The translations under genes and the position numbers were made by a program. A DNA stretch of 64,000 bases, from NCBI GenBank assembly GCA_015179125.1, contig WHVA01000303.1:62001-126000 (forward strand). Direction: 5' to 3'. Positions 1 through 64,000 of this stretch are shown here, one piece after another. Position 1 is the first letter of the stretch. Every line of letters begins with the position of its first letter. The notes beneath the pieces were generated by a model, which saw only the letters and a program-made list of their open reading frames with translations, did no database searches and was not told where the DNA came from. Source of the stretch: Gautieria morchelliformis (Eukaryota; Basidiomycota; Agaricomycetes; Gomphales; Gomphaceae).

Positions 1-420
1 GAAGCTGGTGTCAATTCACAGCCAAAGAAGCCCAGAGACACACAGAAAGACACCCAGAGACACACAGAGACACACAGAATGACACCCAGAGACACACAGA
101 AAGACACCAAGAGCCCAGCCAAAGCAGTAGTAAGCCCACCACAGCCAGAACACAGGAGGACACCAGTGGGGAGTGCGGTTCTGCAGCATCGCTCTCTTTA
201 TACCAAGCGAAGGGTCGTGCACGGACCAACCTCGCGTATGGTCGCCAACAGGTCACGTGACCTGGAACGCTGCTGTGCAGCGTTTGTAACTCGTGGCTGT
301 CGCTTGCCGCTGACCTAAACAGACCGGGGGGCTCGCGGCTGCGCCGCTCGCGCGCTCCGCTGACAGACCAAGCATTGGTCAGCAGCGCCCACAACCCACT
401 GAGCGCGTTTAACTCTTAGA
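1..420 (-). mobile_element. Helitron 5' segment, continues beyond the window
   Basis: Read on the minus strand this begins with TCTAAGAG at 420, directly after the CTAG end of the next element at 421, so it starts as a Helitron should (5' TC). A block reading CGCCCACAACCCAC on the plus strand (387-400) recurs at about 4506 and 10627, inside the other two Helitron 5' ends. A GC-rich palindromic motif (CTCGCGGCTGCGCCGCTCG) recurs near 4440 and, in variant form, near 10560. Positions 20-120 are CACAGAGA-type simple repeats. No gene is supported here. The element's 3' end lies outside the window. Confidence 0.6.
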
Positions 421-619
421 CTAGGTGGATACCCGCGCTTCGCGCGGGGGTGCAAGTCAAACACCTCGGTAAGGTCAAATGCATCAGCAAGGTCAAACGC
501 CTTGGGTAAATCAAACTTGGGATAAGTCAAACACATTTGGATAAGAAATTTTCTTTCAGATAAGTAAAATGCATCTTATTGATTGACAGTAGCTCTAAGT
601 AACACATCAAGGTAGGTAA
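421..619 (-). mobile_element. Helitron 3' terminus with hairpin
   Basis: On the minus strand the sequence ends with a perfect hairpin, CCCGCGC-GAA-GCGCGGG (about 432-448), then TATCCAC and CTAG at 421. That is the canonical Helitron 3' structure: a GC-rich hairpin about ten bases before CTRR. The same 3' region recurs at 1917-2060 and 4546-4715, including a run near 590-615 rich in 'aagtaacacatcaaggtagg'. An LTR fragment begins at 620, so the interior of this copy is displaced or lost. Confidence 0.65.
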
Positions 620-1916
620 TGTTATGACCATGCTGCTTGACCAACTCTGGTACCTCCATGCCTCCTCTGGCTCTATTCCGCAATGTCCACACTTTGACCT
701 TTTGATCCCCTTGTTCTTTACTATTCACATACTTCCCCTTTTGACTCTATTCACCGGCGTTCCCTACTTGACCCTTAGCATAGCAAGTCCGGAGCATCAG
801 GAGATCCATTTGTTCCACTATCAATGTTATGACTGTTCCCCTCAACCATCTCCGCCATATCCGCATATCCTCCGCACCACCTCTGCACTGCCTCTGCACC
901 ACCTCCGACTCTATTCCACAACATCCACACCATCCGAAACCCTCTACCTCGACCCTTGTGATTTCAGTACCCCTGGCCACCTCCAGATACCGGCCCCCAT
1001 ACTCGACCCTGAACACAGCAAGATACCATTTCCGTAATTCTGTTTCTTCCGAGGCCTATTGTACTTACTTGCCTTGTTCTTTGCCATTGTACTTACCCTA
1101 CCCTGCACCCCCCTTGTCATCCCATTGTTCCGCATTAGTTACTTGCCCCGCATGTCTATCCGATTCCTGCACTCTCCAGAATTTGCTTAGTACCATACCA
1201 TTACCTGTTGCTTCAGCTCTTTGTATAAAACCCCCTCATGTATGTCTCCATTCCTGCAATCAGATAATCAACTTCGATATGTGATTCCCTTCGCACTGTC
1301 TCCTGTTCTTAGCACAGCGAGTTTTGCTAGTCTTGTCTCCTTCCGCTCTCGACCCTCTGTCCTCCGCCTCTTCCGACCTTTGTTCTCCGACCCTCGAACC
1401 TTGACTCTCAGTACTCTGTTCCCGACTTCTGCCTTCTCCGATATCCGCAAGTCAATCCCGAAATACTTAGGATGGTAGTTCATCAGGGGCACAACACATA
1501 AGTTGAAGCCGTTGTCCTTTCCAGTTCCGACCTCTGTGAATTCCAATACGTAACAATCAATTAGACACACATTCCCCTTGTTCTTTTGCCTATTGATTGT
1601 TCTTAGTTCCACCCGGCACCCCCTTGTAGTTCCTCTTGTTCCGTATTAGTTACTTACTCCATTTATCCTAGTTACTTTTGCTTGCACTGGAATTGCTTAC
1701 CTCTACCTTCTGACATGTTGTCTCAGCTCTTTGTATAAAACCCAGTCATGTGTGCCTCTATTCTGCAATCAGATAATTGACTTTGATATGTGACTCCCTT
1801 TGCACTGTTTCCTATTCTTACCACAGCAAGTACTTGCAAGGCCTTTGTCTCTCTGACCTCTGCCTTCCAACTCGATTTCTGATATCCCATTTAACTCAAT
1901 TCTTGACCCCTTACCT
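620..1916 (+). mobile_element. LTR retrotransposon relic (outer LTR) interrupted by a second LTR
   Basis: Starts TGTTATGACC at 620, the start of the same LTR family as 825-1555. Beyond the inner LTR the outer copy resumes at about 1561. It repeats the family's internal landmarks at 1608-1830: the block ending CCGTATTAG, the 'ctttgtataaaaccc' TATA region at about 1730 and the 'cagataattgactttgatatgtg' block. The inner LTR has the same landmarks about 505 bases earlier. The outer copy is cut off at the Helitron end at 1917, so its 3' end and target duplication cannot be seen. No coding sequence. Confidence 0.55.
825..1555 (+). mobile_element. Solo LTR, 731 bp, TSD ATCAA
   Basis: Begins TGTTATGACTG and ends ATACGTAACA, a TGTTA...TAACA terminal inverted pair. 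It is flanked by an exact 5-bp duplication ATCAA at 820-824 and 1556-1560. It contains a TATA-type promoter (ctttgtataaaacc, about 1220-1233). It belongs to the same family as the solo LTR at 48644-49333 (shared blocks: TATA region, 'gatatgtgattcccttcgc', 'gaaatacttaggatggtag'). It lies inside an older LTR of the same family. No internal coding region is attached, so it is a product of LTR-LTR recombination. Confidence 0.85.
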
Positions 1917-2039
1917 CTAGGTGGATACCCATGCTTCACACGGGGGTGTAGGTCAAACGCATTGGGTAAATCAAACTTGGGATAAGTAAAACACATCTCA
2001 TTGCAATTGAAAGTAGCTATAAGTAACACATCAAGATAG

Positions 2040-3260
2040 GTAATGTCTCTACGCATGTCTGCATGTGCCCAAGTATAGTGTGCATAGCCTTGAATATAGC
2101 ATGCTTATTGTGTCCCTGGTTTGTAACATGCACACATAACATGTCCCCAAGTATAGTGTGCGTAGCATGTCCTCCATGCATAGTGTGTCTCCACATGTAG
2201 CATGTCACCAAGTACAGTGTGCATGGTGTGTCCCACATGCATAGCATGTCCCTGGTTTGTAGCATGTCCCCAAACATAGTGTGTCCATAAATTATAGCAT
2301 GTGTGTCCCCCATGCATAGCGTGTCCACATGTGTAGCATGTCCCTACATGTAGTGTGTGTAGCATCTCCCTCAAATATAGTGTGCAAAGTGTGTCCCCAA
2401 TGCATAACATGTCCCCCAAGTATAGTGTGCATAGCATGTCCTTTGTTTGTAGCGTGTCCCCCAAGTATAGCATGTGTAGAATGTCCCTTGTTTGTAGTGT
2501 TTTCCCCTGTAGTGTGTCCCTTGTTCGTACCGTGTCCCCCAAGCATAGTGTGTCCCCACATATAGTGTGCACATCCCCATGCATAGTGTGCGTGTGCCCA
2601 TGCATAGCCTGTGTGTCCCATCCCCCAAGCATAGTGTGTCCCCACATGCAGCATGTCACCAAGTACAGTGTGTGTGGCATGTCCCACATGCATAACATAT
2701 CCCTCAAGTATTTTGTGTGCAGCATGTCCCTAAATTATAGCATGTGTGTCCCCCATGCATAGCATGTCCACATGTGTAGCATCTCCCTACACATAGTGTG
2801 TGTAGCCTCTCCCTCAAGTATAGTGTGCACAGTGTGTCCCCCATGCATAACATGTCCCCCATAGAATGTCCCTTGTTTTTCCCCATGCATAGTGTGCGTA
2901 GTGTGTCTCTTGTTTGTACCGTGTCCCCCAATCATAGTATGTCTGTCCCCAAGCATAGTATGTCCCCAAGCATAGTATGTCCCCAAGCATAGTATGTCCC
3001 CAAGCATAGTGTATCCCACCATATAGTGTGCACATCCCCATACATAGTGTGTGTGTGCCCATGCATAGCATGCTTGTCCCCATGCACAACACGCATGTCT
3101 CCACGCCTAACGTGCATGTCTCCACACCTAACATGCATGTCTTCACGCCTAACATACATGTCTCCATGCATAACATATGTGTCTCCATGCATAGTGTGCG
3201 TGTCCCATGCATAGTGTGTGTAGCATGTCCCAATGGCATGTGTAGCATAGCACAAGGGCC
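2040..3260. repeat. Minisatellite of about 20-45-bp units
   Basis: About 1.2 kb of imperfect tandem units built from short phrases such as CATAGTGTGTCCCC, CAAGTATAGTGTG, ATAGCATGTCCC and CATGCATAG. A homogenised stretch at 2945-3010 repeats 'caagcatagtatgtcccc' four times. A variant with units such as 'tctccatgcataacatatg' follows at 3090-3200. Low stop content in every frame produces long spurious ORFs on both strands with repetitive peptides, which are not genes. Confidence 0.85.
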
Positions 3261-3399
3261 CCAAAGTGAAGCAAGCAGAGGCTGTTACTTATCATTTACT
3301 TTTCGCAAACTCAGGGACATGTATCAATATCTATTTTGTGACATATACAGACATAAATAAAATAGTAAAGGAAGCCATATTTAAGCAGCTGCTGTCATT

Positions 3400-3900
3400 A
3401 GTTTTAACAAAGTCAGGATTATCTCAAAACAAATGTCCAGTATGTTTAAGCTGAAGTTGTTATTAATTTTAGCAAAGTCAAGATTATGTATTTTTTGAAA
3501 AATGTCAAAAAAATGCACTGTACATTTAAGCTCCAACTGTTGTCAATTTTCATAAAGTCAGGATAATTTATTGACATCTATCTGCGAAAAAATGTCAACA
3601 AAGTACAGTACATTGAAGCAGAAGTTGTTATTAATGCCCAGCCAAAGCCAGAGAAGCCCAGAGACTGACAGAGAAACCCAGAGCCCAGCCAAAGCCATAG
3701 TAAGCCAGCCACCAGTATAGCCAGAGAAGGAGTGCCTGGCAGCTTTACAGTAAATAAAACAACAAAACAAACCACATTTAAAAGCAGAACATATTGCCAT
3801 TAATTTTAGAAGAAACTTATTGATGCCTATTTTCGAAAAAAACCTGAAAAATATATGTATCAAAATACATTTTTTTCAGCAGTCTTGGGATTTTATTTAA
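3400..3900. repeat. Degenerate AT-rich direct repeats, about 110 bp
   Basis: Three or four diverged copies of a unit containing 'aaagtcaggat', an AT-rich stretch, 'gcgaaaaaatgtca', 'gtacattgaagc' and 'agttgttattaatt'. The same 'caaagtcagg ... atttatt ... aaatgtca' design appears in the tandem pair at 9766-9996 inside the autonomous Helitron, which links this non-autonomous copy to it. Confidence 0.5.
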
Positions 3901-4079
3901 ATCTATTTTCGAAAAAAATAACAAAAATATAAAGCAAATGTGAATACAATATGATAAAAAAAAAGGAACCAATAAAATTACAAACACAAATCAAATCAAA
4001 TACATTGGAATGCATTAAAAAAGAGATATTACTTACCAATAGATAGTCAGCCAACCAAAGCCATAGACAGCCAGCCAGC

Positions 4080-4215
4080 TAAAGGAGGAGACAGCAGACA
4101 GAGCAGACAGCAGACAGCACCCAGAGCAGACAGAGCACAGAGCAGACAGCGGACAGAGCACAGAGCAGACAGCACAGAGCACAGAGCAGACAGAGCACAT
4201 AGCAGACAGCAGACA
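4080..4215. repeat. AGACAG/AGCACAG tandem array
   Basis: Short tandem repeat made of 'cagacagagcacagag' units and shorter AGACAG steps. It is noncoding and lies just inside the 5' part of the non-autonomous Helitron. Confidence 0.75.
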
Positions 4216-4689
4216 GAGGAATCGCCGGTTGGGCAGGTTCCTGGCGTTATGTCCTTACCGTTTGGCCTTTATACCGTGCGCGCATGTCGTGCATGGACCA
4301 CACTCACGTATGCGCGCTCTGGTCGCGAACGGGTCACGTGACCACTGCGCAGCGTTCTCTCGCGGCTGCGCCGCTCGCCGCTGACCTAATTTGGAACGCA
4401 AACGGTCACGTGACCATGCTGCGCAGCGTTCTTGGCTCGCGGCTGCGCCGCTCGCGCGCTCCGCTGACAAACTAATGACCAAGCATTGGTCAGCATTGGT
4501 CAGCGCGCCCACAACCTCCCACCGTGCTACTTTCACCTATAGGAACAAGGTGGATACCCGCGCTTCGCGCGGGGGTGCAAGTCAAACACATCAGTAAGTC
4601 TAATGCATCGGTAAGTCTAACATATCAGTAAGGTCAAGTGCATTGGGGAAAATCAAAGTAATCAATTTGCATCAAGTAGATATCAGAAA

Positions 4690-7600
4690 TCAAGGAGCTC
4701 TAAGTAATACATCTTTATATACAATGTTGGTTGTGTTCAAACCCTCCTCAAGCAAGACCTTCACTTTGTTCCAGCTTGTTCCCCTTGAAACACCAACATA
4801 CAACTGACCATGTCCAAACACTGGATATCTCAGGTCAAGCCCAACCGTACCCAAAGACTGTCCCTGAGACTTGTTGATGGTCATTGCAAATGCCACACGC
4901 ACTGGAAACTGTCTCCTCTGCAGCACAAATGGTAATTCCCCCTCTGATGGTGAAATGGTGATCCTGGGGATGAAAGCAGTATTTCCTGCACGTGGACCTG
5001 AGATGATCCTGACCTCCAACACTCTATTCCTCATCCTCACCAACCGCAACCTTGTCCCATTGCATAGTCCTTGCTTCTTATCCAAATTGCGCAACATCAT
5101 CAGAGGCACTCCAGGCTTGACTTCCAAGTGAGCAGGAGGAAGACTGCCCATCTCTATGGAATTCAGATACTCCACAGGATACTGCTCTGCAAAGTCAGTT
5201 TCCTTGACAGAATCTGCACAGTGGAAGACCTGAGCATCACCTGGAAACTGCCTCAACACCATGGAATTGATCTCATTGACCTCAATATTTCTGGGACAGA
5301 GGATGGCCCGCTCTAAAAAATAATTGTCCTGGGCAGGGATTGCATTTCCAATGCCAGGGTATATTTCCTGGATCAGCTCTGCAATTCCAGGGCCACAAAC
5401 CATGTGAGGAGGGAGTGAGAACGTATGATCTAGTGGGAGATCCTTTCCCTGACCCACATTCTGCAGCCATTCTGCAAACCTGGCTCTGTCAGGGTCATTT
5501 CTCACCCGCATGTTCTCTGTCAGATGGAGGACCTTGATCCTTGGCCACAGATATGACTTCTGAAGGGTAGCTCCCACGATATCCTCCTTGGAGCCTTTGG
5601 GGACAATTGGCAGAGTCTGCTGAAAGTCACCTCCAAAGGCAACCGTGATGCCACCAAAGGGTCTGTCAGGCTGGTCAAGGAAATCCCTCAGTGTCCTGTC
5701 AATGGCCTCTATGGCATGGCGATGCTGCATTGCAGCCTCATCCCAAATGATGAGCCTGGCCAGTCTCAGCATATCAGCCTGGTCAGAGTTCTTTTTGATG
5801 GAGGAGAGAGAGCCCTCATGGACAGGAATTGGAATTCCAAGCATGCTGTGAGAGGTTGTCCCATTAGTGAGGATAAGTGCAGCCATTGCAGATGAGGCTA
5901 CAGCAAGCACAATGAGACTCTCCGCTCTACAGGAGTGGATTAGGGTGTTCCATGTGAATGATTTCCCAGCGCCCCCTGAGCCAGTGACGAAAAACATTTG
6001 TCCGTTAGGTTTCCCCTGAGCATCTATGTCCAGTGCCGACCGTAATATCTGATCATGCGCAGACCTTTGCCCCTCATTCAGCTTGGGAACCTCCTCATCA
6101 GCCATCTGCCTCTCTTGAACAGGGTCATAGTCCCTCTGCTCAGCTATGAACCTGTTTCCAATCAGGACCTCCCACTCGCCTACCACCCGAGGCATATCTT
6201 TAAAGCTGCTCAAGGACATGCCATTACGCTGAAGGAGTTTATCCAAGAGAAAGAGGCCAAAATCATAGACCTGATCATCCCGTGGCTCCTGGATATTGTG
6301 TCTGACTTGGAGCCGATGTCTGAGATCATCACATATGTGCTCCTTGAAGGCGTCCCATAGTCTGTCAGGTTGTGAGGGAATGCAATGACCAAGGATGGTG
6401 GCAAAGAGATGTCTGAGCTGAGCGCCTGTTTTCATGCCACTGGCTTCCTGGAGACACAACCTCCACTCCTGATCATCCTCCAGAAGTCCCCTGGCAAGAC
6501 AGGCCTCCTTGTAAGTAGCACATTGTATGCCATCCACCGTCCTAAGCTCCTCAAAGGATCTGGCCCCCTTGACCACCGTGAGGAGAGTGCGCAAATAAAA
6601 TCTCTCTCCTGATTTTGGGCTTGCAAAGTGAAGGCGTCCAATGCTATATCCCCTTTGACGTGGTGTCCATACCCTTTCCTCTTTTTCCAGGTAAAATGCT
6701 CAGGAAAATCCACATAGAGCACATCGCGTGCATGAGGGTAGGCAGCATTGGCCTCAAAGTAAGCCATGAGCGCTGTCTTTGACCCCTCGACCCTGTTCAT
6801 GATGGTGAGCGGATCAGCATCAGGATTGAAAACGACTGATTGCTGGTCTTTTTCATGGACTGGGAGTGCCATGACTCAGGCACCTGGGTGTGGATTTCCC
6901 GCTCCAGCAACCTCCAACAGGCCTCATGAGCACTGACATAGCGAGCGTCCAGGTACTTCTTTATCTCATCATGGTCGACACCAAACTCCATCGTGGTCCG
7001 ATCGTGGCCCTTGTATAGATACTTGTGGATATACTTGACGCACCTCACACTGAAGGTGAATTCAAGGTTGATGTGACACCAGAGTTTGAGCAAGAGCAGA
7101 GCAGAGTATGGCACAACCCATCTGTTGTCCAGCATGTCACCTCTGACATTGTGCAGCCTTCCATCATTGCGACGACGATATTTTGGATATCATCTACATT
7201 CACAACGGTCTCCTCACAGAATGGCTTTGGGAAGCCTTTCTTGCACTTGCCATTTTCCATGCAAGGTGCATTTGGATTCATTTGTCCACAGGGACCATGT
7301 GTCATCAGCTCACAGACCAACTGGTAGAGGACAGGATGTGTCTCTGGATCAGGGAACTCTGCTGAAATCATAGAATCCACCTCATGTGGATGTTTGACCT
7401 TGGACTCCCTATCGAACCAGGTCAGCAGGTGCATGTGTGGGAGCCCCCTCTTCTGGAATTCAATAGTGTGAACGCGAGCGACAGTTTCTCCAAAGATCTT
7501 GTCCTTGACGATCAAGTCAATGAGGTATTTCTTTTTGAGGTGAAACACCCGCGACACCAGGTCAGGTCTGTCCTGAGCAGTTTGTCCAGGGAGCAACTCG

Positions 7601-9600
7601 GCCACTATCTCATCCCACTTTGGATTGGCAGTCATGGTAATAAATAAATCAGGGGGACCCTTCTTTGTTGCAATGGCCAGGGAGTTCTGGCAGTTTTGAT
7701 TCATGTCCCGTGTACTTCCTTGAAATGTCGCAGGCAGAATGACTTTTATGCCCAAGCTGTTTGCATCTCCAATGTCATTGTCCAAGCCTCCATATGAATC
7801 TACCATCTGGTTATACTGCTCAGCACGCAGAGTGTGTTGATTGGCCCTGATCCACCTCAGCCTGCTTTGCTCTGCAGCAGCCCAGGAGTCTACAATGTAC
7901 TGCTGGAACAATTTGCCACCACGCAGGAGTGTTGTAGGTTCTCTCGCTCTCTGGAACAGACGATACGCATGGTACTGTATTTGGGTGACCTGTGTCCGTC
8001 TGTTTGGATTGGGATTGGCCTGCCGAGCACGCTCTGGCTCATGATAAGGAATACCTGGTTCCCATCCCAACTCTCCCTTGGGAAAGAGCAAGACATAGTG
8101 CAGAGAGGCATAGTTTGCATTGGTATCCAATACCCTTCTGAAAGGTCCACCTCTGAGCTGGACTATAATATCCCTAGGTTCAGGGTCGATGCCATCTCCA
8201 GGAAGAACGACTGCAATCTCATCTGCAGTTGGGACATTATATCTCCTAGGATCCCTGTGTGCCCTGTATGTGAGCCTTGCCTGGATGTCACCATTCTGTT
8301 CTTGAGCTCTGAGCCTCTCAGCTGCTTGTTTATATGTGCGCACATGAGGATTGCATAGCAGGAGCATTTCCTGCAAGTCTCCCATGATAGTTGGAGACAG
8401 ACGCTCATTACGATTCTTTCTCTTTGCCAAAGCCAGTGCAGGATCATATATGTAAAGCTGGGCATACTTTGGATCGTCTTCATTGTCAGGGAGGAGAGAG
8501 CCATGGAGATGATACAGTTCACCCTGTAGCTTGAGCACATATGGACCAGACCCTCCCGAAGCAAATCTTGGTCAAAGTCGGCCCCCACAGAAGTGAATGC
8601 AAACGCAGCATTATACTGCCTGATATTCTGGCGAAATCCTTTTGCCTCAGGGTCCTGGCTTCTAAGAGCTGTTTAATGGCTGAGGGGGCTCTGGCAGGTT
8701 TTCCAGCTGCACCTTTCCTTCCATACAGCAATCACCAAACCTGGGCCGCACATTTGAGGATTTCTGCAGGCGTTCTGCCATCCAGTGTAATGCTCCACAG
8801 TCAGGGCAGGGAATAACCATGCGACCCAGATCATGATGCTGCACATCTGCCTCGATTATTCTAGAGCGACCCAGTGGAATAGGAGGAGGAGGTCGCTGAG
8901 GCACTGCCGAGGTATAGGGAGTGGCTGAGGAGGCTGAGGAGGTGCAGGGAGTGGCTGAAGAGGCTGTGGAGGTGCAGGGAGCGGCTGAGGAGGTGCAGGG
9001 AATGGCTGGGAGGCTGGGGAGGCTGAGGAGGTGAGGGAGTCTCTGAGGAGGCTGAGGAGGTGGACGGAGTCGCTGAAAAGGCCGCAAAAGCGCAGGGAGT
9101 AGCGGAGGCATTGGTCTTATTGCATTGGCCTGAGCACGCAATGCTGCCACTCCTGCAGAACCTACTACAGGAGGAGGCGCTGGTTGTACAGATGCAGGCC
9201 TGTGCCTTCCCAAAGGCCGCAATGCAGCTACCTGAGCACGCAAGTCTGCAATGGCTGCTGAACCTACTATAGGAGCTGGCTGTACAGGGTCTGGCCTATT
9301 TCTTCTCAGAGGCTGTAATGGTGGGATAACTGCTAACTGAGCATGAAGGGCTGCCACCTGCTCTCCAGGACTGAGATTAGGAGGACGTGATGATGGTGCC
9401 AGCATGGGCAGACGTGAAGAGGGTGCAAGCATAGGAGGACGTGATGGCCCGGCCACAGGTTGTTGAAAAGGATCAGCGACATTGCTTCTAGGAGGAGGGT
9501 GAGGGATGGCAAAAGGCTGTGGGGGAGGGGGTGGCTGGTCCTGAGCTCTGACAGCAGCAGCAGCAAGCGCACGTGCTCTCCGATCAGTGGGCGATGTCAT
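4690..9600 (-). pseudogene. Helitron Rep-helicase (RepHel), frameshifted
   Basis: Rolling-circle replication initiator fused to a PIF1-type DNA helicase, the protein that mobilises Helitrons. Order on the minus strand: a proline-rich N-terminal region (9600-8662) with a Cys pair (CPDCGALHW); a Helitron helicase-like/Rep domain (about 8590-6890) with the HUH metal site in QKRGLPHMHLLTWF and the tyrosine motif KYIHKYLYKGHD; then a helicase (6594-4690) with Walker A GSGGAGKS and C-terminal INKSQGQSLG and YVGVSRG. The C-terminal helicase third is one open frame of 634 codons. Upstream, the protein is spread over different frames with switches near 8690-8640, 8540, 7150, 6870 and 6600, so at least four or five frameshifts have occurred and the protein is not expected to be functional. 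Start at 9600 is the first Met of the N-terminal frame. Confidence 0.8.
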
Positions 9601-9765
9601 ATGACCCTCCTGCTCCTCCCTTGCCCTTTCACGCTCCTGCTGACGATTTCTCTCTGGAGTAGATGGATACCTGAGAAATGCAGGTATAAGCTTAGAGGAA
9701 CAATCAAGCTACCACAATTCAACTTACATTTGCAAGCAGATGCTGTTGTTGTTGCTTTTTCTTGG

Positions 9766-9996
9766 GCAAAGTCAGGGGAATTTATTAATTTCTAATTAAA
9801 TAAATGTCAGACAGCTCACACCAGACCACCGAGAAATACATACATACCCAGGAAGGGACAGGTAATTGTTTGTTAAGCAAAGTCAAGGGAATTTATTAAT
9901 TTCTATTTAAAATAAAATAAATAAATGTCAGATGGCTCACACCAGACCACAGAGAAATATATACATACCAAGGAAGGGACAGGGAAATTGATTGAT
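9766..9996. repeat. Tandem pair of about 110-120-bp units
   Basis: Two head-to-tail copies (about 9766-9875 and 9876-9996). Each contains 'gcaaagtca(a)gggaatttattaatttct', 'ataaatgtcaga', 'ctcacaccagaccac' and 'ggaagggacagg'. They lie between the RepHel gene and the 5' end of the Helitron and resemble the diverged repeats at 3400-3900. Confidence 0.75.
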
Positions 9997-10661
9997 GAAA
10001 ATATCCAAGTCTTCTTCGGCTATCCAACTGGAATAATTCCAGTAAATGGTCCAGGTCCAGGTCCTGGTCCTGGGAGATGTCTTCTTCAGCCACCAGTAGT
10101 GCAAGTCAACACTAAGAGAACTGCAATGCAATTGTGGCTCCCTCTAAGGCAGCCTGGGATGACTACCTGGCTCCTTAGCAGAGAAAAAGCTGCCCCACTG
10201 AAGAGGTCAACCCCAATAGTTCACAGCAGAGATCTCCCTGGGAAGAGATCTTTTGTAGTCTACACTATATAGGCTATCTATTAATTCACTCTCACGCAAT
10301 TTTATTCTATCTACTGGGGAGAGAGGAGAGGAGGGTGGTGGTGGAGTGCGCGAAAGCGGCTGCGCAGCGTTCTGCCAGCGCAGCGCTGCTTTGAGCACGC
10401 AGACCGGCGTCAACCGCTGATAAGCTTGCGGCTGCACCGCTCGCGTGCTCCAGAACGCTGCGCAGCCGCATTGAGCGCTGGAGCCGGAAGACTGGCGCAA
10501 ACCGGCAGCCCGGCATGAACCGGTTTGGGCCAGCTGCGCCACTCGCGTCCTTGGCTTGCGGCTGCGCCGCTCGCATCCGATTGGCCAGCTGACTAATGCT
10601 GACCTAAAACCTGACATAAGCTCGACGCCCACAACCCACCGAGCTGTTTTCATATAGTGTA

Positions 10662-11067
10662 ATGTCCTCGCTGACATGCACTTCATGTTGTCCTGTACGC
10701 CTTCTTCAGTGTATGTGATATTGTCGAGCGACATAAGAGTGTACACAGAACGCTCGGTCCCCTTCTTTAGATCGCTAGGGAAGAAGCTCTGGAGTCCGAT
10801 GTGCCACATACTTGTTGTGTGCGAACTTAGAGACCACAGCTGGGATTTCCAAGTCTTCGGGAGCACATACCAATGCAGACACCTCTTAAATACAGAGTCT
10901 CTTATAGAGCATGTGCTTCCTCTCATATCATCTTCGTGCACGCGTATAGCCTTGTCCTGCCATGTTCAGAAGCCAGTTCTTCTTCTGCTTCTCAAAAGAC
11001 TTCCTCAAGCCTGCACAAAGTCGTGGAGTGTGTCTTGTCTTCCGTCTAGGTTTGTGTATGCCGAGAC
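10662..11067 (-). pseudogene. Viral-type ORF A, C-terminal part
   Basis: Continuation of the long minus-strand frame at 12366-13622 on the far side of a gag-only copia insertion. If the element and one copy of its GTCTC duplication are set aside, the frame passes directly from 12366 to 11067 and continues to the Helitron boundary at about 10661. The only interruptions are TGA codons at 11005-11007 and 10966-10968 (two more lie at 12381-12383 and 12369-12371). There is no TAA or TAG. I do not recognise the product. The C-terminus is lost at the Helitron insertion. Confidence 0.5.
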
Positions 11068-11072
11068 GTCTC

Positions 11073-11195
11073 TGTCAGAGAATCAAGCAAGATGATAGCA
11101 GGTTCCAACTGCGTGAAGAGCTAGTATACAACGCAATAACTAAAAAACCGTTTTCATGTAAATGACGTCAATATGACGTCGCTCGTATTCCAACA
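11073..11195 (-). repeat. 3' LTR of the gag-only copia element (123 bp)
   Basis: Matches the 5' LTR over its length but lacks one copy of a 22-base internal duplication ('gcaagatgatagcaggttgc' is doubled in the 5' LTR). It starts TGTCAGAG and ends CCAACA on plus. It contains a repeated TGACGTCA-like palindrome ('atgacgtcaatatgacgtc'), possibly a bZIP/ATF-type promoter site. Confidence 0.8.
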
Positions 11196-11995
11196 CACCT
11201 CCTCGAGCGACGGCTTCTCGAGTGACAGAAAGTTGAAATGTAATCAGAATAAAGAAGCTGCGATTTTATCGCCCGTTTCCTCCTTCTTCGGTTCGGGACA
11301 ATTGGACTTGTAATGACCTTTCTTGCCACACTGTAGCAAGTGATCTCGGAAAGTTGTGTCTTGATCTTCTTGTTCTTGACATCTTGTACAGAATAGATAG
11401 GTTTTGAGAGTTCTACGACATCTTCCTGGGCATTTTGTCGCACCTCCTCATTCAAAAGACGGGTGATGACATTTGGAAGTGTGAGTTCATTCGGAGGCAG
11501 GTTGTCAAGTGTGACAATGAGCGTGGAATACGAATCTGGTAGTCCAGCTGTGAGTGCAAGAATGATGTCTTCATCGATAACCGTAACTCCAGCAGCGTCG
11601 AGACAGTACGCGGTATTTTTGACATCGGCAATCCATGAATTCATGACCTGGTCGTCCTGTTTCTTCATATACAGGAATTCGCGGCGAAGGGCAAGGCGGG
11701 TCACAAATCCGCGAGCACGATGGACTTGTTCAAGGTTCTCCCAAATCTCCGTTGGGTTACTGAACCGAGCATGAGGAAGCTGGGACGCTTTGATGTGGAG
11801 AATGATTTTTGCGCGGGCCACTTGTTGCTTCTTGACGTAAGCATGAACAGCCTTAGAGCTGTCAGTGCCCGCAGGGTGACACTCAGTGCCATCAACTACA
11901 TCCCAAAGGTCCTTCTCAATGAGCAGGGCCTCCATCATATAACGCCAGTCCACATAATTCTTTTCATTCAGCTTCTCAAACTGAGTCTCCGGCAT
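11168..11995 (-). pseudogene. Copia-type Gag with frameshifted zinc knuckle
   Basis: Copia Gag (UBN2/DUF4219-type) packages element RNA into particles. The frame opens MPETQFEKLNEKNYVDWRYM, a typical copia Gag start, and keeps the later helical region (VEQ-type LEQVHRARGF, LRREFLYMKK, LTAGLPDSY). Near 11330-11290 the CCHC zinc knuckle is present but split between two frames: the first Cys-Tyr is in the Gag frame and the rest (C-G-K-K-G-H, then a later Cys) is one base out. A single-base lesion therefore destroys the knuckle and replaces the C-terminus with an arginine-rich tail. Start at 11995 is the ATG directly downstream of the hairpin leader. Confidence 0.75.
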
Positions 11996-12008
11996 GATTG
12001 CAAGTGAT

Positions 12009-12170
12009 TTGAGCTTTCAATAGGCTCAACAACGGTGCACGCTTTCGGCAGGCGTGACTTTCAACAATTGAGCTTTCGGTAGGCTCAACAACAGTGCACG
12101 CTTTCGATAGGCGTGTCTTTCGATGCGTGAGCGCGCTTTCGTTAGGCGCGACGCGCTTTCAGTAGGCGCG
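12009..12170 (-). promoter_or_regulatory. Array of six leader hairpins with nearly constant loop
   Basis: In the 5' leader of the gag-only element six stem-loops occur at 12009-12029, 12038-12056, 12068-12088, 12097-12115, 12132-12150 and 12152-12170. On the plus strand every loop is TTTCNNYAG (nine bases). The stems differ but always pair perfectly: TTGAGC/GCTCAA twice, CACGC/GCGTG twice, CGCGC/GCGCG twice. In the transcript (minus strand) the loops read CTRNNGAAA. Stem covariation with loop conservation indicates selection on RNA structure, plausibly a packaging or dimerisation signal. A further hairpin (GTCGA/TCGAC, 12181-12198) has a different loop. Confidence 0.75.
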
Positions 12171-12220
12171 ATTTTCGAGTGTCGACTTCGGCCTCGACAG
12201 GCAAGGGGTGTACGCAGTTG

Positions 12221-12365
12221 TGTTAGAGAATCAAGCAAGATGATAGCAGGTTGCAAGCAAGATGATAGCAGGTTGCAACTGCGTGAAGAGCTAGTATACA
12301 ACGCAATAACTAAAAAAATGTTTTCATGTAAATGACGTCAATATGACGTCGCTCGTATTCCAACA
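12221..12365 (-). repeat. 5' LTR of the gag-only copia element (145 bp)
   Basis: Starts TGTTAGAG and ends CCAACA on plus. Extra length relative to the other LTR comes from a tandem duplication of 'gcaagatgatagcaggttgc' at 12234-12275. It carries the same two TGACGTC half-palindromes near 12336-12350. Confidence 0.8.
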
Positions 12366-13622
12366 GTCTCACACTGCATATCAGCATTTGTTCTTCTCTA
12401 GCAAGTATTCAGAGGAAACGAGAGCCATAGGACAAGGCAGCGTCGTTCTCTCTTCTGCTGCTACCCTGGAATACATGAACTCTGTGCATGTTTTCAAGTA
12501 CTCTGTTAGAGGGTCTAGCGATGTGTGTGGTAAGTGTGCAGACTGTGCCTCTGTTCGCATGATGTGCAGGTATGTGTCCCCTCCCCAACTAACACAGGCA
12601 GGCCCCACCGTTAGTCTTGAGCTCATATAGCCTTCAGCCCTTAGTTTTTTAAAACGCAGCATCGAGACTAGTGTACATGGCGCACGACTAGATGTTAGCT
12701 TCCTTGAAGTCTTCGTCATACCAGGAGGTGGTCTATGTATCTCAGGAACCGGCGCTTCGGGGTCCTTGAGCTCTACCATCCATGAGGAGAACCTTCCAGG
12801 CAGCAGCTTGTCTATTATGTCCGTGAGCACAAGCGGTCTCCCTTCAAACCGGAAGTCTGTCTTAAGCCTAAGTCTCGTGGACATTTGCACATCCACGCCC
12901 AGCACACTGTTCATCTCATACAGGCTGCAGTCTACAAGCTTTGGGCCTCCTTCCCTTGCCATACCATGTCTAGGCACAAAAGGCGCAGACGTTACTACGG
13001 GCCAGCACGTCATATCCGCAAAGCACACAGTCGGGGTCCACGCTGGGTTGAGGGATACCTCTATCTCCCTTGGACGACACAACTCTTTGTTAGAGGGCGT
13101 CGTGTATCCCGGACGCTCGGCTAACATGCCATTCCAAGGAGACATCTCGAGTATGTTGTACTCTACATTGTACACGCCATCCTCGTCGTGTACCTCTTTG
13201 GTCGTCGTAAGCTTTGGTCTGTTGTACCAGCTAACCTCTTCCCTAGGTATACACGCAGCCACGTACCAACGACGCGTCTCTAAAAGAAGGCGTGCGCAGT
13301 TGAAGCAAGGTCCAAACGTTGTGTCAGAGTCCTGGACGTCATCGTACTCGACGTGACTGTCGAACAAAGAGTTCTTGCACCACTCGCTCCACATGTTCCT
13401 GGGAATGAAGCTTGTGTCAAACCTTATGAAGCTTCTAGGGGTTGAGAACTCGTCACCCATGCTTTCTCTGCATGTCCAGGGCATAGTAAACTTGCTGCAC
13501 AACTGCACAGCCCTAAGAGTTCCCTCTTCTTGGCAGCCAGGATAAATGTTGCTTGTAGAAAAGACGACGCACATCTTTAAGGTGTGTTTGACGACCGTGT
13601 CGTCTCGTTTCTGGCTCGACAC
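12366..13622 (-). pseudogene. Viral-type ORF A, N-terminal part, function unknown
   Basis: An open frame of 413 codons on the minus strand, rich in Cys, Trp and Met and without introns. I cannot assign it to a family. Its true start may be Met 13574 rather than 13622, which would put it back to back with the glycosylase-like gene on the other strand (start between 13584 and 13647) across a very short shared 5' region, a compact arrangement typical of large DNA viruses. The frame ends at a TGA (12381-12383) but continues as open sequence after it and resumes beyond the copia insertion (see 10662-11067), for a total of about 554 codons. Likely part of an endogenised viral segment. Confidence 0.5.
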
Positions 13623-14224
13623 AGTCGATGCCTATACGCGTTATACATGAGCAGCTTTCACGAAGAGACTATATGCCTTTTGACAACTCTAATGGGTCAG
13701 CTTAGATTGCACAAACCAAACATAAGCGAGAACGAAAGCGCCTTCTTATACGCATACCAAAGATACCTGTCTACGTGGAGCTTGTACCTGCCACTACATA
13801 CCGTTGTGATAGGAGAAGCACCCTATAACAAGGCAATATACCAGTCTACGTGGTCTGCGTTCTCCTACGACACAGAGAAGTCCTTGCTATATACCAAGAG
13901 AGCTATGCCGCCTAGTGTAGAGGTCTTGGCCAATGACATGCACATAAACACGTCTCTGCCTTTCATGGATTGTGTAGAACTCTTCAGGGACTCTTGGAAG
14001 CTGGTATCCAGGGGTGTTGTGTTTATAAACGAAAGCGTTATGTCACACGACTGCTCTGATGTGTCAATACTTATACTTGACAAGACTGCTCATAGCCTCT
14101 GTTAAGAGAGGACAAAAGACAATACACATAATGCCACTAGGTCGTTGTGCAGACCGTCTTGCAGAGACGTTAATATCTGGACTAGAGCATCAGAGCGGGT
14201 TGAAGGTTGTGAGGATAGCTGCGT
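13584..14224 (+). pseudogene. Uracil-DNA glycosylase-like gene, N-terminal and catalytic part
   Basis: Family-1-type uracil-DNA glycosylases excise uracil from DNA; large DNA viruses often encode them. The frame shows, in order, VVIGEAPY at the position of the water-activating loop (usual GQDPY, so the catalytic Asp is replaced by Ala), an FSYD segment, PPSVEVLANDM, then a helix leading into RGVVFINES (the GVLLLN strand). One frame change occurs at about 14058-14080, after which IHIMPLGRCADRL matches the strand before the final motif. The last motif, starting at 14220, is split by the TIR element at 14225 and supplied by the segment at 16634. No introns. Decayed and probably inactive. Judged viral because of its neighbours and weak match to cellular enzymes. 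Confidence 0.55.
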
Positions 14225-16630
14225 CACCGCGTTTTAGGGCTTAGTGGCTGCGGTCAGAATACGTATCCCTGTCCGATATGACTTGAGCTAGGACCAGGGG
14301 TTAGTAATGATATCCCACGATGATGCCGGCCAGCCTGAACGTCCAAATACCCGGGAGTGACATCAATTCAAACCGACCATGTGTCTCAGATCGAGGATAT
14401 TGGATCGTGGTTACCTTGCCTCCTCGATCACAAGATTTAGTGCCAATGTGCCTAAATAGGTCGAGCGCTTGGACGCAAACGGGCTTCGATCACGTGAGGT
14501 TGGCCCGGCACACGTCCGGTGAGCTATACGCTCACCAAAATGAACTTAGGAAATAATTTTATGTACCAGTGTCGATGTCGATGAGTATACTAGTAGTACT
14601 AGTACTACTAGACTAATTCTAATTTGTTTTTGACTCCGTCGCTTTCACTAGTTCTACCACCACAACCCACGTCGATGCCACTCCCTTTATCCGCTGGAAG
14701 GCTTGCGGCAACAGCCAGAGCGGTGCGTCTGTCTTAGAGCACCATGCATATGTTTCTCCACTGCTGATCTGCACCTCAGAGCCAGTCGGCCCATCGATCA
14801 GTACTCTGCGATTGCAGTCGATGCCGTGCTCATCCGGACAGGGGATTGTCAGGTAGGATGCTTACAATGCGGCAGAGACGGGATCATCAAAACCAGGCCA
14901 CAAACACACAACACAATAAACTTCTAGCCTCTACTCGGAGAAAGGCCCGCAAGAAAGCTTTCGACCCTGGCAGTACTCAGTCAAATCAACCCACGGCCGG
15001 CCCCTCAGGGCAGCCTTCGTATCCTAGCCAACCACACGAATCATATCATGATGATGATCAGGGTATGCACCTTATCGAAGATAGCGGGCATATCTCACCG
15101 GCTGAGGTGAGTCTTATTTTAATTTGATTTATTGCCCTAACCACATACTCGTGAAACGTTAGGATAATAACTAAGTTACAGGTTACAACAGCGATTTCGA
15201 TGCTTCCTGTGAGAACCAGCCTGGCTCCCCCACATCCCCACGTCACTCCGTTGTCATCGTTGAAGAGACAGAACAAGCAGCCGAAGCACTCGGTCTCGAT
15301 CTCCTATTCGATGGAGAAGCAAACGAGAACTTCCTCGATGATCCTCTAGATGCCTTCTGGATGCATGACGGTAACCCCTTCGAGGCTGACCATGGACCAG
15401 CCAGCCCGAGTGACTCATTGGACAGTAGGCCGTCTGCAATGAGTACTGGCGGCACCAGCGATGTCTCCGTGCAACTTCAAGCTTCCAAACGAAACACAAG
15501 CAATCTGCCGCCATTGCCATTCTTCCAGATTAGGGTAAGATATATGTCAGCTGATCGCGCTTTGGTATATCTGATATATTACATGGTCATTTCTGCCCTA
15601 GCGCGTGTGCTACTGCTGCGGTAAGTCATCAGCAGTCATGAGGTGTAAAGGTACTCAATAAATACCGGTTGCCTCCAGCCTCACTAAATGTTGCATCATT
15701 TTGTCCCTGCTCCCCTCTCGCGGGAGCCCCACCCTCATGCACAGTATTAGAGCCTGCACGCCGTGGTAAGTACATGATGAGCTCTGCTGATCGCCGAAAC
15801 TGACGTACCAGGGTTTTTAGCATCACGTACGCCTGTGGAGTTAGAGTGGGCCACTTTCTTGCTTACACATTCTTCCGGTTCATCTTCTGCGTCCAAATTG
15901 CGCTTACCTGACCTTTTCCCATGCAGTAAAGATCTGGGATCCACCAGTTCTTCATTGGACTCGGGCTCGGTCGTGGATCCATCCTCAAGCTCCTTCCAAA
16001 AAGCTTCTCGTGTCTCGGCCGTGGGCTTGTGCCACCTCTTACGGAGGGTGCTATTCTGCATGGACGGCGGCGGCTTGGCATATGGGTCGCTCGGGTCATG
16101 GTTGACGACCCGCATGCCAGTATCAACGAGGAACGGGACTAGTACTACTGGTATAATATATAAGCTCCAGAGAAAGGATATGAGGTGTATGGACGCGTTC
16201 TAGGGTGGACGCGTTCTAGGGTAATGGATCAATATCGATGACAACACATGTTGATTTCAAATAATATTATCTCCGTCTATTTTAATATATGTCTGTGGGT
16301 TAAATTATATCATACTGGTTTGGAATACAATTACCTGTTATGCCTCACTGCGCTCCAAGTAGACTATATGCGCGAGGCCGTTCCGGCAAGGTCGGCATCT
16401 GACAATGAGGCTCACTTACAATATGATTCACTCGGGTATTTACACATCGGAATAGGTGATGCACTCAGATGCACGATCAATGACGTGCGTATCTAATGTG
16501 CACGCATCCTAGGGTTGGTCAGACCTATCTGGAGATCTGCGTACCTCGCCTACTCTTTTGCTGAGCACCAATGTAAACTGACTTATTTGCAGGTTCTCAG
16601 ACGACAATTACCAACCCTTAAAACGCGGTG
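14225..16630. mobile_element. CAC-ended TIR element (CACTA/EnSpm-like), non-autonomous, TSD CGT
   Basis: The ends are a 12-bp perfect inverted repeat, CACCGCGTTTTA (14225-14236 and, reversed, 16619-16630), extended by weaker matches. A 3-bp duplication CGT flanks it (14222-14224, 16631-16633). TIRs starting CAC with 3-bp duplications fit the CACTA/EnSpm (CMC) group. Setting the element and one CGT aside rejoins the glycosylase-like frame. Inside there is no transposase I recognise. There are two exon-like segments (14860-15610 on plus, 15780-16115 on minus) and a perfect palindrome CTAGTAGTACTAGTACTACTAG-type block near 14588-14610, with a partner 'actagtactact' near 16138. Confidence 0.6.
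14860..15624 (+). other. Exon-like segments inside the TIR element, unassigned
   Basis: Two open stretches look spliced. The first runs about 14860-15106 (RHQNQATNTQHNKLL, then an Arg/Lys-rich and a Pro/Ser-rich part, ending at GAGGTGAGTC). The second is about 15183-15534, acidic and Ser-rich (VVIVEETEQAAEALGLDLLF), ending before 'gtaagatatatg'. They could be the N-terminal exons of a transposase gene whose catalytic part is missing. No domain is recognised, so no function is claimed. A further minus-strand open stretch (15830-16115, RKRWHKPTAETREAFWKELE) in the same element is equally unassigned. Confidence 0.3.
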
Positions 16631-16633
16631 CGT

Positions 16634-17000
16634 GTCACCCGGCCTCGGTTTTTCGGAGGGAAGGAGGCTATAACGACCCAGTAACTAAGAGACACGTCTT
16701 GGACAACGACAAATACACATCAACACTTTGGAAGCTGATATGTGGCGATGCCGACGGTACACACCTTAACACGACACCAGGCATGCCTCCTAAACGTGAT
16801 GCTATGGAATCTGCACGCATGGCAAGACTTAAGGAAAAGACAGACCGTGCCGAGGCTGCTACTAAGAGTCTCATATCCCCCTTGGACAATACAGTTAGTG
16901 CCCTAGAGACAGGGGACATTAGTCTGCTAGAAGACCGGTTAAGGCTCAAGGATACACTGGAAGAGCTAACAAAGGCTATACGTGTAGCCACAGAGGTCTT
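16634..17000 (+). pseudogene. Glycosylase-like gene, middle part (continuation)
   Basis: Directly after the CAC-ended element the frame of the glycosylase-like gene resumes. It supplies the expected His-Pro motif (HPAS) and a downstream segment with NDPVTKRHVLDND. It then runs into a charged, probably coiled-coil region (RMARLKEKTDRAEAATKS, about 16815-16990). It is cut at 17000 by the copia element whose TSD GTCTT occupies 16996-17000, and continues at 22134. The catalytic domain would end within this segment, so the gene carries a C-terminal extension of roughly 250 residues not found in ordinary glycosylases. Confidence 0.5.
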
Positions 17001-17285
17001 TGTTGTGAATCCGGTGATACTTGACCGATGCCCAATCCACTACGTGTCGTCTTGTTTCCATGTGTCAACCATCATATGTTGCTTACTCCCTCCATGTCTC
17101 TCATCCCTTCATTCCGTTTCTTATCGTCATGACACAACGGGCTCTGTAGTATAAGTAGCCTACGCTTGTACGACGACCTCTCAGCTCCTGCTGAAGTCGT
17201 CTAGGTATTTGTTCCTTTTCTCACTAATACCATTAGCTCCTGCTGAAGTCGTCTAGCCAGGGTTTACTAGACCTCTGCTACAATA
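17001..17285 (+). repeat. 5' LTR of the copia element
   Basis: Starts TGTTGTGAATCC and ends CTACAATA, so it has TG...TA rather than TG...CA ends. This border is fixed by the GTCTT target duplication. A phrase 'gctcctgctgaagtcgtcta' occurs twice inside it, about 65 bases apart. 'agtataagtagcc' near 17149 is a candidate TATA element. Confidence 0.88.
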
Positions 17286-17297
17286 GGTTATGGGCCC
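17286..17297 (+). promoter_or_regulatory. Primer-binding site, initiator tRNA-Met half type
   Basis: GGTTATGGGCCC directly after the 5' LTR is complementary to the anticodon arm of initiator tRNA-Met (GGGCYCAUAACC). Many copia elements prime from a cleaved half of this tRNA rather than from its 3' end, and this site fits that mode. Confidence 0.65.
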
Positions 17298-17415
17298 TGT
17301 GCTCTGAGCTATATCCCACGTACCTCACAGCTCTTAACCAATAGACTCTGGCTATTCCGACAAAACCGTCGACTACATATCGTATCCCTCATACCTGTCG
17401 TTTCCTCATCAAACC

Positions 17416-19944
17416 ATGGCCGACACGACGACCTCGAAGCTATTGTCCACCATCGAGAAGTTTGATGGGACAAACTGGGACAGCTGGGCCTTCTCACTGA
17501 AAGCCGCGCTCATGTTCATTGACGCGTTACGCATTGCTGAAGGAACCGAATCACCTCCCTTGTTGAGCACCCCGCCGACTGACGATGAGCGCAGACGATT
17601 CGACGACTGGGAGAAACGCTCCCGACAAGGCCTCTCCCTCCTACTTGTCTCAGTAAAGCCCTCCGTTCACCAGTCTCTTGACATGACGAAAACCCTAGAA
17701 GAGAATTGGGGTAATCTCAAGACGACTTACGGAACGAGGACCGGCCTAAATCTCTGGGTCGACTATCGCAGATACACCACCATGACTTTCTCACCCGGCA
17801 CCCAACTCACTCAGCAGATCGACGAGATGTCTGAGCTGAAGAACCGCATCGTTGCAGCGGGCTTAGCTATCAGCAACCCACTTCACACGCTCAATGTGCT
17901 CCAGGCCCTACCCTCATCATACGAAATCGTGCAGCAGACAATCCTTGCCACTATAACCGACTTTTCAAAAATTGACTGGGCGAATACTCAGAGTCGCATC
18001 CTGTCCGAGGAGCTTCGACAGGGCTCACAACCGAACGCGAACGCCATCCGCGCGAAGTCAAACGTTGGAAAAGATAAGTGCAATTACTGTACTGGCACTG
18101 GACATTGGGAGAAGGACTGCAGGCGCAAGGCTTGTGGCCTCTCACGCGAAGAAGCCCAGTCTGAAGCGCGGAAAGGGAAGGGAAAGAAAAAGGAGAAAAA
18201 GGAAACGGCCCCCTCAGTGAGCGCTGTTATATCCGACAACCCTGACTCGGTCGCTTCACAAGCACCTGTATCTACCACCGTGACCTCCTCCAACAACGCC
18301 GCCTGCTTTTATGTTGCGTGTGAACGCAAGTGGATGCTGGACTCAGGCTGCACTGACCACATCACAGACGATATTTCTGATTTCTCAGAATACCGTTCAC
18401 TTCCCGCACCGAGGTGTGCTTACTTCGCCGATAAGACAACCTTTGTTTCATACATCGGTTTAGGCACTGTCACCGGATCAACAACAGTCAGTGGCCAGGA
18501 AAAGAATATTACCCTCCATGACGTGCTGCATGCACCGAAAATTGGAGGAAGATTCTTCAGCATACTAAAGATCGACTCAAAAGGGTTTTCGACAACCTTT
18601 TCGGGCTCTAGAGCTGAAATATCAAAGAATGGGACTGTTTTTGCAGAAGGACGGGTCCTTGGACAGCATTACTGGCTCTCACTACGAGCCAACGCTCCGT
18701 CTGTGTCACAGGTCCACGCCACCCCACTCGACATCCTCCATGCATGGCTTGGACACCTCTCTTGGTCATCCTTGCGACACATCGACGGCAAGATCGAGCC
18801 AGACATGAGACGCGCATTAGCCACATGTGAAGGCTGTCTACTGGGGAAGTCAACCCAACGAAAGTTCGTTCCCTCGTCTCATCGCCGCACTGAACCCTTT
18901 GCCCTTGTCCACATGGACCTAGCAGGCCCCATGAACACCCGCTCGATCCAAGGCCATTACTACCACTTCGTGTTAGTTGATGACTACACGCGCCACAAAT
19001 GGATTTATTTCTTGATAGCAAAAAGTGACACTTTTGCACAGTTCAAAAATTTCCATGCGTTGGTCAAGAATTATTACGATGGATCGCTCAAAGCTATATG
19101 CACCGATCGCGGGGGGGAGTTCCTATCGCAGGAATTCACTCAGTACCTGGAGAAGCAAGGAATACATCACAACCTCACCGCACCAAACACCCCTCAGCAG
19201 AACGGGGTTGCAGAGCGAGCAAACCGAACTATTGCGGAGGTGGCCCGAGCAATGTTGTACGGCACTGGGATATCACACGGCTTTTGGGAGTTTGTGGTAG
19301 GCACTGCAGTACACGTTCGAAACCGAGCCCCATCCCGTGTTACCTCAAACATCTCCCCATACGAACTTTTAACAGGATGAAAACCCGACCTCTCTTACCT
19401 CCGCATCTTTGGATGCCTCGCCTATGCCCACATAACGACAAATCGAACAAAATACGATCCTACCTCGCAGAAGCTCGTGTTCGTAGGGTATGACACTTCC
19501 ACTAAGGGGTATAAATTGTGGAACCCATTGTCCAAACGGATGGTCATATCTACTGACGTCGTATTCGAAGAAACAGTTTTCCCTCTTCGACCTACCCCAA
19601 ACCCCCCACTCAATCCTCCTACGCCTGCTCCACCCCTTCCTTCACAAACATCGCCGCCGTCTACAGATATCGGTCTAGCTCTACCAGAGAGCGACGACGA
19701 GGACGAGCACCCATTGCCACCAGCACCACCTGGTATGCCTGGTCAGCCTCCAACGGCCCTGCCAGCGTTGCCACCACCCAACACCCCCGAATCAGCGAGC
19801 ACTCTGCCAGAAAGCGAGCCAGATGCACAGCCTGATCAAACACCCTCAGCGTCCGCACCTCCAGAACCACTGATCCGCCGGTCTCATCGTATACAACAAC
19901 GCGTTGTAGTGCCGCAACCTGACAATGCCAGCCCAGACGTGTAC
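17416..19944 (+). pseudogene. Copia Gag-protease-integrase polyprotein, 5' portion
   Basis: Opens at ATG 17416 (MADTTTSKLLSTIEKFDGTN, a typical copia Gag start). Domains follow in order: UBN2-type Gag; CCHC zinc knuckle CNYCTGTGHWEKDC near 18080-18120; aspartic protease with the active-site motif LDSGCTDH near 18340; GAG_pre-integrase (ILHAWLGHLSWSSLRHI); integrase core with VDDYTRHKW, CTDRGGEF and the NGVAERANRT region. The frame is stopped by a TGA at 19378-19380 inside the motif LTG-x-KPDLSYLRIFGC, then remains open through a proline-rich linker until the solo LTR at 19945. Apart from that codon no lesion is visible in this part. Confidence 0.85.
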
Positions 19945-20168
19945 TGTTAGTAATCGGGATGATGATACGGCTGAGACAGAGCCGGCACACACTTAGCCGG
20001 AGGTTCGAGATCACTCTCGACCCCGGGATGCTGGTGCACCGGCACGGCATCGGCACAGCATCAGCTCGAAGGATTAGTAATATAGGAAGATCATAATTAG
20101 TATATAAGGGCAGACAATCTTGTATAGATCGTAGTATAACAGATCATTATTTACTCCTTCGTTCCACA
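19945..20168 (+). mobile_element. Solo LTR nested in the copia pol gene (224 bp)
   Basis: Begins TGTTAGTAATCGG and ends TTCCACA. Flanks are TGTAC (19940-19944) and CGTAC (20169-20173), a 5-bp duplication with one mismatch. It contains 'agtatataagggcag' near 20099-20112 as a probable TATA promoter. It splits the linker between integrase and reverse transcriptase, and the polyprotein sequence resumes on the other side. Confidence 0.7.
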
Positions 20169-20173
20169 CGTAC

Positions 20174-21863
20174 CACAGTCACAGGACGAGTCGATCCACC
20201 TTACGCGATGCACCGTCGGTGTCAGCAGTATGGGACGACTCGATAGTCTCATACCTGGCTTCAGCACAAACGACACCTGCTGGCGATCCAACAACATACG
20301 AGTATGCAATCTCATGCCTGGATGCGGACAAATGGCGCCCTGCCATGCAAGAGGAGATAAGTAGTCTTCTAGAAAACGGCACTTGGGAGTTGTGCGACCT
20401 CCCGAGAGATTGCAAGGCAATCAAATGCAAGTGGGTATATCTTACAAAGCGTGATACTACTGGCCACGTCACCCGTTATCGCGCTCATCTCGTCGCCAAG
20501 GGTTTTTCACAAACTGCTGGCATCGATTATGATGAAACTTTCGCACCCGTTGCAAGGCTCGACTCCTTGAGGTTGCTGCTCGCGCTCGCAGCCCGGCTGG
20601 ATTGGGACATCCACCACGTCGATATCAAATCGGCATACCTCAACGGAGACTTGGATGAGGAAATTTATATGGATCAACCGAAAGGTTTCGCGATCCAAGG
20701 CATGGAAGGGAAGGTGTGTCGCTATCTATGGCTTAAAGCAGGCAGGTCGGCAATGGCACGTCCACCTGAACGACACACTGGAGGGACTCGGCTTTCAAAA
20801 ACTGATTTCAGGCGGTGCTTCAATATTCATCAAACGTCACGACGGGGGAGACCCGCTTATAGCGCTGGTCTACGTCGACGACATCGCTCTTCTCGGCATC
20901 CTAGGTGCAATCCAGGATCTCAAACGCGCAATGGCCACGCGCTACAAAGTGACTGATCTAGGGGAGATCAGACAATTCCTCGGTCTGCACATTACTCGCG
21001 ACCGTTCAAAGAAAACACTCAGCATCAGCCAATCTCACTATATCGAATGCATGCTGACGCGCTTCAATATGTTCAGTTGCCAACCAAATTACACCCCATT
21101 TGCCAAAGGGACGCTACTCGTCGCAAACGCCGAAAAAGACTCAGACACGTCCCTCACCTCCAATTACCAACAAATCGTCGGATCACTTATGTACGCGATG
21201 TTAGGTTCTCGACCCGACATATGCTTTGCCATTAATCGGCTCTCTCAATTCGGCTCCAAACCCACCCAAGACCACCTTTTCGCTGCACAGCACGTACTCC
21301 GTTATCTGTCCGCTACACGAAACGTCACGCTGACTTACGGATCGAACGACTCCACCAAATTGGTTGGGTACAGCGATTCCGATTGGGCCTCAGACATCGA
21401 CAACCGCCGCTCGACCACCGGCTACACGTTCATACTCGTCGGAGGCGCTGTTGCATGGGCCACACAGAAGCAACGAACTGTTGCACTGTCAACCACTGAG
21501 GCCGAGTATATGGCGCTCTGCGAGTGCGCAAAACACGCACAATGGACCCTTTCCCTCCTAAACCAACTAGACTTCACTGCCGACCTTCCACTCGAGATTT
21601 TTTGCGATTCGTCTGGTGCAAAAGACATTGCAGCCAACAATGTCTTTCATAAACGGACCAAGCACATCGACATCCGATACCATTACATGCGAGAACTAAT
21701 AAACAAGCAGGTCATCAACATATTACCCATATCATCGACTGAAAACATCGCCGATCTCTTGACAAAACCCCTGGCGCACGGCCAGCACCACTTTCTCGCA
21801 AGAAAATTTGGTCTCATCGGTAGTTCAAGTACGGGGGAGTGTTGTGAATCCGGTGATACTTGA
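20174..21863 (+). pseudogene. Copia reverse transcriptase-RNase H, frameshifted
   Basis: The second half of the polyprotein. The first frame (to about 20725) carries the reverse transcriptase start, with WRPAMQEEISSLLENGTWEL, KCKWVYLTK and the catalytic region VDIKSAYLNGDLDEEIYM. A one-base shift near 20720-20735 (at the YGLKQAGRQW motif) moves the rest to another frame. That frame contains YVDD (LVYVDDIALLG), the RNase H core DSDWASD and the STTEAEYMAL motif, and the final TKHIDIRYHYMRE and ADLLTKPL. The frame reads into the 3' LTR, as usual in copia elements. Confidence 0.85.
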
Positions 21864-22128
21864 CCGATGCCCAATCCACTACGTGTCGTCTTGTTTCCAT
21901 GTGTCAACCATCATATGTTGCTTACTCCCTCCATGTCTCTCATCCCTTCATTCCGTTTCTTATCGTCATGACACAACGGGCTCTGTAGTATAAGTAGCCT
22001 ACGCTTGTACGACGACCTCTCAGCTCCTGCTGAAGTCGTCTAGGTATTTGTTCCTTTTCTCACTAATACCATTAGCTCCTGCTGAAGTCGTCTAGCCAGG
22101 GTTCCCGTACTAGACCTCTGCTACAATA
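21840..22128 (+). repeat. 3' LTR of the copia element
   Basis: Nearly identical to the 5' LTR; the one visible difference is GGTTCCCGTACTAG versus GGTTTACTAG near the end. Preceded by the purine-rich ACGGGGGAG. The target duplication GTCTT follows at 22129. Confidence 0.88.
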
Positions 22129-22133
22129 GTCTT

Positions 22134-22626
22134 CAAGTCTCTGGGTGTTTCTGGAGGGTCCGACAAGGTTGTAGAGTCCACGTCCACACCTGCCGATATC
22201 TTCCCTATAACTGCTATGCCGAAGCACAGGCACAAAGGACACCTCTAGCTGCTGCAGGGCCCAGTCCTTTAGTGAACACTCCTCTTCCTCCTCTTGAAGT
22301 TAAGTTTAACCTTCCCATTGACGAGCCAGCGCCTGACAAAGAAGCCGTTAGACCCAAGGAGGAAGACAGAGACCTTCGTTGTTCGTAGAGCCGTGATGAG
22401 GGAGGCCGCTGCGTATACCAACAGAACGAACTCTAAGGGGCTGTGTGCAGTCTTAATAACGTGCTACAAGCAAGGCGTCATATCGGACTCTCTAAAGACG
22501 GGCGGTGTCTACGCCAATGTGTATATGCACTTGGTACGAGCTAGTGCCGAGACTTCGGATTGGACAGCAGACAGGGACACCGCGTTTAAAGAGCTTGTGC
22601 ACTCTCATGAAGGTGTCTCTGCCTAG
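22134..22626 (+). pseudogene. Glycosylase-like gene, C-terminal extension
   Basis: Resumes the frame interrupted at 17000 once the copia element and one GTCTT are set aside (SLGVSGGSDKVVESTS). It then needs two frame changes, near 22240 and near 22380, to stay open. The middle stretch is Pro/Glu-rich (PLPPLEVKFNLPIDEPAPDK), and the last stretch (VVRRAVMREAAAYTNRTNSK, to the stop at 22626) looks like a small folded segment that I cannot assign. The composition resembles the other viral-type frames of the block. Confidence 0.4.
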
Positions 22627-22682
22627 GCTGCTTATGCTGCTGTTGCCTTTTTAAAAACTCTGTGTATATGTCCTCGCCCTAG

Positions 22683-22800
22683 GATGCCATTCTGTGCCAA
22701 TCGACTAGAGTCAGCTCCTTTCCGACTTTGAGAGCCTCTGCAACTACTTCAGCCCGCTTGTTGGTCTTTAGTGCACAGTATTGTGCATAGTATCCGTTGT
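22683..22800 (-). pseudogene. C-terminal tail of an unknown minus-strand gene
   Basis: On the minus strand an open segment reads NNNGYYAQYCALKTNKRAEV and then VDWHRMAS before a TAG at about 22683. It is convergent with the gene ending at 22626, leaving only about 55 bases between stops. Upstream, at about 22790, the sequence changes into the plus-strand capping-enzyme frame, so the rest of this gene is missing. Function unknown. It could be chance open sequence. Confidence 0.25.
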
Positions 22801-23590
22801 TGTTAGAGAGTACTTCGCTACACTGGGAGAGGCCAAAGCATGTAGCTCTGAGTACCCATGCGATGGTATAGTGGCTATAGATGTTACAAACCGCACAACA
22901 TACAAGCTTAAAGAGACCAGGTCCACAGAGCTTAGATGCCTAGACGGAGAACTTCTGACAGAAGACGGACATAGAGTTGGTCTTATAGACAGGTCTGCTG
23001 GCATGTCCGACAACACAATTGTAGAGGTTCGCTTTCGAATTAAGGACGCACAGCCCTTTGTTCTCTCGACGTTTCTTAGAAGGGACAAAAGAACAGCTAA
23101 CGACATCTCAGCTTACAGAGGTATAATTGCTAGTGCACAAGGGCAAGGTCTTACTAACGCTGCCCACAGAATGTCTATAGTTAGATGGTGCAATACTGTA
23201 AGGAACTTTATAGTAGCAAGTGCCAATAGGTCTTCGCGAACAGGTGTTATACTGGACCTAGGCTCTGGAGACGGGAAGACATTGTCGTCCTATAGCAAGG
23301 AGGCCCCTGGGACACCAGTGCTATTTGTAGAGCCCAACGACAAAGCATGTGAATCCCTTAGAAGTGTGTCGGGGTCTTCGCATGCCATTACAGAAGAGCA
23401 GGTGGCACAAGTCCTTGGCTCTCTCTCTGGAGGCATGAAGAACCGTCGGTCTCTTCCCTTTGCAGTTATGAAGGACAAGCTTAAGGCCGAGCCGTGGAGC
23501 GACGAACTAGAGACTACACTTCGTCTAAGATGCAAAGCCGTGGTGGCCTCGTTTAGCGTGTCTTTCGTTACAAAAGACTTAGTTCGCCGC
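22781..23590 (+). pseudogene. Viral-type mRNA capping enzyme fragment (guanylyltransferase end and N7-methyltransferase start)
   Basis: Large DNA viruses that replicate in the cytoplasm cap their own mRNAs with a fused enzyme. This frame shows the end of a guanylyltransferase domain (CDGIVAIDV, then YKLKETRSTEL), an RRDKRTAND segment at the position of the RxDK..N motif, and an N7-methyltransferase start with the SAM-binding motif ILDLGSGDGKTL followed by VLFVEPNDKACESL. No ATG fits the start: the first in-frame codon is preceded by a TAG, and the N-terminal catalytic lysine region is absent. Resemblance fades at about 23590, where KRKNVHDHC begins. A 5'- and 3'-truncated fragment. Viral assignment rests on the domain fusion and on the neighbouring glycosylase-like gene. 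Confidence 0.55.
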
Positions 23591-23599
23591 AAAAAGCGC

Positions 23600-25320
23600 A
23601 AAAATGTCCATGATCACTGCGTGATTTCAGTACGTGCCGACCGGGCGAGAAAAAAAACTGAGGTAGCTCCATCCAAGCCCCCTGTGAACTCCTTTCCAGT
23701 TTTTTGTGAGCTGAATTTCCGGCGCCGGATGGATTGGTATCCAGTGCACATTCTTCCTGGAGTGATGGGTTAGAACGGTGCCAAAGGACCATAGCTGCAG
23801 AGAAGGCTGCTGAAGAGATTGTCTCCCGGCCACGGAAGAAAAGAAGTGACGCGGGGAAGAAAGAAAATCATACCGAGACACATGGCGAGATGCATGGGGC
23901 GGGCATCACTGGCGGCGATGGTAATCGCCGGCTGCCAATGATCATCACTCGTCGGCGTGTATTGACTTCACTCTTGGTCGGTTTCCAGTGAAGAGACTCC
24001 ACCGCCAGTGCTGGAAGGCGGCGCTTGGTCATGTCACTGGGTGGAACGGGAGTATCCATTGCTATCTACACATTGTAAACTTCCTAATCGCGTTCCGAGA
24101 GGAAATCGTGATGTCGTTAGCAAACAGAAGATAATCCATAATGTGGATCAATCTGAGTACGAGTAGTAGCAGAAAAAGCAGAGAGGACCCTAGAGCTGCG
24201 CTAGCAGTCTTGAAGGATCGGATGGAGGGCAAGTAATAAGATGGATTTCGCAGAGCTACATATAAGCCTACTTATAGAGCGATAGAACAATGAAGAGTAA
24301 GCCGACAAAGTGTAGGGCAGTGGCACAAATGGAAACAATGTAGGAAGTGGGCATAAGGAAGGTCAACACTGCAGGAAGAAAGGGTACTTAACTTAAGTAC
24401 ATTATGTACCGATAAATCAGTGCGGAAGGTACCAAATTTAAGTGCTCGCGTAGCTGAATTGAAGTGCACCGGTCAATTGGCATGACCCCGAAATCTAGTA
24501 GAGAGAATGTCTATTTCAGAAACAATCTACACTGATTTTCAGCCTTTTTTGTACTTAAAATTGCAGTTATAAAATACTGATAAATCAGTGCATTATACTA
24601 CTGAATGTAGTTCTGAAATACATGAAAAAGTAACTGGGTCGGAAAACGGCGCAGACCAGATGAGTACGCGATACGATGCAGGAAAACACAAAAATGACGA
24701 GTGGGAGAGGATCGAGCACTGTGAAAAAATGAATAACGGCGGAGGCAATTTCAGCGATGGGACAATAAAAAGAATACTTTATGCAGCAATAACTGTAATA
24801 AGGCGGCTACGGATCAGGGGTGATCACCGCGAGCCTTAGCAGACGGGATCGGCTGCGAAGTGGAATATGGGAAATCGAGAGAGAGAAGGCAGAGATAGTT
24901 AAGACACACCTGGCGTTTTGTTTTTCTCGCTCCGGAGCTTCCAGTGGTAGTAGAGGATGATGTTTTATTCAGGGCACCCTGATCAAGTCCACTTGAGCAT
25001 GGGTATACGAGTGTATGATGAAAAAAAAAAACCTTGGCAACCATCGTTATCTTAGCGGTCTGCAGTCGAGTCGGGAGCGGCCATACGACAAATGGCCATG
25101 ATCTAATCTTTCCCCTGCCCTTGGCCGGTTGGAAGGAAGTTGTTAGATATGTAGAGCTGAACCGCTGGACCGCTGGCTGGAGCGAGGACGCCTACACATG
25201 CGGCGACACAGGCGAAGGGGTGTACAAGGCGCGGTGGGAGAGGGGCCAAGAAAGGAGAGTGGGGTGCGGGTGCGCGGTAATGTGCATAGGATAGCATAGA
25301 TACCAATCGGTCGCTATTGG
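23600..25320. other. No gene recognised
   Basis: About 1.7 kb with only short, unsupported open frames. It includes an AT-rich stretch (24380-24610) with repeated 'gataaatcagtgc' and 'gtacttaa' phrases that looks like a decayed small repeat, an A-rich run at 25021-25030, and a short GGTACT/GGTTAT simple-repeat block (25320-25352) right before the next gene fragment. Confidence 0.5.
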
Positions 25321-25354
25321 TTATGGGTACTGGTACTGGTCATGGTTATGGTGC

Positions 25355-26142
25355 GTGATTGTGGTGGTGCATGGGCGATGGGCGATATACGACCTCCACA
25401 TCGAAGACCAAGTCCAGACGAAGCGCTGCGGCCACCTCACGGGCAAGGTCGTCGTGCCCCCGTCGGAGTTCTTCCTCCGGATACGCGCCGCCGTCGCCGC
25501 GCGTGAGGCCATCCGCACCGCGTACACCCAGCCCGGCGAGGAGTACGTGGTGGGCAGCCCCGCGGGCGCCCTGGGCCGAGATATGGTGATCATTGCGCGG
25601 ACGGACGCGATGCAGGTGGAAGGGTTGGAGCGCGCGATTGAAAGGCTGAAAGGCGCGTGCCACGAGGGCGCGGATGCCTGTTTCATCGAGGGCGTGCGCA
25701 CCAGGGAGGAGGTGGGGCGCGTCGTGGAGGCCGTGAAGCCCGTGCCGGTGCTGGTGAATGTCATCTCGGGCGGGCTGACGCCGTCGTTTACGATCAAGGA
25801 GGCGGAGGAGATGGGCGCGAAGAATATCAGTGAGCCGCGCCGCGCATCGTGCTTTATTATGGCGCACGCCTAATCGATCTCGCTTGGCAGTCTTCTCCCT
25901 CGTGTCCGCCGTCACAGCCGTGCATGGCATCCGCGCCGCGATGCACTCGCTCAAGAAGACCGGCACCGACTTCCCGAGCGCGCAGGGCATGGACCCGCGC
26001 GGGTTCTTTGAGCTCCTGTACGTCTTGCCTTCGCCGCCGCGCTCCTGGGCTTTTTGCTGACGTTTTGCTTTGTGACAGGGGGCCCGACGATATCGTGGCG
26101 TTTGACGGGAAGGTCGGGTCGGATGCGTTTGCGAGTGTTTAG
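25355..26142 (+). pseudogene. PEP mutase/isocitrate lyase family protein, 5'-truncated
   Basis: Members of this superfamily (oxaloacetate hydrolase, methylisocitrate or dimethylmalate lyase) cleave or form C-C bonds in 2-hydroxy acids. Three exons keep a perfect frame (25355-25829, 25891-26017, 26079-26142; introns of 61 nt each). Visible are LHIEDQVQTKRCGHLTGK with the catalytic Cys of the KxCGH loop, RIRAAVAAREA, VIIARTDAMQVEGLERAI, ACFIEGVRTREE and PVPVLVNVISGGLTP. The usual N-terminal third with the metal-binding DxDxGYG region is missing; the frame instead runs back into a GGTTAT-type simple repeat with no acceptor site. The retained part is free of lesions, so truncation may be recent. 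It could be a real gene if an upstream exon exists that I cannot see. Confidence 0.65.
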
Positions 26143-26149
26143 GCGTGCG

Positions 26150-27340
26150 CCTCCGCCACCCTATACCACCCACCACCTTTCCCGTCTCGCTCGCCTCGTT
26201 CATTCACTCATTCACCCGGTCCCCACGCACTGCCCGCGTCCTGTCCGCCCGTTCGTTCATTCACCCGTCCGTATTCAGTATCCATTGCGCCTGTTGATTC
26301 TTGCATTCCCGCATCGCCTATGCACCATATCTCGGGTCAATAGACTTGAATATACACGCACCACTGGGATTTTTTCAAGCGTCTTGTAGTGTTTAGACTT
26401 GGCTCTATGTCAGTAAAAATAATAATAAGTCAACCTAGACACACTGGAAGCTGATGCATGCTGCTTACATCGAATATGAGCACACGCTGCGCAGTGGCGA
26501 ACCTGGCGCAGTGCGGTGTGTAAGTTACGAAACGACATGCCCTGTGAAATAGCGAATAACGGCACATACATGGGCGACACTCCGTCAACGAGGGAGGCCT
26601 GCGCCAGGCGCAGACTCGCTGGAATCATTGAATACAAATGTCCAGTGTAGAGCCTGCAGTCACTGTATACGCGCGCCGTCGTGAAAGAAAGAAAAAAGTA
26701 CGAGAGCGAGAGTGAGACACACAGGGAGCAAAGCAACTCACCCTCAAAAGTTGGTGCTAGTACACCCCGTGGCATTATATGTGTACCCGTCGAATATGCT
26801 CGTGTCTTGAAGAGGCGGCCGACACGAAGTCAGAATCAATTATATGCGTGGCAAAGATTGTTGAAAGTGTTACTTACGTTGAGGTAGAGACTGAGATATG
26901 CTACTGGTATCGAAGGCCTGTGCAAAAACAGCTCATGGATATACACAATTGAGGGTATTGAGCGGCAATAATGAGGACATGAAAAGGTGACTTACTTAGC
27001 ATTTGCCTGGTTGCAGACTCCATCATCTAACCGAGGACGTGTTCGTCGAGTTCAAGAGTAGTTATCGTTGATGTGAACGGTTGTTCGTTGTTGGGGGGTC
27101 ATGGCGGTAGGAAGGAGTTGCAATTTGGAAAGTGTCGGACATTGAATTGACTTACCAAATCTCATTATTGCACGCACATGCGGCCCAAACCCTAGAGCCG
27201 TTTTCCGCAGCGCTAGACGATGTGATGGTTCTTTGCTGTGCTCACAATGATTTGCTTGTGCTAACTTAGTAAGTGAATTTGTCATCTCAAGACTCGAAGC
27301 AGTCGGCGTGCTACGGTGACTTGGACTGCTGCTTTTGGGT
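26150..27340. other. No gene recognised
   Basis: Contains the probable 3' region of the preceding fragment (26150-26400, pyrimidine-rich) and then only short open frames on the minus strand (26410-26775, 27052-27285). These have no recognisable domain and could not be joined into a convincing spliced gene. Confidence 0.4.
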
Positions 27341-27344
27341 AGCT

Positions 27345-27480
27345 TATTTTAAGTGCCCAAATGTACTTAATTTTGGTGTTAGCTAAAATTATTTCCCTGA
27401 CACTGATTTTGGGGTGAAAAAAGCTACTGAAAATAAGTAATAGTGCAAAAAGTACTTATTTTAAGTGCCCACTATTCCTA
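27345..27480. repeat. AT-rich repeat flanked by short direct repeats
   Basis: A stretch framed by two copies of 'ttattttaagtgccca' (about 27346 and 27462), with 'atgtacttaa' and 'aaaagtactta' next to them and 'gacactgattttgggg' inside. Could be the remains of a short transposable element. Its phrases resemble the AT-rich block at 24380-24610. Confidence 0.35.
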
Positions 27481-27488
27481 CAGTGCCT

Positions 27489-27830
27489 ATCACGGCACTG
27501 CGAACTTACTTTCATCCCACAGAATGCCGTATACCTTCTAAGCACATCCCCAGCCCTGTTTGCTTCTATCCGCTATCTTCCATTACTGGCCGATACGACT
27601 CTTATAACTTCAACGTTGGCCATCGATGGCTTGATGGGACCTTATCTGTCCTCTCGAGGAGCTTGTCGAGTCCTCAAATGGCCGTACCAGGATCATCACG
27701 GCACTGCGAACTTTGACTTGCATCGCGCGTGTCCTCCCCACAGAATGCGGTGTACCTTACAAGCACATCCCCAGCCCTGCTCGCGTCTATCCACTATCTT
27801 CCATTACTGGCCAATACGGCTCTTATAACC
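27489..27830 (+). repeat. Direct duplication of about 125 bp
   Basis: Two copies (27489-27611 and about 27694-27830) share 'cacggcactgcgaac', 'cacagaatgc', 'agcacatccccagccctg' and 'tatcttccattactggcc'. They differ by several substitutions and a short insertion in the second copy ('gacttgcatcgcgcgtgtcc'). They lie at the 5' side of the RSC9-like remnant, and the duplicated unit may be part of its decayed 5' exons. Confidence 0.65.
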
Positions 27831-27899
27831 GCATCCTTGGACTACCTTTATGCCCATCTTTCCGATCCACCAATGGTCAAAGTGTTCCTACTTCACCCT

Positions 27900-28925
27900 A
27901 GTATGCCAAGCACTCTGAAACTGCTGGTCACATTGCTTTTAAAGGAGCAACAGGAGAATACGAGTGTCGGCCTTCTGGCTGAACCCGTTCGCACAGCACC
28001 CGCTGTCGCTGTGGCAAAGCGACAAGTCGACCGAAGAGCTAGACAGGATTGCAGGAATTGCAGAACCAGAACGATCTTATGAGTGGTAGGTGTTGAGTAT
28101 CCACCATGGTTGTCCTCGAAACTGAGGGGCAGTAGGATGCGCTCGCCGTTTGTCGCTTCCGACGCCGAGGAAATGACACAAGTAGATTTCTGGGGCCTCT
28201 ATAGAGATACGTTCACCCAGCGTCAGGATACACATCAGCTGCTGACTGAGGCAGACGTGATCAAAAATGTCTCTCACGTCTTCCCGACCGCACAAGCGAT
28301 GGTTTTACCTGGCCAACAAGCGCGTTTCGTCATCAGAGGCATCACGCGAAAAATGGTGGATGTTACAGAAGAGCGATTCAAATGTCAATGGAAACGATCT
28401 TCCTGCTCATCCCCGAACTTTCAATCGCCTGATGAACTATGGATGCATGTCGTCGAGCATCTCAATACTCTGGGGGACCCCGAGGCTCCAGTATGCGAAT
28501 GGTCAAATTGCCAATTTCATACATCCTCATTAAAAGTCCTGCAAACCCATGTTTCCACCCATATTCCCAGTCCGGAACCGCCATCTCGACATCCATCACA
28601 ACTCGAAAACATCACTCTTCCAATGACTCCTTATCCCCACCCATCTCCAAATCCGGCAGCACGCGCTCAGCCCTCACCACCAAACCCGCAAGTCACCTAT
28701 CCAAGTCCAAGTGCTGACCCGCCATCGACGCCGCTTACAGCACTTCTAATCGTGCGAGTGGTATTTCGTGCCTCGTTTGCAGACACTGACGCTGCCCCGC
28801 GTGCGGATGATGATTATTTTGGGTTCCTCCGCTGAGGAGGATACTGAGGAGGAAAATGCGTAATTAGGAAGAAGACGCAAAGGAAGCAAAAGGGCACAAA
28901 CGTGGTAGAAAGGCTTTCATCAGGG
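27900..28925 (+). pseudogene. RSC9-like chromatin-remodelling subunit, decayed copy
   Basis: RSC9-type proteins are DNA-binding subunits of the SWI/SNF-family RSC remodelling complex. Matching segments lie in order but in different frames. HSETAGHIAFKGATGEYECR is at 27910-27975. PFAQHPLSLWQSDKSTEEL to ERSYEW follows at 27985-28080. Then comes a long open part from 28083, with FWGLYRDTFTQ, DVIKNVSHVFPTAQAMVLPG, a C2H2-like pair (FKCQWKRSSC...H and VCEWSNCQFH...H), PSPNPAARAQPSPPNP and DADPPSTPLTALL, ending APRADDDYFGF. An acidic EEDTEEEN segment follows in yet another frame. At least two or three frame breaks and a missing N-terminal half make it a pseudogene. Introns seem absent, so a retrocopy is possible. 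Confidence 0.6.
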
Positions 28926-29570
28926 TCAGGAACTCGGAGGATGAGCCGCAAACCAGTGTACGTGGTGGCCATATTAGACTGGGACCCTGTCGCTGTCTCG
29001 ACGTCGTTTGTCATCCGGGGAGTTTTCTGCCGCTGGAGAACCAGCGGCGGGATCCTACGCAGCAAGTGACTCGACAGCAGTCCATAGATGCATCCATCTA
29101 AAACGGGCGATATGTTTAGAATCGTGTCACCAACCATCTGGTGGTCGGGCACCCGCTTGCGAGGCCTTTTTCTTTCGATCTCAGTCTCCGGTTCACCTTC
29201 GGAGCCCTTGATCACGCCAAGATATTTGTACCTTACATGGCGAAACATCTTCCCAGTGAAGTGTTGCACCTGGCCTCTGCCATTGATCTTTGTTACGTAT
29301 CTTCCATGCTCCTCCTGTTGGCTGAGGCAGCGATCCAACTCATCTCTGATTTCTGGCAGACCCAGACGAAGCAGATTTCTCACAACAACCTCACCGCCCA
29401 AAGGCCCAAAGGTATTAAGCTCAGGCCGTACGCGCGTTAATAGGAGCTTCAGTTTGAAAAGCCAAAGGAATAAAAACCATACCAAGAGTGAGAAAGCGAC
29501 CAAATGACAACACAGCCGTTGCAAGGGAAACAGACCAACGACAAGCAGAGAAAAAGACACAGACATTCAC
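28926..29570 (-). CDS. Hypothetical open frame, unassigned
   Basis: A minus-strand frame stays open over about 250 codons (29566 to 28814). Its N-terminal part is very hydrophobic (29566-29440) and its later part hydrophilic with NLLRLGLPEIRDELDRCLSQ. I do not recognise a family, and it overlaps the RSC9-like remnant at its 3' end. It may be chance open sequence. Confidence 0.2.
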
Positions 29571-30600
29571 GTTGGCATGCATGTGGACGCCTTTGGAACG
29601 CCCCGATCCAGGGAAATTGGGACTTCTGCCGAAGATGAAAAAGAGAGTAAATATCACGAGTGGAAAAGGTGTTGGAAATGCGCGATAACATGTCCATATC
29701 CACGGGGTGAAGGGCGGGAAAGAGTGTTAGTGTGTGTGCAGCAGGACGGCGCGAGTTGCTCGCTGATATTCCTTAGGGCGAGCAGCAACATGGGACAGAC
29801 GGCGTCCTGTACGTAGCCCGTGGGTCCCACCGCTTCGTGTACCCCTGCTGCAACGCACATGCCTGGCTGAGCAGAACCTGCCATACCGTAGAGGTAAACG
29901 AGTATTTCTACTTGTGGCATCCAAATTTGGAGGTGCAACCGGTTTCTACGTTCCGTTTTGTAAAAAGTCAACACTGGACAGTGCCTCGCGAAATATTCTC
30001 ACCGTTGCTGTTCGTGTTACGCGACTGCAACGTCTTGTGCCCCGTTAAAGGCGTGTCCTCAGGGTTGGATATAGCGTTCACTAAGGCGATTCGACCCAGC
30101 CCGATCTTCGATGTCGACGTAGCCAAACATGTTGATGTTGACATATTCGATGGATACGCCGTAGAAAGTTCCATGTGAGTTTGATTTGAGGACGTTACCA
30201 AACTCAGCCCCCTGACATCGTGAGGTGTAAGGACGGAATTGGTGCTAGGATTCCAGGACAGTGTAAGCCTCTAGCGGGTTATAAGCAAGAGAAATTCGAA
30301 AAGAGAGAATTTAGTTCAAACGTTGGTTGGGAAAAGCTGGGGAAGGTTCACCCCTCTAGCGACACGGCTGTAGATCAAGCGCCATGTGCACGATTTGCAG
30401 CTCCAAGCCTCCAAGGCATCGCTAGCAACAGGCCTACCTACGCAACAATCAAATACTCGGAGAACTTGGTAAAGTCAACGAGCTTTCTCTTCTCCGGTGG
30501 AAGCACGACCTGATCCATGATGTAACTAAAACTGGTGTCACGTGACGTGACGCCTATGTTCTGGGTGTTCACGCTTCCTACAAGTTTACACGTGACTTGC
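29571..30600. other. No gene recognised
   Basis: Only short open frames in all six readings; no repeats, RNA genes or domain signatures were seen. Confidence 0.45.
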
Positions 30601-30626
30601 TGCTTGTCCGACAGCAAGAATACTCC

Positions 30627-31708
30627 ATGCTACCACTTGTGAATATCGAAAGCGGCTTCTTCTACTTCAAGTGCCCTCAAACCAACGAGGATGTGCAGAG
30701 TTTCTGTGACAGGCTACAAGCGTATAAATATGCTTCCTTGAAAGCCCCTCTTCAACCCGGTCATGTCCTCGTCGTAACTAACTACATGAGATCTTATCAT
30801 GATCCGCCGTCCCCGGGAACCCGCGAACTTCCTCCACTCATACGGAAAGGTACGGGGCATGTCACGACCATGCCCGAGCTGCTGTTGGAAACGCCCATTC
30901 GGGTCGGCGAAGAATTGTGCTCTCAAGTCTGGAAGGGCACAATGACCTCAGGGGATCTGCCCGATATGCCACCCGCACCGGTGGCTGTCAAACTGTTTCA
31001 AGAAAGTTTTTTCACAAACATCAAGCCAACAGTTTATGATTTCTGGGGTGATGTGGATTATGTTGAGTGGGTTCCTGGTGCGCGACTGGCCGCTCGTGAG
31101 GCTTGGGCATATGAACGGATGAGACCGTTACAGGGCGAGTACTTCACAATCGCCGTATCAGTCATGTACGGCTTAATCCATGGTTGGTTCTACAGGCCGT
31201 GGGGTGCCGTGGTCTTATGGCTTTTGCAAGGTATGTTCTATCTTCTCATCGCAGAGAGGTTCATAAACAGCTGCAGTGTGTTCTTCCAAATGGAGAACGG
31301 ATGTTTGGGCATGTCATGGAATTTGTCGATGGTCCTACCGTGGACATGAAGACTGCGGATGAACTCGGGCTAGATGACACCGGCATCTTCAACCTGGTAA
31401 AGTCCATCTGGCTGCGCCCTTTACATCCCACTGATAGTATCTCATCTCAGGCCGATTCGCTTCTTATGACAATGTATGAAATGCATGAATGTGGGATTAT
31501 CCATGCGGATGTAAAGGAGGACAATGTCATCATCCTTTTTGACCCTTCCAACCAACACTGCGACGGTGTGCTATTGGATTTTGCCGTGTGCACAGCGCCC
31601 GGAGCACCGTTCTGGACGAAACTCATGATTCAGTCGAACGTACTATGGTGGGCAGGTTGTTCATGCCATCACAATAATATTCACCATCAACTTCGTGTAT
31701 TAGCATAG
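30627..31708 (+). pseudogene. Fungal protein kinase-like gene with DFA in place of DFG
   Basis: Resembles the basidiomycete kinase-like proteins that share an N-terminal part ending in a VWKG.../AVKLFQ segment. Visible are ELCSQVWKGTMTSGDL, PVAVKLFQESFF, ALKEAW-type AAREAWAYERMRPLQG, then LPNGERMFGHVMEFVDGPTV, the catalytic loop IIHADVKEDNV (HxDxKxxN intact) and LLDFAVC where DFG is expected. One intron is likely at about 31231-31270 (gtatgt to aacag). The join around 31140-31230 needs a second intron or a frameshift that I could not resolve. The frame ends soon after DFA without the usual C-lobe. Either a pseudokinase or a broken gene. Substrate unknown. Confidence 0.5.
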
Positions 31709-32130
31709 GTGTCCTACTTGAAAAGCTGGGAGCAGCGGGACGTGCCATACCCTGGCTTCAATTCCGTTTGCAGAGCAACCACCCCTATGTTGGCGTTTTG
31801 GCCGACCTCGATCGCATAAATTGGCTACGGCCATCATTCTAACGAATGCCTCCTCTCACCGACGACTCGCGCACTGTACTCATCCTTCCAATAGAATTCT
31901 TACTCGGTATTCAGGCCGGACACACGCTCGTCTAGAACTAACCGTGCTAAGCTACATTCTCCAAAATTGATAATTATACCCGTTACCAAAGATACAGTGT
32001 ATGCGGTATACTATATTCTAGAGTCCATCCCTATCCCCACAGATCCACATCTTGAGGGCGTTCCATACTTACTAAAAAATGTTTGCACGGCGTCCTAATG
32101 TGCATCCGCGTCCTTGTATCCATATTGTAC
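31709..32130. other. Intergenic, no gene recognised
   Basis: Between the kinase-like gene and the convergent fucosyltransferase-like gene. Contains 'tgtatgcggtatactatatt' but no coding or repeat signature. Confidence 0.45.
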
Positions 32131-33840
32131 CTATAAGCACAGCTTGAGCACCAAACCAGTTTCACAAACCGAGCCACTCACCAACTCCCCCACCCCGCCG
32201 CTCCAGTCCTCCACCCGTCTTTTCGCCACCAAACTCATCGTGCTCCCACTCGTCCCCACAAACCCAACTCCCAAACTTTGCGTTACTGCATCCACCAGCG
32301 GCACATACCACTTCCCATATCGCTCCTCTGTCCGCTCCGCCACATGATCCGTGCGGCGCCATCCCAGCGCGCTCACCTCCGCCCACCACTCTGCGGAGGT
32401 CTCGTCACTGGTGACGAGGACGTGGTGCGGGGGGATGGAGAGGGAACGGTCAGACAGCACTGCGGAGATGGAGGCGACGCGGCGGGCATAAGCAGAGAGT
32501 GGCGCAAAGCATTCGTCGATGGGGGTGTCCCCGCATGTATTCTTGAAATCACCGTGGCGGACGTGCACTGCGATGTACTATGGGCGGACACGCAAATCAG
32601 ATAAACAGGAACAAGTGTAAGTGAGAAGGTGAAAGGACGGAATACAGCGATTAAGACTCACGCGCGGCACCTCCTCCCCTTCTTCCACTCCAAGCGCCCG
32701 TTGTATGTACCCCACCGCGACCCTTTCGAGGCGTTTCTCCCACCTTGCATGCCTCCCCACCTCAATCCATGCCGGGCTCCATTCCTCCCACCACTCTTCG
32801 TTGTCCTGCACGCCAACGTAGTACATGAAGTCAAAGCAGAGGAGGTGCTCATCAGGGTCGAGCTGAGCGTTCGAGCGAGGGGCGGGCGTTTGTGGCGGGT
32901 TTTCTGCGAGAGCTTGGGTGCGGCGGGAGGGGAAGCTGAGCTTGGCGAGCGTCCAAAAGGGGACCCAATTGCCACCGATCAGGATGGATGAGCTGGGAAG
33001 AGCGGTGTACGCGACGTCTGGGGGGCCGAGGGTTAGGCATAGGGCACAAGGAAAGAGAGGTACATGCCGAGTTTGAGATGATAAGGGATGTGGCTCCCTC
33101 GCGGCTCTCTGGTGTCGCCGGCAAGCCCCCATATAGACCAGCATCCAAGTTCATCAAACGCTGTGCTATTTTCCTGCTTGACATCGCGCCACTCAAGAAC
33201 AGGCAGGTTGATCGCGGCAGCGAGGCGGGATACATCAAAGATGTCGCCGAATGGGGGGAAGCCGCCGTCGTAGTCGACGTGGGAAGGGGCAAAGGGTGGT
33301 ATGACAGGGGTGCGGGATGTGAGCAGAGCGAGATAGACCATGTTGATGTAGGTCATAAAGTCATTCGTCCAGCCGCCGGAGAGCCAGGTGGTAACATACT
33401 GGGTGTCGGGACGGAGGTTATCTGGAGCATGTAAGTATTTCACGACACGGCGGCTAGAGCGGGTACTTGCCTTGGAAGTGTTCAGTGGGCTCGCCGTTCA
33501 CCCACTGTGCAACTTGGGCCTTCCAGCGGTCCTCAGCCGTTGGCTGGGACTTGGCCAACCCCTCCAGTCCGTCGACGGTGCCGTCTTCTGGGTCCACCAT
33601 CGGCAAGAGGCTGTCGCGGACACCAAGGACATCATGTCCCCGGGACCAGAGCAACGTAACAACGGCTGCGAGGAGCCCTATACCAGTCAAGACAAACAAC
33701 GTTGCTCCCAGAGGGGTACGTCGTGATCGGGATTTCGAGCCACTGCGGCGTCGCGCACCGGCAGGCAAGTACTCAAACTCGATGTCGATGTTGCGCTCCG
33801 CACCAAGGGCGGACGAAAGGAGGGGTGGGCTCGTCGTCAT
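32131..33840 (-). CDS. O-fucosyltransferase-like type II membrane protein (508 aa)
   Basis: Probable Golgi glycosyltransferase of the GDP-fucose O-fucosyltransferase-like group; acceptor unknown. Four exons give a perfect 509-codon frame: 33840-33471, 33421-33068, 33017-32662, 32577-32131. A basic cytoplasmic tail (RRRSGSKSRSRRTP) precedes one membrane helix (residues about 45-66, GATLFVLTGIGLLAAVVTLL). The lumenal part has YVTTWLSGGWTNDFMTYINM near its start and the donor-binding motif AVHVRHGDF followed by CFAPLSAYARRV. The C-terminal part has VLVTSDE and VGTSGSTMSLVA, as expected for this fold. Introns 1 and 2 begin with GC (gcaagt, gcatgt) and intron 3 with GTGAGT. No lesions, so an intact host gene. 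The ATG at 33840 is the first Met before the basic tail. Confidence 0.8.
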
Positions 33841-36032
33841 GAACGACGAGGGAGTCGAAGGAAGTTGGACCTGGAATTATTAGGCACTGGACCTGTCTGC
33901 AGCGCGCGAAGCCACCATTGAGTAGTCGGTATCAATTATCTAATCACCCAAAAAGGACCACGGCGTCCAAAGTTTTAGAGTTGCGACGAATTCAGATGAC
34001 CAGCTCGTGCGAGGGCCAGTCAGCCCACGGCCCGGGGTTGGGAAAGGCCCACATACTCGATCAGTTAAGCAATTGTGTTCCAGGCATCGAGCCCTTGAAC
34101 GAGTCTTATCGGGATTCGAATCATTCGATCAAATTTTCAAGCGCTCATCACGACTATAAGTATTATATGGTCGTCAATTTTCCTTCGGTCCCTCTCCTCT
34201 TTCACCCGGTAAGATATTTAGGAATCACAAGCAACAAACAGTCCATCTGACGCCACTGACTTCGATGCTCTGTCTTCTGTGTTGATTCCGATGGTCAAGA
34301 ACCAAGAACGCTCGCTCCATAGGTGATGTCGACTGCAGGACGCTGGGAAGCCCATTCTCTGTCCCGTGATGTTTCAGGATGAGGACACTGTACGATGTCG
34401 CGAGCGGCATCGCAAAGGCTTCCGGTCTGTCCACCAATATGGATCATAATGTGCCCTCTTCGCATTGATCATATCATGCCTGTTTCTACGTCCAACTACT
34501 ATCTTCTCGGGCCTTCTCGGCCAGACCCGCACTTGTCCAGCTGACGAACTTGTGAAGCCGTTATTTATACTTTCAGGGCTAGCTGGCGTTGACCCTGGCG
34601 TTTGAATCGTTTCACATTTCCTCAGCCGAACTCTCCTCCTTTCCCTTTGCACCATATGAATGGTCATCATCTCTTATCTATATCACGACGCATGACCCAG
34701 ACTCGACACCTATGAGTGCTGCACGGTAATGTCTCCACATATAGACTTGAGGCTGGGGATCCAGGCCTGGATTGCAAGCAGCGGCACTTGTCTTAGCGCA
34801 TCAGGATGTTTATTGGATCCTTCGCACTTCATGGCTGTATCAAACTGTACCCCTCCTTAATTCCCCCTTCCTGGGTACACCACGGCGACGTAGCAGGCAT
34901 TTGAGGATCCGTATCATGAGCAATACCTCCGTCTCCGTCTATCAATACTCAGGACTCAAGAGCGTTCTCATGAGCCAGAGTTCAGTGACAGCTGTTGCTG
35001 AGCACATCTTAGGTCTGAAGGAGGTTCACAAAGCACCTCTCTTCTGCGATGCGCAGCAATCGGGAACAACTATACACGGCTTGTTGTTTCTGTGGCATAG
35101 ATCAAGTCTCAGGCTAGGTGTGTGTGCTGTAGAAGAGCTAGAAGGTACAGAGAGGGCGACTTGCACGATGCAGCATTTCTTGTTTCTTACTCGACAGAGT
35201 AACGCTTCCGGCCGTCAGAGCGGCTGGTTCCTCCCCTCTAGCCATGGCTAAAAAGTTCACGTAATGGACTAGCATGATCAGCGTCACGGCCGTTCCATCA
35301 AGGTGTTTCCCTAGTGGTCGATAATACTCTTTCTTTCTGAGGATGAATCATCATGGTCAATGTTTCAATCTCCCGCAGTGATGTTGACAACTGGCCATGG
35401 TATGGTAGCTCTGCAGGACAGGACGATTTACATCAAGTCAGATAAGACTCGCGATATCAGCGTTATTGTCATGGGACGAGACAGGCCAATCATGATCGAT
35501 TGATCATCCAAGTACCTGCCACGGGGGATGTTATTTAACTGCATCGGAGGCAATGAGGAATACAAATAAAAGAGGTGGGCAAGTACTGTAGTCCTATGCT
35601 GTCACTTGGCGCTTATACGGTGTATTTTACTGGTGCGCTCTAATTGTCCAGTGTCCAACACTATGAAGTCTATTCCTAGTCGCTGAATACCAATCTTGGC
35701 CTGAGTACGCCTTACAGAATTACATAAAGGAAAACCCGAGAAACGCACAGTACTGTGTAGCATACAGTACTTCCTTACATCGCATTCAGTAGCTGGTGTA
35801 ATAAGCAGCGAAAATCCCAGTCCATCCATGCCTCATGAGGTCCAACCAATAAAGAAAAGATCCTCTGTGATGACAACGTGATATCAAGGGGGAGCCGCAG
35901 GAAGGCTACCTTCCCCGACCGCAGGCGATAGCTGGGTGAGAGCGGCAGCCTGTGGTCCGTTGGTGGCCTTCAGCATACTACCGTAACCGTCAGCTCCTTC
36001 CGGGTCTGTACAACTATGTATCTCGCGATAGC
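33841..36032. other. Intergenic, no gene recognised
   Basis: About 2.2 kb between two minus-strand genes. Open frames at 34374-34670 (minus) and 34772-35251 (plus) have no domain signature and unremarkable composition. Nothing else was identified. Confidence 0.45.
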
Positions 36033-38284
36033 TCACTTTGCAATGGCGCCTTCGTCTACCGGCGGAGAGGCTCCTGTACCGATTATCGTCTTGTGTCCGA
36101 AACTTGGCACGCCATCATTCGTGAGAACGAACAGAAAGGCCGGTCCAGGTGGGTAGAGCATTGCGTTCGGAGGGGCCTGTATACTAAGGCTTTTGCGATC
36201 GCTAGAGAGCGTCGCAACCAGGTGAACAAGACGCTGACTCATCTGCGCAGCGTGCGTCGAGAACCCGAGGTCCATCAGCGATACTAAACGACAAACGCCA
36301 TGTTAGTCGGGAGATGTACATTCCGAAGATATACACGCACCCGTGACACCGGTCGCAGATGAAGGAATAGTAACTTGTAGTGTGAATGTCGTCCCAAAAT
36401 TGATTGTGCCTGGTAAGTCAGTGTACGTGGGTCGCGGAAGCGTTAGGTACGATGGCGAAAGCCACTCGACTCTATACTCTGTGGCATATTTTGTCGTAGT
36501 GACGTCTTGGTTCGGGTTTGATCCAGCTATCATTATCGTGCCGTTTGGCGTCAATGTTGCTGAGGAGTGATACATCCGCGCGATATTTGACGTCGGAAGA
36601 TCTGCCTGAGAAAACCGACTTCCTGCTGGGGCTGCGGGGTTGTAGAGCAAACCCTGGAACGCAGGGTTATCGGCATTCGACTGCCCAACCAGATCTTTGA
36701 ACTACGTTCGAGATTAATGCTTGTGGCGACAACGAAGGGCGCTGACGTACATTTCCGAACCCAGCCGCACCACTATGGGCACCGTTGACAAAAAGGACCC
36801 TCCCGTCGGGGAGCAGGAGGGCATTTGGCATAATTCTGGGCTGCGGCATGGTTTCAACCTGCCAGCCTGCCGCAATGCCTGCTGCGTTAAGTACAATACG
36901 GACGCATTGTTTGGATGCTGGAAATTGCGTCGTGAACGTCGAAGTTGATGCTGTGTCAGACAGAGTGGATCCACCGCAAATGAGAACCTCTGGTGTATAG
37001 CCGGTTGCGGGTGACAAGGGGAGAAGGACAGCCCCGGCGGAGTAGGGTGAACTAGGGTTGAGTCTACGTCACATATAACTACCAAATCCGCTGCATTGTA
37101 CTTACGTCACACGTACTCCGTTGGGTATATTAGGGAGCCTCGTTTCAACGTTTGTTCTCCAATTGAATATCATAGATTGTGTGTTCGCAACAATGAAAAT
37201 ATTTCCGTCGGGAAGTCCAAACATTAAAGGAAATTGGTTTGCTTGGAGCGTATCTTTTAAAAACTTTTATGGTGTCAGTTGTACGAGATGGAGCTTGATA
37301 ACCAGGAATCAAGTACCTGGCTAGGGATTTGAATACCATTGTAGCCATGAATATTCTTTGGGGGATAGAACTCATACGTTGGATTGTTAAGACTTAGGGT
37401 GTTGGTGTAACTATTCCGGACATAAATTAGTTATTAAGTACGTTGAAATTGTTATCGGTTCCTTACCCTCCTCCCACTTGACCACCAAAAACCATGACAG
37501 ATCCATCGTCCAACCTCAAAGCACTTGGATACCACCTATCTGAGGTGAGGCGAACGCGTGCAGGGTTCTCGAATACGTCACAGTTTCCCGTATTACAAGG
37601 GGTGAACAAGCGAATACCCTGCAAACCGGTAATCGGATCACCTAAACGGCGTTAACCTTCTTTTTCAAAAAAAATCTCAGAAACGACCAATGAGCTTCGC
37701 ACCTGTCAAGGTGACTGGGTATCCCCCTGAAGAAACATAGTCACAATCTCCATAATACTTGACATAGTACAATACTTGCCAGTATTCACGAATGTCCCAT
37801 TGGATACGAAGGCACCTTGGAGAGTAGATGATCAGATTTCCGTCTCACAATACCGCCAAGGACCCACCAGCAGCACAGAAGGTATTGGTGACAGGGTTGA
37901 GAACTCGCACTGTGTCTGTTGTGATGTCATACTCTGCGCCCCAGGCCAGTGTGCCATTGTGAGTATGTAGGGGATTATGCTCAACCTACAACGCCGTTTC
38001 AGATCAGCATATTAGACGAAGAGCGGGTTAATTCGACGTGCCCTGTCATATATGAGTGCTTTGGTGTCTGATACGATAGCAATCTCCAGGCCTGCTATCC
38101 CAGTGGTCCTACAAGCACATGTCATGTAGAAACCCGAAGGTACAGTGACGGAGGGCGATATCTACCCATGCTGGGATAGGGACCAAGGACCTGACACAAA
38201 GTTAGACGTGACAGCCCCTGACGCAACGACAGATATTGTGTATATCAGTGATGTTAGCAGCGTAGAACGATGGAATGCCCTCAT
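36033..38284 (-). CDS. glx: Glyoxal oxidase (copper radical oxidase, AA5_1), 567 aa
   Basis: Secreted enzyme that oxidises aldehydes such as glyoxal and reduces O2 to H2O2, feeding lignin peroxidases. Eleven exons close a frame of 568 codons: 38284-38166, 38108-38042, 37985-37868, 37815-37780, 37726-37703, 37641-37467, 37410-37317, 37263-37106, 37051-36751, 36701-36341, 36283-36033. The signal peptide runs [20 protein letters not shown] and ends near residue 25. Residues of the radical-copper site are present: Cys in NTFCAAG, Tyr in [13 protein letters not shown], Tyr-His in ARMYHSS and His in [16 protein letters not shown] and GVPSFG mark the C-terminal domain. Introns 2 and 4 start with GC. 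The even frame and kept active site indicate a working gene. Supports a wood- or litter-decaying lifestyle. Confidence 0.9.
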
Positions 38285-38345
38285 AATAAGCCACGTGTCG
38301 AGCAGGGGTGTGACTTGACTCTGGATGGGTACGACTGCAACCTCC

Positions 38346-38353
38346 TATATATA
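38346..38353 (-). promoter_or_regulatory. TATA box of the glyoxal oxidase gene
   Basis: TATATATA lies 62 bases upstream of the start codon at 38284, at a normal TATA-to-start distance for a highly expressed fungal gene. Confidence 0.5.
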
Positions 38354-38369
38354 CAGCTCGAGGAGAATG

Positions 38370-40370
38370 TATAGTGCCATACTGCAGGGCGGTGCCAGGG
38401 ATGCAGGGATACTCGGTAAATTAATCGATCACGTACATTGGCTGAAGACTGACCCATGCTCAACGTCGGTCAACGGTGCCCGGCGGGCCCACACGTGCAG
38501 TGCAGTTCGAATCACCGCGGTAATTATAAGAAATGGACCAACTCTGCAAAGAACCAGTCTGGCCTAATAATTAATCTCTGTCAGTTTTCTCAGCCCAAAC
38601 GCCTCAGGCTCCACTGGTGGGTTACTCCATGACCCAACACAGATGCATCAGTGTCTCAACAAGCGACTCTGGTAGTTCATTCAAATAAGAAGCGATAGCA
38701 ATTGATGTCCTGACAGAGATGTGAGACTCAGCAGAAGCTAGTCCAGCCATGTCGAGGAAGGATGTGGCTCAATCGGCGCCACTTTGCGTTTTACCGTGAC
38801 CAACGGAAATGCTGAAAAGGAAGGTCATATTGGATTCCAAGCATGAAAAGCATTAAAGTGTTTAGGCAACAAATTGCCACGCCATCAGCTTTCACTCTCG
38901 GGAAGGAGCGCGTGTCGCTCATATCAGTCGGGAGCACAAAAGCAGCATTTCACGCAAGCTGAGTCTGCCTTGTACAGTGTGGTTAGTGTGGTTGAGCCTT
39001 ACGTAAATCGATACAACGTGAAGCTGGTCCAATCATTAATCAAGGCCCAGGCAATTCCTCAGTGTCTATGTCCTCGAGGTGTCGGTGCTCGACATTTCTT
39101 AAAATCACATTAATGAGTTCACTTTGACTACCAACTTGCAAACTAGAAAAGCTCTTCAAGTTGCCGATTCGGAGGCTAATTCAGCTCTGGAACATGCAAC
39201 AAGATTCTATACCGTGTGATAATAAAAGTATCGCTGTACGCCATTTGACCAGTGCCGGCATGAAACGTTAGAATACACGAAAGATGATTAGGAATTTGCG
39301 AACGTCACTCGCTATTACACTCGTTAGATAAAGTATGTCAATATTCAAACCTCCAAGTCAAACAATTACACACAACATTTTATATATAAGAAGCCCGAGC
39401 GCAGAGCCGGTGGAATGATGATGTCACGGTGACCCGATGGAAGTGGAAGGAACTTCGGTACAGTCAGTCCAGTAAGAAGCAAAACAGTACTGGCCTATGA
39501 TCACAAACATACTTATACTCACATACTATTTGAGCATCGGGGCATGCGCTGAGAGTAGCGTAGGGAGTGCAAGATCCCAACCGCATTATTCAACCGCGTG
39601 CTTTGTAGGCATTATCAACGGCTAAGCAGCCGAACAAGAATCAACCATACTCCACACGTAAGGGTTCAATTGTGACACTTACCTGCATCCTCAACACAGC
39701 TGAGACCCACAATCGACTTGAAATACCCACGAAGAGAGCATCGGAACTGAACATAATTAAGATAAACTCCAGATTGTGCAGGCTCCTATTTTCATTTCGA
39801 ATGGAGAGTGCGTGCCGCTGAGCGTCTGCAAGAGCAACTGCGCCTGAGCTTTTCAACCCTGCAGACCCACGCACAGTTCCGAGGAAACGGTCAAAATGTG
39901 GGTGCATCAGGAATAAATTACGATATGCAATCAGCCCAACAATCATATCAGATAAACACATACCGAATCTGCGAGGCAAATCCGACTGATGGGACTGAAG
40001 GTATGAACACGGAGGGTAAAACGAGGGTTCAAACATGTGTGATATTTGAAAGGGGTAAATAAACACCCACGGTCTTGAATTGTACCATAGGGTGGTTGTA
40101 TCTTAACCGTAGTGTCATATAATTCGAAAGAGTGGAGTGGCCGGATATGTGAGCGTCTAATCACTTCGTTTTCACTCAATCTCTCCTGGCGTCGACAGCG
40201 TACTCGTGACGATGCATGAGCTATGGAACCGTTCCCATACAGCTGCTACACAGCTCCTAACCATCCCCAAACCACGGTTAGGCTGATGTCTGCTCAGTAC
40301 TGGAACGGTCGAGACGTTGAGGATGCGCGGGCTCTTGACCCGACGCCCTCGTTATGGAAAGTTGTCAGTG
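38370..40370. other. No gene recognised
   Basis: About 2 kb of apparently unique sequence without convincing coding potential. The longest frame (39641-40066, minus) has no recognisable motif and no intron that would extend it. Confidence 0.4.
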
Positions 40371-40840
40371 CGCTGCAGGTGGCGTTGATACATGTTACAA
40401 GATAATAATTTGGTTGCCGCGGGACGGGGAGCGGATGTCAATGCACAAGGAGGAGGGTCTGGCAATGCACTGCAGGCGGCGGCTAGCAGCTGCATGTAGC
40501 ACAGCACCAAACTCTCCTCCTTAAGTATTCACATCCACTCCCTTCTCCAGCAATAACCGTATGATCCCATCATCGGGTGTGAGTACAGGAGTACCGTATA
40601 GCCCAACGCGCTGCGAATGGCGGCGCCAGGAGGTCACATTGCCATCAATCAACTGCTGCTAGTGAGGAGTGCAGATGCGCACTCACTCGTTAGATGCTAC
40701 AGTGATTGCGCTGTTGCTGCTGATGATCCAAACGGACATGTATTAGTCCAAGGACTCTGGCACTCCTGCATGCGGCGTCCGCAGAGGTCACGCAAGACGA
40801 TCTTTCGAATGTCGTATGAGAATAAACGTCCAGGGAGGTG
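40371..40840 (+). pseudogene. Ankyrin-repeat remnant
   Basis: Pieces of ankyrin repeats of the fungal NALQAA type are visible in several frames. SALQVALIHV is at 40370-40400. GADVNAQGGGSGNALQAAAS is at 40430-40492. A GHIAINQLLL helix pair is at 40634-40665. A minus-strand reading gives LLLEKGVDVN at about 40525-40555, so part of the array is inverted or reads so by chance. Stops and frame changes throughout mean it is not functional. Such repeats usually belong to large NACHT-ankyrin proteins, but no NACHT domain is present here. Confidence 0.45.
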
Positions 40841-41174
40841 AATGTGGCAGGCAACTTGAGACGGCTTCTTATAAATGCGCCAATTGTTGCGCGCCGCAAG
40901 AATAGACAGTACTAATGGATAGCACCAAGCAAGCCAATTACTTTCTGCCTTCAATGTCGGCATCATGAGTGGCGGTTTGCACTCATGAGACCCACCACGA
41001 CGAGAAGACGCTGTACAGAATCGTGGAGGTGAATTAGGAAGAAACCGTTGTCGTAAACATTAATTATACGCTGTGGATTCCGATCGCTTGAGAAGTTTGG
41101 CAACAGACCAACATGCGCCTACATTGGCCCTAATGTTTGTGTGGCGTTGTGGATGAAGCGTGAGCGCTGGAGGT

Positions 41175-41325
41175 ACTAGAGTGCGCGGATTCGTCGCCTT
41201 CAATTTTAGGTGCATAATCTCGGGCATCACCCGAGGTCACATGACTCGTCAGATTTCGCCACTTGCAACTTACTTATACAAGCATCCCGCTCACTGATTC
41301 CCGGTGAAAAGAGGTTGTGCTGGGT
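41175..41325. repeat. Repeat R, copy without the TIR element
   Basis: Contains 'caattttaggtgcataatctc', a hairpin CTCGGGCATCACCCGAG, 'cagatttcgccacttgcaac', 'acaagcatcccgctc', then ACTGATT and 'cccggtgaaaag', and ends 'ggttgtgctgg'. The part up to 'cccgctc' matches the right flank of the TIR element (52277-52497, reversed). The part after ACTGATT matches the element's left flank (46982-47005, reversed). The TIR element therefore sits inside another copy of this repeat. Confidence 0.7.
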
Positions 41326-43800
41326 TCGGACGCCGTCGGACGCAAAATCTGCAAACTGCGCTAATCGGGCAGTATCTGCTCTCAAATCTGCGTATTTGGT
41401 AAACCCACTCGAAAAACTGAAATCCAACTACCTGAAACGACTGGGACTGCGACTTGGGCGCCAACATTTCTAAATTTTCGTAAAATCTACTTTGCTTTGC
41501 TTTGCTTTTGCTAGATTTTAACTGTGCTCGTACTTTGCTCGACTTGTACTGCAGCGCAGCAACTGCATAAACGCCACTAGAATGTCCAGTACCCTCTCTA
41601 AGTTGCACTGCACCTGTGAAAAGTACTGTAATGGTGGGAAATGGGTCTCTCGGGCAACCTGGTTCAGGCATGCGAATGATCGTACCAACAACAACATATC
41701 AGGATTCCAGCCAAGTGATCGAGAACGAATGAGTGGGGAGAATCAAATTGTCGCAGCATCTATAATGTAATGTATATGCCTTTGCATACTTCTATTTCAC
41801 CTTGCCACGGCCGTCGCGCTGTACGGGAATGAGGCCGTCGCTTGGCAGGCCGACATCGCTGATGCCATGCGCGAGGTCGAGGTCACAGCTCTCGAGAGCA
41901 TCACGGGCACGGGGGTGAAGAATGAGCAGCACGCGGCGTACGATGTGTATGTTCTGACCTCAATACCGACCCTTTCTTATTAGTGGTTCCTGTACAAGAT
42001 CGATAACATTGTACAGACACACTATGCTCTCCAAGCCGCGGCGTCGCCTGAAGCGGAAGGCCTCATAAAGACTGCCAAGGGACAGGGCTTTGCTGACAGG
42101 CAAACTCTCGTCTGTGCGGATGAAGCCACCTGCGACCCGCCCGCGTCTGGTCACGTGCTTCGCGTATGGTGGACTCTGGAACGCCCTGCACACACCACTT
42201 CTACACAACGTATAATGCACAGACACATGACGTTGGATTCGATGAGCATGGCACTATGGTCCTTGGGAGCCGTATTTACTGACACAGACTTAGAGGCGAC
42301 CAAAGGCACGCTGCATGCATCAGCATCTCGCCGCTACGCCATTGTCATGCATGATTGGGAAGTTCGTAGTTCATGCGCCTGGTGGAGGTTAGGGAGAATA
42401 TGATGAGACGCTCTGCATCGACGAGTCACTGCGAAATTGACACCGCACCCTCAAACGTAGCATGCATATGGCGATCGGTGCGCTTTCTAATTCTATGTAT
42501 TATTTTACATCCATGTGTTGACCTTGTTACCTATGCGTAGTAACGAACGGCGCGCGCGTAGGTATGGCCCGCACCCACTTGCGCACTGCGCGCCGTGCGT
42601 GCACACGCTCTCGCGTCGCTCCTCGCCCCCCCGCGCAGCGCCTGAGAGACTGGGTGTGCCCCGTTCCCTGCTGTTCCCTGTACCCCATGCCCTATACCCT
42701 ATGATATCTGACGCACAGTTCCCGGTCAGATGCACACGCACACATACACCGCGCGCACCGCACTCCGCCTCCTCCTCCCTTCCTGACGAAATGTAAAGAA
42801 AGAAGGTCCTTGTCAGAACCTGTGACGCCAATTTTAACTCAGAGTGTCGCTCACATATTAGACTCCTCGGAAATCCTGTCTAACAGTTTCCAACGCAATT
42901 CATAACAGTGTTAAAAAAAATGATGATATTTGGGGGGCTTTCGAAACCTTTTACGGCCGAAGCTCTATCTCGGCGTTGGCATCGGGATCCTGAGGATACT
43001 GTTTTGGAAGATCATCAGTGAGTACGACATGAACCCAATGTGCTTCCAGGAAAATCTGAAGAATAAGGTGCGGAGTTGAACTCTTCCAAACCAGAAGGAC
43101 AGCTTGAGAAAGCCGGTTAACGGCATGCCCAGGAACAGTCTATACCACAAGTGTTCGTTGACCCGAACAGCGCCGGTATGCGGGGGCAGAATGCGAGTAA
43201 CGTAATGATGGTCAAAGTTGACCAGGAGACAGTGGTTTGTCGGCCTTCTGCGTCTATCGCTGACAGGCAAGGCACTCGGATGATGATGGCGCGAGGTGCA
43301 GATATCTACGAGATATCGGAGGTGCGTTCAGACATTGGCATTTCAGTCAGCGCCATGGAGAGCGCACCAATCAGCCGTTGTCTACATTAGGTGCGCATCG
43401 AAAGGCCGATCCGTTTGCAACAACAATGTTCATGGCAGTAATTGATGATGGCTTCGGGCCATACAGAAAGCGGGTTTCTGCGTGAATCCGCACTGGGAGC
43501 GCGTCGTCAATGGGGATATCTGTTCAAGTGCTAGACGAGTTGATGAAGTCGCGGAGGTCAAGGTGATAAAAATGTTGCCAAGGTAAGCGCCTTCCGACTC
43601 CGATAAAATCATTGACACTGATCCTGGAAGTGGATATAGCACCATCGTGAATGATCTGCGAAGTGGACGTATAAGCTAACTCAGCGCCTAAAAGGGGCAA
43701 TGACGTGACCGACATCGAACCCCAACCCCGGCATGAAGTTTGAGAGTGTTTACGTTGAGATGAGCGTACGTATTATTTGCCCCAGTCTTTTCAATTACCC
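41326..43800. other. No gene recognised with confidence
   Basis: Open stretches at 41810-41960 plus 41980-42400 (plus strand; VALYGNEAVAWQADIADAMR), 42505-42831 (minus) and 42965-43645 (minus) were inspected. The first looks protein-like but ends in stops and has no family signature. The second is GC-rich with CGCGCGC runs. The third may be exons of an unknown minus-strand gene. None is supported well enough to call. Confidence 0.3.
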
Positions 43801-43810
43801 ACCACCACCA

Positions 43811-44191
43811 TGCCTGCAAAGAAACCTGTACAGTGCGTTATATTTTGCTCAGAATTGAAGCTTCCCGACGTGTCTGACTATTGTTACAGAGGTGTACTAC
43901 CGATAAACAGGTGACCTATATCAATTTCCATTGAAACTCCAACCTCACCGTGATCGTTGTAGGTCCACCGAAGATCCCTTTGTCGACTCAGATGCCGAGC
44001 GCGAGTGTTCTCAAATGAAAGATCGGGAGGGGGAGGAGCTATGCACCTCAAATTCATGGAGTTGGGAGTTATGGGTCAGTGAGGTCGACAGCGAGCTCAA
44101 AAGGTTCGAAGAACTAGTGGTGCGCCGGGAAAGAGAGCTGGCTCGATGGAGGAGGCGTCAGAAGATACTCAAGGCACGACTTGTCAGATAG
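43811..44191 (+). CDS. Small charged coiled-coil protein, tentative
   Basis: A possible three-exon gene starts MPAKKP at 43811. The last exon (about 43965-44191) encodes an acidic part (EDPFVDSDAERECSQMKDRE) followed by a heptad-like helix with RFEELVVRRERELARWRRRQ and ends at a TAG. Similar lysine-start, coiled-coil-end small proteins are common in agaricomycete genomes, often near transposons. The exon joins could not be made to keep one frame with certainty. Confidence 0.3.
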
Positions 44192-44351
44192 ACTAAATGT
44201 GATTCAAGTTACATACAATGTTAAATGCTGATGTATATGCTCAAGGTCAAACTTATAGTGCAATGTTGCGTTCTATTGAGTGACGTCACGCGTTCAATCA
44301 GTCTCTACCTCTTGCTACCAACCACAACCCAGGGTTCCCCTCTATAAGGCA

Positions 44352-46490
44352 ATGGCTGCGTTGCTCAATGACTCCATTGACCCAGCTCTGTCACCAGAGC
44401 TTGCCTTTTTCCCCGCCCCTCGCCTTGTTCAATCAGATTTGACTCCTGATGCTCTCAAGACCGATCTTCATCTTACACAACCCTCACAGATAGAGCTCTA
44501 TTCCTCATTTGCATCGGGTTCCTCTCAAGTCAACCACTTCACCGAGGTTGCGAATAGCAATGCTGCTACTGTTCATGACGTGCGTATATGTGTCTCATCA
44601 CTGTTCTCCGCTCTAAACCCCGCACGCTTCGTTTTGCAGCCCACTTTACAGCTCAACTCAGTACTTGGACTGGCCTCTCGTGACCAGCTCATAGCTGCAC
44701 GAAATGCCTGCATTTTATCTCTTGAATCCAAGCTGAAGGGTATCAAGTGAGTCATTTTCCGACGACATATCGCTACTCATATTATATGCAATTACTGCAG
44801 AGATTCTTACTTACTATTGCTGGTGAAGATCCAGGAGCCAAGATTTAACTCACCGTCAACTAAAATAGCCAATTGCAGTGACGAGGAAAATGTAATGACT
44901 GCGCAGCTCAATCGGTCTGATTACCCCAATGTACCTTATTGGACAAGATCCGATTGGGACCTTCGTGCCAATTCATCTGTCGGTATGCCTGAGGATGACA
45001 CAAATGCTAACAACGATTCACTTCCCTGCAAATCAATGGCGTTTATTACCACACGGGATGGCGCACCCACTACTAATGCCCAAGCAAGGGCTATCCGCAA
45101 GACCGAGCGCCATGTGTGGTCCGAGCTAGTCAAAACACGTACTGATCCAGTTTCCTGGGCCAAAGCGCCTATCTACACCCTAGATTTCTACCGTGACGAA
45201 ATGTACAAGCACCACCCCGATCTGCAATTATGTGAAGGCCATTGGAAGGCAGATCTGCTTGCCATACTCGACTACCCTTCCTGGCATAGGAACCTGAAGA
45301 ATTCTTCCATCCCGCTGAAAGTCAAGGTTGAACAGCCGCTCACATCACAGCCAGTAGCTCCACCTTCGACTATGCCTAGTAAGAAACGACATGTTTCTTC
45401 TTTACATGGGCCATGCAAGAAAAAGAAGCAAAATGACGGTGAGGCAACTAATTTGGCCCCTGGCACTGAGCCCGAGCCATCGTCACAGCCTCTGGTGACA
45501 AAAATTCTCGGTAGGTACTCACCGGCACCTTGGATGTGACTGATTCAGGTCCTGCCTTCCTAACAGGGGATTCTACGAACAAAAGAACACCGATCATCGT
45601 TGACAGCTTGGTTCACTCCGAACCGGCCGAGCCTGGATCCATCGCTCCAGATCCAGCTCCATCTACCACTCCACCTGATGCTGGGGACTCGCTCATGACC
45701 GATCACTCCATTGGGTCACCGGCGCCCCCCACTCCTGGACTCGGAGACTTTGTGGTTGCCGACATCCCGGTGAATGTTCAGTTCACGGTTCTGTCTCCTA
45801 CCCCTGAAGCCAAGCCGTTGGCTGCACCTTCAGTGCCAATCCTTGGTAGGTAGCCGCTAAATTTTTGACAAACTGATCAGGAAATTTCATTTATAGAAGG
45901 CTCCATTAGTACTGAAGAAGCCACCAAATTGTCGCCTGCTCTAACTGCCGCCTCTCCCGATGCCTCCATATTGGCAATACACAATCCTTTGTATGTCTCA
46001 CATAATCTGCATCCACTTACATATATAACAGCATTGTGTAGTGAGCTGAGGAATGGAGCATCGCTCCCAATCACCGATATATTGCCGAAAATGGTTCAAG
46101 CCACCTCAGCCGTTGCTGCATCGACTGGTGTGAAATCTCTGAAGCGGGCCTACTTCTACCCGGAGAAGAACAAGAATAATTCTCCTTTGTAAGTACTTCA
46201 TTTACAATTATTTCATTTACAGCTGATTAATATGCCGTTCTAGCAATCTCTTCGCAATAGACTACTGCCACACCCATTCCAAGTTATTTAAAGAGTCTGT
46301 TCAACAGGCCTATGATGCGTTGTGTCAGGATCTTAAAATGGTGCGTATGGATAGTTATCTTTGTAACTGATCATCTGACGATGTTCTCCAGCATTATATG
46401 GAGCTAAGTACATACAACAAGCTGAACAAACTCAAACCTCAGACGAGCATCGGCCCCGCAGGACCGATCACTCCCATTAGCCATTGGTGA
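44352..46490 (+). CDS. Conserved-looking fungal protein of unknown function (592 aa)
   Basis: Eight exons close a perfect frame of 593 codons: 44352-44579, 44640-44746, 44801-45510, 45549-45845, 45897-45990, 46042-46188, 46244-46340, 46392-46490; all introns are GT-AG and 38-63 nt long. The central part (NRSDYPNVPYWTRSDWDLRA, then IRKTERHVWSELVKTR, YRDEMYKHHPDLQLCEGHWK and LDYPSWHRN) resembles a family of unknown function that is abundant in agaricomycetes. It is followed by a nuclear-localisation-like KKKKQN cluster and a long Pro/Thr/Ser-rich region. No enzyme motif is seen. The gene is free of lesions and ends 516 bases before the alpha-kinase/integrase element. Nuclear location is inferred from the basic cluster only. 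Confidence 0.65.
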
Positions 46491-47005
46491 GCCGTAGTTC
46501 CTCATTTGATACCCTCACTGACAATATTTCATTTTATCTTACGAGTCTAGAATCTCTCCGATCGTGCTCCATCTCCACTTGCTCATGACCCCATGACCTG
46601 ACTCAGATTCCTGCACCATACGGCGTCGCTTTGTTCTTTCTGCTTCGACGGTTTGTGATGCTATTTTCACGGTAACTAGTATACATTAGCTACACTAGAA
46701 TCTGGTGTAGTCTGTTTATTAGCCATTTGCTAATAATATGCTCTAATCTGCTTTCTGCAAATGTTCTAAATAATATGCTCTAATCTGCTTTCTACAAATG
46801 TTCTAAATCTGTGCTGGTCTGTTTGTGTGAGAATACTATTTTAACAGATTTGCGCAGATTGAGCTGCGCAAAACTGTAGTTTCCCGGCGCTCGCGCTCTG
46901 CTCTCAGCTGCTATTGTCTCACTTATCTGCTCTGGCCGGACTTTTTTTGAGGGGGCATATTTTTCCCAATGCCGACAGATGCCAGCACAACCACTTTTCA
47001 CCGGG
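46491..47005. other. Intergenic; tandem duplication and left flank of the TIR element
   Basis: A direct duplication of 'aataatatgctctaatctgctttctrcaaatgttctaaat'-type sequence, about 39 bp, occupies 46733-46810. The last 24 bases (46982-47005, CCAGCACAACC...ACCGGG) belong to repeat R, into which the TIR element is inserted. No gene. Confidence 0.6.
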
Positions 47006-47006
47006 A

Positions 47007-47083
47007 CTGATTGTCAGTGATAACGAGACAATGTAAGTAGCTAGTAGGTCTGTATACCACCTTCAGGGCCGTCTTTGGTGAAG
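47007..47083 (+). repeat. Left 77-bp terminal inverted repeat
   Basis: Starts CTGATTGTCAGTGATAACGA and ends TCTTTGGTGAAG. It pairs with 52200-52276 at 72 of 77 positions. Differences are scattered substitutions, so the two ends have diverged slightly since transposition. Confidence 0.85.
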
Positions 47084-47267
47084 ACAAATACTGGTCTCAA
47101 CTGCTTGCGGCCTACCCCAAATGCAATCGCGGCAATTATAACACCGAAGTACCTTCTTCCCGCTTCTGAAGCTTTCTAGCTGGCTAGTCATCCTTCTTGC
47201 CGCTTCTAAAGCTTTCTAGCTGGCTAGTCACTGCTGAGGCAACCCTGACAGTTCTGTATGGTTTAAA

Positions 47268-50200
47268 ATGCGCTGCAAGGAATGCCCACATCACACAGTC
47301 CGGTGTTTTTCAATGGTTGAGGACATCTCTAAAGCTCATGCAGTTCCATGCGGTGGTGCAGATAATGACCTCGACGGCTGCCAACGTACTTTCCCACGTG
47401 CTACCACTGATCTCTGTAGAAAGTGCAAAAAGCTTTCAGAGACGACACTGTTGGACATCGATCGAGAGCATGTGTTGGTGAGTTGTTAAAACTAGCCCTT
47501 CACCTGCATTACACTAATGATTTCTGGAGGCTATGAAGCAGTGTGCCCAATGTGGCATCTTTGGCACCTATATTACCGACCCATGTGGAACTTGTGAGAC
47601 TAAAGGTAAGTGCTATAAAGTTCTCACGGAGTTCAACTGCTTTTATCGATCTGCCTTACAGCTCGGAAAGAAGACAATCTCAGTAATCCTGAGAAAGACA
47701 TAGCAAAAGAACGCTGACTGTCATTGATCCAGAGCCGGGTTGGGCAAGATAGACAGAGCATACAGGGTAATATGGCTTCAACCCATGCTCCAGGCCCGAA
47801 CACACCTCAGTCCGAGCTCGAAAACATACGCACTAACACATTGAAGGCCACGTGGACGGTAACATGTGAAGTACGGCTAAGTACCAATCCCAAAGCGGTC
47901 AGTCGTGAGTTAGGATCAGGATCGCTGACGTTTAATGGTGATCAAACTATGCCCGGTGAGATGTTCAATGATGTCTATCCTCATATACTTATATTATGTT
48001 TTTAAGAGGTTCTTGAGTCCTTGGTGTATCAAATAACGCCGCAATGGACCAAGCGGCTTGGTCACCTGTATGAACTTCACCCGTGAGTTCATTCTTGCTG
48101 CCAAATGTTGCATCACCTGGCTAGGTACTCATGAACATCAGTGATGATTGTGAGATTCAATTCCGGGATAACAAGACTTTGAAAAAGGACACAGAAACAT
48201 TGAGCATCCAAAAGCTCTATGAATTTTATTCAAGGGGCGCCGATCGTGCCTTCTACCTCACCGATCATCGGGGCACTGCAAAGCTTCCAAAAGGGTCATA
48301 TCTATGCCTTGAAGTATTCATCAATGTCCAGAAGGTTGGTGCTGTTTTGTATGATTTGTTATGACTAAGTACAAAGCAATCAGTACCTGGCTCGTACCGG
48401 AGAAGGGGGCAATGAAGACTTCGGCTTGCAAGTGAGTATGCCTCAGCGTGGTCAAAAGTCAGGCCCTGGTGGGGCACGTGGTGGCTACAAGGCTCGCTTT
48501 GTGTCTGCTCCAGCTACCAAGCGCACTAGGGGTGAGTGCTGGCATGTATTACTGTTTTATTTTCCTGACCTCATGTGACAGGGTCAAGCATCCACCGCAG
48601 TGATTTTATTGATCATGACTTGAAAGCGATCCTGCCTATGAAATGTTACGTATCGAGATTTCCGCTAAGTCGGAACTGGAAAGGACAGCGGCTTCAACTT
48701 GTAGGTTGCGCCCCCAATGAACTATCGTCCTAAGTATTTTGGAACTGAGTCGGAAGTCGGAAAGTACTGAACCAAAGGTTTGGTCGGAACTTGAGTCGGA
48801 ACTGAGGCGGAAGGCGGAAGACGGAAGGCGGAGAGACTGAGATCTTGCTAGACTCGCTGTGCTAAGAACAGGAGATGGAGCGAAGGAAATCAAGTATCGA
48901 AGGCGATTATCTGATTGCAGAATAAGAGACATACATGAGGGGGGTTTTATACAAAGAGCTGAGACAACAGGTAATGATATGGTACTAAGCAAATTCTGGA
49001 GGAAGCGGAAGTCGAGTAGACAATGCGTGGGAACTAACTATTGGGAACAATGGGACTACATGGGGGGTTCAGGGTAAGGTAGAACAATGGCAAAGAACAA
49101 GGGGTGGGGAAAACATATCTGACAACGAAACACAAGGAGGCCAGTCATGTGGTCTTGATGAACGGTGAGGTGGGTCCGGTGGGTCCGAGAAATAGAGTCG
49201 AAAGAACAAGGAAAATGTACAAGGGGCGGAATGTCGGAAATATCGGAGGGGCGGAATGTGTTGCGGAAATATCGTAGGGGCGGAAGGTGTTGCGGAACTG
49301 AGGGTCGGAAGTCGGAAATGAACGGTCGTAACATGAAAGAAGGAGGTGCCGCACACACAATTAAATTCAAGAAGACCACATGCTCAGTCGATCCAGCCTC
49401 CAAGCGGCCTAATATTACTGAGCATGAAGAAATTCTCAGTGGCCTTCTGAACGATAGTCCAATCATCTTAGCGGCTGCGTATCAAGGGCGCTCTAAAGAT
49501 GTATTCAAGGTACGTAGTGGTCAGTGTAATCTGTTTCATTTCTTACAGCGTTTCAGCTTATCATAGGACAACAAACATACGCTGCCAAACGTTCAGGGGA
49601 TCCAAAGATGCCATACATGAATACCCTGTATATAATGAGTTGCTGTTTGAGCTGGCTTGTGTCCAAAGGCTTGCATCATTCACTGAGGAGTTTTTTGAGG
49701 AAGTACGGGGACAAGGCATCGAAGTAGAAGGTAATTAATATCAGTAAACTGATATTTCAGTAGCTCATGATCATTGTCAGCTTTTACCATCACCGAGGCT
49801 TTCATTATCCAAGTTGTTCAAGAGACGGCTGAAGACATCAATCATGCCTACCTTGTTGAGCCCTTACGGTCTTCAACTGCTACAATTAAGTTTTCAGGTA
49901 CACTGACGAACCGAGTGGCATCTGGGAGACGGGCAGCAGGGGTAGGTGCCTTTGCACATTGGGTACTTGAACGTACGGGGTGAAAATTCTTGTTTGTAGA
50001 TCTGCAAGGTCAGCTTTGCTATGGTCTCCTCTGCAAGAAAACTGACTAACCTCACAAACAGGCAATATCAATGTTGTGAATCAGGTGGCCACATTAACAT
50101 TATTTGATCCTCAGTCCCACAGCGTAACTGCGTAAGTAACTCATTACCGTACTTACCAATGCTAACTCAGACTGGCAACTATGCAGCAAATCGGGGAGTG

Positions 50201-50391
50201 GTGATCATGGCCCTGAAGGTATACAAGCTTTTATAGACAGCCATTGCTGCACAGCAGTCTGCCACTCGATGCAACTTCTCCCGGTGGAAGACATGAATGA
50301 AACATTTACACGGGTCCTTGAAGATAACCAGGCTGAAGAGGTGGCGCAGCTGGATATGCCTCTTGAACTGGGTAAATTTGTGGAGGATTGA
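47268..50391 (+). pseudogene. Alpha-kinase (MHCK/EF2K family) with zinc-finger N-terminus, disrupted
   Basis: Alpha-kinases are atypical Ser/Thr kinases, expanded in many agaricomycetes. The gene has about a dozen exons. Exon 1 (47268-47477) and exon 2 carry Cys pairs (CKEC, CRKC; CAQC and CGTC). A basic linker (QRGQKSGPGGARGGYKARF) follows, then the kinase: QQTYAAKR, VYNELLFELACVQRL, YLVEPLRSSTATIKFSGTL, AFAHWVLERTG, FLFVDLQG, and the C-terminal GSGDHGPEGIQAFIDSHCCT with the glycine-rich loop and the H..C..C zinc ligands. Lesions: TGA at 47715-47717 and 49981-49983, a one-base shift near 49600, and a 690-bp solo LTR after 48643. All splice sites otherwise keep frame, so inactivation is young. 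Stop at 50389-50391. Confidence 0.75.
48644..49333 (-). mobile_element. Solo LTR inside the alpha-kinase gene, TSD TGAAA
   Basis: 690-bp LTR reading TGTTACGACCG...CGATACGTAACA on the minus strand, flanked by an exact TGAAA (48639-48643 and 49334-49338). It contains the promoter 'ctttgtataaaac' on minus (48945-48957) and dense CGGAA motifs. Same family as 825-1555. Setting aside the LTR and one TGAAA restores the kinase reading frame without a gap (Pro-Met-Lys, then Glu-Gly-Gly), proving that it entered an open gene. Confidence 0.92.
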
Positions 50392-50538
50392 TACCTTCAA
50401 GGTGATGAAGGCCTTCAAAGCCCCCCAATCATCAAGCTTGTGTAGGCTTTGTCTGCAAGCAGAAATAGCTTTACTTGTTACACAATATGCCTTACTCCAA
50501 CTGCTTCAAAAACCTTATTTATTTGTCCGTGTGATCAC

Positions 50539-52195
50539 TCACATACGCAGACGACGGATCAGTGCTAGCACTGCTGCAAACATGTCCCATGCTGTAGCTA
50601 GTGTGATTTCAGGGGACCCCAGATTGATCCATGCATGGTCTGCCTCCGCCTGAAACTCACAAGAAATAAAATGAAAGGCTCTCTCACATCCCTCCTCACC
50701 TCCAAGTGCCTCCCTGAATCATGTCACCATGCCAGGATCCACACGCACAGAGCAGTCATGTGCATCAGGTCGTGCACTCGTAGGAATATGGAATGCCTGA
50801 CGTGGTGTAACACCAGAGGCACCGTTTTTACCTTTTTGCTTGCGAATCCTATGTGAGTTCCAGTAGTCATGATATAGATCAAGCCGCTCTTGAACAAGGG
50901 GCGGCCAGAGCCAATAAAAAACTTCACTAGTCTCGGGATATGTTCTAATTGTCTCACATTTGCACTTCATCATTAGGATTGAAGCATCCACTGTCACGTC
51001 CAGCTAAAAGAACATGGCGAAGAGTGTGGCCTTCACCATTCTGTTTCCAGCGCCAGAATCCTTCGATTGGTGTGTTGCGAGTGCTGGGCAACTGTATGGC
51101 TGGTGGCCATTTATCAAGTAGATACTCAGGTGCCGCTTGAAGCCTATTTGTATGCATGACCATATAGACTCATTGAAATAGATATATTATGTACTCACCT
51201 CAAGCTCTCTTGAATACGACACATTTCCCCCGTTTCACTTCCCTTGTCCGTGATATCCTGGAGTCCAATGCGGTCTTACATGGCAATTGCTGTAGTTTAT
51301 AACTATCCAAGGAACTAAACATTACTTACAGTCATGCACCTCAATCAAATCCAGTTTGTAGTGCGCGATTGCTTGTTCAAGGCGAACATTCGGCATTGTG
51401 ACGAGGCCAAGTATATAGTTGGAAAATTGATCCTTACTTCCATAGATAGGTAAACCTACCCCTCCCATTTCAAGTGCCTGACTACCGAGTTTCTCATGTC
51501 CGTCATGATTGAGTTTGTGCCATGGGCCGAAAGTTCGCAGTGGAGCGCGAGTTATCTCTTTTTGAGCTCCCGGAAAACGTTCGAACTCAGGGTCAAAGTG
51601 ATCATGAAGAATCTGGCGACATTCATCTCTGTTTGACAGAATTAGAGACTACGAAGCATAATCAAAAACAACTTTTGTGTACCATGATAAGTACGTGTCC
51701 TCATTCGCAAGTCTCCCTCGGGTCTGTTCTACTCCCCATAGACCTGCCACATCATGCTCCTTCATGTTGAGAACAGCTTGCACCTTCTCTTCAGGTGCCA
51801 ACGCATTGTTCCGCATAGTGGGGATATTGAGCCGGCGCCGAAGTTTGTATAAGGTCGTTTCTCTACAAAGCACTTGTTCTGAAATCTTCACAGGAAAATA
51901 AAAGTTGTTGACATACCCTATAACTATATTGAACTCCTCTTTGAGGCGCTCCAGTTGCTGCGGCGCTGTCAACCTCTCGCGGGTGTACTGTTTAAATGAG
52001 GCTGTAAGAATGCCATCCTCCGGATCTAGATAAGAAAATATGTGAGTTATCTTTGCCGCACTCAAAAAATAAAACATACAGTTTTTTGGACCGTACTGGT
52101 TTGTGCCTTCGACGTTTGGCATAGCGAGCGTGTACGTCTGGTCGACCAATTCGAGGATTAGCACCCAAATAACAAGAGTGTCGAGACGATAGTAC
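50539..52195 (-). pseudogene. Integrase-core (rve-like) protein of a fungal TIR element
   Basis: Matches the large agaricomycete family annotated as integrase core domain protein, a DDE-type enzyme that probably cuts and joins element ends. Segments in order: LDPEDGILTASF, IVIGYVNNFYFPVKI, TLYKLRRRLNIPT (helix-turn-helix region), DVAGLWGVEQ, then LNHDGHEKLGSQAL and MGGVGLPIYGSKDQFS (first Asp region), DITDKGSETGEM (second Asp), NTPIEGFWRWKQ (the Glu) and FYWLWPPLVQERLDLYHDYW. The tail ends LATAWDMFAAVLALIRRLRM. One in-frame TGA (50719-50721) precedes the last 59 codons. A break near 50960 is either a 31-nt intron or a frameshift. Introns at about 52080-52025 and 51270-51170. No ATG is obvious before 52195, so the start is uncertain. 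Confidence 0.7.
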
Positions 52196-52199
52196 TTTT

Positions 52200-52276
52200 C
52201 TTTACCGAAGACGGCCCTGAAGGTAGTATACAGACCTACTAGCTACTTACGCTGTCTCGTTATCACTGACAATCAG
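52200..52276 (-). repeat. Right 77-bp terminal inverted repeat
   Basis: Reverse complement of 47007-47083 with five substitutions. It ends GACAATCAG at 52276 and is followed by repeat R. Confidence 0.85.
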
Positions 52277-52497
52277 TGAGCGGGATGCTTGTATAAGTAA
52301 GTTGCAAGTGGCGAAATCTGACAAGTCATGTGACCTCGGGTGATGCCCGAGATTATGCACCTAAAATTGAAGCGCGATGCTTGTATAAGTAAGTTGCAAG
52401 TGGCGAAATCTGACAAGTCATGTGACCTCGGGTGATGCCCGAGATTATGCACCTAAAATTGAAGCGCGATGAATCTGCGCACTCTAGCCTGGGAGTC
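52277..52497. repeat. Repeat R, tandemly duplicated copy flanking the TIR element
   Basis: Two head-to-tail copies of a 95-base unit (about 52281-52375 and 52376-52470), starting 'gcgcgatgcttgtataagta' and ending 'cacctaaaattgaa', followed by 'gcgatgaatctgcgcactctag'. The two copies are almost identical, so duplication is recent. A single reversed copy lies at 41175-41325. The hairpin CTCGGGTGATGCCCGAG is in each unit. Confidence 0.8.
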
Positions 52498-52499
52498 TT

Positions 52500-53246
52500 A
52501 CCGTAACCGTAGAAAGAATACAGCCCTGCGCGGCGCCCAATCGTGGAATGTTGAGATACTTACAGTAGGTGTTTCGAACTTAACCGCGGTTGGAACAGGG
52601 AGAGCTTACTAAGCTGTCCAACTCCCAAGTGACAAGTACTTGTGGGGCTTTGTCAACTCGAGGTTGAGATGTGCAGTCGTCAACAGGGTGCGTATTGACA
52701 TAGCATATTCTAATCTATTTACTCTATTAGAGACCAAGGGAAACCTACTAGACCTATCTGTGCAACTCAGATCTGGACTGCGGCAGCAGCCCTACTAGTA
52801 GCGCTACTAGCCTTTCATAATCCTTGTGCGCCCACTGCATATATATGATCTCGTTGACGATCTGTGTCTAGAAACTCACATCATGGTGCAATCATAGCAG
52901 AGAGCTTTTCGGCTGGAACTGTCAAGCTTGCCATTCTATAAGGCAAAAAAAGGTGGCATGTGGCATACTTGCAATCAACGTACATCATGAATGCTATATA
53001 ATATTATAATTCTGAACATCTTGGCATTACACAACAAGGTATAAGTATAAATCTGACGTAAGGGGGGGGGGGGGGATACGTGGAATACATGGAATTCTAT
53101 CTGGTTTGTAATTCATACAGGATATATCATCATCTGCATATGACGGGTTGGAAAGAAACAAAACATCATTGGCATCAAGTCAAATCCATGACCAAGGTTG
53201 ATGGGGGGTCGATTTCATCTGTAAAATTATCATCAATAATCCATTG
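52500..53246. other. No gene recognised; homopolymer G run
   Basis: Unique-looking sequence with a 14-base run of G at about 53061-53074. No coding or repeat signature otherwise. The palindrome 'actagtagcgctactag' lies near 52792-52810. Confidence 0.45.
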
Positions 53247-54042
53247 TTAGAAGGAAGGAAGCAGATCTTGAGGCAGCCTGAGGAATACGGCGGTATTGAC
53301 TTCTGGCACAAACATGTCAGTCAATATCTCCTGGTTGAGCAAACAGATGAAGAAAGGCCGATTGAAACAATAACTCCACGTGGTGGCGATGTCTATAGTC
53401 ATCAAATTCGAGAAATTTGAGGGCATCCATCCTATGGAAAAACAATGTTAGTTCGATGACCTGTAAGTTCAGTATATCGAAGCAGGCTTTGGGATCCCTC
53501 CTGGATTCCAGGATGAGGTCGCATATGTTTTCGGTGCAAGGAATCTCATGCCCAGGATGCAGATCGCGCCAGAGCTCGAAAGCTAGGGCGTCCCTGGATC
53601 CGGGTCAAATATTGTCCATGTGGCACGCTGAAATTGAGGAGACTATGATCAGCTAAACGGAAAGAGAAAGTGTAGGTATCCTACCTGGCCATTCAAGAAC
53701 CCGTTGTAGTTCTCTAAACCTTGCACACGAGCGGTTAGTGGTACCACTGTGCCTTCATGACTCGTAATACTAGAAAATGAATTCATTAGTAGTCTCAAAT
53801 CAGTGGAAATGCGAGCCGTGTCCGAAAGAATATAGGATCCATCGAGCCCGTATGTGGGCAACAGATATTGTCCAGCGTGCTCCATAATCACGACCCAGAG
53901 AAATTGGATCACATTGCCAAAGACGAAGTTGAGGTGGACCAGGGGATTTTGAGGTTGCGGCGGGTTGATTTCTACCTCCTGAGCGTCGAGTACAGGCGAA
54001 TTGGTGACGGTCGGATTGTGGGATTGAGGCATGCCGTGTAGG
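53247..54042 (-). CDS. Small hypothetical protein, multi-exon
   Basis: Starts MPQSHNPTVTNSPVLDAQEV at 54042 and runs open to about 53680 (LVHLNFVFGNVIQFLWVVIM, LTARVQGLENYNGFLNGQ), where a GT-AG intron follows. A middle exon (about 53590-53460) has ALAFELWRDLHPGHEIPCTE and KACFDILNLQ. The last exon (about 53431-53247) reads SNFSNLMTIDIATTWSYCFN, LTDMFVPEVNTAVFLRLPQD and ends at a TAA. Exon joins in the middle are not certain. The family is unknown to me. It could be secreted or membrane-associated through the hydrophobic part near residue 50, but no signal peptide is evident. Confidence 0.4.
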
Positions 54043-54683
54043 TTGGGAGAGAAAGTGGGGTGGCACACAGGTGAGCTTTTTTATAGTACATTAGCCTTTC
54101 GGCGCTTGTCCGCCACCAAACTACTGGGAAACGGGCCGAGCCGGCGGCAACACTAGGACCACACCACGTTTGATGTCCACCTCCAGTCCACCTCCAGACT
54201 GAATATTGTCTTGTCCACATGTCTTGTCCACAATACTTACCATGAGTCACTGTGGCATCCAATGAGTGCAGGACGGTCTTTGTCATGCCAAGGACTACGA
54301 ACATGCCCATTGTCTCAGTTGGTCCACATTTCCAAGGACACTGAATACTGAGTACTGCAGTACTTGTAGATATATGTACGTGCAGTAGTCTAAAGTATGA
54401 GAACTCAGTGAATGGGTGCTTCACTCAGTGCATGTGTATATCTACCTAAAGTATGAGAACTATACATGATGATGAGCATGCTGTAGCCTTGAGCATAATA
54501 CGATACGTACCTCAGTGAATGGGTGCTTCACTGAGGTACACCTAACTACGGGTCTGATCTATATACTTGCTTCAGTCATTCAAGACCGAAGCTATTATCA
54601 TCCTTCCTACTCTGATTGTCCGGTTGCGCTGTGCGTGACCCTGCTGCGTTCTATGCTTACCCATCATATCCTAACACCTCCCC

Positions 54684-56465
54684 TTAAGCCGAACGCAGCC
54701 CAATGAGGCCATTCAGATGTAGGAACTTATGGCGTGGGAGGGCTTTGGTGAAGATGTCGGCAGCCATGTCTGCTGTTGGGACGTAGTCCACGTGAATGAG
54801 TCCGTCCCGGACGGCGTGGCATATGAAATGGTATTGGATATCTATGTGCTTCGTGCACGGGTGATACTCATCGTTCTTTGTAATGGAAATGGCGGATATG
54901 TTGTCGAGATGGATGGTGATTGGCTTGGTCAGTGGCCTCGCGATATCGGCCAGGAACATACGCAGCCATAAAGCCTCCTTCACCGCATGCGTTGTGGCGA
55001 TGTACTCGGCTTCTGTGGTCGACAGTGTGACAATCGCCTGCTTCTTTGAGCTCCAGGAGATGGCGCCTCCTCCTATCGTGAATACATATCCAGATATCGA
55101 GTGGCGGTGGTCCTGGGATGCCCAATCCACGTCCGAGAATGCTTCCAGGCCTTTTGGTGACCCGCCAATGACGAGGCACATGGCCATCGTCCCCTTCAAG
55201 TAGCGAAACACTCTCTTCACGGCTTCCCAGTGGGGTCTGCCGGGGTTTTGCATGAACTGGGTGTTACGATACGATCCGTAGTAAGGTTGACCGAGGTCGG
55301 GGACGAAACCCGAGGCAAGGTCCGAGGTTACGGGGCGAGGCTTGGATGGGGAAGTCGGAGTGGGACTTGGCTTCACCTTATGTGCTGCACCGACCCTACG
55401 CACGAGTCCCAACTGCGGAGGTAAGCGAATAAGAGGCGAGGTTTGGCTTAAGAGGCGAGGCTTGGAAACTAGCTAAGGATCGAAGGGATACGATAGTTGA
55501 TTTTCAGACTGAGGAGTAGGAATGCATACAAGGGGGTTATATACGGGCGAGGGTACGAGTCAGGGGCGAACATATTAGTGGAGGTCAGGGCGAGGTCAGG
55601 AGGCCGAGGTCAGGGCGAGGTAATATACGAATGATGCGTGATGGAGCGGAATCAGTAACTAAGGGGATACGGGCATGGGATCAAGGTCGGATATGAACTC
55701 CAGCTTGGGCTCGGGCTCGGGCACGGACAAGGGTCATATGTACTCAGGCACGAATATCACAAGGCTCGGGCTCGGAAGAAGGTTCTACCAGTAAGTAACC
55801 GGCCAAAGGCCGGGTTCTTACACTGGGCTAGAAAGGAGACTGCAAAGGAAATGTCCGGGTGCATGCTCAATGCGGCGTACATCAGGGAGCCTATCGCCTC
55901 CCTGTACGGTACGCCATGGATGTCCTCGAACTGACGAGGGGTGGACGGGGATTGTGACGCGGAGAGTCTGTGGTGAGGGCCGAGCGGCATACTGAGCAGG
56001 TTCGTGTCCTGTAGGTTAAACCACTCTAGGATCTTTTGTATGTACGCCCACTGCGAGAACGAGATCATGCGCAGCGAGCGATCCCATTTTACCTCGATAC
56101 CTAGGAGCCAGTGCAGGTCTCCTAGGTCCTTGATCTTGAGTACAGACCGTAGTTGGTCTTTGAAGCCACGTATGACCCTCCTCGTATTGCCGGCCATGGT
56201 AAGGTCATCGACGTCGACTGCGATGATGATGGCGTCCTGGCCGGCGTATCTGTGGAACACCGCATGCTCCACTTCGCAGCGAGTGCACCTGAAATGGTAC
56301 ATAAGCCCTGAGAGCATGTCGTACCATTCCCTGCCAGACTGCTTAAGGCCGTATATGGCGCGGTTGAGGCAGCATACGTAGTGTTCCTTGCCTGGGACCT
56401 CGTATCCCTTGGCTTGACGCATGTACTGTAGAAACTCGGTTTGGGCAAGTAGGAAGTTATATGCC
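54684..56465 (-). pseudogene. Copia reverse transcriptase-RNase H fragment
   Basis: Two open parts separated by a solo LTR. The first (to 55828) has YGLKQSGREW, VDVDDLTMAG at the catalytic YVDD position (here Val-Asp-Val-Asp-Asp), DLHWLLGIEV and EAIGSLMYAA. The second (55257 to 54684) has NPGRPHWEAVKRVFRYLKG, FSDVDWASQDHRHSISGYVF, STTEAEYIATT and ADMAADIFTKALP, the copia RNase H and tail. The N-terminal catalytic part of the transcriptase is missing. Apart from the LTR no stop interrupts the remaining frame. Confidence 0.8.
55262..55822. mobile_element. Solo LTR in copia pol, TSD CTGGG
   Basis: 561 bp starting TGTTACGATACG and ending GTTCTTACA. The exact 5-bp duplication CTGGG lies at 55257-55261 and 55823-55827. 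It is rich in CGAGG/GGGCTCGG repeats. It separates the two halves of the copia reverse transcriptase-RNase H frame. Orientation is uncertain. Confidence 0.85.
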
Positions 56466-56470
56466 AGATA

Positions 56471-56748
56471 TGAACGATGGGACTTGCAGGAGATTAATAA
56501 ACTATTTAATGTTCTCCTCAGTGATACTCAACACTAGTAATATAAAGGAATGCTACCTATTTAATGTTCTACATGCTTTTTCAGTTTCATACTATGAAAG
56601 TACACTATTAAACTCACCTCCTCAGTGATAGTCAACACTGAGGAGGGGAGGCTGCGCATGGGCTTGTTTCACTCGCATATACGAAGTTCCGGCACTTAAG
56701 CGCCCTTGAGGCACTGGTGTGCCGTGTTAAGCACCCAAAGAACGTAAC
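56471..56748. other. Inter-element DNA with short palindromes
   Basis: Contains two copies of 'tatttaatgttct' (56501, 56557) and two of 'cctcagtgata(c/g)tcaacact' (56516, 56620). The second is part of an 11-bp inverted repeat CCTCCTCAGTG/CACTGAGGAGG with an 8-base loop (about 56617-56648). It could be the remnant of a small DNA transposon. No gene. Confidence 0.45.
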
Positions 56749-56971
56749 TGTAAGGGCAACCCTGGCTAGTCGTGGAGATCACACTACCACACAACTGACA
56801 AGGGGAAATCCAAAGTATGTATAAATGAACAGAGCATACAAGAGAGGGGGTTCTCACCTGACAAGGGGAAATCCAAAGAGAAAAGTCTAAGGACCCCCAA
56901 TGTCAGCGAGCCCGTATTATACTACGCTGCGCAGCCAGGGACAACGCTTGGCACCCGCCATCAACCCTGCA
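56749..56971 (-). repeat. 3' LTR of the gypsy element
   Basis: On plus it begins TGTAAGGGCAACC. The other border is taken as CCATCAACCCTGCA (56971), next to the purine tract of pol's 3' side. It contains a 16-base direct repeat 'acaaggggaaatccaaag' (two copies about 70 bases apart). The outer flank GTAAC (56744-56748) is a candidate target duplication whose partner would lie outside the window. Confidence 0.65.
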
Positions 56972-57007
56972 TCCCCCTGACCCTTGATCGACCCTTGATG
57001 CCACCTA

Positions 57008-60000
57008 TTATGCGAGTCGCTCGATTTCCGACACTGTTCCGGGGCGGAAGTCGGAAATTGGAGTGGAACTGGCAAGGCGAACGGAACTGGTGGAAGTTCT
57101 CCCAGAAGCGGAATCGTTCCCGAAAGCGGATGCGGAGATGGAATCGGAACCGGAAGCGGAGTCGGAAATGGAGTCGGAACTGGGTGTGGTGTCGGAACTG
57201 GAAATGGAAAACAGGGTGTCCCCTGACATCACCCCCCCTCTAGCGTGCTGCGTCCTCGAAGCGCGGGACACAAGGGATTGAAATGCCAGCGAGCGGATTC
57301 GGCGAGGGGCACCTGGATGTGTCCTGTAGAACTCCCGGAGTTTGTCAGGAGCGGAAACATCTTGCTCCGGGACCCACGAATTCTCCTCGTACCCATACCC
57401 TTCCCATTTCACGAGGAATTGGAGTCGTCCTCGCACAAACCGGCTGTCCAGGATCCGTTCTACCACGTAGTGCTCTTCCCCATCTACAATTTCTGGCGGA
57501 GGTGGCGGATGAGCCTTCCGACGTGGAATTGGGTCCTCAAGCATAGGGAGTAACTTCACCACGTTGAAGACGGGGTGGAGGCGGGACATGGACATCGGAA
57601 GTCGGAGGCGGTATGCATTCCGTCCAACCCTCCGCGTCACTGTGAAGGGCCCAAGGTAGCGGTGGGCAAGCTTCTGCGAAGGGCGTGTGGTGCGGATGTC
57701 ACTTGCATCTAGGTACACCTTGTCTCCAACTTGGTACTCTGGGGCAGGAACCCGGCGTCGGTTGTAGTACCTTGCCATGTCATCCTTGGCCTTCGCAAGG
57801 GCCGACTTGGCTTCCGAAAGGGTGGAGTCCATGCGGTCTCGGAACTCATTGACCGTCTCGAGTCGGGAGTCAGCCTGGCGTGGTTCGAAGCCCATCCGCG
57901 GGTGTCGTCCGGAGTCAAGCATGAAGGGAGTCTGTTGCGTGGCGGAATGGACATGGTTGTTGTATTGGAATTCCGCCAGCGGAAGTAACTCATCCCAGTC
58001 ATCCTGCCTCTCATTGACAAAGAGGCGGAGATATTGCTCCAACTCCTGATTGACCCGTTCCGTCTGTCCGTCACCCTGTGGATGGTACGCTGTGGTGGTA
58101 GCCAGCTTTATGCCGAGCAGGCGGTAGAGCTCCCGAGTCAGTTCCGCGACAAACTGCGGACCTCGGTCGGAAACGACTTGCTTCGGGAGCCCATGCAACT
58201 TCCAGACATGTGCAAGGAACAGGCGGGCCGCTCCGAGGGCTGTGATCGTCGTGTGCGTCGGAATGAAGTGGGACACCTTGCTCACCGAATCCACGACGTT
58301 CATGATCGCGTCGTAGCCATGAGACTCTGGGAGTTCAACGATGAAGTTGACACTGATGGTGTCCCAGCGGGATTCGGGAATCGGGAGCGGAACAAGTTCT
58401 CCGACGGGCGGACGTCGTTGCGCTTTGGTTCGGAGACAAAGGTCACACGTCTTCACGTACTGTCCGATGTAGCGGGACATCTGAGGCCACCAGTAATTCC
58501 GAGCCACTAACTCCAGCGTCTTCCACCTGCCAGCATGCCCAGCGACCCGTGTGTCATGGTGCTGGGACACGATGCGACGGCGGAGGTCCGCCCCACCCGG
58601 AACATAGACCTTGCCTCTGAAGTGGAGCAGTCCATCACGTTCCGACCATTCCGCTGCCCGTACAGACCGTGAGTGCCCCTTCCGGAGTTCCTCCACTGCC
58701 TTCACCACCGACTCCTCCTTCTCTCCATTCCGGTACTGCCTCCGGATATCCCGGAGCATTTCCGCTTCCGCCCCAACTGCAGTTACTCCTTCTAGGGCAC
58801 GGATTGCAAAGAGACTTGGGCGGAGCAGTGTCATATCCGCGTTGTCTCCACTTCCGCTTCCGTGATCCGCGCGGCGGGATAGGGCATCGGGCTTGCCCAT
58901 GGTGCGGCCGGGGCGGTGGTGGAGCATGAAGTCAAACCGGGACAGGTGTAGGGACCACCGTGCTTGTCGTCGGTTCAGCTTCTTAGCCATGCGGAAATAC
59001 TCGAGGTTCTTGTGGTCTGTCCAGATCTCAAAAGGGCATAGAGCACCCTCGAGGAAGTGTCGCCACTCCTCCAGCGCTCGGATGATTGCCAGCATCTCCT
59101 TGTCATGGATCTCATAGTTCCGCTCGACCGGACTAAGGCTCTTAGAGAAGAAGGCAATCGGATGCCACCCCCCACCATCTTCCGATGACTGCTGTGACAA
59201 GACCGCTCCGGTAGCTGCGTCGGAAGAATCCGCCTCGACTCGATAAGGGCGAGAGTCGTCGGGAAAGATCAGGACCGGGGCAGAAGTGATCAGCTCCTTG
59301 AGTTTGTCAAAGGAAGTCTGTTCCGGCTCTCCCCACCGCCATCCAACCTCCTTCTTGGTGAGGTCGAAGAGGGCACGGGCGTGGCAGGAGAAGTCCTTGA
59401 TGAACCGCCGGTAGAAATTGACAAACCCAATGAAGGACTGGACCTCCTTCTTGTTTCGCGGCACGGGCCAATCCGATACACCGGAAACTTTGACTGGGTC
59501 CATTTCCACCTTTCCTTCCGACACAATCACCCCAAGATACTCTATCCGCGTCCGCTCAAATTCGCACTTTTCCGGCTTGAGACACAGGTTGTACTCCCGG
59601 AGCCGTTCCAGCACTCTCCGCACGACTTCCCGATGTTCGGACATTGTTTTCGTGAAAATGAGGATGTCATCGAGGTAGACGCAGACAACCCCTTCTGCTA
59701 TCATGTCTTCCGGGCCGAGTCGGATGACGTCGGAATCGGAATCGGAATCGGAAGTGGGATCCGGTTCAAATTCCGCTTCCGAGTCTTCTTCTGCAAGCAG
59801 TGGATGGGGGCCAGAACGACATGTCTGTATGAGCCGTTCAGTCTTCCGCTGCTCCTGGCGCTCCTTCCGCAGTTCCGACCTGCACATGTGACACTTGGCT
59901 GGACATCGACTCATCAGTACCTTCCGAGTCTGCCAATTGATCTCCGGGTTGTGCTCCTGAAGCCAGGTAAACCCGAGGATGATGTCCTGCTTCCCCAGGC

Positions 60001-60472
60001 TGGTGACTGCAAAGGAAGTGCGTTCTGAGTGTCCATCGTAGCGGAGAATTGTGTCTACTATCTCCGTGATGGACCCTGCCTCATTGGGGCTTCCATCCAC
60101 ATTGAACACCGGGATTGCACGTTGCAACTTCCGCGTGGTCAGTCGGTTCCGTTCCACATAGTCCCGGTCCATAAACTGACCAGTGGCCCCGCAATCGACA
60201 AGGGCGGGTCCGGATTTGACTTCCGCCGTATCTGTCGTCTGGATCTCCACCTTAATGACTAGTGACTTGGGGCCAGGGGTGGCAGCAACAACATAGTGCT
60301 TCGGAAGGCGTCTCTCCCAAGGGCGGATGCGGGGTGGATGGGGTGTCAGATTTGGTTTTTGTGTGACTTTATCCGGTGGGTCTGTACGAAGTGAGGGGAG
60401 TGGGGGCTTTTCATTCTCTACTTCAAGACAGGCAAACCGGTTATGTACAGGCAGCAGGGGCACACATCTCAC
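57008..60472 (-). CDS. pol: Gypsy pol polyprotein with in-frame deletion in reverse transcriptase
   Basis: Uninterrupted 1,154-codon frame. Order: aspartic protease (LVDCGATGQFMD, about residue 92), an acidic Ser-Asp repeat, then directly VVCVYLDDILIFTKTMSEHR, the second half of the reverse transcriptase with the YLDD site. Next come RNase H (VEADSSDAATGAVLSQQ), the integrase zinc domain (H..H..CDLC), core (VNFIVELPESHGYDAIMNVV, WKLHGLPKQVVSDRGPQFVA, HPQGDGQTERVNQELEQYLR) and a chromodomain near the C-terminus (VERILDSRFVRGRLQFLVKW). The fingers and first palm part, including the first catalytic Asp, are missing without frame loss. The start is a GTG reading MRCVPLLP and follows gag in the -1 frame. 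Chromodomains target such elements to heterochromatin. Confidence 0.85.
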   Translation of the reverse strand: MRCVPLLPVHNRFACLEVENEKPPLPSLRTDPPDKVTQKPNLTPHPPRIRPWERRLPKHYVVAATPGPKSLVIKVEIQTTDTAEVKSGPALVDCGATGQFMDRDYVERNRLTTRKLQRAIPVFNVDGSPNEAGSITEIVDTILRYDGHSERTSFAVTSLGKQDIILGFTWLQEHNPEINWQTRKVLMSRCPAKCHMCRSELRKERQEQRKTERLIQTCRSGPHPLLAEEDSEAEFEPDPTSDSDSDSDVIRLGPEDMIAEGVVCVYLDDILIFTKTMSEHREVVRRVLERLREYNLCLKPEKCEFERTRIEYLGVIVSEGKVEMDPVKVSGVSDWPVPRNKKEVQSFIGFVNFYRRFIKDFSCHARALFDLTKKEVGWRWGEPEQTSFDKLKELITSAPVLIFPDDSRPYRVEADSSDAATGAVLSQQSSEDGGGWHPIAFFSKSLSPVERNYEIHDKEMLAIIRALEEWRHFLEGALCPFEIWTDHKNLEYFRMAKKLNRRQARWSLHLSRFDFMLHHRPGRTMGKPDALSRRADHGSGSGDNADMTLLRPSLFAIRALEGVTAVGAEAEMLRDIRRQYRNGEKEESVVKAVEELRKGHSRSVRAAEWSERDGLLHFRGKVYVPGGADLRRRIVSQHHDTRVAGHAGRWKTLELVARNYWWPQMSRYIGQYVKTCDLCLRTKAQRRPPVGELVPLPIPESRWDTISVNFIVELPESHGYDAIMNVVDSVSKVSHFIPTHTTITALGAARLFLAHVWKLHGLPKQVVSDRGPQFVAELTRELYRLLGIKLATTTAYHPQGDGQTERVNQELEQYLRLFVNERQDDWDELLPLAEFQYNNHVHSATQQTPFMLDSGRHPRMGFEPRQADSRLETVNEFRDRMDSTLSEAKSALAKAKDDMARYYNRRRVPAPEYQVGDKVYLDASDIRTTRPSQKLAHRYLGPFTVTRRVGRNAYRLRLPMSMSRLHPVFNVVKLLPMLEDPIPRRKAHPPPPPEIVDGEEHYVVERILDSRFVRGRLQFLVKWEGYGYEENSWVPEQDVSAPDKLREFYRTHPGAPRRIRSLAFQSLVSRASRTQHARGGVMSGDTLFSISSSDTTPSSDSISDSASGSDSISASAFGNDSASGRTSTSSVRLASSTPISDFRPGTVSEIERLA

Positions 60473-61643
60473 CCGCTGCGTGTCACAAAATCCGATGCAT
60501 CTTCCGCTTCCGGTAGACCATGTTCCGCATTTTCGGAAAGCTCTTCCGCAGTGGGCACTCCGTTTATGTCTGCAAGCGCGAGGAACTCTGGAAGGATCTC
60601 GAGTTTCTCCTCTGTGGTCATAAGCCGGATATCAAAGGCTTGGGGGCACTCGCGAGCGTAGTGGCCTGGTTGTCGGCAGCGGAAGCAGGTGATAGTTCCG
60701 TGGCCTTTTCCGCGCATGCGGTCAACATCCATCGGGGCAGGGCCACTCTTCGAGGGAGGAGGGCTATGGTTCCTAATAGGAGCAGGCGGAGCAAGCATCG
60801 GAAATAATTTCCGTGTGGGAATGAATGCGCTTCCGGGTTTTGGCACAGGTTGAGTAGGACGAGCGGAACTGCGTGTCGTGTTCCGACTCGTCTCCACGAA
60901 GGCCTCATTTGCCTCCCTGTTCCGAGAAACCTTCTGCGCAGCTTGGTACCACCCTTCCGGGTCATCAAAATCCGGAGCTCCATCCCCAAGCAGCGCAACT
61001 TGGTTCTGGAGCGTCGGATCAAGTCCTCGTCGGAATTTGATGACGATCGTCTTGTCGTCGTCATATTCCGCAAGGTCGATGAGCTCCTGGAAGCGATCGA
61101 TGTAGTCATCGACCGGATCTTTGGCCTGGTACCAGCTCGTCCCCTCGAGCTTTGTAAGGGCTGTGAGCTGCTCGTTTTTTGGGCAGAACTAGTCGGAAAA
61201 TGTTTTCTCGAACGCGTCCCAGTCCCGGAAGTAGTTCCCCTTGCCCTTTGCTTCATGTCGGATCACCTTGTTTGCAAAACGGGCTGCGCGGTCCGATTTG
61301 AAAAAGGACAACGTCCAGTGGATCCGAGCCTGGTCGTTCGGAAAGAGGTCTCCGACAATTGCGAAGTAGATGCTGCATGTGTTGAAGAATGCGCGTCCCT
61401 TCTCCCGATCTCCATCAAAGTCCGCCGGAGTTGCGGGTTTGACCTTTGCTAACTTCGCGGACATCCTCTTTTCCGCTAGTTCCGCTTTTCCGAAATCCGG
61501 ATCATCCAGCATTTCATTTCCACCACCTTGTGGAATATCTAACTTAGCCAAAATCGCTTGTAAGGCTGTTTCAATCGCGTCGGTCTTCATCCGGTTCCGC
61601 GTCAATTCCTCCTCCATATTCCGAAGACGATCGTCCGGATCCA
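60469..61643 (-). pseudogene. gag: Gypsy gag with zinc knuckle and one in-frame TAG
   Basis: Gag forms the particle shell and binds element RNA. A likely start is the Met at 61643 (MDPDDRLRNMEEELTRNRMK). A retrotransposon Gag domain follows (RAFFNTCSIYFAIVGDLFPN, FRDWDAFEKTFSD), then a TAG at 61189-61191 in a motif that usually has Glu. The same frame continues with CPKNEQLTALTKLEGTSWYQ, VDDYIDRFQELIDLAEYDDD and a CCHC knuckle CFRCRQPGHYAREC (60690-60640). It ends with TGA at 60469-60471, overlapping the pol start by a few bases. The TAG is either a mutation or a readthrough codon. An open extension to 61842 upstream of the Met has no clear start. Confidence 0.75.
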
Positions 61644-61831
61644 TGTTGGAAGGAGAAATATGGGACGGGATTTCCGGGGTTGGGAGCTCGACGTAAGAAG
61701 AGGGGCTGTCGTACGCTGTATGTGCGGAAGAGGTTGCGATCTCCGAGTCGCTGTCTCCGATTCCAAACGCACCTATGGCGAATGCAACGCACAGTACGAC
61801 CGCCGGTCCTCTAGGGGAGAGACTTTTCTGC

Positions 61832-62054
61832 TGTAAGGGCAACCCTGGCTAGTCGTGGAGATCACACTACCACACAACTGACAAGGGGAAATCCAAAGTA
61901 TGTATAAATGAACAGAGCATACAAGAGAGGGGGTTCTCACCTGACAAGGGGAAATCCAAAGAGAAAAGTCTAAGGACCCCCAATGTCAGCGAGCCCGTAT
62001 TATACTACGCTGCGCAGCCAGGGACAACGCTTGGCACCCGCCATCAACCCTGCA
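61832..62054 (-). repeat. Shared LTR between the two gypsy copies
   Basis: Identical in reading to 56749-56971. It is the 5' LTR of the first copy and the 3' LTR of the second, since pol of the second copy ends just beyond it at 62091. Confidence 0.8.
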
Positions 62055-64000
62055 TCCCCCTGACCCTTGATCGACCCTTGATGCCACCTATTATGCGAGT
62101 CGCTCGATTTCCGACACTGTTCCGGGGCGGAAGTCGGAAATTGGAGTGGAACTGGCAAGGCGAACGGAACTGGTGGAAGTTCTCCCAGAAGCGGAATCGT
62201 TCCCGAAAGCGGATGCGGAGATGGAATCGGAACCGGAAGCGGAGTCGGAAATGGAGTCGGAACTGGGTGTGGTGTCGGAACTGGAAATGGAAAACAGGGT
62301 GTCCCCTGACATCACCCCCCCTCTAGCGTGCTGCGTCCTCGAAGCGCGGGACACAAGGGATTGAAATGCCAGCGAGCGGATTCGGCGAGGGGCACCTGGA
62401 TGTGTCCTGTAGAACTCCCGGAGTTTGTCAGGAGCGGAAACATCTTGCTCCGGGACCCACGAATTCTCCTCGTACCCATACCCTTCCCATTTCACGAGGA
62501 ATTGGAGTCGTCCTCGCACAAACCGGCTGTCCAGGATCCGTTCTACCACGTAGTGCTCTTCCCCATCTACAATTTCTGGCGGAGGTGGCGGATGAGCCTT
62601 CCGACGTGGAATTGGGTCCTCAAGCATAGGGAGTAACTTCACCACGTTGAAGACGGGGTGGAGGCGGGACATGGACATCGGAAGTCGGAGGCGGTATGCA
62701 TTCCGTCCAACCCTCCGCGTCACTGTGAAGGGCCCAAGGTAGCGGTGGGCAAGCTTCTGCGAAGGGCGTGTGGTGCGGATGTCACTTGCATCTAGGTACA
62801 CCTTGTCTCCAACTTGGTACTCTGGGGCAGGAACCCGGCGTCGGTTGTAGTACCTTGCCATGTCATCCTTGGCCTTCGCAAGGGCCGACTTGGCTTCCGA
62901 AAGGGTGGAGTCCATGCGGTCTCGGAACTCATTGACCGTCTCGAGTCGGGAGTCAGCCTGGCGTGGTTCGAAGCCCATCCGCGGGTGTCGTCCGGAGTCA
63001 AGCATGAAGGGAGTCTGTTGCGTGGCGGAATGGACATGGTTGTTGTATTGGAATTCCGCCAGCGGAAGTAACTCATCCCAGTCATCCTGCCTCTCATTGA
63101 CAAAGAGGCGGAGATATTGCTCCAACTCCTGATTGACCCGTTCCGTCTGTCCGTCACCCTGCGGATGGTACGCTGTGGTGGTAGCCAGCTTTATGCCGAG
63201 CAGGCGGTAGAGCTCCCGAGTCAGTTCCGCGACAAACTGCGGACCTCGGTCGGAAACGACTTGCTTCGGGAGCCCATGCAACTTCCAGACATGTGCAAGG
63301 AACAGGCGGGCCGCTCCGAGGGCTGTGATCGTCGTGTGCGTCGGAATGAAGTGGGACACCTTGCTCACCGAATCCACGACGTTCATGATCGCGTCGTAGC
63401 CATGAGACTCTGGGAGTTCAACGATGAAGTTGACACTGATGGTGTCCCAGCGGGATTCGGGAATCGGGAGCGGAACAAGTTCTCCGACGGGCGGACGTCG
63501 TTGCGCTTTGGTTCGGAGACAAAGGTCACACGTCTTCACGTACTGTCCGATGTAGCGGGACATCTGAGGCCACCAGTAATTCCGAGCCACTAACTCCAGC
63601 GTCTTCCACCTGCCAGCATGCCCAGCGACCCGTGTGTCATGGTGCTGGGACACGATGCGACGGCGGAGGTCCGCCCCACCCGGAACATAGACCTTGCCTC
63701 TGAAGTGGAGCAGTCCATCACGTTCCGACCATTCCGCTGCCCGTACAGACCGTGAGTGCCCCTTCCGGAGTTCCTCCACTGCCTTCACCACCGACTCCTC
63801 CTTCTCTCCATTCCGGTACTGCCTCCGGATATCCCGGAGCATTTCCGCTTCCGCCCCAACTGCAGTTACTCCTTCTAGGGCACGGATTGCAAAGAGACTT
63901 GGGCGGAGCAGTGTCATATCCGCGTTGTCTCCACTTCCGCTTCCGTGATCCGCGCGGCGGGATAGGGCATCGGGCTTGCCCATGGTGCGGCCGGGGCGGT
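62055..64000 (-). mobile_element. Second gypsy copy, 3' part, runs off the window
   Basis: Continues the tandem arrangement. It repeats 56972-58917 almost base for base. Its remaining 5' part lies outside the window, so whether it too lacks the reverse transcriptase half cannot be told. Confidence 0.85.
62091..63983 (-). CDS. pol: Gypsy pol, second copy, C-terminal part
   Basis: Open over 630 codons from inside RNase H (DALSRRADHG) to the stop at 62091. Protein sequence matches the first copy throughout: integrase zinc domain, core with VVDSVSKVSHFIP, and chromodomain, then the Ser/Asp-rich tail encoded by TTCCGA-like hexamers. The start lies beyond the window, so completeness is unknown. 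Confidence 0.85.
   Translation of the reverse strand: MGKPDALSRRADHGSGSGDNADMTLLRPSLFAIRALEGVTAVGAEAEMLRDIRRQYRNGEKEESVVKAVEELRKGHSRSVRAAEWSERDGLLHFRGKVYVPGGADLRRRIVSQHHDTRVAGHAGRWKTLELVARNYWWPQMSRYIGQYVKTCDLCLRTKAQRRPPVGELVPLPIPESRWDTISVNFIVELPESHGYDAIMNVVDSVSKVSHFIPTHTTITALGAARLFLAHVWKLHGLPKQVVSDRGPQFVAELTRELYRLLGIKLATTTAYHPQGDGQTERVNQELEQYLRLFVNERQDDWDELLPLAEFQYNNHVHSATQQTPFMLDSGRHPRMGFEPRQADSRLETVNEFRDRMDSTLSEAKSALAKAKDDMARYYNRRRVPAPEYQVGDKVYLDASDIRTTRPSQKLAHRYLGPFTVTRRVGRNAYRLRLPMSMSRLHPVFNVVKLLPMLEDPIPRRKAHPPPPPEIVDGEEHYVVERILDSRFVRGRLQFLVKWEGYGYEENSWVPEQDVSAPDKLREFYRTHPGAPRRIRSLAFQSLVSRASRTQHARGGVMSGDTLFSISSSDTTPSSDSISDSASGSDSISASAFGNDSASGRTSTSSVRLASSTPISDFRPGTVSEIERLA

Follow-up and report, generated by a model that had tools for sequence, protein, structure and literature searches.

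IS3EU/GingerRoot elements are described as transposons with a DDE integrase that has no known HHCC zinc domain, with TA..TA termini and with target site duplications (TSDs) of usually 6 bp (PMC10045372). In rust fungi, Kojima 2025 (PMC12730594) describes IS3EU elements in which the transposase gene is placed opposite an alpha-kinase gene, with a TET/JBP gene between the two. These rust elements end in TAYGG..CCRTA and have 6-bp TSDs. KDZ, Plavaka and other TET/JBP fungal transposons also carry an extra enzyme gene, although their transposases are different and the extra enzyme is an epigenetic enzyme, not a kinase (PMC12730594). Among the literature matches listed for alpha-kinases with transposons, PMC12730594 is the only one that joins the two.

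The window, the whole stretch of DNA that was analysed, is 64,000 nt of contig WHVA01000303.1 (positions 62,001–126,000, forward strand) in the Gautieria morchelliformis assembly GCA_015179125.1. The host of these mobile elements is a truffle-like fungus, an agaricomycete. In the window, inverted repeats enclose two genes, one for an alpha-kinase and one for an integrase (Table 1). The order is convergent, as proposed in the initial annotation, and the mapped stop codons are 93 bp apart. There, the unit was placed at 47006..52276 between 77-bp terminal inverted repeats (TIRs). A TIR-bounded unit does exist, but its true span is larger, because in the window copy the left arm has an outer part at 41177. 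The repeat is likewise present at another length. The arms aligned within the window, 47006–47092 vs. 52191–52277, are 87 nt long with 92% complementarity and represent only the inner part of a repeat of about 200 bp, which measures 178–205 bp in the C1048, C160 and C227 copies.

Table 1. Features of the window copy and of the sequences inserted in it (positions in the window).
Feature	Position	Strand	Remarks
Whole element with nested insertions	41177..52487	.	Tip TAGAGTGCGCGG at 41177; right tip ends CGCACTCTA near 52487
Left TIR, outer part	41177..41299	+	Tip match C342:103177-103310; separated from inner part by nested-element junction
Nested element, foreign to original transposon	41300..47005	.	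5706 bp; 24-bp TIR (CCCGGTGAAAAG...); ACTGATT on flanks
Left TIR, inner part, kinase side	47006..47092	+	Inverted-repeat alignment
Alpha-kinase gene, broken here	47268..50445	+	11 exons, mapped from C1048 model
Insertion inside kinase	48644..49333	.	690 bp; TIR TGTTACG; ATGAAA on flanks
DDE integrase (rva_4-like) gene	50539..52122	-	7 exons, mapped from C1048 model; P0004; one premature stop
Right TIR, integrase side	52191..52487	-	Contains 92-bp tandem duplication at 52279-52462

Insertions have disrupted the copy in the window, a decayed representative of the element. The nested element interrupts the left repeat, and its left end includes a 148-bp stretch with 42 matches in the genome. The insertion inside the kinase has a second copy at L014 2090-2770 with 92.5% identity. 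Measured against the C1048 model, the kinase gene of this copy contains three premature stop codons and a frameshift in addition to this insertion, and the integrase gene contains one premature stop. The two genes, which had first looked complete, are thus not so. No target duplication is seen at the tips of the window copy. The C1048 copy, about 4.8 kb in length, shares this anatomy; its kinase reading frame is open and its TSD is 7 bp long. Similarity between copies is 95–98% over the whole unit.

The hand-built kinase model from C1048 has 10 introns and encodes 654 aa; a gene finder that was trained on this model predicts 651 aa. The protein matches PF02816 (Alpha_kinase) with 75.2 bits and an E-value of 9e-21 (Pfam cut-off 21.3). 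The VDLQ residues D and Q and the FDP residues D and P, which we take to be catalytic motif residues of alpha-kinases, are invariant in four families whose identity to the element kinase is 22–49%. By its profile and motif residues, the predicted kinase is a member of the alpha-kinase family. The zinc finger once assigned to its N-terminus is seen as a Cys-rich stretch, but all Pfam zinc-finger models score below their cut-offs. The predicted structure of the N-terminal part is useless (pLDDT 32).

The integrase model from the same copy encodes 418–424 aa with 6 introns. The rva_4 integrase core (Pfam) scores 21.4 bits in the element, below the cut-off of 26, and 27.9 and 31.3 bits in the related families A and B, both above it. 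The D, D and E residues are invariant across 26 integrases. A sequence profile of these 26 gives 0 matches against PDB sequences, and an NCBIfam scan of four integrases gives a sole match, IS3 family transposase, far under its cut-off. The best matches of the structure model (pLDDT 79) in PDB are retroviral integrases, TnsB and IstA, and by this structure search the DDE protein has an integrase fold.

TA..TA tips are present in three copies of the element (C1048, C160 and the window copy), in family A (C493) and in family B (C637). The ends of families A and B start with TACGG, comparable to the TAYGG of the rust elements (PMC12730594). Among the three element copies in which both tips are present, C1048 has the 7-bp TSD AGCTATG, and no TSD is seen at the other two. 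Family A has the 7-bp TSD ACCGCTG at its one such copy (C493), and family B has 5-bp TSDs in 4/4 complete pairs. Based on the TA..TA ends and the DDE integrase, these elements look like IS3EU/GingerRoot, whereas their TSDs of 7 or 5 bp differ from the usual 6 bp (PMC10045372). With the rust elements they share a transposase and an alpha-kinase opposed in one TIR element. They differ in TSD length, and in that TET/JBP lies between the rust genes whereas only those 93 bp separate the stops of the window copy (PMC12730594). The initial annotation knew of no described element joining the two genes, which these rust elements contradict; the combination is already published (PMC12730594). New are a form that lacks TET, the fact that it is abundant in an agaricomycete, and the finding that the majority of one genome's alpha-kinase matches are beside such integrases.

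The genome has 56 Pfam alpha-kinase matches, and with two integrase queries 39 of them have a related integrase within 5 kb, against 0.40 expected at random, and 35 of the 39 pairs are convergent; copies within one family are non-independent events in these counts. One integrase query, chosen by homology, pairs 32/56 kinase matches (0.29 expected). At 64 other rva_4 loci, used as a control, the nearest alpha-kinase match is never less than 28 kb away. Unpaired loci in the two-query analysis (5 kb) are 17/56 for kinase and 39/80 for integrase; a further analysis gives 20/77 and 23/80, respectively. Since most kinase matches adjoin such an integrase, the data suggest that most alpha-kinase matches in this genome are transposon genes, not ordinary host genes. 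The initial annotation proposed that the kinase is a regular passenger of the TIR element, which is borne out by these pairs. It had also named TIR copies that never include the kinase as a refutation. This is not what is seen: among seven other loci from the TIR search, a count that leaves out the short tip matches C142, C243 and C227:462663, six (L009-L012, L014 and L015) retain kinase sequence, and L013 is a short integrase-end fragment without it.

The best 30 kinase matches sort into five multicopy families. Members with an integrase within 5 kb number 9/11 in family A, 10/10 in B, 3/4 in C, 1/2 in D and 0/3 in E. For family E, tblastn with five integrases finds nothing in L095, L059, L055 and L053. 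The window element is close to family A in both genes and distant from family B in both. The idea that TIR elements multiplied the alpha-kinases is supported for part of the genome, as seen in these five families; 17 of the 56 matches are without a related integrase.

We consider it probable (roughly 0.78) that the window element represents an IS3EU-like transposon of the cut-and-paste type with long TIRs, a DDE integrase, and an alpha-kinase as the standing second gene of the lineage. The lineage has long TIRs, TA..TA tips, TSDs in some copies, multicopy families, a fixed convergent gene order and conserved catalytic motifs. The DDE integrase would move the element. By inference, a TIR lies directly upstream of each gene and may provide both with near-identical promoters. 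The kinase would serve the spread of the element itself, by phosphorylating either the transposase or a host silencing or translation factor.

A host alpha-kinase could have been picked up once, by chance, by one element, as the initial annotation allowed. Database searches with the kinase protein, limited by shared words, return three proteins, all from G. morchelliformis, which would fit such a capture. It is nevertheless extremely improbable, as more than one divergent family shows the convergent pairing again, the count of 39/56 contradicts it, and the pairing is reported for the rust IS3EU elements too (PMC12730594). Host alpha-kinases might instead be multicopy for other reasons, with transposons inserted nearby, and the 17 kinase matches lacking a related integrase within 5 kb would agree with this. 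However, in whole copies (C1048, families A and B) the TIRs enclose the kinase, and the prevailing convergent orientation and the similarity of copies over the entire unit make nearby insertion very improbable.

It can also be asked what the kinase does. It might be mere cargo, useless to the element and drifting since its capture; the broken kinase of the window copy and the dN/dS of 0.73–1.11, near 1, in family B (rough gene model) would agree with this. Against this, dN/dS is 0.15–0.53 for the element kinase and 0.22–0.57 for that of family A, similar to the integrase (0.28–0.72), and the motif residues are invariant across the divergent families, so drift is quite unlikely. Alternatively, the kinase might act on host translation through eEF2 and help the element indirectly, for example under stress. 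Its nearest solved relative is indeed eEF2K (E 7.8e-7, residues 521–599), but next in rank, at E 1e-4, are ALPK1 and myosin heavy chain kinase. The kinase resembles eEF2 kinase, ALPK1 and myosin heavy chain kinase A in the C-terminal part of its catalytic domain, including the VDLQG and DPQ motifs. The eEF2K match spans only this part, the first 400 residues are unrelated, and the kinase differs from all three in its unmatched Cys-rich N-terminal half and in the location of its gene inside a transposon. An action on eEF2 is thus doubtful, if less so than drift.

Returning to the kinase as the second gene of an IS3EU-like lineage, it can be speculated, at about even odds, that it is no cargo but an ancestral second transposition factor, the partner of the integrase since before the family split and perhaps before the agaricomycete–rust split, and that the alpha-kinase expansions of basidiomycetes, above all of rusts, are mostly transposon genes rather than genes of host signalling. 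An integrase profile finds no relative in IMG/VR and GTDB contigs. Because protein and contig searches gave no other species, the spread beyond this genome rests on the literature. Fused kinase-integrase proteins in other fungi were rejected: PF02816 is absent at E 0.01 from seven over-long integrase matches (P0012, P0034, P0046, P0051, P0056, P0068 and P0084).

The alpha-kinase family is described as "highly expanded in the rusts" (PMC4469406). In a rust genome paper, PF02816 is one of the enriched families, in the category "protein modification", and the whole set of enriched domains is interpreted as adaptation (PMC5295586). The elements described here offer a mechanical cause for fungal alpha-kinase expansions. 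If the expanded alpha-kinases are transposon genes, these readings of adaptation and expansion in rusts would change (PMC5295586, PMC4469406). The question whether a transposon-encoded protein kinase controls transposition, or host silencing or translation, becomes testable.

The genome of Gautieria morchelliformis, a truffle-like mycorrhizal agaricomycete, was searched (122 Mb, 1113 contigs) for relatives of the two-gene TIR element in the window (C342:62001–126000). Here, the region 47006–52277 is bounded by an inverted repeat of 87 nt, 92% complementary. The initial annotation recognized this repeat but gave it 77 bp; it is only the inner portion of a TIR that reaches 178–205 bp in other copies and has the tip TAGAGTGCGCGG. 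A copy without interruption (~4.8 kb) is on contig C1048 (locus L009, 2156–6937), flanked on either side by AGCTATG. Three copies retain both tips (C1048, C160, and the window), and among them a TSD was found only for C1048. Features of the window copy are listed below. A 148-bp stretch at the left end of its nested element has 42 matches in the genome.

Features of the window copy of the element (window coordinates)
Feature	Position	Length	Remarks
Outer left TIR arm	starts 41177		
Nested element	41300–47005	5706 bp	own 24-bp TIR (CCCGGTGAAAAG); ACTGATT duplicated; separates outer left arm from 47006
MITE-like insertion in kinase	48644–49333	690 bp	TIR TGTTACG; ATGAAA duplicated
Tandem duplication	52279–52462	92 bp	within right TIR
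Right end of element	near 52487		

In the window, the kinase and integrase genes are convergent, as first described, with 93 bp between their stop codons. They are not complete, although they had been called complete-looking. Compared with the C1048 model, the kinase contains the MITE-like insertion, three premature stops and one frameshift, and the integrase contains one premature stop. The insertion has a 92.5% copy at L014 (2090–2770). The public protein P0003 (897 aa) from the window locus is a chimera of nested-element frames fused to part of the kinase, and its model terminates inside the insertion.

Gene models were built by hand on the C1048 copy. The kinase model encodes 654 aa and has 10 introns; the integrase model encodes 418 aa and has 6. 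A small gene finder gives 651 aa and 424 aa, which is a consistency check only because it was trained on the same hand models. The public kinase model P0001 (C227) is 96% identical to the hand model over 448 columns, and both P0001 and P0004, an integrase on the window's contig, match the hand models along most of their length. The kinase matches PF02816 (75 bits). The C1048-model integrase scores 21.4 bits against PF24764, below the cut-off of 26, which is passed by P0006 of family A and by the family B integrase model. The acidic residues D, D, and E are invariant across 26 integrases. The predicted integrase structure (pLDDT 79) has its top matches among retroviral integrases, TnsB, and IstA; the query-length TM-scores are low (~0.2–0.3). 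In C1048 the start codons of kinase and integrase lie 136 bp and 68 bp inward from the edges of their respective TIRs; given this spacing, the TIRs may provide promoters for both genes.

Kinase sequence is present at six of the seven other loci found by the TIR search that the initial annotation had proposed. L009 and L011 have both halves, L010 and L014 have the integrase and a partial kinase, L012 and L015 have the kinase without integrase, and L013 is a fragment of the integrase end. Across the genome, 56 matches to the PF02816 profile were found. With P0006 as the integrase query, picked by homology and not by position, 32 of them have an integrase match within 5 kb (30 convergent), against 0.29 pairs expected under random placement, a rough guide only because copies of the same family are not independent events. 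With a further integrase query added, drawn from an element that carries the kinase, the count becomes 39 of 56 (0.40 expected): 35 convergent, 3 divergent, and 1 tandem. This supports a regular pairing of the two genes, as had been supposed. Conversely, a kinase lies within 5 kb of 41 of the 80 integrase loci found with these two queries. When two kinase queries are added, 57/77 kinase and 57/80 integrase loci are paired (53/57 convergent), not an independent sample because these queries came from pairs. In a control of 64 other rva_4 loci, compiled by hand from the rva_4 matches listed, no alpha-kinase match is nearer than 28 kb. The divergent, head-to-head pairs (C194, C559, and C654) may be copies that were rearranged, or may represent a second architecture. 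A family A pair is also seen on the window's contig, outside the window (C342:11323–15598).

The best 30 of the 56 kinase matches fall into five families, defined by DNA similarity across the kinase: A (11), B (10), C (4), E (3), and D (2). None is single-copy. An integrase is within 5 kb in 9/11 (A), 10/10 (B), 3/4 (C), 1/2 (D), and 0/3 (E). For the multicopy family E, integrase was not found in the stretches examined at L055, L059, and L053 (on C235, C515, and C270). Six of the 56 matches (C162, C208, C247, C547, C620, and C642) lack a related integrase at up to 5 kb; they share a profile span of 72–145 and a 122-aa open frame, and are perhaps another mobile or host family.

Families A (L065) and B (L067) include whole elements with tips TA..TA. 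In family A, ACCGCTG is found on either side of the sole copy with both ends; five more gave one end. All four complete pairs of family B have TSDs: CGCAG (C637), CTTAA (C250), CCCGG (C327), and CCTGG (C565). TSD length therefore varies among related elements, 7 bp for the element and family A versus 5 bp for family B. The element and family A are 46% identical in the kinase and 54% in the integrase; compared with family B, both show 30–31% over 102–112 residues and 27–29%, respectively. Kinase and integrase thus agree in a single split, compatible with their having been inherited together. Two inverted family B copies, L050 and L051 (C332:35824–39183 and 40635–43994), are 99.94% identical and a few kb apart, either a recent inverted duplication or an assembly artefact.

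Rust elements with both genes, oppositely oriented, are described in Kojima 2025 (PMC12730594), and the initial statement that no described element joins integrase and alpha-kinase is therefore wrong. The rust IS3EU elements have ends TAYGG..CCRTA, 6-bp TSDs, and TET/JBP between the two genes, whereas the present element is without TET/JBP, has TSDs of 7 or 5 bp among its relatives, and resides in G. morchelliformis instead of rusts. According to Kojima 2023 (PMC10045372), every complete IS3EU family has TA..TA termini, and the TSDs are usually 6 bp long. Such 6-bp TSDs were looked for and not seen in the element, family A, or family B, and partly for this reason the element is labelled IS3EU-like and not filed as an IS3EU member.

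Against the C1048 model, the dN/dS of the element kinase is 0.53 (L011), 0.46 (window), 0.42 (L010), 0.40 (L014), 0.36 (L015), and 0.15 (L012), and that of the integrase is 0.28–0.72 (five copies). The family A kinase shows 0.22–0.57 in ten other copies, and the family B kinase 0.73–1.11 in nine comparisons with a rough gene model. Residues D and Q of the VDLQ motif and D and P of the FDP motif are invariant across four kinase families. The closest solved relative of the kinase is eEF2K (E 7.8e-7, residues 521–599), a likeness that leaves the substrate unfixed. Most likely, the kinase would serve the element, either via the transposase or via a host factor.
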